Part shown: piece after piece, positions 1-64,000 of the stretch
How the letters are laid out: every line of letters starts with the position of its first letter
Numbering within the stretch: position 1 is the stretch's first letter
Assembly: GCA_030156255.1 (NCBI GenBank)
Contig: JASGMV010000006.1
Span: 1 to 64,000 of the forward strand
Source of the DNA: Desulfovibrionales bacterium
Lineage (GTDB): Bacteria > Desulfobacterota > Desulfovibrionia > Desulfovibrionales > Desulfovibrionaceae
DNA: 64,000 nucleotides
Direction: 5' to 3'
Program-made: the position numbers and the translations under genes
The notes under the pieces: model-generated
Databases searched by the model: none
Told to the model about the DNA's origin: nothing
Seen by the model: the letters and a program-made list of their open reading frames with translations, nothing else

Positions 1-924
1 AAGGTCGGGGGCAACTACATTCAGGTCAACACGCAGTTCGCCACCTTCAATCACAAGATGGGGCTGGACAACTACCTGCGCATGATTTCACGGATGAAGG
101 AATGGCGGGACGTCTACACCAGCGATGCATTTCTCGAGGATCTGCGTCGGCTTGCCGCATCCGAGGAAAGGACCGCAAATGCCTTCGTGGAAATGGTGCG
201 GCGCGTGGCCGAGGTCTTTCCGGAAAAGCGCGTCGTGGTCCGTCCCCATCCCATGGAGGGGCGGGAGTTCTATCTTTCCGGATTGAGCGGCATAGCCAAC
301 GTGCTTGTCACCAACGAGGGGCCGGTGCGGCCCTGGCTGGCCTCGGCGGATGCCGTGATTCATCACAGCTGCACCACGGGCGTCGAAGCCCTGCTGATGA
401 ACAAGAACGTGATACGCTTTACTCCATATCAGGATGGTGCTAGCTGCAACATGCAGGCAAATGTGGGGAAAAAGACGGAAACCGTGGACGAACTGATTCA
501 GGCTCTGCGTCAGGGGGCCATGCCCTCGGAAGAGCGGGCCGCGCAACTCGACCTGATCCGGCCGCATGTCGCCAACTGCACGGAGCTGGCCACCCCGCAG
601 ATCGCCTCCCATGTGGCGCGGCTGGCGGGAGAGGAACCCACATGGCTACCCGAGCCCCTGTCGCCATGGGAAGCCGCCAAGGCGTGGCGCAAGCATTTCA
701 GCAAGGTGCTGCGCTCACATCAGCCCGGGCGCAATGGGCGCAAGGTCCGGTACGCACTCGAAAAGTTTCCCCGGTTGACCCTTTCCCGCATCAATTCGCT
801 GATTCGCACGATTCGTTCCTGCGATCAGGACATCCCCGAAGTCGATGTTGCCGAACTGGGCCTGAACGTGTTTCTGCTCAAGCCCGCCACGGCAGACAAC
901 CAACGGAAGAATCATGGCATATAG
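1..924 (+). CDS. Surface carbohydrate biosynthesis protein, C-terminal part (cut by window edge)
   Basis: The frame is open from the first base, so the true start lies outside the window; the ATG at 58 is internal. The visible 307 residues resemble the C-terminal half of surface polysaccharide proteins of the TIGR04396 type. They contain an RPHPMEGREF stretch and an HHSCTTGVEALL stretch, both typical of the sugar-nucleotide-binding half of GT-B-like folds. The likely role is cytoplasmic assembly or transfer of a surface glycan, but the substrate cannot be told. The stop overlaps the start of the next gene by 11 nt, so the two are probably translated as one operon. The family assignment is from recall of its motifs. 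Confidence 0.7.
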   Translation, partial: KVGGNYIQVNTQFATFNHKMGLDNYLRMISRMKEWRDVYTSDAFLEDLRRLAASEERTANAFVEMVRRVAEVFPEKRVVVRPHPMEGREFYLSGLSGIANVLVTNEGPVRPWLASADAVIHHSCTTGVEALLMNKNVIRFTPYQDGASCNMQANVGKKTETVDELIQALRQGAMPSEERAAQLDLIRPHVANCTELATPQIASHVARLAGEEPTWLPEPLSPWEAAKAWRKHFSKVLRSHQPGRNGRKVRYALEKFPRLTLSRINSLIRTIRSCDQDIPEVDVAELGLNVFLLKPATADNQRKNHGI

Positions 925-1717
925 CTATAACGACATAAAGGAAGCCTACCGCAAGGCCGGGGTGACAAGGGGCAGGGTCGTGCTGGTGAAGACCGACCTG
1001 CGCTACCTCGGCGCTTTCGAATCCCCGAAGCGGAAGGACATTCTTTCCGCGCATTTCAACGCGCTGGCCGATCTGGTCGATCTTGGCGTGGGAACCATCG
1101 TGGTCCAGACGCATTCCACTGGTCTGTGCAATACGGACACTCCCTTTGACAGGCAGGAAACTCCCAGCGAACGCGGCGTGCTCACGGAATTCATCCGGCG
1201 GCAGCAAGGCGCGGTCCGGAGCTGGCATCCGTTCATGTCGTATGCCGCTGTGGGGGCTCATGCCGATGCCATATGCACGAATGTTTCGCGACACAGCTTC
1301 GGACTGGAAACACCCAAGGCGCGTATGCTCGATCTGGACGCCATGTGTCTCAGCATCGGGCTGGAGCCTCGGAAGACCTGCACCTATGTGCACCACATGG
1401 AATTGCTGATGGGAGTTCCCTACAGATATACAAAGGAATTTTCACATCCGGTTGTCATGCCTGACGGCAGAATCGAGACTCAGCCGTTCTACATGTTCGT
1501 CTGGTACCGGGGCATGGATCTGCATCGGGATGGAAATCGCAAACTATTCAGGCATCTTGAGAAAACCGGCCTGACCATGCGGGATGCAGCTCTGGGCAAG
1601 GGCCATGTGTACGGCTACTCCTGCCCGGATTTTTGCAAGCATGCCGCGAAGTTCTTTCGGGATGACATCTACGGCTGGACCGAGAGGGAACCGGCCATTC
1701 GACCCTATACGGTTTGA
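914..1717 (+). CDS. AAC(3)-family N-acetyltransferase-like acyltransferase
   Basis: This 267-residue protein has the antibiotic N-acetyltransferase (AAC(3)) fold pattern, including a central THSTG segment and a conserved YVHHMELLMGVPYR segment near residue 160, where the family's active-site His/Glu lie. Members found in glycan loci are thought to acylate amino sugars rather than drugs. Its position between a surface carbohydrate gene and KAS III/ACP genes supports that role here. The ATG overlaps the upstream stop. A resistance role is not excluded but is less likely. The natural acyl donor and acceptor are unknown, and a neighbouring acyl-ACP donor is an inference. Confidence 0.75.
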   Translation: MAYSYNDIKEAYRKAGVTRGRVVLVKTDLRYLGAFESPKRKDILSAHFNALADLVDLGVGTIVVQTHSTGLCNTDTPFDRQETPSERGVLTEFIRRQQGAVRSWHPFMSYAAVGAHADAICTNVSRHSFGLETPKARMLDLDAMCLSIGLEPRKTCTYVHHMELLMGVPYRYTKEFSHPVVMPDGRIETQPFYMFVWYRGMDLHRDGNRKLFRHLEKTGLTMRDAALGKGHVYGYSCPDFCKHAAKFFRDDIYGWTEREPAIRPYTV

Positions 1718-1721
1718 GTTG

Positions 1722-2345
1722 ATGATGCAGTATACCAGCATTCCTACCGATTTCATTTTCTGGGGACGCGATTACGTCCACGGGACCCATGTGATAGACG
1801 CATTTCTGCGCGCGTTCGACCAGTGGGGGCCGGAGAGGATTTCCGAATTCAGGGCAACGTTTCTGAAGCCCATAGTCTCTCAGGCCTGCTTTGTTCGCTA
1901 TGACCGCAAGGATGATTTCCTTGCGGCCCGCGGCGATCTGTACGCGGAATTCAAGGTGACGGCCGGAGATGCGACGATTCATGTCGGGCTGATGCCGGAT
2001 TCCCGTCCAGTGGTCGAAAGAATTCCCAATGATGAGGATGTGCTGACTGTCGAGGCTGTCGTGGATTCGGCCAATTCCCGGATTTCCGTGCCGTTTTCAT
2101 CCACGGATCGATTCTTTTCCCGGATTGTCGCGAGCAACAAGAAAATGCTGTGGGCCATCCTTGGGAAGGAGGGCTACACTCCATGGCGACTCGGGCGGTT
2201 GTCCTTTCAGCCCGATTCGCTTGAAGGCGCCCACGAGGCCGTTATTCAGATGGTGAGCAACATCGGGAATGCCATGGTTCGCAGCCGTGTTCTCATGGAA
2301 GGCCGCCCTTGTGGCGAGATTCAATTCGTAAGGAAGAAATTATGA
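1722..2345 (+). CDS. Putative hotdog-fold (MaoC/FabZ-like) protein in glycan acylation cluster
   Basis: This 207-residue protein starts at ATG 1722, with a second ATG at 1725; longer in-frame starts would run deep into the preceding gene. It has a GRDYVHGTHVIDAF segment, then an ATFLKPI segment and alternating strands. Together these suggest a hotdog-fold dehydratase or thioesterase, but no signature is strong enough to fix the function. It lies 4 nt after the acyltransferase, and its stop overlaps the KAS III start (ATGA). Such coupling suggests it acts on the same ACP-bound acyl chain. It should be treated as hypothetical with a fold guess. Confidence 0.5.
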   Translation: MMQYTSIPTDFIFWGRDYVHGTHVIDAFLRAFDQWGPERISEFRATFLKPIVSQACFVRYDRKDDFLAARGDLYAEFKVTAGDATIHVGLMPDSRPVVERIPNDEDVLTVEAVVDSANSRISVPFSSTDRFFSRIVASNKKMLWAILGKEGYTPWRLGRLSFQPDSLEGAHEAVIQMVSNIGNAMVRSRVLMEGRPCGEIQFVRKKL

Positions 2346-3265
2346 CCATAGGCATCGCCGGAATCGGGATTCATATCCCGCAGATTCAGGATTGTCGGGA
2401 AAAGCTTTCCCGGCACAACGTGGATGAATCCTTTCTCGAGAACAAGACGGGATTCGTGGGCAATGCGCAGAAGAACGGGCTGGCCACGTCCGACCTGTGC
2501 GTGCTGGCTGCCGAGGATTTGGCGAGGAAACGGGATTTTTCCGCCGAGGAAGTGGATTTCCTGTGCGTCTGCACGCAGAACGGGGATTTCCATCTTCCGC
2601 AGACATCGGCTCTGGTGCACCGGAAACTGGGGTTGCCCCGTTCCTGCGCCGCGTTCGACATTTCGCTGGGCTGTTCGGGCTACGTGTATTCCCTGAACGT
2701 GGCCCGGGCGTTCATGGAGGCGAACGGGTTGAAGCGCGGACTCGTGTTTACCGCGGATCCGTATTCCGACATCATCGACATCAACGACAAGAACACGGAC
2801 CTGCTGTTCGGTGACGCGGCCACGGTCACGCTCATGACGGACGATCCCGATTACGAGATCGGCAAGTCCGTGTTCGAGACGGATGGCGCGTCCGCCGAGG
2901 CCCTTCAGTGCGAGCACGGGGGACGTCTGTTCATGGATGGCAGGCGGATTTTCGAGTTCGTCCTGCGCCATGTGCCGCAGAGCGTGGACGCATGCCTGCA
3001 GCGGAATGATCTGGCAAAGGATGACATCACGCTGTTCCTGCTGCATCAGGCCAGCCTGTATCTCGTGAAGAACGCGGCCAAGCGGCTCAAGGTGTCCGTG
3101 GACAAGGTGCCGTTCGTTGCCGCGGAGTACGGGAATACGGTGTCTTCCTCGGTTCCCCTTGCGCTTGAAGAACATTATGATCAGAAGCCCGGGGCCTCGC
3201 TGCTTCTCAGCGGTTTCGGAGTCGGACTTTCCCTGGCAACAACAATCATCACGAGGATAAAATGA
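2342..3265 (+). CDS. 3-oxoacyl-ACP synthase III-like protein (KAS III family)
   Basis: This 307-residue protein starts at ATG 2342, inside the upstream stop; the frame is open further up but lacks family similarity there. The thiolase-fold catalytic triad is visible: Cys111 in GCSGY, His235 in LLHQAS and Asn265 in YGNTVSSS. KAS III enzymes condense an acyl-CoA starter with malonyl-ACP, and relatives also transfer acyl groups. Its place directly before an ACP gene in a glycan locus suggests it makes a short acyl-ACP used to decorate a sugar, not housekeeping fatty acids. It ends in an ATGA overlap with the ACP start. Confidence 0.85.
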   Translation: MTIGIAGIGIHIPQIQDCREKLSRHNVDESFLENKTGFVGNAQKNGLATSDLCVLAAEDLARKRDFSAEEVDFLCVCTQNGDFHLPQTSALVHRKLGLPRSCAAFDISLGCSGYVYSLNVARAFMEANGLKRGLVFTADPYSDIIDINDKNTDLLFGDAATVTLMTDDPDYEIGKSVFETDGASAEALQCEHGGRLFMDGRRIFEFVLRHVPQSVDACLQRNDLAKDDITLFLLHQASLYLVKNAAKRLKVSVDKVPFVAAEYGNTVSSSVPLALEEHYDQKPGASLLLSGFGVGLSLATTIITRIK

Positions 3266-3516
3266 GTAAAGTGACTGTGCAGGACGTGTTCAAGCTGTTT
3301 GAAGCGGCCGATCTGGATATTGACGTGACCGAACTGGACCCTGCCGCTCCCCTGCTGGAACAGGAGCTGGATTCCCTGGACATGATGAACGTGTATTTCC
3401 AGATCGAGGAAACCTACGGCATTTCCGTTGGCGAGGATTCCATTGCCTCGGGCGATTGGGACACCATGCAGAAGATCGCCGACAGCCTGAATGCGTCCTT
3501 GTCTTCCCAAGGGTAG
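3262..3516 (+). CDS. Acyl carrier protein
   Basis: This 84-residue acidic protein has the phosphopantetheine attachment motif DSLD, with Ser38 as the modified residue, in a four-helix ACP pattern. It is translationally coupled to the KAS III-like gene by an ATGA overlap. The usual acpP neighbours (fabD, fabG, fabF) are absent, so this is a specialised ACP serving the local acyltransferase set. Acyl transfer to a surface sugar by the AAC(3)-like enzyme is the simplest reading, but it is inferred from gene order only. Confidence 0.88.
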   Translation: MSKVTVQDVFKLFEAADLDIDVTELDPAAPLLEQELDSLDMMNVYFQIEETYGISVGEDSIASGDWDTMQKIADSLNASLSSQG

Positions 3517-3586
3517 ATCAGGGCGGATGCTGGAGGGGAGATACTTTTAGCCGGGAGAATATGGGTTGGTACCGAACGGGAAAAAG

Positions 3587-4912
3587 ATGCAGGAGTGGAT
3601 GAGGATGCTTTGGAGTTATCCGCGGTCCATAACCGGACATGGAACGCGGAAGACTCTCGAGTTCTTGAAGCAGATCAACAGCGAGTTGACAATTCATTCG
3701 TTTCCAACCGGAATGCAGGTGTTTGATTGGGAAATTCCCGAGGAGTGGAATATCCATGGAGGATATCTGAAGCACGAGTCTGGCCGTATCTTTGCCGACT
3801 TCAATGAAACGCCATTGCATGTGTTGGGCTACTCGGCTCCCTACCATAATGTCTTGTCCAGGGAGGAGCTGATTCCACATATCTTTACCCAGCCGGATCA
3901 GCCTGACGTCATTCCGTATGTTACCTCGTACTACAGGAATAGATGGGGGTTCTGTCTTTCCGAGAACTTGAAGCAGGCGTTGCCGGATGGGAACTACGAG
4001 GTATGCATTGACGCGGAGAAGAAGGCAGGCCAACTTTTATTAGCGGACATGTTGATTCCGGGGCAGAGAGCAGAGGAAATATTCTTTTCCACATACATAT
4101 GCCATCCTGCGATGGCAAACAATGAGTTGTCTGGTATTGCCTTGGCTACGGCCCTTGCTCTCTATGTGAAGGAAAAACATCCGACACCGCATTACTCGTA
4201 TCGATTCGTCTTCTCGCCGGAAACTATCGGGGCAATCGCCTATCTGAGTGAGAATTTGAGGATCCTGCAGCAGAACATGGCGTGTGGATTCGTTCTGTCC
4301 TGTGTTGGTGACGAACGTGCCTACAGTCATATTCAGTCCCGTTTTGGCGATTCCCTGGCAGACAAGGCGTTGGAAGCCGCATTGCTGGGGCAGGAGAATG
4401 TAACCACATATTCCTTTCTCGAAAGAGGATCGGACGAAAGGCAGTACTGTTCTCCCGGGGTGGACTTGCCTGTCTGCGGTTTCTGTAGAAGCAAATATGG
4501 TGAATATCCTGAATACCATACGAGCGCAGATAATTTTGACGTGGTGTCTGCCAGGGGACTTGAAGGGTCTTACGAGGTGGTTTGTTCTATCGTCGATGCT
4601 TTCGAGATCGGATTGTACCCGAGAGCTGCCGTATTGTGCGAGCCTCAACTGGGTAAAAGGAATCTCTATCCGACCCTTTCCCAAAAAGGGGCGTACGGGG
4701 ATACGAAGACACGTTTGAATGTGTTCGCGTACTCAGATGGCAGGCATTCTCTTTTCGACATTGCCAAAATCATTGGAAAGCCGCTTCGCACGGTCTTGGG
4801 GGAGGTCCGGACATTAATCAAGCATGGATTGTTGTCAGCGCACCATGTCCCATGTCAGCGGGGTGCCCTTCGCATAGGCGGCAGCGGCGGTTCGTCCGAG
4901 AATCTCATCTAG
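3587..4912 (+). CDS. DUF4910-type M28-like aminopeptidase-fold protein with C-terminal winged helix
   Basis: This 441-residue protein begins LWSYPRSITG after a short lead, as family members do, which favours ATG 3587 over TTG 3566. Metal-site segments typical of M28-like peptidases are present: ICHPAMANNE (171-180), GSDERQY (281-287) and EYHTSADN (309-316). The C-terminus, near residues 375-425, has a winged-helix-like block with YSDGRHSLFDIA. Such proteins recur in polysaccharide loci, but their substrate is not established. Base composition is visibly more AT-rich than in the neighbours. The last 26 codons run antisense into the 3' end of pseI, and the tail is rich in Gly/Ser, as if the original stop was lost. 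Confidence 0.8.
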   Translation: MQEWMRMLWSYPRSITGHGTRKTLEFLKQINSELTIHSFPTGMQVFDWEIPEEWNIHGGYLKHESGRIFADFNETPLHVLGYSAPYHNVLSREELIPHIFTQPDQPDVIPYVTSYYRNRWGFCLSENLKQALPDGNYEVCIDAEKKAGQLLLADMLIPGQRAEEIFFSTYICHPAMANNELSGIALATALALYVKEKHPTPHYSYRFVFSPETIGAIAYLSENLRILQQNMACGFVLSCVGDERAYSHIQSRFGDSLADKALEAALLGQENVTTYSFLERGSDERQYCSPGVDLPVCGFCRSKYGEYPEYHTSADNFDVVSARGLEGSYEVVCSIVDAFEIGLYPRAAVLCEPQLGKRNLYPTLSQKGAYGDTKTRLNVFAYSDGRHSLFDIAKIIGKPLRTVLGEVRTLIKHGLLSAHHVPCQRGALRIGGSGGSSENLI

Positions 4913-5869
4913 ATGGCGGGTATGCAGGCCGTTGCCCGGGCGGACCGAGCGGATGTTTTCCGGGGTGAAGGTCTCTCCCGGGGCCATGTCCCTGGCAATG
5001 AACAGGGAGCGGCGGAACGCCAGACTGGTCTTCTGCTTTTCCGTGAGTTCGAAGGTCACCTTGCCAAGAGCCTTTTCCGCCTTGCGCACGCCATGAACCA
5101 TGGCCTTGAATTCCTCGGGCACCAGTGAAAAACTCGTGTCCGGGCCGTCCTCGGATCGGGACAGGCAGAAATGCTTTTCGATGATCCGTGCGCCCAGCGC
5201 CGTGGCGGCGATGGGAATCTCGGTTCCGAGCGTGTGGTCGGAAAGACCGGCCACGACCCCGAACCGTTCCGCCAGATACGGGATGGTCCGCAGATTCAGC
5301 TCCTCGGGCGGGGCCGGATAGGCGGACGTGCACTTGAGCAGCGCCAGCTCGGTTCCCCCGGCTCCGTGGAACGCGTCCACGGCTTCCCGGATTTCCGCTT
5401 CCGAGGCCATGCCCGTGGACATGATGGCGGGCTTGCCGGTCGAGGCGATCCTGCGGATCAGCGGAATGTCCACCAGTTCGAAGGAGGCCACCTTGTGGCA
5501 GGGCGTGCCCAGTTCCTCCAGAAAATCCACTGCGGACGCGTCAAAGGGCGTGGAAAAGAAGACCAGCCCCAGATCGTCGGCGACCTGTTTCAGCTTCGGA
5601 TGCCATTCCCACGGGGTGTAGGCTTCGGCGTAGAGGTCGTGCAGGGTGCGGCCTTCCCAGATGGTTCCCTTGATGCGGAAGTGCTCGTTGTCGCAGTCGA
5701 GGGTGATGGTGTCCGGGGTGTAGGTCTGGAGCTTGATGGCGTCGGCCCCGGCCTCGGCGGCCGCCCTGACGATGGCCACGGCCCGGTCGAAGTCCTGATT
5801 GTGGTTGGCGCTCATCTCGGCCACGATGAATACGGGCCTGTCCTCGGCAAACATTTTTCCGTCAGTCAT
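4835..5869 (-). CDS. pseI: Pseudaminic acid synthase
   Basis: This 344-residue NeuB-family enzyme condenses 2,4-diacetamido-2,4,6-trideoxy-L-altrose with phosphoenolpyruvate to give pseudaminic acid. The N-terminal VFIVAEMSANHNQDF segment and the AYTPWEW segment near residue 90 point to PseI rather than the sialic or legionaminic synthases. The TIM barrel fills about residues 10-270 and the SAF domain about 285-340. ATG 5869 is preceded by GGAG at good spacing; ATG 5884 is a possible alternative. The gene follows the PseG-acetyltransferase fusion by a few bases, which matches pathway order. The product probably goes to flagellin or surface glycan. Confidence 0.93.
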   Translation of the reverse strand: MTDGKMFAEDRPVFIVAEMSANHNQDFDRAVAIVRAAAEAGADAIKLQTYTPDTITLDCDNEHFRIKGTIWEGRTLHDLYAEAYTPWEWHPKLKQVADDLGLVFFSTPFDASAVDFLEELGTPCHKVASFELVDIPLIRRIASTGKPAIMSTGMASEAEIREAVDAFHGAGGTELALLKCTSAYPAPPEELNLRTIPYLAERFGVVAGLSDHTLGTEIPIAATALGARIIEKHFCLSRSEDGPDTSFSLVPEEFKAMVHGVRKAEKALGKVTFELTEKQKTSLAFRRSLFIARDMAPGETFTPENIRSVRPGNGLHTRHLDEILGRTAAAAYAKGTPLTWDMVR

Positions 5870-5874
5870 GGGAA

Positions 5875-6945
5875 TCAACTCCATTCGAAACGCAACGAAT
5901 TCTCGTTCGACCTCTTCCGAGTGAAACCGGCCTTGCGGAACATGACGGCAGACGCCCTGTTTTCCGGCTTGACCATGGCCACGGCCCGGTCGGCAAAGTC
6001 CAGTCGCCGCATTTCCCGGCAGGCGAGTTCGACCATGGTCGTGCCGATGCCCCGGCCGGTCATTCCCGGCGCCGCATTCAGGCTGATCACCGCGTCGCGG
6101 CCCTGCCGGGCCAGACGGATCTGCCCCACGGGCGCGTCGGTTCCATCCCGGGCAACGTAAAAAAGTATGTCCGGATCGGAAAGCGTTTTTTCGTACCACG
6201 CCGCATGGGTCGCGAGGTCGATGACGTCGGCGTTGAACGAGTTCTTCCGTACATCCGGATGGTTGCGCCATGCCAGCAGCATTTCGCAGTCTTCGGGGGC
6301 GGCCGGTCTCAGGGTGAGAGCGCGGCAGTACATGGCGTTGACCACGCGCGTGGCACCCTGTCCGTCGATCAGGGCCTGTCCGTTTTCGGCCATGCGTCGG
6401 CGCGTCGGTGCGTCCGAGGCCAGTGCGTCCACCCTGTCGGCCATGTCCCGGGCCGTGCTGTCCGGGGCAAGGCAGGAGGCGATGCCGTGTCCGGTCATGG
6501 AGGCGATGATTCCCATCTGATTGTCGGCGATGGGAAGCAGGATCATGGGCACGCCCATGAAGCAGAGTTCCCAGCTGGTGGTGCCTGCTGCGGAAACCGC
6601 CATGTCCGCCCATTGCATCAGGCCGGGCATGTCCGTGGTCGCGGTGAGAACATCGCAACGGCAGGAAAGGCGCGTTGCGGCCCGTGCGATTTTTTCGGCG
6701 TGCGGATTGGCCGCGCCCACGACCACCTTGACGTGGGCCGGAGGCGACGGCAGCAGGGCAAGGGCTTCGAGTACCCGCTGCGTGGCATTGGCCGGGTCTG
6801 CACCGCCAAAGGATACGAGCAGGTTGTCGGCCTTGTCCGCAATGCGTTTGCCTGCCGGGGCCAGCTCGCGGAATTCCCTGCGCAGCAGGGTGTATTTCAG
6901 CCCGAGCAGCAGGGAGGCATCCGGATTGATCGCGTACGTTTTACC
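5875..6945 (-). CDS. pseG: PseG-GNAT fusion, 5' end missing
   Basis: The reading frame is open from 6945 down to the stop at 5875. The first part matches the C-terminal half of PseG, the UDP-sugar hydrolase of pseudaminic acid synthesis: LLLGLKYTLLRREF, LLVSFGGADPANATQ and SAAGTTSWELCFMG are clear. A GNAT acetyltransferase domain follows, with GRGIGT and a PENRASAVMFRKAGF block, and is probably the PseH step. The N-terminal half of PseG, about 150 residues, is absent, because upstream of about 6930 the sequence belongs to another gene on the other strand. GTG 6726 is an internal codon, not a believable start. The gene is therefore a pseudogene or one side of a chimeric join. Confidence 0.85.
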   Translation of the reverse strand, partial: GKTYAINPDASLLLGLKYTLLRREFRELAPAGKRIADKADNLLVSFGGADPANATQRVLEALALLPSPPAHVKVVVGAANPHAEKIARAATRLSCRCDVLTATTDMPGLMQWADMAVSAAGTTSWELCFMGVPMILLPIADNQMGIIASMTGHGIASCLAPDSTARDMADRVDALASDAPTRRRMAENGQALIDGQGATRVVNAMYCRALTLRPAAPEDCEMLLAWRNHPDVRKNSFNADVIDLATHAAWYEKTLSDPDILFYVARDGTDAPVGQIRLARQGRDAVISLNAAPGMTGRGIGTTMVELACREMRRLDFADRAVAMVKPENRASAVMFRKAGFTRKRSNENSLRFEWS

Positions 6946-6948
6946 TTA
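6927..6948. other. Junction where two unrelated genes are both cut
   Basis: The minus-strand PseG frame meets a stop at 6946-6948 after losing family similarity. The plus-strand kinase frame meets a stop at 6927-6929. Both proteins begin in the middle of a domain at this point, within about 20 bp. Either a deletion or inversion breakpoint or an assembly error explains this. No insertion sequence or repeat is visible at the site. Confidence 0.7.
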
Positions 6949-8714
6949 TCGCCAAACTCGGTCTGACCGGGTTTATCGAAACCGCTTTTCCCACCGGGGA
7001 CATCACGGAGTTTTGCTACAGTCTGCGCAACGACCACCCGGAATTGGTTTCAATCATCAACAAGGCCATGCAGAGCATTCCCCAGGCGAAGCGCGTCGAA
7101 ATACGCAACAAGTGGCTTGGAGGGGCCGCCTGGGAGCCGTTGGCCAAGCATGGAGGGATCAAGCTGACGGACCGCGAGCAGGCTTACCTGAGCGTCAACC
7201 ACGCACTTGGCGTTTGCGTCAGAGGGGATAGGCTCCCCTACGCCTCTTTCTCGCCGGACGGTCAACTCAAGGGCGTCACGGCGAATTTGATGCGGCTGGC
7301 CCAGGAGAATCTGGGGCAAGGCGTCAAGCTGCTTCCGGTCAAATCCTCGAACCCTTTGCAAGGGCTTGTACGCGGCGCATGCGATCTCGTGATGATGGCT
7401 CAGGAGCCGGACCAGCCTATTCCTGGCGTCTCTTTTACGACGCCCTACCTTTCTTCGCCTTATGTCGTTGTCGCAGCAATGGACAAAATGTACATGGATG
7501 AATTTAGCCCAAGGACCGGCCAATCGTTTCTTGTCGTTGATAATTCTACGGTCATCGGTGAGCTAAAAGATGCATATCCGGAGATGAACATCCACGGCGT
7601 TTCCTCTGTTGACGAAGGATTGAAGGCAATTCGCAGAGGCGATGCATTTGGTCTTATAGCAACGTCCTTTGACGTTGCCTACAATATACAAAATAATTAT
7701 TTGACGGATCTCAAGATCGTCGGGCAAACGCCGTTTTCCGCCAGCTACTCCGTGGCGACCAAGGCGTCTCCCCTGGAGTTGGTTCAGATATTCCAGAGGA
7801 TCGTCGGTACATGGGGCGATAAGGAGATTCGAAGCATCGTCAACGAATGGATGGCCGTCAAATATGAAAAGGGGCTGGATTACTCGCTGGTGTGGAGGGT
7901 GCTCGGAGGGGGCGTCCTGTTGTTCGCCGCGGTCATGTACTGGAACAGAAAGTTGAACCGAGCCAAAAGACTCGCTGAGGAGGCTCTGACGGCCGAGCGC
8001 GAAGCGATCAAGGCCAACCTCAATTTCATCGACATGATCTCGCATGAGTACCGTTCGCCGCTCGCCGTGATCTCCTCCAACCTCGACCTGATGGAAGAGA
8101 AGATCGCCGACGGGAACCGGCCTGACGTGGGCCGGGAAGTGGGGAGAATGCGCAATTCGGCCAAAAGGTTGCTGGTCATCTTCGAGCGGGCGTTGGCGGG
8201 CATACGCGCCGAGAGCGCCGAGGCGTTCCCTGAAAAGGCGCCGCAGGATCTATGGAGCATCGTCCAGGGCGCCGTGAGGGACATTCAAAGCGTCTATCCC
8301 GGCCATGCGGTCACCCTGAAGCGCCAAGCGCATGAGCCGTTGACCGTTATTGCCGACCCGGCGCTACTCAATGTCGCCATTCTCAATGTTCTCGACAATG
8401 CGTGCAAATACTCGAGTCCGGACAAGGAGGTCACCCTCTCCGTGTCCATCGATGAAAGGAGGGTGGTCCTCGTCGTTCATGACCAGGGGGTCGGCATACC
8501 CGAGGAAGACCTTGCCCATGTTTTCGAGAAGTTCTATCGATCCCAGAATGTGGGCTCAACACGCGGCGTGGGGGTGGGCATGTATCTTGTGAAGAAGATC
8601 GTGGACATGCACAGCGGCGAAATACGCATCGCCTCAAGCTTTGCGGAATGGACGGACGTCACAATCAAATTGCCAATTATCCAAAACGGAACGGTGCAGC
8701 ATGGCGGCAGGTAG
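6930..8714 (+). CDS. BvgS-like hybrid sensor kinase, 5' end missing
   Basis: The frame is open from 6930. The first 60 or so residues are the end of one periplasmic SBP_bac_3 domain, with PELVSIINKAMQSIP and a following KW. A second, complete SBP_bac_3-like domain follows at about 7190-7860. A transmembrane helix lies at about 7879-7944, then HisKA with the SHEYRSPLAVI H-box (His codon 8043-8045) and an HATPase domain with NVLDNACKYS and DQGVGIP. Full-length relatives have a signal peptide and two binding domains, so the N-terminus is lost here. TTG 7044 would start a product without an export signal. The stop overlaps the regulator gene, so the pair was one operon. Confidence 0.8.
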   Translation, partial: SRTFYLIAKLGLTGFIETAFPTGDITEFCYSLRNDHPELVSIINKAMQSIPQAKRVEIRNKWLGGAAWEPLAKHGGIKLTDREQAYLSVNHALGVCVRGDRLPYASFSPDGQLKGVTANLMRLAQENLGQGVKLLPVKSSNPLQGLVRGACDLVMMAQEPDQPIPGVSFTTPYLSSPYVVVAAMDKMYMDEFSPRTGQSFLVVDNSTVIGELKDAYPEMNIHGVSSVDEGLKAIRRGDAFGLIATSFDVAYNIQNNYLTDLKIVGQTPFSASYSVATKASPLELVQIFQRIVGTWGDKEIRSIVNEWMAVKYEKGLDYSLVWRVLGGGVLLFAAVMYWNRKLNRAKRLAEEALTAEREAIKANLNFIDMISHEYRSPLAVISSNLDLMEEKIADGNRPDVGREVGRMRNSAKRLLVIFERALAGIRAESAEAFPEKAPQDLWSIVQGAVRDIQSVYPGHAVTLKRQAHEPLTVIADPALLNVAILNVLDNACKYSSPDKEVTLSVSIDERRVVLVVHDQGVGIPEEDLAHVFEKFYRSQNVGSTRGVGVGMYLVKKIVDMHSGEIRIASSFAEWTDVTIKLPIIQNGTVQHGGR

Positions 8715-9405
8715 AATCATCATCGTCGAGGACGACGTCGAGCAGCTGGAAACGCTCGTGGAGTTCCTGGAGTTGAAGGGATTCGACGTCCATGGCGCCC
8801 AGTGCGCGCTCGACCTCTTCCAGGCCCTGGTCGGAGGGGCGTATGACGTCGCCATCGTGGACATCGGATTGCCGGACAAATCCGGCTTCAAGGTCGTGGA
8901 GCATTTGCGCCAAAATACGTCCATGGGGATTATCGTTCTCACGGCCAGGGACTCCATGGACGACAAGCTGCGCGGCTATGAACTCGGAGCCGACCATTAC
9001 TTCGTCAAGCCTTTGGACAGCCGGGAGCTTGCGGCGGCAGCCGGCAGCCTCATCGAGCGTATGGCGTGCTCATCCGCCTCTATCGACGCCGCATCGGGAG
9101 TCGAGTGGCGGCTCGCCCCCTCGAGATGGATGCTGGCCTCTCCAGCAGGGCAGGACGTCAAGTTGACGGAAAAGGAGGTTGCGTTTCTGCATCTCCTGCT
9201 GTCCCATGGCAACGAAGTCGTTTCGCGAGATACGATATTGCAGGCTCTGGATTACCGGGCCGAAGAGTCATACGGCGGCCGGGCTCTTGCCGTCATGGTG
9301 ACGCGGCTTCGCAAGAAAATTCGCGATCAAGCCGGGGTCGAGTTGCCCATCAAGACGATCCGGTCCCACGGCTACAGTTTTTCGGCGCCCGCCGCCATCG
9401 TGTGA
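8701..9405 (+). CDS. OmpR/PhoB-family response regulator
   Basis: This 234-residue regulator starts at ATG 8701, which overlaps the kinase stop. The receiver domain has the acidic pair at D11-D12, the phospho-acceptor D54 in VDIGLP and K103 in FVKPLD. A winged-helix DNA-binding domain follows from about residue 135, with LTEKEVAFLHLLL and TIRSHGYSF. It is the cognate partner of the truncated sensor kinase. No target promoter can be assigned from the window. If the kinase is dead, the regulator is probably orphaned. Confidence 0.92.
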   Translation: MAAGRIIIVEDDVEQLETLVEFLELKGFDVHGAQCALDLFQALVGGAYDVAIVDIGLPDKSGFKVVEHLRQNTSMGIIVLTARDSMDDKLRGYELGADHYFVKPLDSRELAAAAGSLIERMACSSASIDAASGVEWRLAPSRWMLASPAGQDVKLTEKEVAFLHLLLSHGNEVVSRDTILQALDYRAEESYGGRALAVMVTRLRKKIRDQAGVELPIKTIRSHGYSFSAPAAIV

Positions 9406-9470
9406 GCCGCACGATCCGCCGGAGAAACTCGGGTATACTCTTCGCGTTGAGTGGAGAAGGGTTGCTGTAT

Positions 9471-9657
9471 AGGCTGCCGCCGACTGTAGACGACGGCGAC
9501 AGGGTCGGGTGGCGCGACGGCCAACTCTTTAGAATTATATGCTGTTATTTGCAGACGCTGTAGGTGAAGATGCCGGCGCCGGCGCGCGGACGTAAAAAAT
9601 CCAACGCAAAAATGGTTGCAACCGAAGTTGCAACACTTTGAAATCGTTGGCGTCCCC
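9471..9657. repeat. Left copy of a 187-bp direct repeat
   Basis: This segment aligns without gaps to 20338-20524, with 15 substitutions counted by hand (about 92% identity). It includes a degenerate copy of the tRNA-Glu terminator hairpin with a TTCG loop. It ends in GGCGTCCCC, the complement of the last bases of the tRNA-Glu gene, but no tRNA follows. The two copies bracket the metal-efflux operon. The segment resembles an island end or a remnant of a duplicated tRNA-Glu locus. Confidence 0.9.
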
Positions 9658-9699
9658 TCACGTCGCTTCGCGTAGTCTCGGGGAGGATTTTTTACGTCC
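9588..9699. repeat. 15-bp perfect inverted repeat around the left copy end
   Basis: GGACGTAAAAAATCC at 9588-9602 is repeated in inverted orientation at 9685-9699. The first arm is also in the right copy of the 187-bp repeat; the second arm is unique to this side. The arms flank the tRNA-tail bases at 9648-9657. A recombination scar or an element end is possible, but nothing here identifies a mechanism. Confidence 0.7.
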
Positions 9700-9942
9700 C
9701 GGGATTTTCGTCTTGGCCGGTGGGGAAGAAGGCTATCGGGACTGCTGTTTGTCCACGGAAACCTGACTGTTTGGATAGTATTTGATGATTCTTCCGCCCG
9801 TTGGGCGGCTCGATTCAGAGTTGTCTCGATGTCTTTGGGTTGTTTTTCTCTTCCCTTATTTACCGGACATGTCTTCCTCCTCTCTCCATCAGAGCCCTGC
9901 ATCATCCCGACGCTTCGTCTTACACGCTTTGTTGCGCAGGGC
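9658..9942. other. Non-coding stretch with three potential hairpins
   Basis: No convincing gene is seen between the repeat and the SHOCT gene. There is a CCGCCC-GTT-GGGCGG hairpin at 9794-9808. A 9-bp inverted repeat GAGCCCTGC / GCAGGGCTC at 9892-9900 and 9936-9944 encloses a smaller GACG-CTT-CGTC hairpin at 9909-9919. The outer repeat overlaps the SHOCT stop codon, so it may fold at the 3' end of the efflux mRNA. No U-run follows, so intrinsic termination is not demonstrated. Confidence 0.45.
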
Positions 9943-10269
9943 TCAGTCTTCTATGTCCCTTTTACGCTCTTCAAATTCTTCCTTGGTTATCTCGCCCTTG
10001 GCGTACCGTTTGTTCAGTATGTCAAGGGCGCTCTCCTGCGCCGGATCGACGGTTGTCCGGGACCTTCTTCCGAGAGTGACGACGGCGTAGAACACCGCCG
10101 CCGCGATGAGTATCCAGAGCAACCACATAAAACCTCCTCCAAAACCGCTCATACCCATCATGCCGCCCCAGCCGTTCATGCTTTGATCGTCGGCCGGGCC
10201 GTGCGTGCAAGCGGCCAGCGCAAGCGCAGCAACGACTGCCAGTGTAAGCAGTGTTGGTCTTGTATGCAT
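9943..10269 (-). CDS. SHOCT-domain lipoprotein, last gene of the efflux operon
   Basis: This 108-residue protein has a signal peptide with a lipobox LALAAC (Cys21), a Gly/Met-rich stretch (29-47), one transmembrane helix (about 47-67) and a C-terminal SHOCT motif with LNKRYAKGEITKEEFEE (about 84-101). The start ATG has GGGAGG five bases upstream. Small SHOCT proteins often accompany heavy-metal efflux genes, but their role is not known. The Met-rich segment could contact Cu(I) or Ag(I); this is inference. It is 140 bp downstream of the pump gene on the same strand. Confidence 0.8.
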   Translation of the reverse strand: MHTRPTLLTLAVVAALALAACTHGPADDQSMNGWGGMMGMSGFGGGFMWLLWILIAAAVFYAVVTLGRRSRTTVDPAQESALDILNKRYAKGEITKEEFEERKRDIED

Positions 10270-10408
10270 GAAAGCCTCCCAGTGTTGTGCGGCGCGTGCA
10301 TCCGTCCTGCACCGCGCATCTTCTATGCGGTCTTGACCCAGCCAAGCATCGAATGCGCCTTCCTAAGCTTGCGGCCCTGAATCCTCGCCTCCTGTCATGC
10401 GCCGCATG

Positions 10409-14353
<3,945 letters not shown>

Positions 14354-14356
14354 GGC

Positions 14357-17059
14357 CTACTCGCCTTTCAGGGTTTGGCGGACTTCGCCGCAGGTCTGCA
14401 TGACCTTGCCGAAGTATGGATTGCGGATTTCGTCATCCGGCTGCAGCCACAACGCCCCCTTGTTTTTGAAGGCCATGGGGCAGAACAGGACGTACAACGG
14501 GCCGGGCGTATCGGTTCCCAGACCTCGCACGGCCTGGATGAGCCCGTTGGACACGGCTTCGAAGCCCACGCGCATCGTCACGATGCCTTTCGCCTTCTCC
14601 AGGACGTCCAGCCCCTTGCGCATGCCCGCCAGGGAAGCCGTCCAGAGATCGCGGCTCGCCATGGGCAAGAGGTTGATATCCGTGCCGGCCAGGGCCTTGT
14701 CCACGCTCGCGGCGGCCTTGCGGGCGGCTTCGGCGTCGTCCCGGGCCAAGCTGTCCGACAGGACCGCGTAAGCGGCGGCGACCTTCCCGAGCTGCCTGCG
14801 GAACGCCGTCGGGGCGGCCGGCTGGGCCGGGGTCTCCGCCTCCTGGCCCGGCTGGTCGAACCGACGCACGACCTCCCCGCATGTCTGCATGGCTGGGCCG
14901 AAGTAGGGATTGCGCACGGACTGGTTGGCCTGGAGCCAGTCGGCTCCTTCGCCGTCGAAGGCCATGGAGCAGTGAAATTCGTAGACGGCGCTTGCGGCCT
15001 TGAGCCCCAGTCCGCCAGCGGCCGCGCTCAGGCCGGCCGAGAGCGATTGGAATCCCTGGCGCGCTTGGTCCAGGCTTTGCGCCTCGCGCAGAGCGTCGAG
15101 GCCCTGTTGCATCCGATGCAGGTCCTGCATCCATTCGGTGTGGGCGCTGCCCTGGAGGAGCTCCATGTCCACGCCAGCCAGGGCCTTGGCCACACCTTCG
15201 GCGTGTTCCTTCGCGGTTTCGAAGTCATCCCTGGCCAGGGCCTCGGCCACGGGCCGGTAGGCCTCGAACACGTCGCCGAGCTGACTTCGGAACGTTTCCG
15301 GCGCCCCGGGGGCCGCCTCGGCCCGATGACGAGCGGTCTTCAGATCGAAGGCCTGGTCCAGCCGCCGCCAATGTTCGGCCATCTGCGAGGCGGTCCACCG
15401 GGCGTCGCCCATGGCGGGGGCCTCGGCCCCGATGACCGCGTCATTGCCGAGCAGCATGGACAACTCCTTCCACATCAAATCGGTTTCACCCGCGAGTCCG
15501 CTGGCGTCTACCGCGTCGAGTCTTGCGCCCAGGGCCTTGAACGCCAGATGGGTCGCCTCCAGGTCCCCGGAGGCCATGGCCGCCGACAGGTCGCGGCGTG
15601 GTCCGGACAGCGCGAGAATATCCTTCAAAAACGGCTGCGGCGCCTTGAGGCCGGCTTGGGGCTGCGCCATGGCCGCGTCCTTCTTCCCGCCCATGTCCAT
15701 GTTCATCATCCCTCCCACGGCGGCCGGGACAGGGCTCATCATGGACGGTTCGGCCATGATCTGCACGGCCGAATCGATGAGGAACGCGCCGCGGACCACC
15801 ACTTCTTCGCCCTCTTTCAGTCCGGCGCGCACGATGTAGAAATTCCCGGCCTTGGGGCCGAGCACGATTTGCCGGCCCTCGTACACGCCCTCCCGTCCGG
15901 GAACGGCCAGATAGACTACGGCCCGCTTGCCCGTAACAAGGGGGGCTGAAGCAGGGATGACGAGGGGCGGCTCGCCGCCGATCGCCTCCTTGTCCGCGTC
16001 GCTGCGCTGCACGGCCCGCACGAACATGCCCGGCTTGAGTTCATACCCGGGATTGGCCGCGTCCAGCCGGACGCCCACGGTCCGCGTCTTGGGATTCAGG
16101 AAGGGGTCGATGTACACGACCTTGCCCCGGAACTCCTTACCCGGGTAGGCCTCGGCCGTGAAGGTCACTTCCCCGCCCATCTTGACCCAGGGCAGGTCGG
16201 CCTCATAGGCCTGGAGCATGACCCAGACCCGGGAGATGTCGGCGATGGTGTAGATGGGGCTGCCGGTCTTGACGTAGACCCCCTCGTCCACCTTTTTGTC
16301 CACCACCACCCCGGCCATGGGCGCGTGCAAGGTGACGTGGTCGCTGGGTTTGCCTTGTTTCAGGATGTCGTTGATTTGTCGCTGGGTCAGTCCGAGCAGC
16401 CGGAGTTTTTCGCGGGCCGCGGCCCGGGTGCGCTCCGCGCTTTCCTTGATGACCGCCAGCCGGCTCTTCTCCAGCTTGGGCAGGGCGCGATAGGCCTGAA
16501 TGAGTTCGGCCTGGGCTGCGTACAGCTCCGGGCTGTAGATGTCGGCCATGCGCTGGCCCTTCTTTACGAAGTCGCCCGTGTAGTCCACATAGAGTTTGTC
16601 GATGCGCCCGCCGACCCACGCGGTGATGACACCCTCGCGTGTCTCGTCGTAGGCGATGGTTCCCACCATGCGGGTGTCCACCGGAACGTCCCGCCGGACG
16701 ACTTTGGCGATCTCCACCCTGGCCAGCTCCCGGGCTGTTGGGGAAAGCGTGATCTGCCGGAGGTTGGCCTTGCCCTGATCCGTATCCTGCTCCATCGGGA
16801 TGAGGTCCATGAAGCAGATGGGGCATTTTCCGGGCCCGGGCAGCTTGATCTGCGGATGCATGGAGCACGTCCACCATGTCACGCCGGGCTTGGCCTCTTC
16901 GCGGCTTGCGTTCGCCGCGGCCTCTTGTCGGGTCGGCAAGGGCGCGGTCGGTTCAGACCCGGGCTCCGAGCCGAACCAGTAGCCCAGCCCGAACAGGGCC
17001 AGCGCCCCCAGGGCGAACAGCAACCTCTTGTTCAACAGAATTTTGCGCATCTCCGGCAT
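14357..17059 (-). CDS. cusB: CusB-like RND adaptor with N-terminal metal-binding domain and C-terminal DUF3347-type repeats
   Basis: This periplasmic membrane-fusion protein has about 900 residues, against roughly 400-500 for ordinary CusB. In order: a membrane anchor (about 10-30), a heavy-metal-binding domain with WTCSMHP and CPICFMDLIP (about 62-89), and the adaptor barrel, lipoyl and hairpin region (about 100-440). A Met-rich linker (about 440-458) and three C-terminal helical units follow: a degenerate unit (about 477-578) and two clear ones (590-732 and 752-896). Both clear units end in NPYFG, then MQTCGEV, and carry a C-x-MAF motif, as DUF3347 proteins do. ATG 17059 has GGAG at good spacing and is preferred over TTG 17080. 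Confidence 0.9.
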   Translation of the reverse strand: MPEMRKILLNKRLLFALGALALFGLGYWFGSEPGSEPTAPLPTRQEAAANASREEAKPGVTWWTCSMHPQIKLPGPGKCPICFMDLIPMEQDTDQGKANLRQITLSPTARELARVEIAKVVRRDVPVDTRMVGTIAYDETREGVITAWVGGRIDKLYVDYTGDFVKKGQRMADIYSPELYAAQAELIQAYRALPKLEKSRLAVIKESAERTRAAAREKLRLLGLTQRQINDILKQGKPSDHVTLHAPMAGVVVDKKVDEGVYVKTGSPIYTIADISRVWVMLQAYEADLPWVKMGGEVTFTAEAYPGKEFRGKVVYIDPFLNPKTRTVGVRLDAANPGYELKPGMFVRAVQRSDADKEAIGGEPPLVIPASAPLVTGKRAVVYLAVPGREGVYEGRQIVLGPKAGNFYIVRAGLKEGEEVVVRGAFLIDSAVQIMAEPSMMSPVPAAVGGMMNMDMGGKKDAAMAQPQAGLKAPQPFLKDILALSGPRRDLSAAMASGDLEATHLAFKALGARLDAVDASGLAGETDLMWKELSMLLGNDAVIGAEAPAMGDARWTASQMAEHWRRLDQAFDLKTARHRAEAAPGAPETFRSQLGDVFEAYRPVAEALARDDFETAKEHAEGVAKALAGVDMELLQGSAHTEWMQDLHRMQQGLDALREAQSLDQARQGFQSLSAGLSAAAGGLGLKAASAVYEFHCSMAFDGEGADWLQANQSVRNPYFGPAMQTCGEVVRRFDQPGQEAETPAQPAAPTAFRRQLGKVAAAYAVLSDSLARDDAEAARKAAASVDKALAGTDINLLPMASRDLWTASLAGMRKGLDVLEKAKGIVTMRVGFEAVSNGLIQAVRGLGTDTPGPLYVLFCPMAFKNKGALWLQPDDEIRNPYFGKVMQTCGEVRQTLKGE

Positions 17060-17125
17060 CGGCTTCTCCAGTCCGGACAAGTCGTCCCCGGCGCCGGGGC
17101 CAAGGCCCGGCGCCGGGGAGCGGGG

Positions 17126-17404
17126 TTAGTTCGAGGCCGGGGCGTCCTGCAGCTGCACGCCTTCCTGCTTGAGTTTCTCCATGTACTTGTCCGGATTTTT
17201 CTTGAACGTCTCCGGACAGCTTTCGCAGCAGAAATAAATGCGTTTTCCCTTGTAATCCGTGTAGATTTTTTCGTTGGGCTTGTAGCCCATGACCGGACAT
17301 TTGGTTTGGACCATCGCCTCGGCGTACGCCCCGCCGGCGAAAGCAAGGAACAGCGCCAAGCACAGGGCGGACAGGATCGCGGCGGCCCTCTTTCTTCTCA
17401 TCAT
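17126..17404 (-). CDS. Periplasmic YHS/TRASH-like small metal-binding protein
   Basis: This 92-residue protein has a signal peptide ending near AYA (residue 28), then KCPVMG (Cys36) and YFCCESCPETFKKNP (Cys59, Cys60, Cys63). That is the pattern of YHS/TRASH-like metal-binding domains. It probably binds copper or a related metal in the periplasm and may pass it to the adaptor. ATG 17404 follows GGAG with proper spacing; GTG 17416 would bury that site. It lies between the TolC-family and adaptor genes of the operon. Confidence 0.82.
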   Translation of the reverse strand: MMRRKRAAAILSALCLALFLAFAGGAYAEAMVQTKCPVMGYKPNEKIYTDYKGKRIYFCCESCPETFKKNPDKYMEKLKQEGVQLQDAPASN

Positions 17405-17424
17405 GATGCGCTCCACGTTTGGGT

Positions 17425-18819
17425 TCAGGGTTTGTCTTTCGGTCGAACCGATCGGTCCCGGCCCGAAGTACGGGACGTGTCCAAGGCGGCGCCATGCACG
17501 TCGCAGGGAATTTCCTCGCCCAGGATAGCCTCCATTTCGGCCATGCGCTGGGCCTGGTCGGCCAGGGCCCGGAGGTAGGCGAGTTCAAACTCGAGCAACG
17601 ACCGTTCGGCGTCCACCAAATCCAGGGCCGAAGCCTCCCCTGCCTGGAACGCCTCCAGGGTTGCGCCAAGGCCCTGTTCGGCCTTGGGCAGCAGCGCGTC
17701 GTGGTACAGTTCCATGCGGCGGCCGGCGTCGCGGTAGCCGTACAGGGCGAGCTGCATGGACCGGGACAGGCTGTCTCCGGCGCTGATCATGCGCTGCCGC
17801 CAGGCGCTTTTGTCCAGCTCGGCCTGGCGCACGGCCGCGTCTCTGGGCTCCTGCCAGATGGGCAGGTTCACCGACAATGTGGCGACCAGCGGATTTTCGC
17901 CGTTGTTGATGGGATCGCCGTCCCGGGCCGAGTCCTGAAGGATGGTTTCTACTCCCACGGCGAAGCCCGGGTAATAGTTCAGCTCCGCCGCTTCACGTCT
18001 GGCCTCGCTGGCCTTGGCCAGAGCCCGGTATTCGTCGAGGGCGGGATTTTTCTCCAGGATTCCCTGCAGCAGCTCCTTGTCGGTCATGGACGTCGTCATG
18101 ACCGGGATCTCCTCCGGCAGGGGCACGGGCTGCGTCACCGGCCGATTCATGGCCGCGTTGAGCCGGGCCGCCACCGGGGAGCGCAGGTCCTTCAAAGAGG
18201 CGAGCCGGTCCTCCAGTTTGCCCAGTGATACCTGGAGCTTGATCACCTCGGAGTAGGGGGTCAGGTTCGCCTTGTACCGCGCCGTGACCACCTCCTCCAG
18301 GTAGCGAGTCAGCTCGATGTTTTCTTCCGTGACGCCGATAGCCTGGGCTAGGTAGGCGTATTCGTAGTAGGCGTCCTTGACGTCCCGGAAGACCTTCAAA
18401 CGCAAAGATTCGAACCGCGCACGCCGGGCGTCGGCCTTGAGCACGGCCTCGCGTTCCTTGGCCGACAGGGTCCCGAACCACGGGAACCCTTGTGAGAGGC
18501 CGAAACGCTGTCGTTGCGGGCCGGTGCGGGTTTCCACCGGTTGGATGTAGTAGCCGTAGGTCAATCTCGGGTCCGGCAACGAGGACGCCTGGGGCGCCGT
18601 CTGCTGTGCGGCGCGCCACTCATCGAACGCGGCTCGAAGTTCGGCGTTGTTGTCGGCCGCAGCCACGAGATAGCTGTTGAGCGTCGCCAGGCAGGGGGCG
18701 ATGCCTCTTGTGGCGTTCCCCGCTGCGTCTTCCCCGGCGCCGGCAGGGGGCGCCCAGACGGCGAGGAGTATCGCCGTGATCAGCCACGTCGCTCTGCCGA
18801 CGGAGAGCCGGGCGGTCAT
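17425..18819 (-). CDS. TolC/CusC-family outer membrane channel
   Basis: This 464-residue protein has a signal peptide (about 1-28) and two outer-membrane-efflux repeats rich in long helices, with LPDPRLTYGYYIQP near residue 80 and NPLVATLSVNLPIW near 313. It forms the outer-membrane duct of the metal efflux complex with the adaptor and pump encoded downstream. No lipobox is evident, unlike E. coli CusC. Its ATG overlaps the kinase stop by one base, so the genes are coupled. Confidence 0.9.
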   Translation of the reverse strand: MTARLSVGRATWLITAILLAVWAPPAGAGEDAAGNATRGIAPCLATLNSYLVAAADNNAELRAAFDEWRAAQQTAPQASSLPDPRLTYGYYIQPVETRTGPQRQRFGLSQGFPWFGTLSAKEREAVLKADARRARFESLRLKVFRDVKDAYYEYAYLAQAIGVTEENIELTRYLEEVVTARYKANLTPYSEVIKLQVSLGKLEDRLASLKDLRSPVAARLNAAMNRPVTQPVPLPEEIPVMTTSMTDKELLQGILEKNPALDEYRALAKASEARREAAELNYYPGFAVGVETILQDSARDGDPINNGENPLVATLSVNLPIWQEPRDAAVRQAELDKSAWRQRMISAGDSLSRSMQLALYGYRDAGRRMELYHDALLPKAEQGLGATLEAFQAGEASALDLVDAERSLLEFELAYLRALADQAQRMAEMEAILGEEIPCDVHGAALDTSRTSGRDRSVRPKDKP

Positions 18820-19802
18820 TACAACGCCTCCCGGGGGATCGTGACGGTGAACTCCGCTCCCTCGCCCGGCCGGCTCTCGAAGGTGATGTCCCCGCCCAGG
18901 CTGCGAATGCTCTTGCGGGCGCCGGCCAGGGCCAGTCCGCCTCCTCCCTGGCGGGTGGAGAAGAACGGCGTGAAAATCTTATCCCGATGCTCCGGCTTAA
19001 CGCCCGGCCCCTCGTCGCGCACCGAGATCGAGCAGGCGTCGCCGCCGCGGTGCGTGGAGATGGTCACCCGGGAGCCCGCCGGAGCAAAATCCAGGGCGTT
19101 TTCGATGAGCCGGGACACGGCCCAGCGCGTCAAGTCCTTGTCCAGCGGCGAGGGGCAACCCGCTTCGTCGAGCTGAAAGTCGAAATGGACCTTGCGGCTG
19201 CGGCGTTCCTCCTCCATGAGATTCGCCGCCTCGCGCGCCACGTCGTTCACGTCCACCGACAGGAGCTGCACATTTTCCTGCACGGCGACCCCGGATAGGG
19301 CCTCCACCAGATTGTCCAGGCGCCGCAGCTCCGTGCAAAAGTCTTCGTCCTCCAAGCATTCGGCTAGGCCGCCGCCACGGACGTGCAACTTGCGCAGGGC
19401 GTCCACCGTCCCCTTGAGCTCATGGCCGATCGCCGCTGCGGCGTTGCCAAGGACGCCCATCCGTTCGGCGGCCATCAGCTCCCGCTGCCGGCGACGGCGG
19501 CTGTTCTCCAGCCCCCCCAGCAGCACGGCCACCAGGATGAAGACCGATATCTGTAAGATCACCAGTCCCAGAGGCAGGACCATGCCTGTGACCAGGAACC
19601 CGACTAGGTACAACAGGCTCGCGGCCGTGGAGACCGCGACGCCGCCCTTGAGTCCAAACCAATACGCCCCGAGCAGGATGGGAACGAAATACAACTCCCG
19701 GTGGACGTCATGGAGCAGCATCCCTCCGCCGCTGAAGTGCAGGACACTGACTCCGGCCAATAGGGCCGCGATCAGGATCGACTTGGCCAGATCATTCGTC
19801 AT
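18819..19802 (-). CDS. Membrane sensor histidine kinase, first gene of the efflux operon
   Basis: This 327-residue protein has four or five hydrophobic helices in the first 98 residues and almost no periplasmic domain. An H-box GHELKGTVDAL follows, with His127, then an HATPase domain with Asn235 in LIENALDFA and DEGPG at 263-267. The H-box is a variant, lacking the usual Pro, so activity is not certain. No response regulator is encoded next to it. ATG 19802 follows GGGGAG and is preferred over an upstream GTG-type extension. It probably senses metal or membrane stress for the operon, by position only. Confidence 0.82.
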   Translation of the reverse strand: MTNDLAKSILIAALLAGVSVLHFSGGGMLLHDVHRELYFVPILLGAYWFGLKGGVAVSTAASLLYLVGFLVTGMVLPLGLVILQISVFILVAVLLGGLENSRRRRQRELMAAERMGVLGNAAAAIGHELKGTVDALRKLHVRGGGLAECLEDEDFCTELRRLDNLVEALSGVAVQENVQLLSVDVNDVAREAANLMEEERRSRKVHFDFQLDEAGCPSPLDKDLTRWAVSRLIENALDFAPAGSRVTISTHRGGDACSISVRDEGPGVKPEHRDKIFTPFFSTRQGGGGLALAGARKSIRSLGGDITFESRPGEGAEFTVTIPREAL

Positions 19803-19912
19803 GGTTGCTCCCCTCTGGGCTTGGGAAGTAAAAGATAGCGCTACTTGAACCATAGGATCTTTTTATGCTGGAGGCTACCTTCAACCGTCTATAATTGTCC
19901 CTTTCGTCAACC

Positions 19913-19931
19913 AAACGGCTCTGGACCGTTT
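19913..19931. promoter_or_regulatory. Inverted repeat AAACGG-N7-CCGTTT, candidate operator
   Basis: A perfect 6-bp inverted repeat with 7-bp spacing lies about 110 bp upstream of the kinase start codon, in the region expected to hold the efflux operon promoter. It could bind a dimeric regulator or form a small hairpin. No binding protein can be named. Confidence 0.4.
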
Positions 19932-20070
19932 ACGCCGCAATCGACGGAGCTGGCCGACGCACCGAATCAGCAGAAAGCGGGCCAATGTTTAATTTGTACT
20001 TAAATAGTATGAATTAGGTCGCGTCGGCCGAACGCGTTTTCTGGCTGCGCCGGGCCGGAGAGTCGGATTT

Positions 20071-20130
20071 GTGCACAATAATGCACATCCTAATGGGGGT
20101 AGTGTGCAATTGTGCAGCCGCATCATGCAC
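20071..20130. promoter_or_regulatory. Cluster of five GTGCA/TGCAC elements
   Basis: Within 60 bp there are GTGCAC (20071-20076), TGCAC (20082-20086), TGTGCA (20103-20108), TGTGCA (20111-20116) and TGCAC (20126-20130). The first lies in the palindrome TTGTGCACAA. Such a density suggests cooperative binding by a regulator. The cluster sits 270 bp upstream of the efflux operon start. Confidence 0.4.
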
Positions 20131-20337
20131 GGAAGGCCGCCGTCAACTCATTGCGCCGCGCCGTTGCCGTGATGGGGCGGGAGCCATACAGCCATGGGGG
20201 AGGCGGATCAATTTCAGTGTCAGGGCGGGGGAGGAAATCAGAGGTTCATCGGCGCTAGCCGCAACGTGAAAATAACCCACGGCAATGTGTTGGGCTTTCG
20301 TGTACCGCTATACCCCAGTAGGAAATAGGCCTCATGC

Positions 20338-20524
20338 AGGCTGTCGCCGACTATAGACGACGGCGACAGGGTAGGGTGGCGCGATGGTCAACTCTTTAGA
20401 ATTATATGATGTTATTTGCAGTCGCTGTAGGTGAAGGGGCCGGTGCCGGCGCGCGGACGTAAAAAATCCAACGAGAAAAGGGCTGCAACCGAAGTTGCAA
20501 CCCTTTGAAATCGTTGGCGTCCCC
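20338..20524. repeat. Right copy of the 187-bp direct repeat, next to tRNA-Glu
   Basis: This copy aligns gaplessly to 9471-9657 with 15 substitutions. Its last 10 bases are the 3' end of the tRNA-Glu gene, including the encoded CCA, and the rest is the downstream flank with the tRNA terminator. Divergence begins exactly inside the acceptor stem. The arrangement fits insertion or duplication using the tRNA 3' end as target. Confidence 0.9.
20476..20506 (-). terminator. Intrinsic terminator of the tRNA-Gln/tRNA-Glu operon
   Basis: On the minus strand a stem of about 13 bp with one mismatch closes on a TTCG tetraloop (GTTGCAAC-TTCG-GTTGCAGC) and is followed by TTTTC. It lies 9 nt after the tRNA-Glu 3' end. 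Stem and loop are typical of Rho-independent terminators. Confidence 0.85.
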
Positions 20525-20592
20525 AAGGGGATTTGAACCCCTGTCGCCGGCGTGAAAGGCCGGTGTCCTGGGCCAGGCTAGACGATGGGGAC
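20515..20592 (-). tRNA. tRNA-Glu (anticodon UUC)
   Basis: This 78-nt cloverleaf is read on the minus strand. It has a GTCCCCA acceptor arm, an anticodon loop CTTTCAC with TTC at positions 34-36, a T-arm GGGGTTCAAATCCCC and an encoded 3' CCA at 20515-20517. It is cotranscribed with tRNA-Gln 14 bp upstream. The last 10 nt lie in the 187-bp repeat. Confidence 0.96.
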
Positions 20593-20606
20593 GTCTAATA
20601 TGAACT

Positions 20607-20680
20607 TGGCTGGGGGACAAGGATTCGAACCTTGGTTAACGGGGCCAGAACCCGTCGTCCTGCCGCTAGACGATCCCCCA
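20607..20680 (-). tRNA. tRNA-Gln (anticodon CUG)
   Basis: This 74-nt cloverleaf on the minus strand starts TGGGGGATCG. Its anticodon stem is ACGGG/CCCGT with loop TTCTGGC (anticodon CTG). The T-arm is AAGGTTCGAATCCTT and the 3' end is an encoded GCCA. It is first in the two-tRNA operon, directly downstream of a promoter. Confidence 0.95.
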
Positions 20681-20697
20681 ACGTCGGAGCACGTCTC

Positions 20698-20725
20698 TTT
20701 AGACTTAAAGACGTGGCGCTGTCAA
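20698..20725 (-). promoter_or_regulatory. Sigma-70-type promoter for the tRNA operon
   Basis: On the minus strand TTGACA (20720-20725) and TCTAAA (20698-20703) are separated by 16 bp. The -35 is a perfect consensus and the -10 matches four of six. The element lies in the short gap between the Rho-N-like gene and tRNA-Gln, with the tRNA beginning 17 bp after the -10. Confidence 0.8.
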
Positions 20726-20732
20726 GAAAAAT

Positions 20733-21080
20733 TTAAACCGACTGCGCCAGACGACGCGTGCGCTTTTTCAGCTTGTTGATCTTGCGGCGGATGTATTCCC
20801 GCTCCTTGCGCACCGTCAGTTTGAGCCTGTCCTCGCGCAGCCCGCGAATTTGACGTTTCAGCGAATGAATCTGGTCCTTGTACGGAGAAACTCCGCCTTC
20901 GCCGTCGTCCACAATGCCGAGCGTGTCCTTCATCTGGGCCACCAGATCGTCCTTGCCCATGCCGGAAGCCCCCACGATGTTCGGAAACTTTTCCAGGGCC
21001 AACTGCCGAAGCTCCTTGGCCGTCATTTTGTCCAGAGGCTTCTTCAGATTCAAGCTCTCCAGCGTCAGCTCTTCGCTCAT
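20733..21080 (-). CDS. Small protein with Rho N-terminal-like (SAP/LEM-type) domain
   Basis: This 115-residue protein has a helix-extended-helix segment (about 18-56, MTAKELRQLALEKFP then GMGKDDLVAQMKD) like the Rho_N domain of termination factor Rho. A strongly basic coiled C-terminus (about 72-115) could bind nucleic acid. Related small proteins are seen in deltaproteobacteria, but no function is established. Its ATG overlaps the stop of the DUF721 gene (TAATG), so the two are coupled. Confidence 0.75.
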   Translation of the reverse strand: MSEELTLESLNLKKPLDKMTAKELRQLALEKFPNIVGASGMGKDDLVAQMKDTLGIVDDGEGGVSPYKDQIHSLKRQIRGLREDRLKLTVRKEREYIRRKINKLKKRTRRLAQSV

Positions 21081-21607
21081 TACCTTTCTCCTTCGCCGCC
21101 GGCGCTCTTCAGGCCGGACATCAACGCTACATAGGCGCGGTAACTGCGGCCTATGGCCGATTCATCTTCCCACAGGCGCTGTACTTCACCCAAATTCGCC
21201 GGCCGCAAAAGCGGCCGCCGGGCCCTTTGGACGGTCGGCGCCTCAATAGTGTCCAAGGAAGTCCTGTCCTCTATCAGCTCGAACCGGACCTTGTCAAAGC
21301 ATTCTTCGCCTAAAAATTCGTGGACGCGATGCAGCACCTCCGACTCGAAAAACGACAGCTCCTGCATGACCAGCGCGTCTTCGCATCCTATGATCAGGGC
21401 GTTGCGCCTCCGGCCAAGAGGCCGGGCCATTTCGGAAAGCTCTCCCAGCACCTCGCCCCAGTTGCGCCACAAGCGCGCCAGACGCAGGCCAAGCCCGCCG
21501 TCCAATCGCCGGGCGAAACGGTTGACCCCCTCCTGAAGGCGCACCATGCGCTCTTGGCCGCCGCCCCGGCCAGGGGCCGGCCATGGTGGAAGATAAGAAC
21601 GCCGCAT
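21080..21607 (-). CDS. DUF721 (DciA-like) domain protein
   Basis: This 175-residue protein has the DUF721 core at about residues 42-110, recognisable by LWRNWGEVLGELSEMARPL and LMQEL-like ALVMQELSFFESEVLHRV. The family includes DciA, which helps load the replicative helicase in bacteria without DnaC. ATG 21607 gives MRRSYLPPW, a typical family start; ATG 21547 is an alternative and the longer frame to 21739 is unlikely. No ribosome-binding site decides it. It is coupled to the Rho-N-like gene. Replication loading is a family-based suggestion only. Confidence 0.75.
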   Translation of the reverse strand: MRRSYLPPWPAPGRGGGQERMVRLQEGVNRFARRLDGGLGLRLARLWRNWGEVLGELSEMARPLGRRRNALIIGCEDALVMQELSFFESEVLHRVHEFLGEECFDKVRFELIEDRTSLDTIEAPTVQRARRPLLRPANLGEVQRLWEDESAIGRSYRAYVALMSGLKSAGGEGER

Positions 21608-21765
21608 GGAGAAAACATGCACGAATACGGCCTGGGTTGGCAAGTCGGCCCATGCGCTGTCACGGGCGGAAAGCGGATTTTCGCAGGTCTGGCAATTCCA
21701 TTTGTTGTGCGCTACAAGAAGTCGGGAGGACTTGCGCAACTTCGTGCGCTAAACATAATTCCCGA

Positions 21766-23013
21766 ATGGACCGGCTTCTCATTGTCGAAGATTCAAAGTC
21801 CATGGCCGCAGCCGTCTCCGAGTGCGTACGCCAGAATCTCGGGTACCCCTTCGATGTGGTGAGGACGTATGCCCAAGCGCAGCAAATATTCCGCCAACGC
21901 GGCGGCGAATATTTTCTTGCGCTTGTGGAGCCCAACCTCATGGACGCGCCGGACGGGCAGATCGTTGATCTGGCCGCGTCAAAGGGGGCGCCGTCCATTG
22001 TTTTTTCCGCCGATTTCGGCGTGACTGAACGCCGGTTCCTGGAAAAGAGAAAAATCGTCGATTATGTGGTCAAGCGGCCGGAGAACCTCAAACCGCTCAT
22101 GGGGTTGATACGCCGCATCCACAACAATCGGGGGTGCAAGGCCCTGGTCGTGGACGACTCCTCCTATTTCCGCAACATGCTCGTCCACATTCTCTCCAAG
22201 CAGCGGCTGAGCGTGCTCGAAGCATGCAACGGCGAAAATGCGCTGGAGCTTTTCAGCAAGCACCCGGACATCAAGCTGGTGATTACGGACTACAAGATGC
22301 CGGTCATGGACGGCTACGAGCTGACGTTGGCCCTGCGCCGGCACTACGCCTTCGACGAACTGGCCATTATCGGCATCTCCAGCGACGAGCAAAAGCAGAC
22401 GCTGCCCATGTTTCTCAAGTCCGGCGCCAACGATTTTCTCCAGAAGGGCGCTTCCACCGAAGAGATCGTTTGCCGGGTGAACATGAACTTGGACCTGCTC
22501 GAATTCATGGACGAAACACGGAAGCTCGCGAATTGCGATCCTTTGACGGGGCTTTTCAATCGGCGGTGTTTTTTCGAAAAGGCCGAACCTGTCTGGGCGC
22601 AGGCCAAACGCTCCGGCAGGATGCTGTGCGCGGCCATGGCGGACATCGACCACTTCAAGCGCATCAACGACACCTACGGCCACCACGTGGGGGACTTGGT
22701 GATCAAGGCCTTGGCGGACCTGCTGGCGAGATCTTTCCCCGAGCCGGACATTGTGTCCCGGTTCGGGGGCGAGGAGTATTGCCTGCTTTCCGCGAGCATC
22801 GAGCCTGTGGATTTGTACCACGCTTTCGAGGGATTGCGGCAGTCCATCCAGGATTTGGCGGTCCGTCACGAGGGCGTGGAGGTCTCCTTCACGGCCTCCA
22901 TCGGGGTCTGCGTATCGTGCAAGGGCGGGCTGGCTGAAATGATCCGGACCGCGGACCGCATGTTGTACATGGCGAAGCGCGCGGGCCGCAACACCATTCG
23001 CATTTCAGGGTAA
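21766..23013 (+). CDS. PleD-like diguanylate cyclase with two receiver domains
   Basis: This 415-residue cytoplasmic protein makes cyclic di-GMP. REC1 (about 1-120) has Glu55 where the phospho-acceptor Asp should be (ALVEPNL). REC2 (about 124-240) keeps VVDD at 128-131 and Asp175 in VITDYKMP. A GGDEF domain follows (about 258-415) with GGEEY at 334-338, and CDPLTGLFNRR is intact. The inhibitory RxxD site is PEPD (325-328), so product inhibition may be weak. ATG 21766 begins MDRLLIVEDS, the natural receiver start; upstream in-frame codons have no family similarity. The gene stands alone on the plus strand. Confidence 0.92.
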   Translation: MDRLLIVEDSKSMAAAVSECVRQNLGYPFDVVRTYAQAQQIFRQRGGEYFLALVEPNLMDAPDGQIVDLAASKGAPSIVFSADFGVTERRFLEKRKIVDYVVKRPENLKPLMGLIRRIHNNRGCKALVVDDSSYFRNMLVHILSKQRLSVLEACNGENALELFSKHPDIKLVITDYKMPVMDGYELTLALRRHYAFDELAIIGISSDEQKQTLPMFLKSGANDFLQKGASTEEIVCRVNMNLDLLEFMDETRKLANCDPLTGLFNRRCFFEKAEPVWAQAKRSGRMLCAAMADIDHFKRINDTYGHHVGDLVIKALADLLARSFPEPDIVSRFGGEEYCLLSASIEPVDLYHAFEGLRQSIQDLAVRHEGVEVSFTASIGVCVSCKGGLAEMIRTADRMLYMAKRAGRNTIRISG

Positions 23014-23090
23014 GGAGGCCGAAGCCCTGTTCTCCCAACGCAAAGGATAAGGCCGATGGGCTCCAAGTTCGTCCGGCGGCGTTCGGCGCT

Positions 23091-24686
23091 TCAGGGGAGT
23101 CCGGCGGCTTGTTTGTAGCGCAGCCACTCGCGCCGCAGCAGATTTCGATTGGCGCCGGGATCGACGGCTTCCCAGGGGAAGGCTTCCTCTTCGTCCCGTT
23201 CCCGGTCCAGCACCGAGGCTTCGTCCACGCCGCAATGTTTCAGCGCCTTGCGCCAGCTCCCGCTGCGCGCCGCCTCCAGCACCAGGGGCGCGGCCTCCGG
23301 CCCGCTGCGGGCCAGATAGCCTTGGAGCCTCGCCCGACCGGGATTGTCCGGCAGCAAAGCCAGGCCCTTGTGGCGTTTGACCATGGTCTTGACCTGGGCC
23401 AGACGTTTTTTGAGCATTTCTTCCGAGGCCATGGGCGCCCATTGCAGCGGGGTGTGCGGCTTGGGGCACAGGCAGCTGGCGCTCAGGGTGATGCGCATGT
23501 ACTGCTTCTTGCGGTTGCCGAGACCCTGGTCGCGGGCGTTCGTGATCTCGCCCAGGAAACCATCCAATTCATCGTAGTCGGCGTCGGTTTCTCCGGGCCA
23601 GCCCACGATGAGGTACAGCTTCAGATGGTTGACCCCATAGACGGCGCACCGCCGCACGGCCGCCAATAAATCCGCTTCTTCCAGGTTTTTTCTGGCCGCG
23701 TTGCGCAGCCGTCGGCTTGGTCCTTCCAGGGCCAGGGTGACCGTGCGCACGCCGCGCCGCCGCAGGAACGCGACGAGATCGTCCGTGAGCCCGTCGGCCC
23801 GCAGGGAGGAGAGGGTGAAGGCGCATTTGCGTTCCGCGAGCCAGCGGAGGAAATCCATCAGGGGCGGCCAGTCCGTGAGGGCCGTGCCGATCAGTCCGAC
23901 TTTGACCGGGTTGGCCTGCTCCACGATGGCCTTGGCCCGCTCCAGGCTGGTCGTCCGGGGCGGGCGATAGATGTATCCGGCTGCGCAGAACCGGCAGCCG
24001 TAGGGGCAGCCGCGGTTGATCTCCAGCAGCAGGGTGTCGCGGAATTCCGCCTGGGAGCTGACGAAGCAGGAAAAGGCGGGGTCCGTGAGGTCCGGACTCG
24101 CCGCCCGCGCCACGGGAGCGCTGCTTCGTCCGGGGACGTAAACGTTGGGAAAATGGACGGCCGCATCAAGTAGTTGCGTTTTGTCCGCGCCCTCAAGAAA
24201 AAGGTCGCGCAGCCGCAGAATCAGCTGCTGCAAGCCGGCTTCGGCTTCTCCGACCCAAAAGGCGTCCACAAACGGGGAGAGCGGAGCGGGGTTGAGAAAG
24301 GCCAGAGGCCCGCCCGCTAAAATGAAAGGAAAATGCGGGCGTTCCGTGGAGGTAGGCGGAACGCCCGCATCGAGCATCATACCGACGATGGCTTGCAGGT
24401 CCTCCTCGAAGCCGGCGCTGAAGGCGATGACGGGGAAGGACGCGAGGGTCCTGCCGCTGTCTTCGGATTTCGCAGGGCCCTGGGCGCGCTCGAGGAAGAA
24501 CCTTTCGACGGCGAGTCCGGGCTGCGGCGCCAACAGGCGATAGACCGCTTGCCAACCCAAGGTGGAGATGGCGAGCCGCGCCGGGCCCGGGTGGACCAGA
24601 GCCACGGGCAACCGCCCGCCCGGCTCCCGGATCGGAGGCGCGTGGTGATCGTCATAAGGCCAGCTCCACTGGTCCCGCCGGCTCAC
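23091..24686 (-). CDS. Radical SAM protein with N-terminal B12-binding-like region
   Basis: This 531-residue protein has the 4Fe-4S cluster motif CPYGCRFC (Cys227, Cys231, Cys234), followed by radical SAM elements LIGTALTDWPP and GVNHLKLYLIVGWPGE. The N-terminal 200 residues resemble the B12-binding-type domain of elongated radical SAM proteins, although a cobalamin His is not evident. Proteins of this kind often stand next to ftsZ in Desulfovibrio-like genomes. The reaction is unknown. It is 21 bp downstream of ftsZ on the same strand and probably cotranscribed. Confidence 0.85.
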   Translation of the reverse strand: MSRRDQWSWPYDDHHAPPIREPGGRLPVALVHPGPARLAISTLGWQAVYRLLAPQPGLAVERFFLERAQGPAKSEDSGRTLASFPVIAFSAGFEEDLQAIVGMMLDAGVPPTSTERPHFPFILAGGPLAFLNPAPLSPFVDAFWVGEAEAGLQQLILRLRDLFLEGADKTQLLDAAVHFPNVYVPGRSSAPVARAASPDLTDPAFSCFVSSQAEFRDTLLLEINRGCPYGCRFCAAGYIYRPPRTTSLERAKAIVEQANPVKVGLIGTALTDWPPLMDFLRWLAERKCAFTLSSLRADGLTDDLVAFLRRRGVRTVTLALEGPSRRLRNAARKNLEEADLLAAVRRCAVYGVNHLKLYLIVGWPGETDADYDELDGFLGEITNARDQGLGNRKKQYMRITLSASCLCPKPHTPLQWAPMASEEMLKKRLAQVKTMVKRHKGLALLPDNPGRARLQGYLARSGPEAAPLVLEAARSGSWRKALKHCGVDEASVLDRERDEEEAFPWEAVDPGANRNLLRREWLRYKQAAGLP

Positions 24687-24707
24687 GGGCGCCCGTCCTG
24701 CGCCGTC

Positions 24708-25985
24708 CTAATCCGCCTGCTTGCGGATGAAGGCCGGAATTTCGAATTCGTCCTCCTCAAAAATGAACTCCTCTTCTCCGGGACCGGCCGCGTTGGAGCT
24801 CGCCGCATTGCGGGTGCGGGCGTACGTTTGCTCCTGGGCCTCGGCCGGATTGTCCTGTCCTCCTCGGCGCAGGTAGGCGGGAACGTTGGGATCCTGGCTG
24901 GCTATCCGTTGCTGCATGGGCCGCCGGGGCCGTTCGCGGCGCGGCGCCTGGGCCGCGGTCCCCCGGGGCGAGATTTGCGCCACGCGGCCGGAGCCCGTCT
25001 GCGAGGTTTCCTCGGGGACCTGGTCCACGGACTGCTCGATGCCTGTCGCGATGACCGTGATGCGCATTTCGTCGCCGACTTCGTTATCGAAGACCGTGCC
25101 GAAGAAAATGTCCGCATCGTCGTGGACTTGGTCGGAGATGAGGTTGGTGGCCTCGGAGACTTCCTCGATGGTCATGTCCGGGGCGCAGGTCACGTTGATG
25201 AGCAGGCCGCGGGCGCCTTCGATGGACACGCCTTCCAGCAGCGGGCTGGTCACGGCCTTCATGGCCGCCTCGCGGGCGCGGCCTTCGCCCTTGGCGATGC
25301 CCGTGCCCATCAGGGCGAGCCCGCCGCCGGACATGACCGCCTGCACGTCGGCGAAGTCCAGGTTGATGAGGCCGTGCACGGTGATGAGGTCGGCGATGCC
25401 CTTGACGGCGTAGTACAGGATTTCGTCGGCCTTTTTGAGCATTTCCAGGAAGGTGGCCTTCTTGGCGGCGAGTTGCAGCAATCGGTCGTTGGGGATGGTG
25501 ATGATGGAGTCCACCACCTCGGAGAGCTCGCGGATGCCGCGTTCGGCCTGGAGCCGGCGCTGTTTGCCCTCGAAATAGAAGGGCTTCGTGACCACGCCGA
25601 CGGTCAGCGCGCCGGCCTCCTTGGCGGCTTGGGCCATGACCGGCGCAGCGCCCGTGCCCGTGCCGCCGCCCATGCCCGCGGTGACGAACACCATATCGCA
25701 TTCGCCGATGCACTCACGGACGGTGTCGATGGACTCCAGGGCGGCGTTTTTGCCGATTTCCGGATTGGCGCCGGCGCCCAGTCCCTTGGTCAGTTGTTCG
25801 CCCAGCTGGATCTTGTATTCGGCCATGGATTTGTTGATGGCCTGCAGGTCGGTGTTGGCGGTGATGAACTCCACGCCCTGCATGGACGACTGGATCATGT
25901 TGTTCACGGCGTTTCCGCCGCCGCCGCCAACGCCGATGACTTTGATCTTTGCGCTGGTGTCGTATTCGATTTCGAATGTAGCCAT
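24708..25985 (-). CDS. ftsZ: Cell division protein FtsZ
   Basis: This tubulin-like GTPase of 425 residues forms the Z-ring. The tubulin signature GGGTGTG is at 106-112 and the GTPase domain covers about 12-315. A linker of about 80 residues rich in Arg, Gln and Ala follows. The C-terminal tail [12 protein letters not shown] is the conserved peptide that binds FtsA. It is the last dcw gene before the radical SAM gene. GGAGGTACC-type bases precede the ATG. Confidence 0.98.
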
Positions 25986-26123
25986 GGGGTACCTCCTTCC
26001 CCGTTGAGAAAATTCTTTCTGTCTTGGCCGCTTACGTTGGTTATCCCAGGCGGCCTCCGGGCTTTCGCCTTGTCGGACGGCGCGACGAAACCGCTCCGCC
26101 CGGGTGTTTGGTTGCGCGTTGCG

Positions 26124-27353
26124 TTAGGTGGCGTCCTTGAACCAGTTGCGCATCCGGCCGAGGATGCGGCTGAACATGTTGTCGTCGCGGATGCGGAAGC
26201 GTTGCTCGCCGCCGCCCTCCACTTCGGCGCCGTAGATCAGCAGGCCGACGGCCGTTGCGAATTTGGGGCTGTTCACCACGTCTTTGAGTCCGCCGATGCC
26301 CTGGGGCACGCCGATGCGCACCGGCAGGTCGAAAATTTGTTCGGCCAGTTCCTCCATACCCTGAATCTGGGTGGCGCCGCCTGTGAGCACCACGCCGGCC
26401 GCGATGACGTTTTTGAACCCGGAGCGCACCAGCTCCTGGTCCACCAGGGCCAAAATTTCCTCGCAGCGGGGCTCGCATATTTCCGCCAGCACCCGGCGCG
26501 ACAGCCTGCGGCTCTCGCGACCGCCGACGCTCGGCACCTCCACGATTTCATCGCTCTGGATGAGGTCGGTCAAAGCGCAGCCGTGGCGGACCTTGATCTC
26601 CTCTGCGGCCACGGAGGGCGTGCGCAGGCCGTAGGCGATGTCGTTGGTCAGGTTGTTGCCGCCAAGGCCGATGACCGCGGTGTGCTTGATGGAGTTGTTG
26701 CCGAAGATGGCCAGGTCCGTCGTGCCGCCTCCGATGTCCACCAGGGCCACACCGATTTCTCGCTCCTCCTCGGAGAGCACGGCCTTGCTCGAAGCCAGGG
26801 ACTCGAGCACGATGTCGGCCACGTCCAGTCCGGAGCGGTGGCAGGAGCGTATGATGTTCTGGGCGGAGGTCACTGCGCCGGTGACGATGTGGACCTTCAC
26901 CTCCAGGCGCACGCCGGCCATGCCCAGGGGATCGGCTATGCCGCGCTGGTCGTCCACGATGAACTCCTGGGGCAGGGTGTGGATGACGTCCCTGTCAGGG
27001 GGGATGTGCATGGCCCGGGCCGCGTCGATGACGCGCTCCTGGTCTTTTTTGGTCACTTCCCCGCCTTTTATGGCGATGACTCCGTGGCTGTTGAAGCCCT
27101 TGATGTGGCTGCCGGCGATGCCCGCGTACACGGAGCGGATTTCGCAGCCGGCCATGAGTTCGGCCTCCTCCAAGGCTTTCTTGATGGACTGGACGGTCTG
27201 CTCGATGTTGACCACCACGCCCTTGCGCAGACCCGTGGACGGGCTTGACCCAATGCCGACGATATCCACTCCGTCCGGGCTGACTTCGCCCACCACTGTG
27301 CAAATTTTGGTGGTGCCGATGTCCAGTCCCACAATCAAGTCAGTTTTGGCCAT
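26124..27353 (-). CDS. ftsA: Cell division protein FtsA
   Basis: This actin-like ATPase of 409 residues anchors FtsZ to the membrane. GLDIGTTKICTVVG (phosphate 1), GVALVDIGGGTTDLAIF (phosphate 2) and VVLTGGATQ (adenosine) are present. The C-terminus ends in a short amphipathic helix with MRNWFKD, the usual membrane-targeting peptide. It lies between ftsQ and ftsZ, with 138 bp before ftsZ that may hold an internal promoter. Confidence 0.97.
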   Translation of the reverse strand: MAKTDLIVGLDIGTTKICTVVGEVSPDGVDIVGIGSSPSTGLRKGVVVNIEQTVQSIKKALEEAELMAGCEIRSVYAGIAGSHIKGFNSHGVIAIKGGEVTKKDQERVIDAARAMHIPPDRDVIHTLPQEFIVDDQRGIADPLGMAGVRLEVKVHIVTGAVTSAQNIIRSCHRSGLDVADIVLESLASSKAVLSEEEREIGVALVDIGGGTTDLAIFGNNSIKHTAVIGLGGNNLTNDIAYGLRTPSVAAEEIKVRHGCALTDLIQSDEIVEVPSVGGRESRRLSRRVLAEICEPRCEEILALVDQELVRSGFKNVIAAGVVLTGGATQIQGMEELAEQIFDLPVRIGVPQGIGGLKDVVNSPKFATAVGLLIYGAEVEGGGEQRFRIRDDNMFSRILGRMRNWFKDAT

Positions 27354-27398
27354 GCATCATCTCCTTTTCGCGGCTTGCGGCGGCGCAGGCGCCGCAGC

Positions 27399-28250
27399 CT
27401 AGCGCACGTCCCGAAATTCGGCCCAGGCCTTCCCCTGGCGCACAGTCAACGATTTGATCCGATGGAGCTCCCCACGGCGGGAGAGGTCCTCCCAGACCAG
27501 CTCCAATCGGCGCATATTCCCGGCAAGGTCCTTTTGCCCCAGTTGAACGGTCATGTCCGGCGCGGCCAGCTGCAATTCAAGGCCCGTGCGGCCGGAAAGG
27601 CCGACCCAGCTCGCCTGGGCGAGCCCGAAGGGCAGGTCCCTGCGTTGCATGGCGCCGAGCAGGCGCTCCAAGGTTGCTCCGGCGTCCTGAACGTCCTCGG
27701 AGGCGTCCAGAAACGGCAGGGAGGCGAACCGTTGCGGCTCCACTTCGGCGATGGCCTCCCCGCGGTTGTTGGCGTAGAACAACTTGTCTTTGACCCGCAC
27801 CCAGAAAGAGGGCTCGCGCTCTTTGATCTTCAGAACGATGGCGTCCGGTAGAACGCGCTGCACGGCCAGTTTTTTGATCCATGGGTCGCGGGACAGGGCC
27901 GCCTCCACCTTGCCCAGATTCACGGCCAGGCTGTTCTGGCCAAGCTCCAGCCCCGATTCGGACAGGATTTCGCCGTAGGTCAGCCGTTGGGCGCCTTCGA
28001 TGCGGATGTCCTTGATGGCGAAGTAGGGCAGGGAGGTCATCCACCGGTAGCCCGCCAGACAGGCGAGGCACAGTCCCGCCAGCACGGACAGCAGCAGGGC
28101 GGCCAGCGCCATGCGGCGTAGGCCGGCCAGCCATAGTTTCAGGGACGCTCCTTTGCTGCGCTTGGGCTTGGCGGCTTTGTTGGCCTTCTTGTTGGCCAGG
28201 CCGAGCCGGCTCCTCCGAGCCTGTCTGTCCACTGCGTAGCTGTAACCCAT
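27399..28250 (-). CDS. ftsQ: Cell division protein FtsQ/DivIB
   Basis: This 283-residue bitopic protein has a basic cytoplasmic tail (1-48), one transmembrane helix (about 48-68), a POTRA domain starting YFAIKDIRIEGAQRL and the FtsQ beta domain. It links early and late divisome proteins. ATG 28250 gives MGYSYAVDRQ and overlaps the murB stop by one base; the frame runs further upstream but with shadow-like composition. Confidence 0.93.
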   Translation of the reverse strand: MGYSYAVDRQARRSRLGLANKKANKAAKPKRSKGASLKLWLAGLRRMALAALLLSVLAGLCLACLAGYRWMTSLPYFAIKDIRIEGAQRLTYGEILSESGLELGQNSLAVNLGKVEAALSRDPWIKKLAVQRVLPDAIVLKIKEREPSFWVRVKDKLFYANNRGEAIAEVEPQRFASLPFLDASEDVQDAGATLERLLGAMQRRDLPFGLAQASWVGLSGRTGLELQLAAPDMTVQLGQKDLAGNMRRLELVWEDLSRRGELHRIKSLTVRQGKAWAEFRDVR

Positions 28251-29110
28251 CAGATCACCACGACTTCCCGGTCGAGTTGGATGTTGAACATTTCCTTCAC
28301 GGCGAGCCGGGCCCGCTCCATGATCTCCAAGGCCTGGGCGCTGGTCCCTCCTCCGTGGTTCACCAGAAAATTGGCGTGCAGGTCGGAGAATCCCACGCCG
28401 CCCAGGCGCGCGCCCCGCATGCCGGCCTGATCCAGCAGCCTGCCGGCGCTTTCCCCCGGAGGATTCTTGAATACGCACCCCGCGCTGCGGCTGCCCACGG
28501 GCTGCGTCGCCTTTTTCTTGTCGTGGACTTCGCGCATCCTCGCCTTGATGCGCGCCGGCTCGTCCTTGTCCAAAAGCAGCACTGCCTCCCACACCAGCCA
28601 GAATCCGGAGATTCCCGGATCAAAACGGCGGTAGCCGGCTGAAATTTTTTCGCGTTCAAGCTCGACCATTCCCCGATCCAGGCTGAAAATCCGCACGGAG
28701 GCGAGTTTGTCGCAGATTTCGCGGCCGTAGGAGCCGGCGTTCATGGCCACGGCGCCGCCCACGCCTCCCGGGATGCCGCTCAGACCCTCCAGGCCCGAAA
28801 GACCTTGGGCGGCCAGCCAGGACAAAAGACGGGGCAGCCCCAGGGCCGCCGAGGCGCGCACGCGCGCGCTTTCGCCGCTTTCGGCGACAATCTCGGGCTC
28901 GCCGGCCTTGGCTGCGCGAACCAGCACCAGGTTCAGCAAACCGTCCCGGGCCAGCAGGTTGCTGCCGCGCCCCAGAGCCATGGGCTCGCCTCCAAGGCGC
29001 GAGAGAGCCGCGGGCAAAGCGTCCAGGCCGGCTTCGTCCCGGATGACGGCTTCGGCCAGGGCGCGCCCGCCAAAGCCCAGGGTGGTGCGTTCAGCCATGC
29101 TCGGCTCCAT
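28250..29110 (-). CDS. murB: UDP-N-acetylenolpyruvoylglucosamine reductase
   Basis: This FAD-dependent enzyme of 286 residues makes UDP-MurNAc. LGRGSNLL and GLSGIPGGVGGAVAMNAG form the FAD site. SRSAGCVFKNP holds a Cys where E. coli MurB has its proton-donating Ser, a change also known in other MurBs. The C-terminal Glu lies in the last segment, QLDREVVVI. ATG 29110 follows GGAG; ATG 29098 also has a GGAG and TTG 29122 is less likely. Confidence 0.95.
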   Translation of the reverse strand: MEPSMAERTTLGFGGRALAEAVIRDEAGLDALPAALSRLGGEPMALGRGSNLLARDGLLNLVLVRAAKAGEPEIVAESGESARVRASAALGLPRLLSWLAAQGLSGLEGLSGIPGGVGGAVAMNAGSYGREICDKLASVRIFSLDRGMVELEREKISAGYRRFDPGISGFWLVWEAVLLLDKDEPARIKARMREVHDKKKATQPVGSRSAGCVFKNPPGESAGRLLDQAGMRGARLGGVGFSDLHANFLVNHGGGTSAQALEIMERARLAVKEMFNIQLDREVVVI

Positions 29111-29128
29111 GATCAACTCCAAGGGCGA

Positions 29129-30559
29129 TCAACCCTCCTCCCGCACGCGGTCCAGATAGTTCTCGCCCACCTGCCAGATGGACCCGGCGCCCTGGGTCAA
29201 CAGCAGATCTCCCGGTTCGAGCAGCGACGGCAATTGGCGCTCCATGGCCTCGAAGTCCGGGAAAAATCGGACGCTGGTTTTGGAGACCTGCTTGATCCCC
29301 TGGGCCAGCGACAGCCCGCTCACGCCCGGAATCGGCGATTCCGAGGCCGGATAGATTTCCGTCAGCAGCAACAGATCGCAGTCCTCGAAGGCTTTGCAGA
29401 ACTCCCCGAACAGCAGTTGGGTCCGGGTGAAGCGGTGGGGCTGGAAGGCCATGACGATGCGGCGCTCCGGGAAACAGGCCTTGGCCGCGGCCAAAGTGGC
29501 CACGATTTCCGCCGGATGGTGTCCGTAGTCGTCCACCACGAGCACTCCGCCGCGTTCGCCTTTCTTTTCGAACCGGCGTCCCACGCCTCCGAAGTTGGAA
29601 AGTCCGTCCAGAATGGCCTGCTTGCCCAGGCCGGCCTCCATGGCCAGGCCGACGGCGCCCAACGCGTTGAGCACGTTGTGCCGGCCGGGTTGGGCTAGGT
29701 TGGCTTCGCCCCACAGCTCGCCGTCCAGATAAATCTTGAAGGCGCTGCGCATGTGGGCGGTGATGATTTCCCCGCGCAGCCGGGCGTCCTTTTTCAGTCC
29801 GTAGGTGAGCACCGGGCGCTTGATGCGCGGCAACAGCCGGGCGACTCCGGGGTCGTCCACGCACACGACGTTCATCCCGTAGAACGGAATGGCGTTCATG
29901 AAGGCTGCGAAGGCGCTTTCTATTTCCTGGATGCCGCCCTTGTAGTGGTCCAGATGGTCGGCGTCCACGTTGGTGACGATGGACATGATGGCCGGCAGGC
30001 AGAGGAACGAGCCGTCGGACTCGTCGGCCTCGGCGATGAGGAAGTCGCCCTCGCCGAGCCTGGCGTTGGACCCGAACGTGTTCAGGCGTCCGCCGATGAT
30101 CACCGTAGGATCGAGCCCGGCCTCGGTGAACAACGTGGCCAGGATGGACGTGGTGGTGGTCTTGCCGTGGGTGCCGGCCACGGCGATGCCGATGCGCAGC
30201 CGCATGATCTCGGCCAGCATTTCGGCTCGCGGAATCACGGGAATTCCGCGCTCCTTGGCCTCCACCACCTCGGGATTGCTCATGGGAATGGCCGTGGATT
30301 TGACCAGCACGTCGGCCCCGCCCACGTTCTGGGGGCCGTGGCCGATGTACACCTGGGCGCCCAGGCGTTTGAGGCGTTGCACCGTGGAGGACATGTTCAA
30401 GTCCGAACCGGTCACGGTGAAGCCCATGGTCAGCAGGACCTCGGCGATGCCGCACATGCCCGAACCGCCGATTCCAACCATGTGGATATGGTTGACGCGG
30501 CTGCGCATCATGGCGCGGGCCGTGATGCGGGAGGCGAGATCTGGTCCTTGGGCGCTCAT
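29129..30559 (-). CDS. murC: UDP-N-acetylmuramate-L-alanine ligase
   Basis: This 476-residue Mur ligase adds L-Ala to UDP-MurNAc. The N-terminal nucleotide-fold [17 protein letters not shown], the ATP loop [11 protein letters not shown] and DYGHHPAEI in the C-terminal domain are diagnostic. ATG 30559 follows GGAGTAGGATTG, so it is preferred over the adjacent TTG. It sits between murG and murB as is usual in this cluster. Confidence 0.97.
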
Positions 30560-30571
30560 CAATCCTACTCC

Positions 30572-31639
30572 TTAGGCTCTCGCGTCGGCGAGGGCTTCGA
30601 TTTCCATGGCCACGTCCCTGGCGGCGTGGGGCGTGGAAAATTCCCTGGCGGCCCGGGCCATGGCCGACAGGCGCTCCGGATCGTCCAACAGGGCCAGGGC
30701 CGCGCCGGCCAGTTTTTCGCAGGCCTCGCTCTGGTCCAGAACCACGGCGCCGCCCGCCCGGGCCAGGGCCTCGGCGTTCTTGCGCTGGTGGTCGTGGGTG
30801 GCGAAGGGGAAGGGAACCAATACGGACGGAACGCCGGCCGCGGCCAGTTCGAAAATTGTGGAGGCGCCGGCCCGGGTCACGGCCAGGTCCGCCTGGGCGT
30901 ATGCGCCGGCCATGTCCTCGATGAACGGGACTACTGCCTGCGGGTCCCATCCCTGATTCGCATATCCGGCCCGGACCCGGTCCAGATCCTTGGGGCCGGC
31001 CTGGTGGGTGATCGAGACCCCGGCCGCCTTCAGTTGCGGCAAGGCGGCGACGACCGCGCTGCTCAAATCCCTGGCGCCCTGGCTTCCTCCCACCACCAGC
31101 AGGCGACGGCCGCGGCGTTCGGGGTCGCGTGCGCCCGCGATGGCCGTGCGCACGGGGTTGCCGGTGCGGACCGTCTTGGACGCGGGGAAATGCTGTTTGC
31201 TCTGCTCGAAGGATACGCAGATGCGGCGCACGAATTTGCCGAGCAGCCGGTTGGCCGCGCCGGGAACGCTGTTCTGTTCGTGCAGGCAGGTGGGAAAACC
31301 GCGAATCCAGGCCGCCAGGACGGGGCAGAATCCGGCGTAGCCGCCGAATCCGGCCGCGACCTCCGGTTGGAAGCGCTGGACCTCGTGCAAGGCCACGGCC
31401 AGGGCGAAGGCCATCCGCCCCATGGCTGCAACGCCCTTGATTCCCTTGCCGAGCACGCCGCTCACGGGCAGGCGCATGAAGCGCAGGCCGGCTTTGCGGG
31501 CCATCTCTCCTTCCGGGCCAGAGCCGCCCATGAACAGGATGTCGCATTCCGGGCTTGCGGCGCGGATTTCTTCGGCCACGGCCAAAGCCGGGAAGATGTG
31601 GCCGCCCGTGCCGCCTGTCGCCAACAGCAGACGCTTCAT
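30572..31639 (-). CDS. murG: UDP-GlcNAc:lipid I N-acetylglucosaminyltransferase
   Basis: This membrane-associated GT28 enzyme of 355 residues makes lipid II. The N-terminal ATGGTGGHIFPALAVAE loop, HEQNSVPGAANR and the donor-site VTRAGASTIFELAAAG are all present. The ATG overlaps the ftsW stop (ATGA). It is 12 bp upstream of murC. Confidence 0.97.
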   Translation of the reverse strand: MKRLLLATGGTGGHIFPALAVAEEIRAASPECDILFMGGSGPEGEMARKAGLRFMRLPVSGVLGKGIKGVAAMGRMAFALAVALHEVQRFQPEVAAGFGGYAGFCPVLAAWIRGFPTCLHEQNSVPGAANRLLGKFVRRICVSFEQSKQHFPASKTVRTGNPVRTAIAGARDPERRGRRLLVVGGSQGARDLSSAVVAALPQLKAAGVSITHQAGPKDLDRVRAGYANQGWDPQAVVPFIEDMAGAYAQADLAVTRAGASTIFELAAAGVPSVLVPFPFATHDHQRKNAEALARAGGAVVLDQSEACEKLAGAALALLDDPERLSAMARAAREFSTPHAARDVAMEIEALADARA

Positions 31640-32748
31640 GCCGCCTCCCGGGACAGGTTGAGCAGAACGCCCACGCAGATGAACGAGGCCACCAGGCTCG
31701 ATCCGCCGTAGCTCACGAAGGGCATGGGCACGCCCTTCGGGGGCGCCACGCCCATGACCACGGCCAGATTCAGGAAGAATCCCAAGGTCAGAATCAACGC
31801 CGCGCCGTAGGCCGTGAGCCGGTCCTGCAGGTCTTCCTGCCGGAGGGCTATTCTGAAGGCCCGCCACAAGAACAGTCCCAGCACGATGAACAGGGCCGAT
31901 ACGCCGACAAACCCCAACTCTTCGCCCAGAACGGCCATGATGAAGTCGTTGTGGGCTTCGGGCAGGAAGAAGAGTTTCTGTTTCCCTGCGCCGAGTCCGG
32001 CGCCGAAGATTCGCCCGGAGCCGAAGGCGTACAACGACTGCACCAACTGATAACCCGCATCCCTGGCCGTCTCGAAGGGGTCCAGAAAGGCCATCAACCG
32101 CTTGAAACGGTACGGCGAGCTGACGATCATGCGCCACGCGCCGACCGAGGCCACGAACAGGGCCAACAGCAGGTAGGAGAATCGCGTGCCGCCCACCAGG
32201 CACATGAAGAAAAGCAGGGCGGCCAGAAAAACGGCGCCGCCGAAGTCGGGTTGGTGCAGCAGTAGCAGGCAAAGGCCGCCGGTCACCAGAAACGGCGGCA
32301 AAAAACCCACGCTGAAGGTTTTGACCATGCCCTGCTTTTGGCTGAAGAAGTAGGCCAGATAGAAGACCAAGGCCAACTTGGAGAACTCCAACGGCTGGAT
32401 GGAGACGGGACCGAGCTTCAGCCAGCGCGCCGCGCCGCCGGCCGACAGGCCGAGCGGCGTCAGTGTCAGGGCCAGAAGGCCCACGGACAGGATGAGCCAC
32501 AGGTAGGCGAAGCGGTGGAAGAAGACCCGGGGCAGCCGGGCCGCGACCAGCATGCAGATGACGCCGCAGGCGCAGTACAGCGCTTGTTTGCGGAAGAAGA
32601 GATATTTGTCGTGGTAGAAGCGCTCGGCCATGACCCCGCTCGCCGACAGAACCATGACCAGCCCGAGGCCCGCGAAGAGCAGGGCCAATCCGAGCAGCCA
32701 GTAGTCCGTAGGCCGGGACAGAGCGGTGGACTTGACGTTGCTTCTCAT
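31636..32748 (-). CDS. ftsW: Lipid II polymerase FtsW
   Basis: This SEDS-family glycan polymerase of 370 residues has about ten transmembrane helices. SIQPLEFSKLALVFYLAYF, LLLLHQPDFGGAV (catalytic Asp) and PEAHNDFIMAVLGEELG are family hallmarks. It works with the PBP encoded by ftsI in septal peptidoglycan synthesis. The start overlaps the murD stop and the stop overlaps the murG start. Confidence 0.97.
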   Translation of the reverse strand: MRSNVKSTALSRPTDYWLLGLALLFAGLGLVMVLSASGVMAERFYHDKYLFFRKQALYCACGVICMLVAARLPRVFFHRFAYLWLILSVGLLALTLTPLGLSAGGAARWLKLGPVSIQPLEFSKLALVFYLAYFFSQKQGMVKTFSVGFLPPFLVTGGLCLLLLHQPDFGGAVFLAALLFFMCLVGGTRFSYLLLALFVASVGAWRMIVSSPYRFKRLMAFLDPFETARDAGYQLVQSLYAFGSGRIFGAGLGAGKQKLFFLPEAHNDFIMAVLGEELGFVGVSALFIVLGLFLWRAFRIALRQEDLQDRLTAYGAALILTLGFFLNLAVVMGVAPPKGVPMPFVSYGGSSLVASFICVGVLLNLSREAA

Positions 32749-34043
32749 GCCAGCGCCTCGAAGATTTTGCGGAAGTGGTCGCCGCGCTCGGCGTACCCGT
32801 TGTACTGGTCCCAACTGGCCGTGGCCGGAGACAGCAGGATGGTTTCTCCGGGGTTGGCCTCCGCAAAGAGCCGGCGCACGGCGGCTTCGAGTCCTTCCTC
32901 GTAAAAGAGGTCGAATTCGCCGGCCAAGGGTTTCTCGAAGGCCTCGCGCGCGCCTCCGAACAGGCCGATCTGCACCACTTTGTCTTTCATGGCCGGAATG
33001 AGCTCGGCGGGGTCGCCGCCCTTGAATACGCCGCCCAAAAGCAGCCGCACCGGGCCGTGCACGGCGCTCAAAGCCGCAGCCACGGCGCCCAGGTTGGTAG
33101 CCTTGGAGTCGTCCACGAACCGCACGCCGCGCTTTTCGCCGATGCCTTGAATCCGATGCGGGAGCGAGCGGAAGCCGATGACCAAGGCCATGGCTTTCGC
33201 TTCCTCGACGCCGAACACCTCCACGGCCGCCAGCACGGCCTCCATGTTTTCCTGGTTGTGGGCGCCCGGCAGGAACGGAGCGTGGATTCGGCCCGAGCCC
33301 TTGAAGGTCTTGATGCGGGCCTTGGTGAAGCCGGCCGGCAGAGAAGGCGCCAGGTCGGCCGGCAGCACGGCGAGGTCCTCCTCGGTCTGAGCCTGGAACA
33401 ATCGAAGCTTGGCCGAGAGGTATTCCTCCATGTCCAGGTGATAATCCAGATGGTTGGGCGCGATGTTCAGCAGGACGCCGGCGTTGGGGCGGAAGTTGTG
33501 GCAGGTCTGGAGCTGGAAGCTGGACAGCTCCAGCACCAGCGCGTCGGCCATGCCGCCCTTCAGGATGAAGTCGCTGAGCGGCGTGCCGATGTTGCCGCCG
33601 GTAAAGACCTTGAGGCCTGCGGCCCGGAGCACGTAGCTGGCCATTTCCACGGTCGTGGTTTTGCCGTTGGACCCGGTCACGGCCAGGATGGGCTGCGTGC
33701 AGAATCCGGCGGCCAGCTCCATCTCCGCGATCACCCTGTCCTGGGGAATGGCGCCCAGCAACGGCTCGATGTCGCGCAGCCTGACGCCCGGACTCGGGAC
33801 CACCCAATCCGCGCCGTGGAATTGTTCGGGGGTGTGCGGTCCGATCAGCGCCTCGGCGAAGGGCAGTTCCGCGCCCAAGGCGTCCTTGTCGACCTTTTCT
33901 CCGGAGTCCGCCAGCCGGACCTTGGCGCCCGCGGCGTGGAGAAGTTTGGCGGCCGCGAGACCGGACTTGCCGGCGCCGACCACCACGGCCGTTTTTCCAG
34001 CGAATTGTTGCGCCCAAGCGCTTTGCAGCAATGCAGCGTTCAC
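32745..34043 (-). CDS. murD: UDP-MurNAc-L-alanine-D-glutamate ligase
   Basis: This 432-residue Mur ligase adds D-Glu. VVVGAGKSGLAAAKLL near residue 20, the ATP loop TGSNGKTTTVEM, APNHLDYHLDMEEY and RFVDDSKATNLGA are clear. It ends in an ATGA overlap with ftsW and follows mraY by 10 bp. Confidence 0.97.
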   Translation of the reverse strand: MNAALLQSAWAQQFAGKTAVVVGAGKSGLAAAKLLHAAGAKVRLADSGEKVDKDALGAELPFAEALIGPHTPEQFHGADWVVPSPGVRLRDIEPLLGAIPQDRVIAEMELAAGFCTQPILAVTGSNGKTTTVEMASYVLRAAGLKVFTGGNIGTPLSDFILKGGMADALVLELSSFQLQTCHNFRPNAGVLLNIAPNHLDYHLDMEEYLSAKLRLFQAQTEEDLAVLPADLAPSLPAGFTKARIKTFKGSGRIHAPFLPGAHNQENMEAVLAAVEVFGVEEAKAMALVIGFRSLPHRIQGIGEKRGVRFVDDSKATNLGAVAAALSAVHGPVRLLLGGVFKGGDPAELIPAMKDKVVQIGLFGGAREAFEKPLAGEFDLFYEEGLEAAVRRLFAEANPGETILLSPATASWDQYNGYAERGDHFRKIFEALA

Positions 34044-34053
34044 GTCGCGTTTC

Positions 34054-35130
34054 CTACCGCAGTTTGAGCGTGCTCAGGGCCATGAGCGCCATGAGGATGG
34101 AGAGAATCCAGAACCGGATGATGATCTTGGACTCCGGCACGCCTTTTAATTCGAAGTGATGATGCAACGGCGCCATGCGAAACATGCGCTTGCCGCCGCT
34201 CATCTTGAAATATCCGACCTGAAGGATGACCGAGAGGGTCTCGAACACGAAGACTCCGCCCACAATGGCCAGCAGCAGCTCCTGCTTGGCCAGAACGGAG
34301 ATGAACCCCAGGGTCCCGCCCAGGGACAGCGAGCCCACGTCGCCCATGAACACCTGGGCGGGGTAGGCGTTGAACCACAAAAAACCCAGCCCCGCGCCGA
34401 GCAGCGCTCCGCACAGCACCGTGACCTCCCCGACGCCCGGCACGTACGCCACGTTGAGGTAGCCGGCCATGGTCGAGTTTCCGACCACGTAGATGAACAG
34501 GGCGAAGCAGCCTGTGGCCGCCACCGAAGGCCCGATGGCCAGTCCGTCCAGCCCATCGGTCAGGTTGACCCCGTTGGAGGAGCCCACCATGACCAGCACG
34601 GCGAAGGGCAGATAGAACCAGTGCAAATCCGGGGTCAGCGATTTGAAAAAGGGCACGTAGAGTTTGGTGGAGTAGGCCGGTTCGAAAATGAGCAGGCAGA
34701 TGGCCGCCGAGGCGACCAGAATTTGCCCGATGAATTTTTGGGAGGACGTCAGGCCTTTGTTCCTCTTGTGCAGGATCTTGGTGAGGTCGTCGATGAAGCC
34801 CACGGCGCCGAAGCCCACCAGCACGAGCAGGGTCAGCCAGATATAGCTGTTGTTGAGGTCCGCCCAGAGCAGGACGCTGACGACCACCGAGATGATGATC
34901 AGCAGACCGCCCATGGTGGGGGTGCCGGCCTTGGCCTGATGGTGGGGGCCGTCGGACTGGATGTACTGGCCGAATTTGAGCTTCGCCAGCCAGCGGATCA
35001 TGGGCGGGCCGAACAGGATGCTCAAAACCAGCGCGGTGAGCAGGGCGTAAATGGACCGGAACGTGATGTAGCGGAACACGTTCAGGACGGAGAGGTCCGC
35101 GCTTAAAGGGTAAAGCAGGTGGTACAGCAT
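34054..35130 (-). CDS. mraY: Phospho-MurNAc-pentapeptide transferase MraY
   Basis: This integral membrane enzyme of 358 residues with about ten helices makes lipid I from undecaprenyl phosphate. The Asp-rich sites GFIDDLTK and [10 protein letters not shown] and the HHHFE loop ([11 protein letters not shown]) near the C-terminus are diagnostic. It lies between murF and murD. Confidence 0.98.
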
Positions 35131-35142
35131 CCCGGGGTTCCT

Positions 35143-36540
35143 TTACGAATGCTCCAGTCTGTCGGCCGCGGCCGTGAGAAACGTTTCCATACGCCGGCCG
35201 CGCGAGCCTTTGAACAGGACCGCGCCGCCGGTCAAATCCATTCCCTGGAGACGCAGGGCCGCGTCGGCCGGGGTCTGCACGACCGCGAAGCCGCCTTTGA
35301 ATCCCAAGGCTTCCAGGCCGCGGGCCACGGATTCGCCGTGGTCTCCGTGGAAAAGAACCAACGCGGCGCCCGCCTCGGCCGCAAGGCGGCCCAAGCGTTC
35401 ATGCTCGTTCTCTGCGAGATCGCCCAGTTCGAGCATTTCCCCGAGCGCCAGAACCAGCGGTCCGTCTCCGGCCAGCTCCCTGGCCGCCTGGATGGAGCGC
35501 TCCATGGACAGCGGATTCGCGTTGTAGGTGTCGTCCACCAGGGTGACGCCCCCCGCTTGGCGCAGGCGGAAGCGCTGGGGGCCGGCCGAGGCCTGGCTGA
35601 GCCCGCGCAGGATGTCCTCGGCGGACATGCCGAGCAGGTGGGCTGCGCCCGCAGCGGCCGCGATGTTTTCCGCGCTGTGGCGTCCGATGACGCCCAGGCG
35701 AATCTCGGCGGAAAACGTCGGCAGCTTCAGGGAGAACAGACCCTTGGGCCGCCCGTCCTCGGCCGAGTTCAGACCGAGATAGCCGCAATAGAAGTCGAGC
35801 TCCGGATTCTGGGTGGAGAAGGGAATGCAGTCGGGATGGACCTTCACGGCCTCGCGCCACAGCTCCGGGTAATCCCGGCAAACCAGTCCTCGGCCGCCTT
35901 CGGCCAGATAGGCGAGCAGCCTGGCCTTGATCCGGGCCACGTCGTCCAGGCCGCCGAGCCCCTGGGTGTGGGCCTTGGCCACGTTGGTCAAGACGGCCAG
36001 GTCCGGGGCGATGATGCATCCCAGTTCGTCCATGTCGTGGGGCAGGCTGACGCCGGCCTCCAGGACCCAGGCCCCGTCCAGCTCCGAAGCCTCGAAGATG
36101 GACAGGGGGACGCCGATCTGGTTGTTGAAGTTCCCGGGATTTTTGGACACGGGCATGGTTTCGGACAGGACTTGGGCCAAAAGCTCCTTGACCGAGGTTT
36201 TGCCTGCGGAGCCGGTCACGGCCGTCACCGAGGCCGTGGTTTTGTCCCGCAGGCTCCGGGCCAGGCGGCCCATGGCCTGCACGGTGTCTTTGACCAGCAA
36301 CAGGGCTGCGTCGCCGGTCTCCACCAGTTGTTCGGCCACGATGGCCGCGGCGCCTCGCTTCGCCGCTTCTTCGGCGAAGTTGTGCCCGTCCATGCGCTGG
36401 CCTTGAATGCAGAAGAAGACGTCTCCCGGCTGCACGAGACGGCTGTCCGTCCGGGCGCCCGTGACTTTCACGGACAGGCCTCCGGAGGTGACCGTCGCGC
36501 CGGTGAGGATGCGTTCGACCTCAGCCAAACTCAGATTCAT
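35143..36540 (-). CDS. murF: UDP-MurNAc-tripeptide-D-Ala-D-Ala ligase
   Basis: This 465-residue Mur ligase adds D-Ala-D-Ala to complete the pentapeptide. TGSAGKTSVKELLA is the ATP loop, and NFNNQIGVPL and VDDTYNANPLSMERS are typical of MurF. Its ATG overlaps the murE stop by four bases. A 12-bp gap separates it from mraY. Confidence 0.97.
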   Translation of the reverse strand: MNLSLAEVERILTGATVTSGGLSVKVTGARTDSRLVQPGDVFFCIQGQRMDGHNFAEEAAKRGAAAIVAEQLVETGDAALLLVKDTVQAMGRLARSLRDKTTASVTAVTGSAGKTSVKELLAQVLSETMPVSKNPGNFNNQIGVPLSIFEASELDGAWVLEAGVSLPHDMDELGCIIAPDLAVLTNVAKAHTQGLGGLDDVARIKARLLAYLAEGGRGLVCRDYPELWREAVKVHPDCIPFSTQNPELDFYCGYLGLNSAEDGRPKGLFSLKLPTFSAEIRLGVIGRHSAENIAAAAGAAHLLGMSAEDILRGLSQASAGPQRFRLRQAGGVTLVDDTYNANPLSMERSIQAARELAGDGPLVLALGEMLELGDLAENEHERLGRLAAEAGAALVLFHGDHGESVARGLEALGFKGGFAVVQTPADAALRLQGMDLTGGAVLFKGSRGRRMETFLTAAADRLEHS

Positions 36541-38009
36541 GCCGCTTTTCCCTGCAAGGCGTTGCGCACTTCCTCCACGTCGCTGAAGTGGCGCTTGACC
36601 CCGTTGATTTCCTGATAGTTTTCATGCCCCTTGCCGGCCACGAGCAGGCAATCCCCCGGACGCAGGCGTTGGATGGCCATGTGGATGGCCATGCGGCGGT
36701 CCACTTCCACGACCACGTCGGGAAAGCCTTCCAGGCCCGGGAGGATGTCGTCGATGATGGCCGTGGGGTGCTCGAAGCGCGGGTTGTCCGAGGTGACGAT
36801 GGCCGCGTCGGCGTATCTGGCGACGGCCCGGCCCATGAGCGGCCGTTTGGTCGCGTCGCGATTGCCGCCGCAGCCGAAGAGCACGAGCAGTCGGTTGAAG
36901 TGCAGCTCCCGGAGGGCGCCGAGCACGTTTTCCAAGGCGTCGGGCGTGTGGGCGAAGTCCACGAAAATATCCAGGTCCTGGTCGTTCTCCACTCTCTGGA
37001 GGCGGCCGGGAGCTCCGGTGAAGGAGGCCAGCCGGCGCATGTCCCGGCAGTTCATGCCGAGCTTCAGGCCCACGGCCTGGGCCGCCAGCAGGTTGGAGGC
37101 GTTGTAGGAGCCGATGAGCGGCGTGGTCAGGCGCCAGGATTTCTTTTCGAAATTGACTTCCATCTCCATGCCTTTGCCTGAAGCGGAAAGAATCGAACCC
37201 GTGAGGCACTGATAGACGGTGTTGGCCGGCTCCTTGAGTCCGAAGCCGAGAACCTTGGCGTTGGCCGCGAGCAGCCGACGGCCCCATGGATCGTCCATGT
37301 TGACGATCCATGCCTTGTCCTGGCTGGGGTATTCGAAGAAGAGTTTCGATTTGGCGTTGAAGTAGGACTCCATGTCCGTGTGGTAGTCCAGATGGTCCTG
37401 GGTCACGTTGGTGAGAACCCCGGCCTGGAACGAGAGCCCCGCCACGCGGCGCTGGTCCAGCGCGTGGGAGGAGACCTCCATGACCACCACATCCACGTCG
37501 CTGCGCTCCATGTTGGCCAGGAGTTCGTGGATTTGCCAGCAGTCCGGGGTGGTGAGCTGGGCGTCAAGGGAGAATCCGGGCCAGCGGTAGCTCACCGTGC
37601 CGAGAACGCCGACCTTGAGTCCCGCCGAGGCGAGCAGGTGCTCGACCATGTAGGACACCGAGGTCTTGCCGTTGGTGCCGGTGACGCCCACCAGCTTGAG
37701 GGAGTGCCGGTCCGTGTCGAAATAGGCCCGGGCCAGATCGCCCAGGGCGACGCGGGGGTCCGGGTGGATGACGAGCTTGCCGGCGTCTTCCGGGGACAGC
37801 GCGCCCACGGGGAGGGGCTGGGCCGCGATGACGACTCCGGCCCCGCGCTGCAAGGCGTCGGGGATGTAGGCGGCGCCGTCCACTTTGACGCCGGGTATGG
37901 CCACAAAGACCTCGCCGGGCTGCACCATCTTGGAATTGGTGCGAACCATGAGGCCTTGAGAGACTTTATCCAGCAAGTCCAGCCAAATGCGGGAACCTTT
38001 ATTTTCCAT
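36537..38009 (-). CDS. murE: UDP-MurNAc-tripeptide ligase, meso-diaminopimelate type
   Basis: This 490-residue Mur ligase adds the third stem residue. The ATP loop GTNGKTS is at 111-117. DNPR at 408-411 is the signature for meso-diaminopimelate, so a Gram-negative-type peptide is expected. It follows ftsI after 2 bp and overlaps murF. Confidence 0.97.
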   Translation of the reverse strand: MENKGSRIWLDLLDKVSQGLMVRTNSKMVQPGEVFVAIPGVKVDGAAYIPDALQRGAGVVIAAQPLPVGALSPEDAGKLVIHPDPRVALGDLARAYFDTDRHSLKLVGVTGTNGKTSVSYMVEHLLASAGLKVGVLGTVSYRWPGFSLDAQLTTPDCWQIHELLANMERSDVDVVVMEVSSHALDQRRVAGLSFQAGVLTNVTQDHLDYHTDMESYFNAKSKLFFEYPSQDKAWIVNMDDPWGRRLLAANAKVLGFGLKEPANTVYQCLTGSILSASGKGMEMEVNFEKKSWRLTTPLIGSYNASNLLAAQAVGLKLGMNCRDMRRLASFTGAPGRLQRVENDQDLDIFVDFAHTPDALENVLGALRELHFNRLLVLFGCGGNRDATKRPLMGRAVARYADAAIVTSDNPRFEHPTAIIDDILPGLEGFPDVVVEVDRRMAIHMAIQRLRPGDCLLVAGKGHENYQEINGVKRHFSDVEEVRNALQGKAA

Positions 38010-38011
38010 GT

Positions 38012-39982
38012 CTATCCTCGATCCTGGCCTTGAGCGAGCCAGAGCGTGACGCCTTTGGCGTCCGGCAGCGATGCGCCCGGTTCGGGAGTTTGCCGGGCGA
38101 CCAGGGGGCCGCTCCCCTTTATGAGTGGAATAATTCCATTTTTTGCTAAAATTTCCACGGCTCTGCGCACCTGCATGCCGGTGAGGTTCGGCGTCGCGCC
38201 GTCCTTTCCGGACTGGGCGTTCGGCGCCGCGGCCACGGCTTTTCGCCTCCAGCTTTCCGCGGTTTCGCCTCCGGCCGCGAGAGCCGCATCGCCGGGAGAA
38301 GGCGCCGGTCTGCCGAGATAAGCCAGCGTGCGCAGCGTCATTTCCTTCACTGCGGGCGCCGCCACCACGCCGCCGTAAAATTTGTCCACCGGGGAGTCCA
38401 CTTCCGCCAGAACCAGCAACTCGGGTTTTTCGGCCGGGATCAAGGCCGCAAAGGAAGCGATGTGGTCGTCGCCGTATCCTCCCGACGCCGAGGCTTTCTG
38501 GGCCGTACCGGTCTTGCCGGCGATGTGCAGCCCCGGGATGTAGGCTTCGTGGCCTGTACCGTCCTCACGCTCCACCACCTCGAACATGACGCCCAAAACC
38601 TGGCGGACCACGTCTTCGGAATAGATGCGGCGGCCGTTTTCGTCCTCCTCGGGAACGCGCGCCGGGTCGTGAACGACGCGCAACGGTTTGCGCACGCCGA
38701 AGTTTCCCAGACACAGATAGGCCTGGGCCATCTGCACGGCCGTCACGCCGACGCCCTGCCCGAAGGACGCCGCGGCCAGATCGATCTGGTTCCACTTGGC
38801 GGCCGGGCGCAATAGCCCCTGCCCCAATCCGGGCAAAGACAACGCGGGGCGCCTGCCGAAACCCAGGTCCGTCAGGTAGCGATGAAAAATGGGCGCTCCG
38901 AGCTCCATGCCGATCTTGGCCATGCCGATGTTGCTGGAGTAGCGCAGAGCATTGCGGGCCGAGAGCCAACGGCGGGGGTGCGTGTCCCGAATGGGCTGCC
39001 CGTTGATTTTATATACGCCGCCTTCGCAGTCGATCAGTTTGCTGTCGTCCGTCACGCCTTCCTGGACCGCGGCCGCATACAGGAACGGCTTCATGGTGGA
39101 GCCGGGTTCGAACGCGTCCAGAGCCGCGCGGTCCCTCCAGCGGGAGGGCGACGAACGGCGGTAGGTGTTGGGATTGAAGAACGGATAGTCCACCCAGGCC
39201 AGAATCTCGCCCGAGGGCACGTCCACCACCAGGGCGGTGGCGGCGCGCCCGCCGTGTTCCCGCAGCGTGCGCTCCAGGGCGTCTTCGCAGGAGGCCTGGA
39301 TGCGCGCATCAATGGTCAGCGTCACGTCCTTGCCGTCCAGGTTCATTTCGCGGCCCTGGGCGTCCAGATACAGCTTGCGTCCCGAGGCGTCGCGCTGGGC
39401 CACGAATTGGGCCTTGCGGCCCTTGAGCCGGTCTTCGAAGCGCCGCTCCACGCCCTCCAGCCCCACGCCGTCCAGGCCGACGAATCCGATGAGCTGGCCG
39501 GCCAGATGCTTGTTGGGATAAAATCGACTGTACTCCGTGGTCAGGTAGACGCCTTCCAGCCCGGCGTCTTTGATCCGCGCGGCGACCTTGTCCCCCACCT
39601 GGCGTTCGATCCAGACGAAGTTGGTCCTGCTGGAAAGCAGGTGGCGGATTTTTCTCGCCGGAAGGTCCAGAATGGAGGAAAGCTTTGCGGCCGCTCTGGC
39701 GGCGTCTTCGACCTGGAGGGGGCGAGCGTAGACGGACTGGGACTCCACCGAGATGGCCAGGGCGCGGCCGTTGCGATCCAGGATGCGACCCCGCTTCCCG
39801 CCTTCGAACTCGGCGGCGAGGTGCTGGCGGGAGGCCATGGACGCCAGGCGTTCGCCCTCCACGAGCTGGAGGTAGCCGGCGCGCACCCAGAGCGTCGCCC
39901 AGGCAAGGCCCATGAGGACCGTCACCGCGATGAGTTTGGGCCGACTGCTGTCCCGGTTGTTCCGCGGTTTGACCCCCGCCAC
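38012..39982 (-). CDS. ftsI: Septal transpeptidase FtsI/PBP3-type with C-terminal PASTA domain
   Basis: This 656-residue class B penicillin-binding protein has an N-terminal membrane helix (about 16-36) and a dimerisation domain (about 60-210). Its transpeptidase has STMK (nucleophile Ser295), SSN at 349-351 and KTGT at 490-493. A single PASTA-like domain occupies about 596-652, a feature absent from E. coli FtsI but known in deltaproteobacteria and Firmicutes. It crosslinks septal peptidoglycan with FtsW. It starts 9 bp after ftsL. Confidence 0.96.
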   Translation of the reverse strand: MAGVKPRNNRDSSRPKLIAVTVLMGLAWATLWVRAGYLQLVEGERLASMASRQHLAAEFEGGKRGRILDRNGRALAISVESQSVYARPLQVEDAARAAAKLSSILDLPARKIRHLLSSRTNFVWIERQVGDKVAARIKDAGLEGVYLTTEYSRFYPNKHLAGQLIGFVGLDGVGLEGVERRFEDRLKGRKAQFVAQRDASGRKLYLDAQGREMNLDGKDVTLTIDARIQASCEDALERTLREHGGRAATALVVDVPSGEILAWVDYPFFNPNTYRRSSPSRWRDRAALDAFEPGSTMKPFLYAAAVQEGVTDDSKLIDCEGGVYKINGQPIRDTHPRRWLSARNALRYSSNIGMAKIGMELGAPIFHRYLTDLGFGRRPALSLPGLGQGLLRPAAKWNQIDLAAASFGQGVGVTAVQMAQAYLCLGNFGVRKPLRVVHDPARVPEEDENGRRIYSEDVVRQVLGVMFEVVEREDGTGHEAYIPGLHIAGKTGTAQKASASGGYGDDHIASFAALIPAEKPELLVLAEVDSPVDKFYGGVVAAPAVKEMTLRTLAYLGRPAPSPGDAALAAGGETAESWRRKAVAAAPNAQSGKDGATPNLTGMQVRRAVEILAKNGIIPLIKGSGPLVARQTPEPGASLPDAKGVTLWLAQGQDRG

Positions 39983-39991
39983 TTCGTACTC

Positions 39992-40309
39992 CTAAGGCGC
40001 CGTGGGCGCTTCGCGCGTCTCGATTTTCCGTATCCGTTCGCTGGATGCGGCGAGAAAACCTCGTTTGTGGGCGATGGCCGACAAGCGATGGGGCGAAAGC
40101 AGGTTGTCGCGCTCCACTTCGAGCTTGGCGTTGAGCCCGGACAGCTCGGTCAGTTCGCCTTCCATCTTGCGCAGCCGGTAGGCCGTATCCACGCGTTCGA
40201 TATTCAGCCAGACCAGGCAAAGGCCCATGAGCAGGGCCGTCGCCATCCCGAGCAGCACGAAGGAGCCCATGCCCGAAACGTCGAGCGAAACCTGCTTTTT
40301 CTTGCTCAT
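39992..40309 (-). CDS. ftsL: FtsL-like divisome protein
   Basis: This 105-residue bitopic protein has a short basic N-terminus, a transmembrane helix at about 15-37 and a heptad-rich periplasmic segment (about 42-75). It ends with a region like the FtsL/septum formation initiator tail. Similarity is weak, as usual for FtsL, and the call rests on size, topology and its place between rsmH and ftsI. ATG 40309 overlaps the rsmH stop (ATGA). Confidence 0.82.
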   Translation of the reverse strand: MSKKKQVSLDVSGMGSFVLLGMATALLMGLCLVWLNIERVDTAYRLRKMEGELTELSGLNAKLEVERDNLLSPHRLSAIAHKRGFLAASSERIRKIETREAPTAP

Positions 40310-41280
40310 GAACGCTCCTTCTCCGGGGCGTCCGTGAACCGCTCCGCCACCCGCAGCTTGGCGCTTCTGGCGCGCGAATTGGCTGTCTGCTCCTCCGGAG
40401 AGGGGGTGATCGGCTTTTTGGTCAACACCGTCAACATTCTTTTGGCCCCGCAGACGCAGACGGGCGTGCGCGGAGGGCACACGCAGTCACGGGCCATGTC
40501 CCTGAACGCCCGCTTGACCATGCGGTCCTCCAGGGAGTGAAAACTGATGATCGCGACCCGTCCGCCCGGCTTGAGCCGACTGGGGATGCGGGCCAGAAAT
40601 TCCGACAACTCGCCGAGTTCGTCGTTCACCGCGATGCGCAGCGCCTGGAAGGTCCGCGTGGCCGGATGCGTGCGCGCCGTACGGCGCCATTTCGCGGGAT
40701 AGGCCCGCTCCACGATGCCCGCCAGCCTTGCGGTCGTCTCGATGGGCGCTTCCGCCCGGGCGTTCACGATGGCGCGGGCGATGCGGCCGCACATGGGCTC
40801 TTCGCCGTATTCCCGCAAAATCTGCTTGAGCCGTTCGGCCGAGGCTCGGTTCACCAATCGGGAGGCCGGCTCCAGACCGGCGTCCGGGTCCATGCGCATA
40901 TCCAGGGGGCCGTCGGAAAGAAAACTGAAGCCACGGGCGCTCTGGTCGAGCTGCATGGAGGACACTCCCAGGTCTGCCACGACGCCGTCCGCCTCGTCCC
41001 AGCCGGCTTCGTCCAGGGCGTCTTCGAAACGGCTGAAGGGAAGATGCTCGAAGCGCACCTTCCCGCCGTAGGACGCAAGCCGCTTCCGGGCCTGCTCCAA
41101 AGCTTGATGATCCCGATCCAATCCCACGATTTCAATCTTCCCGGACGTACGCTCCAAAAGCCCCATGCTGTGGCCGCCCATTCCCAGGGTGGCGTCGAGA
41201 TAGCGGCCGCCGGGAACCGGCGACAGCCAGTCCACCACCTCCTTTAACAGGACCGACGTATGAGACGCTTCCTGCGCCAT
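40306..41280 (-). CDS. rsmH: 16S rRNA (cytosine-1402-N4)-methyltransferase
   Basis: This 324-residue SAM-dependent methyltransferase modifies C1402 in the ribosomal P site. YLDATLGMGGHS near residue 24 is the SAM loop, and GVVADLGVSSMQLDQS and FHSLEDRMVK are hallmarks of the family. It lies between mraZ and ftsL and overlaps the latter. Confidence 0.97.
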   Translation of the reverse strand: MAQEASHTSVLLKEVVDWLSPVPGGRYLDATLGMGGHSMGLLERTSGKIEIVGLDRDHQALEQARKRLASYGGKVRFEHLPFSRFEDALDEAGWDEADGVVADLGVSSMQLDQSARGFSFLSDGPLDMRMDPDAGLEPASRLVNRASAERLKQILREYGEEPMCGRIARAIVNARAEAPIETTARLAGIVERAYPAKWRRTARTHPATRTFQALRIAVNDELGELSEFLARIPSRLKPGGRVAIISFHSLEDRMVKRAFRDMARDCVCPPRTPVCVCGAKRMLTVLTKKPITPSPEEQTANSRARSAKLRVAERFTDAPEKERS

Positions 41281-41296
41281 GCACCAATGCCTCGCC

Positions 41297-41749
41297 TTAT
41301 ATGGGCAGGTTCACGTCGCATTCCGACAATTCCTCAGAAACATCTTCGAGGTCCTGCTGGGCCAGCATTCGGCGGAACTCTTCGCGGTTCCAGACCTCGA
41401 AATAGGTTCCCATACCCGCCAGAACAACTTCGCGGTCAAGGGACCCATATTCGCGTAAATGCGCCGGAATCATGACCCGACCCTGCTTGTCCAAGGTCAG
41501 TTCCTCGGAGCCCGAAATGAACTTGCGTTTGAAATTTCTAAGCTTTTTGCTCGGATTCTTGATTTTGGCGATCTCGTCGATGACGATCGTCCATTCGGCG
41601 GCGGTAAATCCCACGACGCAGTCGTCCAGAATGGTCAACACCACGCGGCCCTCGGCGGAGTCCGCGACAATGCGGTCCCGATATTCCGGGGGGAGCATGA
41701 GCCGACCCTTTGGATCCAGGCTTCGGTGGGCGTGTCCTTGGAATTTCAC
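41297..41749 (-). CDS. mraZ: Transcriptional regulator MraZ
   Basis: This 150-residue protein has two SpoVT/AbrB-like swapped hairpins, each with a DPKGRLMLP or DKQGRVMIP motif. MraZ represses the dcw operon by binding repeats before its own gene. GTG 41749 is chosen because family members begin at FQGHAHRSLDP, and GGGGAC precedes it. ATG 41770 would add seven residues encoded by the binding-site repeats themselves. It is the first gene of the dcw cluster. Confidence 0.92.
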   Translation of the reverse strand: MKFQGHAHRSLDPKGRLMLPPEYRDRIVADSAEGRVVLTILDDCVVGFTAAEWTIVIDEIAKIKNPSKKLRNFKRKFISGSEELTLDKQGRVMIPAHLREYGSLDREVVLAGMGTYFEVWNREEFRRMLAQQDLEDVSEELSECDVNLPI

Positions 41750-41750
41750 C

Positions 41751-41790
41751 GCGTCCCCACAATTTCCCATTAACTACCACTTACTACCAC
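41751..41790 (-). promoter_or_regulatory. MraZ-box repeat array (four 10-bp units)
   Basis: Read on the minus strand the units are GTGGTAGTAA, GTGGTAGTTA, ATGGGAAATT and GTGGGGACGC, in perfect 10-bp register. The TGG(G/T) core every helical turn matches the known MraZ operator plan. The last unit also provides the ribosome-binding GGGG before the mraZ GTG, so repressor binding and translation initiation share bases. Confidence 0.78.
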
Positions 41791-41801
41791 ATTTTCCCCC
41801 A

Positions 41802-41829
41802 TCTCTAACGGATACAGAACAAATGTCAA
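41802..41829 (-). promoter_or_regulatory. Candidate promoter of the dcw cluster
   Basis: TTGACA (41824-41829, minus strand) is a perfect -35. A TAGAGA hexamer 16 bp downstream (41802-41807) is a weak -10. The predicted start site falls just before the MraZ-box array, as expected for MraZ repression. The -10 match is modest. Confidence 0.6.
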
Positions 41830-41918
41830 TGGAAAAGAATGCGTTCGTCGCAAAAAAATATGGACGGCAAACGGCGTGGGCCTTGGAATAGCAGGGATAC
41901 GCCCGCCAGCGCGGAGAC

Positions 41919-41960
41919 TTGACAAGAATCCGGCAATGTTTTTTATGTGTTATATATAAC
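41919..41960 (+). promoter_or_regulatory. Candidate promoter and palindrome upstream of the HD-GYP gene
   Basis: TTGACA at 41919-41924 is followed by a T-rich spacer and a 12-bp perfect palindrome GTTATATATAAC at 41949-41960. A TATGTG hexamer 19 bp from the -35 is the best -10 in register. The palindrome could be an operator or a second -10. It lies about 130 bp before the HD-GYP start. Confidence 0.45.
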
Positions 41961-42090
41961 GTACACAGCGTGTGTCAGATGCGGGATGGGAATGATCAAA
42001 AACAGGTGGATCGCTGTTGTTGGTTGCGCAACAAGGCAAATATGCGCACGCCTATCGCGGCTGATCCCTACAGTTCGGACATAGGTCAAT

Positions 42091-43158
42091 ATGACGCAGG
42101 AAAAGCAACGCCTTGAGGTTCCCGAAGGTCTGAACGAGGAATACTACCAGATCAATCCTGATATCCTGGCCAGTTTCTCCAAGTACAGGCCCCCACTCAA
42201 TATTTTCAAGTTCAAGGAGGAAGTCGCCAGGGTCACCCCCTACTATCAGGTGGGACAGCGGCTTTCCAACGAACAGATCGAGGAGTTGGCCGACTTGGTC
42301 AAAGAGGGGCTCATTTTCGTGTCCCGGGAAGATCATCCGGTCTACGTCAAGCACATCAGCTACCAGTTGGACTTGGTGCTGGTGGACAAGAACCTCAAGG
42401 AAAGCGAGGTCGCGGATATCTTTGTCCAGGCGTTGACCATGCGGTTGACCGACTTCCTGGACCAGCCGGTGCAAGCGGTCTTCGAGAAGCTGCAGGAAGA
42501 TGTGATGGTGCTGACGCAGTATCTGTGGCAGGATATCCATAAGATTCGCGGATTGACGAGGCGCTTGCATCGGGAGCATTCGCTCTCCAACCATTCCTTC
42601 AACAGCGGGATCATGGGGCTGGCGCTTTACGCCCACATGAACGACAAGGCCTTCGCCGCCGGGGAGATCAAGCGCAGAACGCTGGACCGTCTGGCCGTCG
42701 GCATGTTCATCCACGACTTGGGAATGACCAAGATTCCGATCTTCATCCGCAAGAAAGACAAGCCCCTCACCGGCGACGAGCGGACCAAGATGCTGCAGCA
42801 CCCCAAGCTGGGCTACCAGATGCTCTCCAAGCTGGATTTGAAGTTCCCCGAAGTGGAGCAATGCGTGCTCGAACATCATGAACGGGTGGACGGCAAGGGC
42901 TACCCGCAGCATTCGGAGATGAAGGATCTGGGGAAGTACGGACGGCTGTGCGCCGTGGCCGACGCCTTTTCGGCCATGACTGCAAAGCGGCCTTACGCTC
43001 CGTTGAAGGACCCCCTTACCGCTGCGGGCGAGCTGGCGCGCGATAACGGTTTCGACGCTAACGCGACCAAAGCGCTGCAAGCCATGGTGGTGACCCAGAA
43101 GCACTGGAAGGCGATGGCCGAGGATATCCTTAAAGAGCAGCAGCAAGGCAAGGGCTGA
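42091..43158 (+). CDS. HD-GYP domain cyclic di-GMP phosphodiesterase-like protein
   Basis: This 355-residue cytoplasmic protein has a poorly conserved N-terminal half (about 1-150) and an HD-GYP domain. The HD pair is at 208-209 in FIHDLGMTK, and the long motif HHERVDGKGYP is at 262-272. All metal ligands of this core are in place, so hydrolysis of cyclic di-GMP is likely. It could balance the diguanylate cyclase at 21.8-23.0 kb, though they are not linked. It is monocistronic and diverges from mraZ. Confidence 0.92.
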   Translation: MTQEKQRLEVPEGLNEEYYQINPDILASFSKYRPPLNIFKFKEEVARVTPYYQVGQRLSNEQIEELADLVKEGLIFVSREDHPVYVKHISYQLDLVLVDKNLKESEVADIFVQALTMRLTDFLDQPVQAVFEKLQEDVMVLTQYLWQDIHKIRGLTRRLHREHSLSNHSFNSGIMGLALYAHMNDKAFAAGEIKRRTLDRLAVGMFIHDLGMTKIPIFIRKKDKPLTGDERTKMLQHPKLGYQMLSKLDLKFPEVEQCVLEHHERVDGKGYPQHSEMKDLGKYGRLCAVADAFSAMTAKRPYAPLKDPLTAAGELARDNGFDANATKALQAMVVTQKHWKAMAEDILKEQQQGKG

Positions 43159-43378
43159 CGTCGCCGGTCGAATCCCGCCGGCTGAAAGAACGCCGCGCCG
43201 ACCATCCCGGATCGTTTCCCCGCATTCCCTCGACAACTGGCGAGAAATTTTGTTTTCGCGTTCCGGCTCGCAGCAACCGGACCTTCCCGTACGTGCGGAA
43301 TGTTGCGCTCGCCGTTCAGCAAGTATTTCAAGCGGAAGATGTTCTCAGCAGCCAAACGAAATGGCGAACGGCGCCGTG

Positions 43379-44593
43379 CTATTCCCTGGCCAGCAGCAGG
43401 TGCAGCGTCGCGTCGGTTTTGAGCCCTCCCGCGGTGTGCGCGGCCTCCTCTCCGGAGCCGCAGAAGAGGTCCACATGGTTGCCTTGGATGGCGCCGCCCG
43501 TGTCCTGGGCTAGGCCGATCCCTTGCAATTCCCGGGGGCCTTCGGTCGAGGGAATCTCGGCGTGCATGGCCAGCAATCCTGACATGGGGATGAACGAACG
43601 GTCCACGGCCAGGCTGACCTTGGGGGCCAGGATTTCACCGCTTGCTCCGATGGGGCCGCTGTCCGCCAGCCGGAAAAAGACGTAGCTGGGATTCTGTCGG
43701 AGAATCTCCCCGGCCATGTCCGGATGGTCTCCGATGAACTGCCTGATGGCCTGCATGGACATGCCTTCCGCAGGGAGCAGGCCGCGTTCTATGAGCACTC
43801 TGCCGATGGACACGTAGGGCCTGCCGTTTTTGTCCGCATACAGGATGTGCCGGACGGAGCCGTCGGGGAGCGCCAGGCGTCCCGAGCCTTGGATCTGGAG
43901 GAAGAATACGTCCACGGGGTCCTGGGCCCAGGCGATTTCGGCCCCTTCTCCGTCCAGCGCGCCTTTGTAGTCGATGGCGTCCCGGTCCGGGTAGGGTTCG
44001 ATGCCGTTGTCGGTCATTCGATAGATGAGGGTTTGCCCTTTCCAGCGATGATGGAACGCACCGAGATCGACTTTGCGCAGGTCGGGCGGGGGGCCGTACA
44101 ACGGGTACGGGTACGCGGGATCAGGCGTCAGGCTGGCGTTGAGGGAGGGCTCGTAGTAGCCGGTCATCAACGTTTGCGGCCGGATGCGCAACCACTGGAA
44201 TTTCTGGGCCAGAAGGCCGGGGTCGGCGTCCAGGTCGTGGAGCAGGGACAGCATGAGCCGCAGGCTTTTTTGGACTCTGCCCCAGGTGATCTTGAGGGTG
44301 CGCGTGTCAACGGCGAGCGCGCCGTCGGGTTTCTTTTCGGCGAAGGACAAGCTGCGCAGCAGGGGGTCTTCGAGATCGGTCCAGGAGCAGAGGCCCTGGC
44401 TGGCCGGATCGAGGCGGCGGGCCAGGCGCAGGGACTCCCGATAAGAGATGATTTCGTAGCGCCGGCCCAAATCCTGTTGCGTCGGCCGGACGCAGCCCGA
44501 GAAGAGCAGGACGGCGAGCAGGCTGGCCGCCAGCGCGGCGGCGATAAAGGTTCTGGCGCAGGTTTTGAACGTTGCGGATGTGAAAATGGTCAT
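43379..44593 (-). CDS. mltA: Membrane-bound lytic murein transglycosylase A
   Basis: This 404-residue lipoprotein has a signal peptide with lipobox LLFSGC (Cys34). It carries the MltA domain with TGYYEPSLNASL and a 3D domain with DVFFLQIQGSGRL, then AQDTGGAIQGNHVDLFCGSG with the catalytic Asp region. It cleaves glycan strands to 1,6-anhydro products at the outer membrane. ATG 44593 follows GGAGAAAGC; the frame is open far upstream, but without coding character. The ATG overlaps the end of an upstream damaged frame. Confidence 0.94.
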   Translation of the reverse strand: MTIFTSATFKTCARTFIAAALAASLLAVLLFSGCVRPTQQDLGRRYEIISYRESLRLARRLDPASQGLCSWTDLEDPLLRSLSFAEKKPDGALAVDTRTLKITWGRVQKSLRLMLSLLHDLDADPGLLAQKFQWLRIRPQTLMTGYYEPSLNASLTPDPAYPYPLYGPPPDLRKVDLGAFHHRWKGQTLIYRMTDNGIEPYPDRDAIDYKGALDGEGAEIAWAQDPVDVFFLQIQGSGRLALPDGSVRHILYADKNGRPYVSIGRVLIERGLLPAEGMSMQAIRQFIGDHPDMAGEILRQNPSYVFFRLADSGPIGASGEILAPKVSLAVDRSFIPMSGLLAMHAEIPSTEGPRELQGIGLAQDTGGAIQGNHVDLFCGSGEEAAHTAGGLKTDATLHLLLARE

Positions 44594-45269
44594 GCTTTCT
44601 CCTTGCGATCCAGTGTACGGCCTCGCCTTCGGAAAAGGCAAGCCTGGACCGCAATCTTCAGACAGTTGTCGTCTTGCGGGCGGTGGGAGGCGTTTAATGT
44701 TTGGTTCGCGGGCGGTAGTTCCGAAGCTGGGCCAGACGTTTTTCGAAAGGACCGGTTTGTTCTTTTTTCGGACAACAGCCTGCCGCGCTCCAATTCGCGC
44801 AGGCCCTCGGTCACCCGGTGCATCCTGAGTTCGGCCAGGGCCAGGTCCTGGCCGAGCCTCCAGTCCTCCGGCTGATGCAGGGACAAATGGGACAGCACGC
44901 CCGTGCGGATGTACTCGGAGCCCGGGATGCGGCGAAGGGTTTCGTCGAGCCTGCGGGCGATGGACATATCCTTGGGGGCGAGGCGATGGCGAGGTACAGG
45001 CGCTCCATGGCCGAGGACGGCAGGCGTGTCTCCGGATCAAAGGCGAAACCCGGGCGATGGAGGCGCCCCGCTCGCCGGAGCAGCCCCGCCCAGTCGGGCC
45101 ACAGCCCGGCCGGAGTTTCCGGCGGCGCCGGCCGCCGCCTCTCCGCAAGGCGGGCGTAACGAGTCAGCGCGAAGGCCGCCAGATCCGCATCGCCCGCAAG
45201 AAACGCCGCGGCCGAGGCCGGTAGAGTGGAGGCCCGGTGCGAAGGCGGATGTTCGGCTTGGGTGCGGGC
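44590..45269 (-). pseudogene. Frameshifted remnant of an unidentified gene upstream of mltA
   Basis: A protein-like sequence runs from 45269 in one frame, through AAFALTRYARLAERRRPAPP and ERLYLAIASPP. It continues in another frame as DMSIARRLDETLRRIPGSEY and EDWRLGQDLALAELRMHR. The switch is at a run of five G on the plus strand near 44974-44978; one more base would join them. There is no start codon in the upper part except ATG 45008 near the break. The stop overlaps the mltA ATG, as in coupled genes. It is either a decayed gene or an indel error; the family is not recognised. Confidence 0.55.
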
Positions 45270-45587
45270 TCATAAGACTCGACCCGGGACGGTTTGGAGC
45301 GCCGCTTTGGCGCCCTTTCCTGCCATGCCAAATAGCATTGGGCCGACTCGGACAAGACCGGCTGGCGTGCGTTGCGGGTAGATTCTTCTTGCCATTTCCC
45401 TGGGAACCGATGATTATCCGCTCTATAGAACTGAAGCTGGGGGGTAGGGAAGGGCTTCAGCCCATCTGAACACACTTGTTTCAGGCCGTATTTCCGATCC
45501 GGCCGCTCGTCGTCGGGGTTCCTTCATCCAGGCGCGCATCTTGGCGCTGTTTCAAGCCCGGGCTGCTCCGGGCCGGGGAGTTTGGTC
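45270..45587. other. Intergenic stretch before the RND efflux operon
   Basis: No convincing gene is seen. A 7-bp inverted repeat CTGAAGC / GCTTCAG lies at 45431-45437 and 45454-45460 with a G-rich loop. No consensus promoter was found for the plus-strand efflux genes. Part may belong to the lost 5' end of the upstream remnant. Confidence 0.4.
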
Positions 45588-46700
45588 ATGATCCACCGGT
45601 GGTTGCTGCTGTGCTTGTGTTGCTTCGCGCTGTCGGCCTGCTCCGGCCAGGACGGGCCGGGCGCCCGAAAGATCGGCGCCGCTCCGGTGGCTGTGGCCGA
45701 AGTAACGGCGCAAACCGTTCCCTATACGGTGCGGGCCGTGGGAACCGTGGAGCCGCTGGCCGAGGTGGAGATCAAGTCCCAGGTGGAGGGAACCATCGTC
45801 CGCCAGTACGTGCGCGACGGACAGGAAGTGAAGCAGGGCGCGCCCCTGTTCCTCATCGACCCCCGGCCCTACGAGCTGGCTGTTCAGGAGGCCGAAGCCA
45901 GGCTGGCCAGGGACCGGGTCCATCTGAACAAGGCGGAAGCCGACCTCAGGCGCTACTCCCAGCTCAAGAAGCAGAACGTGGTGGCCCAGGAGCAGTACGA
46001 CGAGACCTTCGCCGAGGCCAAGGCTCTGGAGTCGACCATCGCTCTGGGTGAATCCCTGCTGGCGGCGGCCAAGCTGGACCGCGAACATGCGGACATCCGC
46101 TCGCCCCTCGACGGTTACGTGGGCCTGGTTCAGGTGAACCAGGGCAACGTGGTCAAAGCCAATGACGACAGGTCGTTGTGCGTCATCCATCAGATGGAGC
46201 CCATCTACGTCACCTTCTCCGTGCCGCAGAAGCATTTGCCGGACATCCTGGAGCGCCGCCGCAAGGGGCCGTTGGTCGTTCTCGCCACGGCGACCGGATC
46301 GCGCAAGACCGTGGCCGGAAATCTCACGGCCGTGGACAACGCCGTGGACGTAGCCACCGGCGCCATTCGCCTGCGGGCCGCGTACGCCAACGCGGATAGA
46401 GCCTTGTGGCCCGGCCAGTTCGTTCGCGTGGACCTGCTGCTGGACACCATTCCCAACGCCACGTTGGCGCCTAGCCGGGCGATCATGGACGGCTTGCACG
46501 GGCCTTACGTCTACGTTGTCAACCGCAACAACACCGCTTCGGTTCGCCGGCTGCAGACCGGCCCGGCGGTGGGGAACAGCACGGTGGTCCTTTCCGGACT
46601 GGAGCTTGGCGACAAGGTGGTGGTGGACGGCCAGATACGCCTGGCGCCCGGCTCCCCCGTGGAGATCGTCTCCGGTCCCGAAGGGGAGAGGCGTTCATGA
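45588..46700 (+). CDS. RND efflux periplasmic adaptor (MdtA/AcrA type lipoprotein)
   Basis: This 370-residue membrane-fusion protein has a lipobox FALSAC (Cys18) and an adaptor core starting VRAVGTVEPLAEVEIKSQVE. It continues with a helical hairpin (about 95-160) and the barrel segment SPLDGYVGLVQVNQGN. It bridges the HAE1-type pump encoded next to an outer-membrane channel that is not encoded nearby. ATG 45588 follows GGGGAG and is better than TTG 45582. It overlaps the pump start by four bases. The substrate is unknown. Confidence 0.92.
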   Translation: MIHRWLLLCLCCFALSACSGQDGPGARKIGAAPVAVAEVTAQTVPYTVRAVGTVEPLAEVEIKSQVEGTIVRQYVRDGQEVKQGAPLFLIDPRPYELAVQEAEARLARDRVHLNKAEADLRRYSQLKKQNVVAQEQYDETFAEAKALESTIALGESLLAAAKLDREHADIRSPLDGYVGLVQVNQGNVVKANDDRSLCVIHQMEPIYVTFSVPQKHLPDILERRRKGPLVVLATATGSRKTVAGNLTAVDNAVDVATGAIRLRAAYANADRALWPGQFVRVDLLLDTIPNATLAPSRAIMDGLHGPYVYVVNRNNTASVRRLQTGPAVGNSTVVLSGLELGDKVVVDGQIRLAPGSPVEIVSGPEGERRS

Positions 46701-49700
46701 ACCTGTCGTCTCTCTTCGTCTCCAGGCCGGTCATGACCACTTTGGTCATGGCCGCGGTCCTGATCTTCGGGATAATGGCCTACTCCAATCTTCCGGTGAG
46801 CCATCTGCCGAACGTGGATTTTCCCACCATTGAGGTGCGGGCGTCCCTCTCGGGCGGGAGCCCGGAAACCATGGCCTCGGCCGTGGCCACGCCTTTGGAG
46901 AAGCAGTTTTCCTCCATTTCGGGGTTGGAGTCCATGACCTCCGCCAACACGCAGGGACTGTCTCGCATCACCCTGCAGTTCGACCTGGACCGCGATCTGG
47001 ACGGCGCGGCGCTGGACGTGCAGGCGGCTATCACCACGGCCATGCGCCAGCTGCCCGACGACATGGACAGCCCGCCGACCTTCCGCAAGGTCAACCCGGC
47101 CGACGATCCCATTCTCTACCTGTCCCTTTCGTCCTCCACGCTGCGCCTTTCGGACGTGAACGAGTACGCCGAAAACCTGATGGCTCAACGTATTTCCATG
47201 GTCAAAGGCGTGGCCCAGGTCATGGTGTACGGGTCGCAGAAGTACGCGGTGCGCATCCAGCTGGATCCGGAGACCCTGGCCGCGAAGTCGCTCGGCGTGG
47301 ACGAAGTGGCCCAGGCGGTCCGGCGGGGCAACGTGAACCTTCCCGTGGGCACGGTGGCCGGCCCGAGCAAGGAATATACGGTCCGCTCCAGCGGGCAGCT
47401 CATGAACGCCGCGGCCTATCGGCCGTTGGTGGTGGCCTGGCGAAACGGTTCGCCGGTTCGGCTGGCCGAGGTGGCGCAAGTCTTCGACAGCGTGGAGAAC
47501 GATCGCCGGCGCAACTGGTACAACGGCGTGCCGGGCATGATCCTGGCCATCCGGCGCCAGCCGGGGGCCAACACCGTGCAAGTGGTGGACGCCATTCGGG
47601 AGCTGATGCCGGCCTTCCAGGCGCAATTGCCGCCCTCTGTGCAACTGGACGTGCTCTATGATCGCTCGGAGACCATCAAGGAATCCGTGTCCGAGGTCAA
47701 ATTCACCCTGGGATTGACGGTCTGCCTGGTGATCATGGTCATCTTCCTGTTCCTGCGCAAGGTCTCGGCCACCATCATTCCCAGCCTGGCCTTGCCGCTC
47801 TCCATCGTGGGCTCCTTTGCGGCCATGCGCCTGTTCGGCTTCAGCGTGAACAACATCACCTTGCTGGCCTTGACCCTGTCCGTGGGGTTCGTGGTGGACG
47901 ACGCCATCGTCATGCTGGAGAACATCGTCCGCCACATGGAGATGGGCAAATCCAAGATCGCCGCCGTCATGGAGGGCTCCAGCGAGATTTCCTTCACCAT
48001 CGTCTCCATGACCGTCTCCCTGGCCGCGGTCTTCATTCCCGTACTGTTCATGGGCGGCGTAGTGGGAAAGTTGTTCCACGAATTCGCCGTGACCATCACC
48101 ATGGCCATTCTCATCTCCGGCTTCGTGTCTCTGTCGCTCACGCCCATGCTGTGCAACGTCATGCTCAAACCCGGCGGGCATGAAAAAAAGGAAGGCCGTT
48201 TTTCCCGGTGGCTGGAAAGCGGCTTCGAAGCGCTTCGGGTGGTCTATGAAAGAACGTTGACCTGGACCCTGAAGCGGCATGCTGCGGTGATGTTTTTTTC
48301 CCTTGTGGTGTTGGCCGCCACGGTGTGGTTGTTCCGGGACATTCCCAAGGGATTTCTTCCCCGAGAGGACACGGGGCGCCTCACGGCCACGGTGGAGGCG
48401 GAGCAGGGCGTGGCCTTCGACGTCATGGTCCGGCGGCAGAAAATGATCATGGATATGCTCAAAAGCGATCCGGACGCGGACGGGTTCATGTCCGTGGTCG
48501 GAGCCGGCGGACCCAATCCCGGCGGCAACTCGGGCCGGCTCATGATCCGCCTCAAGCCGCGCCATGAGCGCAAGGACGATGCGGACGTGATTCTGCAGCG
48601 GCTGCGCGCCAGGCTGTCCCGGACGCCGGGACTCAAGGTCTACCTGAACAATCCGCCGGCCGTGCGCATCGGCGCCCGCAGCAGCAAGGGGCAGTATCAG
48701 TTCACGCTGCAGACTCCGGACATCGACGAACTGTTCCGCGCCACCTCGCAACTGGAGGAGGCGATGTCCGGGCTGCCGCAGTTGCAGGACGTTTCCTCGG
48801 ACATGGAGCTGAAGAACCCCGAACTGCGCGTCGACATCGACCGGGACATGGCTTCGTCCATGGGGGTGAGCGCCTTTCAGGTCGAGGATGCCCTGGCCAC
48901 GTCTTTCGGCGGCCGCAAGGTTTCGGACATCTACGCGCCCAGCGACACCTACCAGGTGATCATGGAGCTGGCGCCCGAATACCAGGCCAACCCCGACGCG
49001 TTGGCCATGCTGCACGTGCGCTCGAACTCGGGCCGCCTGATCTCCCTGGACGCCCTGGCCCGCCGGAGCCTCGGCGTGGGGCCGCTGTCCGTGAACCATT
49101 CGGGCCAACTCCCGTCGGCGACCATTTCCTTCAACCTGCGGCCCGGCGTGGCCTTGGGCACGGCCATGGACGCCATTGCGAGCCTCGCCCGAACCATTGT
49201 TCCCGCCTCGGTGAGCACCAGCTTTCAGGGCGAGGCCGAGGCCTTCCAGAAATCCATGAAGGGCATGGTGCTGCTGCTGATCATGTCCGTGGTGGTCATC
49301 TACATCGTGCTCGGCATCCTGTACGAAAGCTTCATCCACCCCCTGACCATTCTCTCGGGTTTGCCTTCGGCCGGCGTCGGCGCTTTGGCCACGCTCATGA
49401 TTTTCGGCCGGGAGCTGGACATCTACGGCTTCGTGGGCGTGATCATGCTCATCGGCATCGTCAAGAAGAACGCCATCATGATGATCGACTTCGCCCTGGA
49501 GGCCCAGCGCGGACAGTCGGTGTCGGCCCGGGACGCCATCTTCCAGGGGGCGATGGTCCGCTTCCGGCCCATCATGATGACCTCCATGGCCGCGCTCATG
49601 GGCACGCTGCCCATCGCCCTGGGCGTGGGCGGCGGCGCCGAGGCCCGGCGTCCCCTGGGGCTGGCCGTGGTCGGCGGACTCATGGTCTCCCAGTTGCTGA

Positions 49701-49810
49701 CGCTCTACTTCACGCCCGTCTATTACATGTACCTGGACGCGGCCCAGGGCCGGTTGCGCCGGCTGTTCAGCGGCGCCAAGGCGGACGCGAAGGCCGACGT
49801 CCCCGGCTGA
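46697..49810 (+). CDS. HAE1-type RND multidrug efflux pump (MdtB/AcrB-like)
   Basis: This 1037-residue proton-driven transporter has twelve transmembrane helices and two large periplasmic loops. The N-terminal NLPVSHLPNVDFPTIEV and the proton-relay segment LSVGFVVDDAIVMLENI (two Asp) are typical. MdtB/MdtC-like features dominate over AcrB, suggesting export of amphiphilic compounds. It is coupled to the adaptor gene. No regulator lies directly beside it except the convergent LysR gene. Confidence 0.94.
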   Translation: MNLSSLFVSRPVMTTLVMAAVLIFGIMAYSNLPVSHLPNVDFPTIEVRASLSGGSPETMASAVATPLEKQFSSISGLESMTSANTQGLSRITLQFDLDRDLDGAALDVQAAITTAMRQLPDDMDSPPTFRKVNPADDPILYLSLSSSTLRLSDVNEYAENLMAQRISMVKGVAQVMVYGSQKYAVRIQLDPETLAAKSLGVDEVAQAVRRGNVNLPVGTVAGPSKEYTVRSSGQLMNAAAYRPLVVAWRNGSPVRLAEVAQVFDSVENDRRRNWYNGVPGMILAIRRQPGANTVQVVDAIRELMPAFQAQLPPSVQLDVLYDRSETIKESVSEVKFTLGLTVCLVIMVIFLFLRKVSATIIPSLALPLSIVGSFAAMRLFGFSVNNITLLALTLSVGFVVDDAIVMLENIVRHMEMGKSKIAAVMEGSSEISFTIVSMTVSLAAVFIPVLFMGGVVGKLFHEFAVTITMAILISGFVSLSLTPMLCNVMLKPGGHEKKEGRFSRWLESGFEALRVVYERTLTWTLKRHAAVMFFSLVVLAATVWLFRDIPKGFLPREDTGRLTATVEAEQGVAFDVMVRRQKMIMDMLKSDPDADGFMSVVGAGGPNPGGNSGRLMIRLKPRHERKDDADVILQRLRARLSRTPGLKVYLNNPPAVRIGARSSKGQYQFTLQTPDIDELFRATSQLEEAMSGLPQLQDVSSDMELKNPELRVDIDRDMASSMGVSAFQVEDALATSFGGRKVSDIYAPSDTYQVIMELAPEYQANPDALAMLHVRSNSGRLISLDALARRSLGVGPLSVNHSGQLPSATISFNLRPGVALGTAMDAIASLARTIVPASVSTSFQGEAEAFQKSMKGMVLLLIMSVVVIYIVLGILYESFIHPLTILSGLPSAGVGALATLMIFGRELDIYGFVGVIMLIGIVKKNAIMMIDFALEAQRGQSVSARDAIFQGAMVRFRPIMMTSMAALMGTLPIALGVGGGAEARRPLGLAVVGGLMVSQLLTLYFTPVYYMYLDAAQGRLRRLFSGAKADAKADVPG

Positions 49811-49923
49811 TCCGGCATCTCGGGCTCGCGGTTTGAGGCCGCGGCGTTCGACGCGGATGGGGCGGGCTATTTTATCTCGAAGTCAATCCACCGAAAAGTT
49901 TTAGGGAAAGAGGATGGGGGTCT

Positions 49924-49949
49924 GGGGGAAGGGGAAAACCCCTTTTCCC
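49924..49949 (+). terminator. Stem-loop after the RND pump gene
   Basis: An 11-bp stem with two G-U pairs closes on an AAAA loop (GGGG-AAAA-CCCC core), 113 bp after the pump stop. No U-run follows on the plus strand, so termination is uncertain. It may serve both convergent transcripts. Confidence 0.45.
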
Positions 49950-49958
49950 AGTATTACT

Positions 49959-50858
49959 TCAACATGACTGGCAATGGCTGCGCAGGTGCTCCAGGAAGGC
50001 CTCCGTGGCCGGGAAGCCGCGGCGGTCCTTGCGGCGGATCAAATGGAAGCAGCGCTCCAGGCGCAAGGGCAGATTCGGGATGATCGCCAGGCGTCCGGCG
50101 TCCAGGTCGGCTTGGGCCGCGAGCCGTGAGGTGATGCTCACGCCGATGGAGGCCTTGGCGCATTGCAAAACCGCGTGGGCGGAGTCCACCAACAGCCGGG
50201 TGTTGAGGTTGCGCAGGGGGATGGGGATGCGGGCCAGGGCGGACTCGAAGGCGGCCAGGGCGCCGGAGCCCCGTTCGCGCAGAATCCAGGGCCAGCGCTC
50301 CAATTGCTCGGGGTCGGACAGGATCGGCGTGCGGGCGATGAACTCCGGGCTGGCGACGGCGACCAACTCGTCGCGCATGAACGGCGTGGAGGCCAGCTCC
50401 GGGCGATTGGGGGCCACGCCCACCATGCCCAGGAAGCGCCGGCCGGCGCATACGTCCTCGATAACTTTCTCGGAGTCGCCGATTTTGAGCTGGATGCTCA
50501 CCTCGGGGTAGGTGTGCAGGAATTCGCCGATCATGGACGGTAAAATGAAGTGGCCGGGGATGGTGGACGCCCCCACGGAGAATTCGCCGGAAACGCGCTC
50601 GCGCAGGGCGTCGACCTCGGCCTTGGCTGCCTTGAGCATGTCCATGATGCGCCGAGCCTTGCCGTAGAGTACGTCCGCGGCCTGGGTGGGCAGCACGGAG
50701 CGTCCGAGGCGGTCGAAAAGCAGCACGCCGAGCTCCGACTCCAGGGTGGCTATGTGCGCGCTGATGGTCGGTTGCGAAAGATACAGATCCCTGCCCGCCT
50801 TGGAAAAGCTGCGCAGGTCGTACACTTTGCAGAAAGCTTCCAAGCGACGTAAATCCAT
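49959..50858 (-). CDS. LysR-family regulator, selenium-metabolism-associated type
   Basis: This 299-residue regulator has an N-terminal winged helix (about 3-62, SFSKAGRDLYLSQPTISAHI) and an effector domain (about 90-295). The RVSGEFSVGASTIPGHFILP segment resembles LysR proteins linked to selenium metabolism in sulfate reducers, a name based on recalled similarity. No selenium gene is in the window, so its target is unknown. It lies next to the end of the ribosomal operon, on the same strand, after a strong terminator. Confidence 0.85.
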   Translation of the reverse strand: MDLRRLEAFCKVYDLRSFSKAGRDLYLSQPTISAHIATLESELGVLLFDRLGRSVLPTQAADVLYGKARRIMDMLKAAKAEVDALRERVSGEFSVGASTIPGHFILPSMIGEFLHTYPEVSIQLKIGDSEKVIEDVCAGRRFLGMVGVAPNRPELASTPFMRDELVAVASPEFIARTPILSDPEQLERWPWILRERGSGALAAFESALARIPIPLRNLNTRLLVDSAHAVLQCAKASIGVSITSRLAAQADLDAGRLAIIPNLPLRLERCFHLIRRKDRRGFPATEAFLEHLRSHCQSC

Positions 50859-50900
50859 AGCGGCGTTTCCTGCTATAGGTAAAAACTATGGATGGGAGCG

Positions 50901-50930
50901 AAAAAAAAAGGCAGGCCCGAAGGCCTGCCT
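50901..50930 (-). terminator. Strong intrinsic terminator of the ribosomal superoperon
   Basis: On the minus strand a perfect 9-bp stem AGGCAGGCC / GGCCTGCCT closes on a TTCG loop and is followed by nine T. It lies 8 bp after the rplQ stop and separates the operon from the LysR gene. Confidence 0.95.
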
Positions 50931-50937
50931 CTCGCCA

Positions 50938-51498
50938 TTAATCTTTTTTCTCGGGCTCGGGGGTCGGCGCATCGGCCGTTGGCGTTTCTTCCCCTGCCGT
51001 CGGCTCGGTGGAGGCTTCGGCCTCCGCCGCTGGAGCTTCGGGCTCTTTGGGGGCTTCCGCCTCCGCAGAGGCTTCCGCAGGCGCCGGCGTCTCGACTTCG
51101 GCCGGCTTGGGAGCGGTCTTGGCGGGTTTTTCGGCAGCGCCAGGGAAGGCGAGCTCGACCATGGCCATGGGCGCCGCATCGCCGCTACGGGGCAGGGCGA
51201 GCTTGATCACGCGGGTATAGCCTCCGCCGCCGCTGACAAAGCGGGGACCGACTTCGTCAAAGAGCCGTTTGACCAGGCCGTGGTTTTCCAGGATGCGGAA
51301 TGCCTGCCTGCGAGCGTGCAAATCGTTCTTCAGGGCCAGGGTCACGAGTTTGTCCATGACCGAACTCAAGGCCTTGGCCCGCGACTCGGTGGTGCGGATG
51401 CGCTCGTGGGTGAGCAGCGACCGGGCCATGTTGCGCAACAGGGCCTTCCGGTGCGAGGTGTTCCTGCCGAGCTTTTTTCCGGACTTCTTATGCCTCAT
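50938..51498 (-). CDS. rplQ: 50S ribosomal protein L17 with acidic C-terminal extension
   Basis: The first 118 or so residues are standard L17 ([20 protein letters not shown]). Residues from about 122 to 186 form a Pro/Ala/Glu/Thr-rich tail, mostly acidic and without a fold signature. Bacterial L17 usually ends near 115-130. The gene overlaps the rpoA stop by 11 nt and is last in the superoperon. The tail is encoded in the same frame with no sign of a fusion join. Confidence 0.96.
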
Positions 51499-52531
51499 TG
51501 CTCTCGTTCCTCTTGATGAATTCCTGGTATTTCTGGTCGAAGTTTTCGATGCCCATACCGAACTTGAGATTCAAGGAGTCCAAAACACGGCGAATTTCGT
51601 CCAGGGATTTTCGGCCGAAGTTTTTGGTCTTGAGCATGCTGGACTCGGTGCGCTGCACGAGCTCGCCCACGAGTTTGATGTTGGCCGCTTTCAGGCAGTT
51701 GGTCGCCCGGACGGAAAGCTCAAGTTCGTCGATGGACTTGAACAGATTGGGGTTCATGTCCATCGAGCCGCCGCTGGGTTTGCCTTCGCTCCCAGAGGTG
51801 GACTCATCGAAGTTGATGAAGATGGTCAATTGTTCCTTGAGTATCTTGGCGCTGTAAGCGATGGCGTCCTCGGGAGAGACCGAGCCGTCCGTCCAGACTT
51901 CAAGAACGAGCTTGTCGTAGTTGGTCATCTGGCCGACGCGCGCCTGCTCCACGGAATAAGCCACCTTGCGCACGGGAGAGAAACTGGCGTCCATGGGTAT
52001 CAAGCCGATTTCGTCCTCGAGGCCGTCATGCATTTCGGCCGGGACATAGCTTTTCCCCATGCGAACTTCGAGTTCGATGGACAGTTTTTTGTCTTCCGAG
52101 AGATTCGCTACAAGGAGATCCGGATTAAGCACGACAACGTGCTGATTTTCTTTGATCATGCCGGCGGTGACCGGCCCTTTCTTGTCTGCTTCGAGCACCA
52201 GCGTCTGGACGTCGTCGGTATCCATGGCAAGGCGAATCTGCTTGAGGTTCAACACCACCTCGGTCACGTCTTCCATGACGCCTTCGATGGTGGTGAACTC
52301 GTGCTGAACGCCTTCGATTTTGGCCGAGACGATGGCGGCGCCCTGCAAAGAAGACAGCAAAACGCGCCGCAGGGAGTTGCCGATGGTCGTTCCAAAGCCG
52401 CGTTCTAGGGGCTCGCAGACGAACTTCCCATACACCTCGTTGGACTTGGGGTCGCGAACGAGCTGTTCCGGCTTGACCAGCTCGGTCCAGTTGCGGGTGT
52501 TGATCAGCTTCTCGCCTTTTTGGTTGACCAT
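51488..52531 (-). CDS. rpoA: RNA polymerase alpha subunit
   Basis: This 347-residue alpha subunit has an assembly N-terminal domain (about 20-245, [18 protein letters not shown]). The C-terminal DNA-binding domain (about 265-335) has [20 protein letters not shown]. It is in the usual alpha-operon place between rpsD and rplQ. Confidence 0.98.
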
Positions 52532-52543
52532 GCCTGCACTCGT

Positions 52544-53170
52544 TTATTTGGAGTACAACTCGACGATGAGTTGCTCGTTGATGGGGAAGGTGATGTGCTC
52601 CCGGGTAGGCAGCGACACGACCTTGCCTTTGAGGTTCTCGCCGTCGACTTCAAGCCAGTCGGGGCAGCCCCGCCTGGCGATAACCTCGCGGGCTTCCTGA
52701 ATGATGGGGCTCTTTTCGCTAGCTTCGCGAACCTTGATGACGTCGCCGGGTTTGACCTGGATGGACGGAATGCTGACGCGGCGTCCGTTCAGGAGAAACA
52801 ATCCGTGGCGAACAAGCTGGCGAGCCTGGTCACGGGAATTGGCGAAGCCGAGCCGATAGATCACGTTGTCCATGCGGCGCTCCAGGAAGATGAGCAAATT
52901 GGCGCCGGTGACGCCCTTCTGCAAATCCGCCCGGAGGAAATAGTTGTGGAACTGTCCTTCAAGGATGCCGTACATGCGGCGGACTTTCTGCTTTTCGCGC
53001 AACTGGATGGCGTAGTCGCTGGTCTTCTTGCGCATGCGGCCGTGCATGCCGGGGGCATACGGACGGCGGTCGTAAGCGCATTTGTCGGTATAGCAGCGAT
53101 CGCCTTTCAGAAAAAGTTTCTCGCCTTCGCGACGGCAGAGACGGCATTTGGCGCCGGTGTATCTTGCCAC
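52544..53170 (-). CDS. rpsD: 30S ribosomal protein S4, zinc-binding form
   Basis: This 208-residue protein has four cysteines at 9, 12, 26 and 31 in its N-terminal domain, the zinc-containing C+ form. The S4 RNA-binding domain follows (about 98-160, [15 protein letters not shown]). It nucleates 30S assembly. It lies 19 bp after rpsK. Confidence 0.98.
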
Positions 53171-53189
53171 GGTGTCGATCCTCCTGGTC

Positions 53190-53579
53190 TTAAACGCGGC
53201 GCCGCTTGGGCGGCCGGCAACCGTTATGCGGGATAGGGGTGATGTCGCGAATGAAATGGACCTTCATGCCGGAATTGTTGATGGCGCGCATGGCGGCTTC
53301 GCGACCGGACCCAGGGCCCTTCACGTAGACGCCGACACTGCGCATGCCCTGATCCTGGGCGCGCCGCGCCGCGTTCTCGGCGGCAATCTGGGCCGCGAAC
53401 GGCGTGGACTTACGAGAGCCCTTGAAGCCGGAGCCTCCGCAACTCGCCCAGCTGATCACATTCCCTTTGGGGTCAGTGAAGGTGATGATCGTGTTGTTGA
53501 AGCTCGCGTTGACGTGAGCTACACCCACGGGCACGTTCTTCTTTTCCTTTTTCTTTCCTGTACGCCTCGGTCGAGCCAT
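53190..53579 (-). CDS. rpsK: 30S ribosomal protein S11
   Basis: This 129-residue protein begins with a basic stretch, then [13 protein letters not shown] and [13 protein letters not shown], with [18 protein letters not shown] at the C-terminus. It forms part of the 30S platform. It lies between rpsM and rpsD. Confidence 0.98.
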
Positions 53580-53646
53580 GTCGATCCCTCGTGTCTCTTG
53601 GATTCCGTCTGGTAGTTACAGGCCGGTCGCCCGAACGCCAAGCGGG

Positions 53647-54018
53647 TTACTTTTTCCGTTTGCCCACCACGGAGCGGCGGGGCCCCTTGCGGGTGCGGGC
53701 GTTGGTGTGGGTTTTCTGTCCCCTCACCGGCAAGCCCTTGCGATGGCGCAGGCCACGGTAACAGCCGATGTCCATCAACCGCTTGATGTTCGTGGTGATG
53801 TCGCGCCGGAGATCGCCTTCCACCTTGTAGCTGTGTTCGATTTCCTGGCGGATGATGTTGACTTCGTCGCCGGACAGATCGTCGGAGTTTTTCGTCCAAT
53901 CGATGCCGGTGGCGTCCAAAATTTTCAGCGCGCTGTTGCGGCCAATGCCGTAAATGTAGGTCAGCGCGATGTCCAGCCGCTTGTTTTTGGGCAGATCCAC
54001 CCCTGCGATGCGGGCCAC
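53647..54018 (-). CDS. rpsM: 30S ribosomal protein S13
   Basis: This 123-residue protein has [18 protein letters not shown] at the start and [18 protein letters not shown] near residue 88. It contacts the 50S subunit in the head bridge. It is 10 bp after rpmJ. Confidence 0.98.
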
Positions 54019-54028
54019 GACGAACCTC

Positions 54029-54142
54029 CTAACCCTGACGCTGCTTGTGCCGCGGATTATCGCAAATAACGCGCAGCACGCCGTTTCGCCGGATAATTTT
54101 ACACTTGGAACACATTTTTTTCACAGACGGTCTGACTTTCAT
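54029..54142 (-). CDS. rpmJ: 50S ribosomal protein L36, zinc-binding form
   Basis: This 37-residue protein starts [10 protein letters not shown]. Its zinc ligands are Cys11, Cys14, Cys27 and His32. ATG 54142 is chosen because L36 always starts with this motif; the frame is open 75 bp further up without similarity. It lies between map and rpsM. Confidence 0.96.
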
Positions 54143-54194
54143 GACCTGAACTCCTTGCTTGGGCCTTGGCGTCGCAAAAGAACCCGGATACCTA

Positions 54195-55013
54195 CTACGA
54201 TCGGCCAAAGATGGCAAGCTTTTTTCCCGGAGCCGCCAGCGGGGCGTGGCTCGCGCTGCTCAAAATTTCCGGGCCGTTGCTGGTGATGGCCACCGTATGT
54301 TCGAAGTGGGCCGAAAGGCTGCGGTCTTTCGTCACCGCAGTCCATTGGTCGTCCAGCACTTCCACGTCCGGCGAGCCCAAAGTGACCATGGGCTCGATGG
54401 CCAGGGTCATGCCGACCTTCAGGGGCAACGGATGGGCGTCGTTGGTCACGAAGTTCGGGACTTCGGGCTTTTCATGCAGGTTGCGGCCCACGCCGTGACC
54501 CACAAAACGACGCACAACACTCATTCCGTTGGACTCCACGTATTCCTGCACGGCTCGAGAGATGTCGTGCAGGTGGTTGCTGGGTCTCGCCTGGGCGATG
54601 CCGCGATGCAAAGACTCGCGGGTGACGTCCAGCAGTTTCTGGGTTTCGGCGGAAACGGAGCCGACGGCGATGGTGCGCGCCGAGTCCCCATTAAATCCCT
54701 GGTACCGGACACCCATGTCAAAACTGACGATGTCGCCTTCCTGAAGAATGCGCTCGCCGGGAAAACCATGAACCACCTGTTCGTTGACGGAGCAACACAA
54801 GGCGAAGGGAAATCCCTGGTAGCCCTGGAAGGCCGGTTTGACGCCGAACTCGGCGCACCCCGCCTGGGCGATTTCTTCAAAGAGCATCGTCGAAGCGCCG
54901 GGAACAACCGCTTCCTCCAATCTGTCGAGGATGACGGCTACGATGCGATTCGCCTCTCGAATCAGATCGATTTCCCTGGCGTTCTTGATAAAAACACCTC
55001 TAAATTTTTTCAA
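54195..55013 (-). CDS. map: Methionine aminopeptidase, type I
   Basis: This 272-residue enzyme removes the initiator Met. The metal ligands sit in [43 protein letters not shown] and AHFEHTVAI. It starts at TTG 55013, since the [17 protein letters not shown] segment is the family start and no ATG lies upstream. The last 15 or so residues exceed the usual family end. It lies between secY and rpmJ. Confidence 0.96.
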
Positions 55014-55018
55014 AGCTT

Positions 55019-56332
55019 CTACCGCCTAGACCGCGGCTTGGCTTTGCCCATCAGGCCGGCGTACTGCCTGCTGATCATGTAACCCTCCAACTTGCCCATG
55101 AAGTCCATGGCCACGCCGACAACGATGAGCAGCGCAGTGCCCCCGAAGTAGAACGGGACGTTGAATTGGGAGATCAAAAGCATGGGGATGACGCAGATCA
55201 AGGAGACGTACAGAGAGCCCCACAAGGTAATGCGCGCCAAGACGCGATCGATGTATTCTTTGGTTTTTGCGCCCGGCCGGATGCCGGGAATAAAACCGCC
55301 TTGCTTGCGCAGATTGTCGGCGATGCCCGAAGGGTCGAAAATGATCGCCGTGTAAAAATAGCAGAAGAAGATGATCAACCCCACGTACAAGGTGTTGTAC
55401 AAAACGGACGTGGGGGTGAAATGCTGCGAAAACTCGCGCAGCCACCCGACGTTGGAGAAGTTGGCGATCGTGGCCGGGAACATGAGCAGGCTGGAGGCGA
55501 AGATCGGCGGGATGACGCCGGCCGTGTTCACGCGCAACGGCAGGTGTGTGCTCTGCCCGCCAAACATCTTTCGTCCCATTTGCCGTTTGGCGTAATGGAT
55601 GGGAACCCTGCGCTGCCCGCGCTCCATGAACACGATGAAAGCCAGCACGGCGATCATGAGCGCCAGGACGAACAGCAGCACCAGCGGCGTCAGCTCGCCG
55701 GAGCTGAGCAGGCGGAAGGTGTTCACTGCGCCAGCCGGCAACCCGGCGACGATACCGGCGAAAATGATCATGGAAATGCCGTTGCCGATGCCCTTGTCGG
55801 TCATCTGCTCGCCCAGCCACATCAAAAACACCGTACCCGTCGTCAGGGTGAGCACGGTCATGAGCCGGAAAGCCCAGCCCGCGTGGAGCACGATGGGCGA
55901 CCCCGTCGGGGACTGCATCTGCTCCAGCCCCACGGCGATGCCGAAGCCTTGGACCAGCGTGATCAGCACGGTGCCGTAGCGGGTGTACTGGGTGATTTTC
56001 TTGCGGCCTTCGGCGCCTTCTTCCTTGGACAGCCGTTTGAGCTCCGGACTGACCACGGTCAAAAGCTGGATGATGATCGACGCCGAGATGTAGGGCATGA
56101 TGCCCAATGCAAGGATGGATATCCTGCGCAGGCCGCCGCCCGAGAACATGTCGAAGAGCCCGAACAGCGTGTTCTGGGCCTGGGCGAAAAAGTCGGCCAA
56201 AGCGATACGGTCCACGCCCGGCACCGGAATGTAGACCCCGATGCGGTACACGGCCAGCAGAGCGAACGTCCAGAAGAGTTTCTTCTTGAGCTCCGGCAGC
56301 TTGGCGATGCTTTCGACGCCTGCGAGGGCCAC
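55019..56332 (-). CDS. secY: Protein translocase subunit SecY
   Basis: This 437-residue channel protein has ten transmembrane helices. FWTFALLAVYRIGVYIPVPG at the start and GGFIPGIRPG in the cytoplasmic loop are typical. It forms the SecYEG pore. It is 2 bp after rplO. Confidence 0.98.
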   Translation of the reverse strand: MALAGVESIAKLPELKKKLFWTFALLAVYRIGVYIPVPGVDRIALADFFAQAQNTLFGLFDMFSGGGLRRISILALGIMPYISASIIIQLLTVVSPELKRLSKEEGAEGRKKITQYTRYGTVLITLVQGFGIAVGLEQMQSPTGSPIVLHAGWAFRLMTVLTLTTGTVFLMWLGEQMTDKGIGNGISMIIFAGIVAGLPAGAVNTFRLLSSGELTPLVLLFVLALMIAVLAFIVFMERGQRRVPIHYAKRQMGRKMFGGQSTHLPLRVNTAGVIPPIFASSLLMFPATIANFSNVGWLREFSQHFTPTSVLYNTLYVGLIIFFCYFYTAIIFDPSGIADNLRKQGGFIPGIRPGAKTKEYIDRVLARITLWGSLYVSLICVIPMLLISQFNVPFYFGGTALLIVVGVAMDFMGKLEGYMISRQYAGLMGKAKPRSRR

Positions 56333-56334
56333 GT

Positions 56335-56781
56335 TTAACCCTCCAGGGCTTTGGCGGTTCCGCCAGCGGCCTGAATTTTCTCCACGGCCGCTTTGCTGAA
56401 TTTGTGGGCTTCCACAGTAATCGCCGCGCTCAGTTCACCGTCGCTGAGGATCTTGACCGGGGCGCCTCGTCTGGCCAGCCCGCGCTCGTAGATGTCCTCG
56501 ACGCTGATGTCCTGCTTGCCTTCGAAATGGCCGACAAGCTTGCCCAGGTTCACGGTGGCGTACTCCTCGCGGAAAATATTCTTGAATCCGCGCTTGGGGA
56601 GACGGCGCGCAATGGGCATCTGGCCGCCCTCGAACCAGGGATGGCTTTTGCCGCCGGAACGGCTAAGCTGGCCCTTGGTGCCTTTGCCGGCGGTCGTGCC
56701 GGAGCCGGAGCCCCCGCCGCGGCCTACGCGCTTTCTATTTTTGCGTTCCTCAGGGAACGGAAACAACTCATGAAGCCGCAT
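56335..56781 (-). CDS. rplO: 50S ribosomal protein L15
   Basis: This 148-residue protein has a Gly-rich N-terminal arm ([20 protein letters not shown]) and [10 protein letters not shown]. It is a late 50S assembly protein. The start overlaps the rpmD stop by 14 nt. Confidence 0.97.
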
Positions 56782-56947
56782 CGCTCACCTCCACGAGGTG
56801 CTGAACTTTCTCTATCTGGCCCCTCAGGGAGGGGGAGTCCTCGAAGCGCCGCTCCTGACGGATCTTGCGCAGCCCAAGCGCTTCAAGAGTCCTGCGCTGG
56901 CTGGGCTTGATTCCGTATCTGCTGCGAACAAGTTTGACCGTGACCAT
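56768..56947 (-). CDS. rpmD: 50S ribosomal protein L30
   Basis: This 59-residue protein has [20 protein letters not shown], the L30 core. ATG 56947 follows GGAGG at 8 bp; an ATG 21 bp upstream has no similarity. It lies between rpsE and rplO. Confidence 0.95.
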
Positions 56948-57018
56948 GGCGTACGCCTCCAGCCGCATCCTCGAACCGGTCTGTTGCGCAACCGATGCGC
57001 CCGGTCCGGTCGGCGACC

Positions 57019-57510
57019 TTACTTTCTTGGAGTTTCGACTTGCTTGCCGCGCTGGGCCGAGACGTCCTCAGCGCTGCGAATGGACCCCAGCCCCTCGAAA
57101 GTGGCCCGAAGCACGTTGTGCGGATTGTTGGTGCCGATAGCCTTGGTCAGGATGTCGTGGACGCCCACGGCCTCCATGACGGCGCGAACCGGACCGCCCG
57201 CAATGATGCCCGTTCCCTTGGAGGCCGGCTTCAGCAAGACCCGGCCGGCGCCGAAGCGGCCCAGTACCTCGTAAGGCAGGGTGCCGTCCAGCAACGGGAT
57301 GTTGATCATGTCTTTCCGGGCGCGTTCGGAGGCTTTGCGAATGGCCTCGGGTACTTCATTGGCCTTGCCCAGGCCGAAGCCCACGGCGCCGTTGCCATCG
57401 CCTACCACAACCAAGGCGCTGAAGCTGAAGCGCCGTCCGCCTTTGACCACTTTGGCCACTCGGTTAATGTAGACGATCTTTTCGATCTGACTGGTATCGA
57501 CCTGTTCCAT
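57019..57510 (-). CDS. rpsE: 30S ribosomal protein S5
   Basis: This 163-residue protein has [20 protein letters not shown] at the start and the second-domain segment [17 protein letters not shown]. It acts in decoding fidelity. It lies 15 bp after rplR. Confidence 0.98.
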
Positions 57511-57525
57511 AAAAAAGAACCTGCC

Positions 57526-57888
57526 CTAGAATTTGAGTCCGGCCTCGCGGGCCCCGTCGGCCAACGCCTTGATCCGGCCATGGTAAAGGTAGCCGTTTCT
57601 GTCGAAGACCACGTTTTCGATCTTGCGCTCCAGCGCTTTTTTCGCCACATCCTGGCCGACTTTGGCGGCGGTGGTTTTGTTGCACGCCGTCTCCGGGTCT
57701 CCCGCCTTGGCCAAGCCCAACGTGGAGGAGCCCAGCAGCACGCGGCCGGAAACATCGTCCACGATCTGCGCGTAGATGTGGCGGTTGGAGCGGAAGACCA
57801 CCAATCTGGGCCGCTCCGGGCTTCCAGATATCTTCTTGCGGATCCGCATCTTGCGGCGCCGCCGGGCTTGATCTTTGGTCATCTTCAT
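57526..57888 (-). CDS. rplR: 50S ribosomal protein L18
   Basis: This 120-residue protein binds 5S r[23 protein letters not shown] and [20 protein letters not shown] are typical. ATG 57888 follows GGAGACGGTC; the upstream open frame is not similar. Confidence 0.97.
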
Positions 57889-57913
57889 GACCGTCTCCTC
57901 GCTTGGCGGGGGC

Positions 57914-58450
57914 CTATTTGCCGCCCGACTTGCCGGCCTTACGCCGGATCTGCTCGTCAACGTACTTGATACCCTTGCCCTTGTAGGGCTCAGGCGGCCT
58001 CAACCGGCGGATGCGCGCGGCGACCTCGCCGACCAACGCCTTGTCAACACCTGAAATGGTCAGCTTGTTGCCTTCGGCGGCGGCGTTGATTCCTTGCGGC
58101 AACTCGTACTCAACAGGATGGGAGAAGCCAAGGTTCAGTAAGACCTTGCTTCCCTGCACCTGGACGCGATACCCCACGCCGTTCACTTCCAGGGCCTTGG
58201 AGAACCCCTGGGTCACGCCCGCGATGCAGTTGGCCAACAGCGTGCGGCGCAAGCCGTGCTGGGCGCGAGCGATGCGGGAGTTGTCCTTCCGGGCGACCTG
58301 GATGCTGCCGTTGTCCTGGGCGTACTCCACCGTGTAGTGCGTGGGGGTGGCGAGTTGACCTTTGGGACCCTTCACGAAGATTTCGCTGGGGGTGATGGTC
58401 ACCTCGACGCCCTGAGGCACGGAGATGGGAAGTTTTCCTATGCGCGACAT
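57914..58450 (-). CDS. rplF: 50S ribosomal protein L6
   Basis: This 178-residue protein starts [17 protein letters not shown] and ends with [15 protein letters not shown], the L6 signature. ATG 58450 is the family start. It lies near the factor-binding site of the 50S subunit. Confidence 0.98.
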
Positions 58451-58461
58451 TGTTCGCTCTC

Positions 58462-58845
58462 CTACCAAATCTCGCAGATGACTTCGCCGCCCACGTTGTT
58501 CTGACGGGCGTTTTCACCTTCCATGATGCCGTGGGAGGTGGTCAGCACGCAAATGCCGAGCCCATTCTGAACCCTGGGAATTTCGTGGGCCTTGACGTAA
58601 ACGCGGCGGCCAGGGGTGCTCACGCGTTTCATTCCGCTGATGAGCGCCTTGCCCTTCTCGTAGCGCAACGTGATCTCGATGGCGTCTTCGGCGTCAGCGA
58701 CGTCGGCGACATACCCTTCCTCTTTGAGGATCGAGGCCAGATCGCGCTTGATCCGAGACGCGGGGATGGCGACCTTTTTGTGGTACGCCTGGTGCGCGTT
58801 GCGAATCCGGGCGAGCATGTCCGAAATGGGATCGGTGATTGCCAT
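58462..58845 (-). CDS. rpsH: 30S ribosomal protein S8
   Basis: This 127-residue protein has DPISDMLARIRNAHQA at the start and GICVLTTSHGIM near the end. In many bacteria S8 represses the spc operon by binding its mRNA. It lies between rpsN and rplF. Confidence 0.98.
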   Translation of the reverse strand: MAITDPISDMLARIRNAHQAYHKKVAIPASRIKRDLASILKEEGYVADVADAEDAIEITLRYEKGKALISGMKRVSTPGRRVYVKAHEIPRVQNGLGICVLTTSHGIMEGENARQNNVGGEVICEIW

Positions 58846-58863
58846 ATCGACTCTCCTGAATCG

Positions 58864-59049
58864 TTACCAACTGGACTTGCGAACCCCGGGCAGTTCTCCG
58901 TGCAACGCCTTTTCGCGGAAGCAGATACGGCAGATGCCGTAGCGGCGCAGAAAAGCGCGAGGACGGCCGCAGATGGGGCAGCGGTTGTACTTGCGAACAT
59001 TGAACTTCGGCTTGCGATGAGCCTTGACCATCAGTGATTTGCGAGCCAC
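58864..59049 (-). CDS. rpsN: 30S ribosomal protein S14, type Z
   Basis: This short 61-residue form has a zinc ribbon with Cys24, Cys27, Cys40 and Cys43 (CPIC and CRIC). It is the usual zinc-dependent S14. It lies 14 bp after rplE. Confidence 0.97.
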
Positions 59050-59063
59050 GTTGACCTCCTGGC

Positions 59064-59603
59064 CTATTTCTTAAAGGGCATGCCCAAGAGCTCGAGGAGG
59101 CGTTTGCCTTCCTTGTCCGTGCTCGCGGTGGTCACGATGGTCACATTCATGCCCTTGGGGCGCTCGACCTTGTCCAGATCCAGCTCGGGAAAGATTGTGT
59201 GTTCACGGATGCCCAGAGTGAAATTTCCCCGCCCGTCGAAACCTCGATCCGGAATACCGCGGAAGTCGCGGACCCGGGGGAGGGCGAAGGATACCAGACG
59301 GTCGAAGAAATCCCACATTTGTTCGCGGCGCAAGGTGACGCGGCAGCCGATGGGCATGCCTTCGCGCAGCTTGAACGACGCAATGGACTTCTTCGCACGG
59401 CTGATCACCGCTTTTTGGCCCGCAATGAGGGTCAGCTCATTGGCGCCGTCCTCGACGAGCTTGGCGTTTTGCGTGCCCTCGCCGAGCCCGATGTTCAGGC
59501 TGATGGCCTTGAGGCTCGGGATCTGCATGGGGCTCTTGTACCCGAACTCCTTGAGAAGTTCGGGAGCCGCCTTTTCCTTATACTGTTCGGCCAGCCTGCT
59601 CAT
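59064..59603 (-). CDS. rplE: 50S ribosomal protein L5
   Basis: This 179-residue protein binds 5S r[22 protein letters not shown] and [18 protein letters not shown] are diagnostic. It lies between rplX and rpsN. Confidence 0.98.
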
Positions 59604-59612
59604 GGCTCTCCC

Positions 59613-59936
59613 CTAGTCGATGATCTCGTTGCATTTGCGGCAAAAGCGCACTTTTTTACCATCTTCAGTGGTGCGCACGCCGATCCTGGTCGGATTGGAG
59701 CAGGCGTCGCACATCACGGCCACATTGGACACGTGCACTGGCGCCTCTTTCTCATTGATGCCGCCCGGGGTCTGGGCGTAGGGATTCGCCTTGGTGTGGC
59801 GTTGAACCTTGTTCACGCCCTCCACCAATACGCGATCCTTCTTGCGGTAGATCTTGAGGATCTTCCCCACCTTGCCCCGATCCTTGCCGGCCAGGACCAT
59901 AACCTTGTCGTTTTGACGAACCTTCAGCTTATCCAT
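59613..59936 (-). CDS. rplX: 50S ribosomal protein L24, with C-terminal zinc ribbon
   Basis: This 107-residue protein has the KOW motif ([14 protein letters not shown]). Two CxxC pairs (Cys76/79 and Cys99/102) form a zinc-ribbon-like C-terminus, a known L24 variant. ATG 59936 is preferred over ATG 59942 by family alignment. Confidence 0.96.
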
Positions 59937-59954
59937 GATCAACCTCTCGTCCTG

Positions 59955-60323
59955 CTAGAGGACTTCGGGAGCGAGCGACACGATCTTCATGAAGTTGCGC
60001 AGCCGCAGCTCCCTGGCGACCGGGCCGAAAATGCGCGTCCCGATGGGTTCGCCTTGCTTGTTCAGCAGCACGGCGGAATTGGTGTCGAACTTGATGTACG
60101 ACCCGTCGGGGCGGCCGACTTCCTTGCGGGTCCGAACCACCACCGCTTCCAACACATCGCCCTTTTTCACCTTGGAGTGGGGCATGGCCTCCTTGACCGA
60201 GACCTTGATAATGTCCCCAACCCTGGCGTAGCGGCGCCGGGAGCCGCCGAGCACCTTGATGCAAGCGACTTTCTTGGCCCCGGAGTTGTCCGCCACGTCC
60301 AATGTCGATTCAACCTGGATCAT
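59955..60323 (-). CDS. rplN: 50S ribosomal protein L14
   Basis: This 122-residue protein has [19 protein letters not shown] at the start and [11 protein letters not shown] near the end. It forms an intersubunit bridge. It lies between rpsQ and rplX. Confidence 0.98.
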
Positions 60324-60334
60324 CGCAGTTCTCC

Positions 60335-60598
60335 TTAGACGGCCTTTTCAAGCACCTTCACCAGGTGCCACCGCTTGCGCCGCGACAGCGGACGGTACTC
60401 CACGATCTGAACCGTATCGCCGATGCCGCACTCGTTGTTGGGGGCGTGCGCCATGAACTTCGAACGGCGGCGAATGTACTTCTTCAGCAACGGGTGCTGC
60501 ACCAGCGTCTCGACGCGAACCACGATGGTCTTGTCGGCTTTGTCGCTGATCACGGTTCCGGTCAAAGACCGGCGATTTCCTTTAATGGACAGCTTCAT
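60335..60598 (-). CDS. rpsQ: 30S ribosomal protein S17
   Basis: This 87-residue protein has [17 protein letters not shown] and [18 protein letters not shown]. It is an early 16S rRNA binder. Its start overlaps the rpmC stop. Confidence 0.98.
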
Positions 60599-60795
60599 CC
60601 CTGTCCTCCCGACACGCGTTCGCGCTTTATGGTCTCGGTGCGGGCGATGTCCCGCCGGACCTGCTTGATTCTTTGAGTGTTCTCCAACTGGGCGGTAGCG
60701 TGCTGAAATCTCAAGTTGAAGAGCTCCTGGCGATCATTGGCCAGCTTCTCATTAAGCTTTTCAACGGAAAGTTCGCGAATCTTGGAAGTCTTCAT
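60595..60795 (-). CDS. rpmC: 50S ribosomal protein L29
   Basis: This 66-residue two-helix protein has [20 protein letters not shown], the L29 signature. ATG 60795 is chosen because it gives the normal L29 length; the open frame upstream lies antiparallel to nothing known and overlaps rplP. Confidence 0.96.
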
Positions 60796-61211
60796 GACTC
60801 CGCCCCCTCTTTGACCACAATGGCGCACTTCACGGGAAGCTTGTGCATGGCGCGCGTCAACGCCTCTTTGGCCAACGCGATGGAAACGCCTTTGACTTCG
60901 TACAGCACGCGGCCCGGTTTCACCGGAGCGCACCAGCCCTCGGGGGCGCCTTTACCTTTACCCATCCGAACTTCCGCCGGCTTCTTCGTGACCGGATAGT
61001 CGGGGAACACGCGGATCCAGACTTTTCCTCCGCGCTTGATGTGGCGCATGATGGCCACACGGGCGGATTCGATCTGCTGGCTGGTCAACTTGCCGTGCTC
61101 AAGCGTCTTGAGCCCGATATCCCCGAAGGACACCGTGGAGCCCCGATGGGCTTTGCCGCGCAGCCGGCCTTTTTGCCGCTTGCGGAACCTTACGCGTCTT
61201 GGTGACAGCAT
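60792..61211 (-). CDS. rplP: 50S ribosomal protein L16
   Basis: This 139-residue protein has [19 protein letters not shown] and [19 protein letters not shown], the L16 signature around the A-site tRNA contact. It overlaps both rpmC and the last base of rpsC. Confidence 0.98.
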
Positions 61212-61849
61212 TACTCATTCACCTCATCGAGAATCTCGCCCTTGAAAATCCACACCTTCACACCGATGACGCCGTAGGTCGTCCGGGCGATGGCGTAGCC
61301 GTAGTCGATATCCGCGCGCAGAGTGTGCAGCGGCACGCGGCCGTCGCGGTACCACTCGGTGCGGGCGATTTCAGCTCCGGCCAACCGGCCCGAGCACATG
61401 ATCTTGATGCCCTCGGCCCCGAATTTGCGGGACAGTCCAACGGTCCGTTTCATGGCCCGGCGGAAGGCCACGCGGCGCTCAAGCTGGGTCGCTACGGATT
61501 CGGCCACCAGTTGGGCGTTGATCTCCGGCCTGCGGATCTCGGTCACCTCCAGGGCGAAGTCCTGCCTGAACTTGTGGCGCAGCTCCTCGCGGAGTTTCTC
61601 GATCTCCACACCCTTGCGGCCGATGACGATGCCCGGCCGGGCGGTGTGGACGATCAGGCGGACCTTGCCGCCGGCGCGCTCGATCTCCACATGGGAGATG
61701 CCCGCGTGGAAAAGTTTTTTCTTCACGAACTTGCGAAGCTTGTCGTCTTCGAGCACGTAGGCAGGGTAGTCCCTGCGACTAAACCAGCGCGACAGCCAGT
61801 TCTTGTTGTACCCCAGCCGGAAACCGTATGGATGAACTTTTTGACCCAT
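61211..61849 (-). CDS. rpsC: 30S ribosomal protein S3
   Basis: This 212-residue protein has a KH domain with [18 protein letters not shown] and the C-terminal segment [20 protein letters not shown]. It guards mRNA entry. It lies between rplV and rplP. Confidence 0.98.
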
Positions 61850-61858
61850 GAGACGTCC

Positions 61859-62191
61859 CTACATTTCGTCGACAACCACAGTGATGTGGCTCGTACGCTT
61901 GCGGATGCGGTAGGCCCGGCCCATGGCGCGGGGCATGATCCGTTTCCAAGTGGGGCCTTCGTTGACCTGAATCTCCCTGACATACAGGGTGTCCACATCG
62001 ATGCTCGGCAGCTGCTCTGCGTTCGACACGGCGGAGAAAAGGACCTTCCGCAACATCTTGGCCGCTTTCTTGGGAGTGAAGCGCAAGATATTCAACGCTT
62101 CCTCGACCGGCTTGCCCTTGATGTTGTCGGCGACGAGCCGCACCTTGCGAGGGCCGATGCGCATAAATTTGGCGGTGGCGCGAGCCTCCAT
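61859..62191 (-). CDS. rplV: 50S ribosomal protein L22
   Basis: This 110-residue protein has [19 protein letters not shown] and a beta-hairpin segment that lines the exit tunnel, with [20 protein letters not shown]. It lies between rpsS and rpsC. Confidence 0.98.
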
Positions 62192-62210
62192 GACGTTCCT
62201 CCGAAAATCT

Positions 62211-62492
62211 CTAGCGTTTGGCCTTGCTTTTTCTGTCCGCAGCGTGGCCGAAGTAGGTCCGGGTGGCCGCGAACTCGCCGAGCTTGTGCCCGACCATATT
62301 TTCGGTGACGAACACCGGGATGAACTTGCGGCCGTTATGCACCGCGAAGGTCAGGCCGACCATTTCAGGCACGATGGTCGAGCGGCGGGACCAAGTCTTG
62401 ATCACGCGGCGATCCTGGTTTTCGTTGGCGACCATGACCTTTTGGGCCAGGTGAAGATCCACGAACGGACCTTTTTTAAGCGATCTGGGCAT
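62211..62492 (-). CDS. rpsS: 30S ribosomal protein S19
   Basis: This 93-residue protein starts [12 protein letters not shown] and has [20 protein letters not shown]. It binds the 30S head next to S13. It lies between rplB and rplV. Confidence 0.98.
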
Positions 62493-62504
62493 GGGCTGCT
62501 CCTC

Positions 62505-63341
<837 letters not shown>

Positions 63342-63344
63342 GAT

Positions 63345-63635
63345 TTAGACTCCCTCGAAAAATTCGATCTTTTCGCCCGCGGCCAGAGTGACGTAAGCCT
63401 TCTTGCTTCCGCTGACCTTGGCTATGGCCCGGCCGAACTTCCGGCGCATGCCCGGACGCTTACGGACCATGTTGACCCGCTCGACCGTCACATTGAACGC
63501 TTTCTCCACCGCCTTCTTCACCTCGATCTTGTTGGCCGCGGGGTGGACGTAAAAGACGACCTGATTGGTCGTCTCCTTAGCCAGTGTGGCCTTCTCGGAG
63601 ATGAGCGGTTTGATGAGAACTTGAGTGTGGTCCAT
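63345..63635 (-). CDS. rplW: 50S ribosomal protein L23
   Basis: This 96-residue protein has LIKPLISEKATL at the start and NKIEVKKAVEKAFNVTVERV. It sits at the exit tunnel and binds trigger factor and SRP. It lies between rplD and rplB. Confidence 0.98.
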   Translation of the reverse strand: MDHTQVLIKPLISEKATLAKETTNQVVFYVHPAANKIEVKKAVEKAFNVTVERVNMVRKRPGMRRKFGRAIAKVSGSKKAYVTLAAGEKIEFFEGV

Positions 63636-63637
63636 GG

Positions 63638-64000
63638 TTACTTCAACCTTTCCTGTACGTCTTCGACCGCAGCCTTCAAAAAAACGAGCTGCGGATGTCG
63701 CAGCACGTCGTAGACGTTGAGTTGGTCGGCCGACAACGTCGTCACACCGGGAATATTCCTGGCCGAAAGAACGAGATTGTTATCAAGGTCTTTGAAAACA
63801 ATCAAGGCTTTTTTCAATCCTAAATCGGCTGCAACCTTGGCGAAGCCCTTGGTCTTGATTTCCGGGAGAGTGATGGCGTCCAGCACCATCAGGTTCTCCT
63901 CGGCGAGACGGGAGGAAAGCGCCATGCGCAACGCAAGGCGTTTCACCTTCCGGTTCACCTTGATATCGTAGGACCTCGGCTGGGGGCCGAAAATGGTTCC
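63638..64000 (-). CDS. rplD: 50S ribosomal protein L4, C-terminal part (cut by window edge)
   Basis: The frame is open to the last base of the window. It covers the last 120 residues, beginning GTIFGPQPRSYDIKVNRK, a typical L4 segment; the GTG at 63958 is internal. L4 lines the exit tunnel and, in enterobacteria, represses the S10 operon. The N-terminal half lies outside the window. Confidence 0.96.
   Translation of the reverse strand, partial: GTIFGPQPRSYDIKVNRKVKRLALRMALSSRLAEENLMVLDAITLPEIKTKGFAKVAADLGLKKALIVFKDLDNNLVLSARNIPGVTTLSADQLNVYDVLRHPQLVFLKAAVEDVQERLK

Follow-up and report, generated by a model that had tools for sequence, protein, structure and literature searches.

A predicted acyl-ACP cassette with a double-hotdog protein beside nonulosonic acid genes of a Desulfovibrionales bacterium

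Amino sugars carrying 3-hydroxybutyryl, 4-hydroxybutyryl or 3,5-dihydroxyhexanoyl groups are found in many bacterial O-antigens and flagellar glycans (reviewed in PMC3210612), and we found few descriptions of how their acyl donor is made. One concerns the flagellin of Pseudomonas syringae, where N-(3-hydroxybutyryl) viosamine is accompanied by genes for a KAS III, an acyl carrier protein (ACP) and a reductase, and where loss of vioR removes the viosamine sugar (PMC3927599). In Campylobacter jejuni, formation of pseudaminic acid with a 5-N-(2,3-di-O-methylglyceroyl) group depends on Cj1295 (PMC3068675). The flagellar glycosylation islands (FGIs) of Aeromonas Group II and of enterobacteria contain ACP, FabG, LuxE and LuxC genes, and a lipid-modified sugar was suggested for them (PMC7874193, PMC4875605). 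The logic of a dedicated acyl-ACP for sugar N-acylation is already known, from VioS/VioR/ACP/VioB in P. syringae and Cj1295 in C. jejuni.

The window analyzed here, i.e. the whole stretch of 64,000 nucleotides, starts at base 1 of its contig, so that the operon upstream of the module described below is lost. It opens with the 3' part of a glycosyltransferase-like gene for surface carbohydrate (1–924, + strand; NCBIfam TIGR04396, 147.1 bits for a cut-off of 125), cut by the contig start. The end of this gene overlaps by 11 nt the first of four complete ATG ORFs on the + strand, encoding an AAC(3)-family N-acyltransferase (914–1717), a double-hotdog protein (1722–2345), a KAS III (2342–3265) and an ACP (3262–3516). 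The first two are 4 nt apart, while the hotdog/KAS and KAS/ACP pairs overlap by ATGA. ORFs, Pfam matches and these 4-base overlaps and gaps all agree with the original prediction of a translationally coupled four-gene module at 914–3516.

Downstream lies a Cj1295-type DUF4910/DUF2172 aminopeptidase-like protein with a C-terminal winged HTH (3566–4912, + strand, start codon uncertain; PF16254, E 7.6e-88, with PF09940 and PF16221), which is a candidate sugar N-deacylase. It is 41–47% identical to copies in three Campylobacter-like loci (L156, L157 and L160) and in a locus of the window's own family, Desulfovibrionaceae (L192). The proposed vicinity of pseudaminic or nonulosonic acid genes is borne out by two genes on the opposite strand: a nonulosonic acid synthase of NeuB/PseI type (4835–5845, − strand; PF03102, E 7.4e-91, and SAF), and a fusion of the C-terminal half of PseG to a PseH of the GNAT type (5875–6945, − strand; Glyco_tran_28_C and Acetyltransf_3). 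The N-terminus of the fusion is missing at a junction, its reading frame ending at about 6,930–6,945. We considered that the module might replace PseH in the window, and rejected this because a PseH-like domain is present. In another locus (L159) a hexapeptide enzyme occupies the place of PseH.

The original prediction knew of no description of this glycan acylation route as one system. However, for the modified viosamine of P. syringae, a flagellin sugar whose N-acyl group involves ACP and KAS III, such a route is already published (PMC3927599), and a homologue of Cj1295 (PMC3068675) stands directly downstream of the module. In the viosamine island (vioA, vioB, vioS, vioR, acp), as in the PAK island orfA–orfN, a KAS III, an ACP and an N-acyltransferase likewise serve one N-acyl amino sugar on flagellin. 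But in place of the double hotdog of the window module the island uses a ketoreductase, VioR; its sugar is a dTDP-hexosamine, and the seven-gene island as described contains neither an AAC(3) nor a Cj1295-type gene (PMC3927599). A Vio-type island unites genes for KAS III, ACP, an N-acyltransferase and a ketoreductase; the window module has the first three and lacks the reductase, none being found within it from the ORF list and Pfam. C. jejuni likewise has a gene of the Cj1295 family next to pse genes and the N-acetyltransferase gene Cj1296/7, a set that yields a non-acetyl N-acyl pseudaminic acid, but its di-O-methylglyceroyl group implies an acyl chemistry unlike that of the window module (PMC3068675). 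The window does show the arrangement of a Cj1295-type flagellin modification locus, i.e. a Cj1295-family protein near an N-acyltransferase and pse genes. In Aeromonas Group II and enterobacterial FGIs, pse or other genes for flagellin glycans likewise have an ACP and genes of fatty-acid type as neighbours, but the enzymes differ (an AMP ligase, LuxC/LuxE), and the consulted portions of these articles name neither KAS III nor the hotdog family of the window (PMC7874193, PMC4875605). What appears new here is the hotdog partner together with an exchangeable acyltransferase, for which no description was found in the searchable literature.

We propose, with a probability of roughly 60%, that the module forms a cassette dedicated to supplying acyl-ACP and to transferring the acyl onto the nitrogen of an activated amino sugar; in the window this sugar would most likely be pseudaminic or another nonulosonic acid, bound for flagellin or for some other surface glycan. 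A starter acyl-CoA would be condensed by KAS III with malonyl carried on the private ACP, and the double hotdog would then process or handle the short acyl-ACP, a different reductase providing any keto reduction. Transfer of the acyl from ACP to the sugar amino group would fall to the AAC(3)-type enzyme, and the Cj1295-like protein may first have freed that amine by removing an acetyl. The enzymatic steps and the acceptor sugar are all putative, and our leading guess for the acyl group is a short one (C3–C6), e.g. 3-hydroxybutyryl. Gene structure, coupling, the intact KAS triad, the predicted fold and recurrent linkage to N-acyltransferases and to amino-sugar or pse genes support the cassette. 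Against it count the lack, in the window module, of a reductase for a beta-keto product, the window's own PseH-like domain, the lost upstream operon, a locus devoid of hotdog, solo KAS relatives and the use of acyl-CoA by many AAC(3) enzymes; linkage alone does not prove the function of the module. Such a cassette would suggest that the acyl donor is ACP rather than CoA, and would connect the Cj1295-type protein with re-acylation.

The first protein of the module belongs to the AAC(3) (Antibiotic_NAT) family (PF02522, E 6e-31, 108.2 bits for a cut-off of 25). It is not assigned to the aminoglycoside resistance equivalog (NF033082, 66.8 bits for a cut-off of 270), and all resistance models are far below their cut-offs. 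It is predicted to move an acyl from ACP onto a sugar amine; for many AAC(3) enzymes the donor is acyl-CoA instead of acyl-ACP. It is 33–36% identical to the module copies of L156, L158 and L160, with which it forms one clade (support 100/100) apart from the other AAC(3) paralogues at the same loci. We rejected AAC(3) as an invariable component of the module, because hexapeptide or GNAT enzymes take its place elsewhere. This exchange of folds, like the operon cut at the contig start, would suit a protein that acetylates only, the KAS, ACP and hotdog serving a different, unlinked sugar of the lost upstream operon. But this seems quite improbable, since the four genes keep their order from one phylum to another and the AAC(3) copies of the module form a clade of their own.

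The KAS III (PF08545/PF08541, i.e. ACP_syn_III and ACP_syn_III_C) belongs to a non-housekeeping, FabH-like subfamily. It falls under the NCBIfam FabH cut-offs, and is 53–54% identical to the copies of L037 and L038 vs 29% to the genome's own FabH, encoded on contig C91. The ACP (PF00550, PP-binding, 28.2 bits for a cut-off of 20.8) carries the DSL serine motif, and the only other PP-binding match of the genome is on C91. Because the housekeeping fabH and an ACP lie on C91 and only two PP-binding matches exist, the window KAS/ACP pair is an extra one. The triad C111/H235/N265 is intact, and every reliable row of the KAS/FabH comparison keeps it; the two rows that differ, those of the control FabHs L012 and L024, are mis-oriented in the KAS tree and are to be disregarded.

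Two alternatives bear on this pair. The product of the module could be a precursor of a lipid or signal (such as a fatty acid or an acyl-homoserine lactone), its glycan-gene neighbourhood being secondary: the window KAS subfamily includes the KAS encoded next to fliC in Pseudomonas, a KAS III of the P. syringae glycosylation island was reportedly tied in 2006 to AHL and fatty acid levels, and several KAS relatives occur by themselves, at a distance from glycan genes (L035, L049–L051, L187, L189). We regard this as very unlikely given the separate fabH and ACP locus, and given that an N-acyltransferase is present at every complete hotdog locus and amino-sugar genes at most of them. In the second alternative KAS III is an acyl shuttle that does not condense, transferring a ready-made acyl (e.g. 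from an adenylating enzyme) to ACP or straight to the sugar, as do some KAS III-like transacylases of natural-product pathways. Such transacylases occur in antibiotic pathways and offer a precedent, most modules lack a reductase, and in the Campylobacter-like clusters AMP-binding ligase genes lie a few genes from the module. But these clusters also hold a second KAS/ACP set, which the ligases may serve, and the condensing Cys-His-Asn triad is fully kept in the family, making a shuttle improbable.

The product of 1722–2345 (207 aa) has no Pfam, NCBIfam or PDB-sequence match, and profile searches with its family against PDB, Pfam and NCBIfam gave chance matches only. Its AlphaFold2 model (pLDDT 92.8) is a compact double hotdog, and a second AlphaFold2 model (pLDDT 95.6) also shows two helix-plus-sheet hotdog repeats. 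Structural matches (Foldseek/VIA) are TesB (Z 12.8) and PKS DH domains (Z about 12). Both methods support the hotdog guess made from the letters, and place this family, of which we found no description, in the fold of TesB thioesterases and of PKS dehydratase, pyran synthase and product-template domains (Z 10–13 overall). It differs from them by the absence of detectable sequence similarity, by other conserved residues and by a domain shorter by ~60 residues. LnmK-type acyltransferase/decarboxylases are also double hotdogs; this type, weighed as a model, is absent among the structural matches listed.

The fold matches would allow the hotdog to be a conventional dehydratase or thioesterase, the module being a mini fatty-acid synthase that makes crotonyl/butyryl-ACP or releases a free acid. 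This is unlikely because the invariant polar residues of the family are R16, Y18, E105 and K140, with no invariant Asp or His: H20, the candidate for the dehydratase-type catalytic His of repeat 1 (paired with an Asp of repeat 2), is Gln in 11/25 members in a comparison at the sequence level. The shortened domain and the absence of an enoyl reductase nearby also argue against it. In the cassette we favor, the hotdog would take part in building or handling the acyl-ACP.

Single-sequence search of 99 relatives and plasmids gave no hotdog outside the window, the family being reachable only by profile searches. These located it in 25 other loci, in Thermodesulfobacteriota, Campylobacterota, Pseudomonadota and one Gracilibacteria MAG, and only beside a KAS III of the window subfamily and an ACP; KAS and ACP were still clustered at the 11 loci found with the hotdog alone. 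A profile search of 394 genomes in the phylum, and of 398 in that of genome G497, found the hotdog in the window genome and G497 only; its distribution is rare and patchy. An N-acyltransferase of one of three unrelated folds (hexapeptide, AAC(3), GNAT) is near the module in all but one of the 25 loci, the exception being truncated at a contig end. The expected co-occurrence of the four genes therefore stands for hotdog-KAS-ACP, which recurs near an N-acyltransferase at every locus not cut short, and for the full AAC(3)-hotdog-KAS-ACP order in the Campylobacter-like flagellin-glycosylation loci L156, L158 and L160, but AAC(3) is only one of three exchangeable acyltransferases.

We propose tentatively, at somewhat less than even odds, that this is a hitherto undescribed, horizontally mobile cassette (the new double-hotdog family, KAS III and ACP) acting as a general short acyl-ACP generator for N-acylating nonulosonic acids or other amino sugars across several phyla. 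It would work with any of the N-acyltransferase folds that a locus offers, and the hotdog would do chemistry or acyl handling not known for its fold. The hotdog could then be the marker gene of such loci, and the cassette would predict which genomes make non-acetyl N-acyl sugars. One locus (L039) has DegT-KAS-ACP-hexapeptide and no hotdog, which is thus not strictly required.

The nearest glycan genes are usually a sugar aminotransferase, present at most hotdog loci, or pse genes, several loci sitting within pseudaminic-acid operons. In L159, L042, L047 (Halopseudomonas oceani), L113 (Alteromonas portus) and L188 the module lies inside nonulosonic-acid gene sets with NeuB, and a Cj1295-type gene, as downstream of the window module, is also found in L156, L157 and L160. 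The Campylobacter-like clusters contain an SDR gene, as does L192. The module is accompanied in L138 by an NDP-hexose 2,3-dehydratase, Gfo/Idh, DegT and a PglD-like acyltransferase, and in L054 by an RmlA-like nucleotidyltransferase (by inspection), DegT and a hexapeptide acyltransferase.

The four genes at 914-3516 of the window are complete, real and closely packed, as originally predicted, and all lie on the plus strand. Gene 1 (914-1717) encodes an AAC(3)-family protein by Pfam match, scoring far under all NCBIfam aminoglycoside-resistance cut-offs. Gene 2 (1722-2345) encodes a predicted double-hotdog protein (AlphaFold2 model), referred to as the hotdog. Gene 3 (2342-3265) encodes a KAS III whose proposed intact Cys-His-Asn is present as Cys111-His235-Asn265, and gene 4 (3262-3516) an ACP with a DSL serine. 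Another contig of the genome carries another fabH (29% identity to gene 3) and another ACP. The KAS/ACP pair of the window is therefore additional and, as had been suggested, not the housekeeping one.

Directly downstream of gene 4, on the plus strand, domain matches indicate a protein combining DUF4910/DUF2172 with a winged helix; we take it for a member of the C. jejuni Cj1295 family. A NeuB-type synthase and, beyond it, a PseG-PseH fusion follow on the minus strand (domain matches). Base 1 of the window is the contig start; the operon is seen only from there on, its upstream part being cut off. At ~6,930-6,945 the PseG frame (minus) and a sensor-kinase frame (plus) are truncated at the same place. 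This suggests either a rearrangement breakpoint or a misassembled join, to the left of which lie the module and the genes closest to it.

A KAS alignment was used to scan ~85,000 species genomes and returned 80 loci. In many of those outside Pseudomonas the KAS is directly preceded by a gene of 190-230 aa and directly followed by a 78-aa ACP; both a profile and an all-against-all comparison place the preceding gene in the family of gene 2. Hotdog profile searches, independent of the KAS, showed that one Desulfobacteraceae genome holds a second copy and added 10 more Campylobacterota genomes, with KAS and ACP sharing the cluster in each of these loci. A KAS search of Desulfovibrionaceae gave L188, L191, L192 and a divergent case, L190. 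In total hotdog-KAS-ACP recurs in 25 loci besides the window, the weak L190 being counted separately. The hotdog family is rare and patchy in profile searches, which fits spread by horizontal transfer.

The expected co-occurrence of all four genes holds for hotdog, KAS and ACP, which stay together in these loci, but not for AAC(3), which in most of them gives way to a hexapeptide or GNAT enzyme. In 16 loci the N-acyltransferase nearby belongs to the hexapeptide (left-handed beta-helix) type; five loci and the window have AAC(3), and three loci and L190 have GNAT (L036, which ends at a contig end, is outside this tally). The full order AAC(3)-hotdog-KAS-ACP, with pse genes, was found outside the window genome in L156, L158 and L160, the arrangement nearest to the window. 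These loci are probably from Campylobacter, on a basis that includes a DUF2920 gene; L156, L157 and L160 carry a Cj1295 homologue. In a midpoint-rooted tree of ten AAC(3) sequences the window protein and the module copies of L156, L158 and L160 form one group (100/100 support), apart from other AAC(3) of the same clusters. Some AAC(3)-type frames in the clusters of L156, L157 and L160 are short or broken (fragmented in L157, short in L156); C. jejuni Cj1296/7 is reported phase-variable (PMC3068675). L192, from the window's own family, has a Cj1295 homologue (47% identity) and AAC(3) on one strand and hotdog, KAS and ACP on the other, in a span of no more than 7 kb. In one genus of Desulfovibrionaceae a more remote variant (L193, 7216-10824) consists of consecutive AAC(3)-like, SDR-like, methyltransferase-like and KAS III genes close to a DegT gene.

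DegT aminotransferases are common around the module. L159 has the order pseB, pseC, pseF, hexapeptide acyltransferase, PseG-like gene, hotdog, KAS, ACP, NeuB, and NeuB also adjoins the module in L042, L047, L113 and L188; L138 combines it with NDP-hexose 2,3-dehydratase, Gfo/Idh, DegT and a PglD-like acyltransferase. Since the partner sugar genes differ in this way, the module, judged by gene content, accompanies amino-sugar synthesis and is not bound to one sugar. The hotdog can be absent: a Selenomonadales MAG (L039, 7856-11657) has DegT-KAS-ACP-hexapeptide-WbqC without it.

Gene 2 has no match among Pfam and NCBIfam families or PDB sequences. Its AlphaFold2 model (11-sequence alignment as input; mean pLDDT 92.8) and that of a Campylobacter-like member (pLDDT 95.6) are both compact double hotdogs, bearing out the suspected fold. 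The best solved structural matches of both are TesB and polyketide dehydratase-type domains (window model against TesB 4r9z: Z 12.8, 3.6 A over 178 residues). Among 26 members R16, Y18, E105 and K140 are invariant where aligned; the His at position 20, a candidate for catalysis, is replaced by Gln in 11 of 25 members, and the aligned members have no invariant Asp. The hotdog appears to have an acyl-thioester-enzyme fold but no obvious dehydratase dyad, for which reason we assign it no specific reaction. Five Campylobacterota genomes (L161-L165) carry two tandem divergent copies ahead of the KAS.

The function of C. jejuni Cj1295 is associated with 5-N-(2,3-di-O-methylglyceroyl) pseudaminic acid; according to the proposal in that paper, Cj1295 takes off the N-acetyl group and so permits substitution (PMC3068675). 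In P. syringae, genes for KAS III, reductase, ACP and acyltransferase are clustered, and vioR and vioB mutants lack N-(3-hydroxybutyryl) viosamine (PMC3927599). Combining these precedents with the gene-linkage data, we infer the catalytic steps of a scheme. KAS III would produce a short acyl-ACP, which the hotdog would process or handle; the AAC(3) enzyme would move the acyl group from ACP onto a sugar amine, which the Cj1295-type protein may unmask. Suitable end products are known, because amino sugars with N-(3-hydroxybutyryl), N-(4-hydroxybutyryl) and 3,5-dihydroxyhexanoyl groups, and a 3-hydroxybutyryl nonulosonic acid, occur in nature (PMC3210612).

In the KAS tree the hotdog-linked sequences are clustered yet not a single clade (8 changes versus a shuffled mean of 14.9). 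Three "no hotdog" rows (L038, L040, L052) begin at contig ends and may therefore have their hotdog beyond the contig. Copies from Desulfobacteraceae and Desulfovibrio are those closest to the window KAS (53-54%). Pseudomonas KAS beside apparent fliC/fliD nest with Halopseudomonas and Alteromonas pse-operon copies, which suggests an origin in such a module; there are hints that the known glycosylation-island KAS III may be its remnant. Many Pseudomonas (L053-L116) have a lone KAS III of the module subfamily at ~9001-9924, upstream of apparent flagellin genes. Solo KAS III of this subfamily also lie away from glycan genes (L035, L049-L051), that of L035 beside aldehyde dehydrogenase-like and AOR-like genes.
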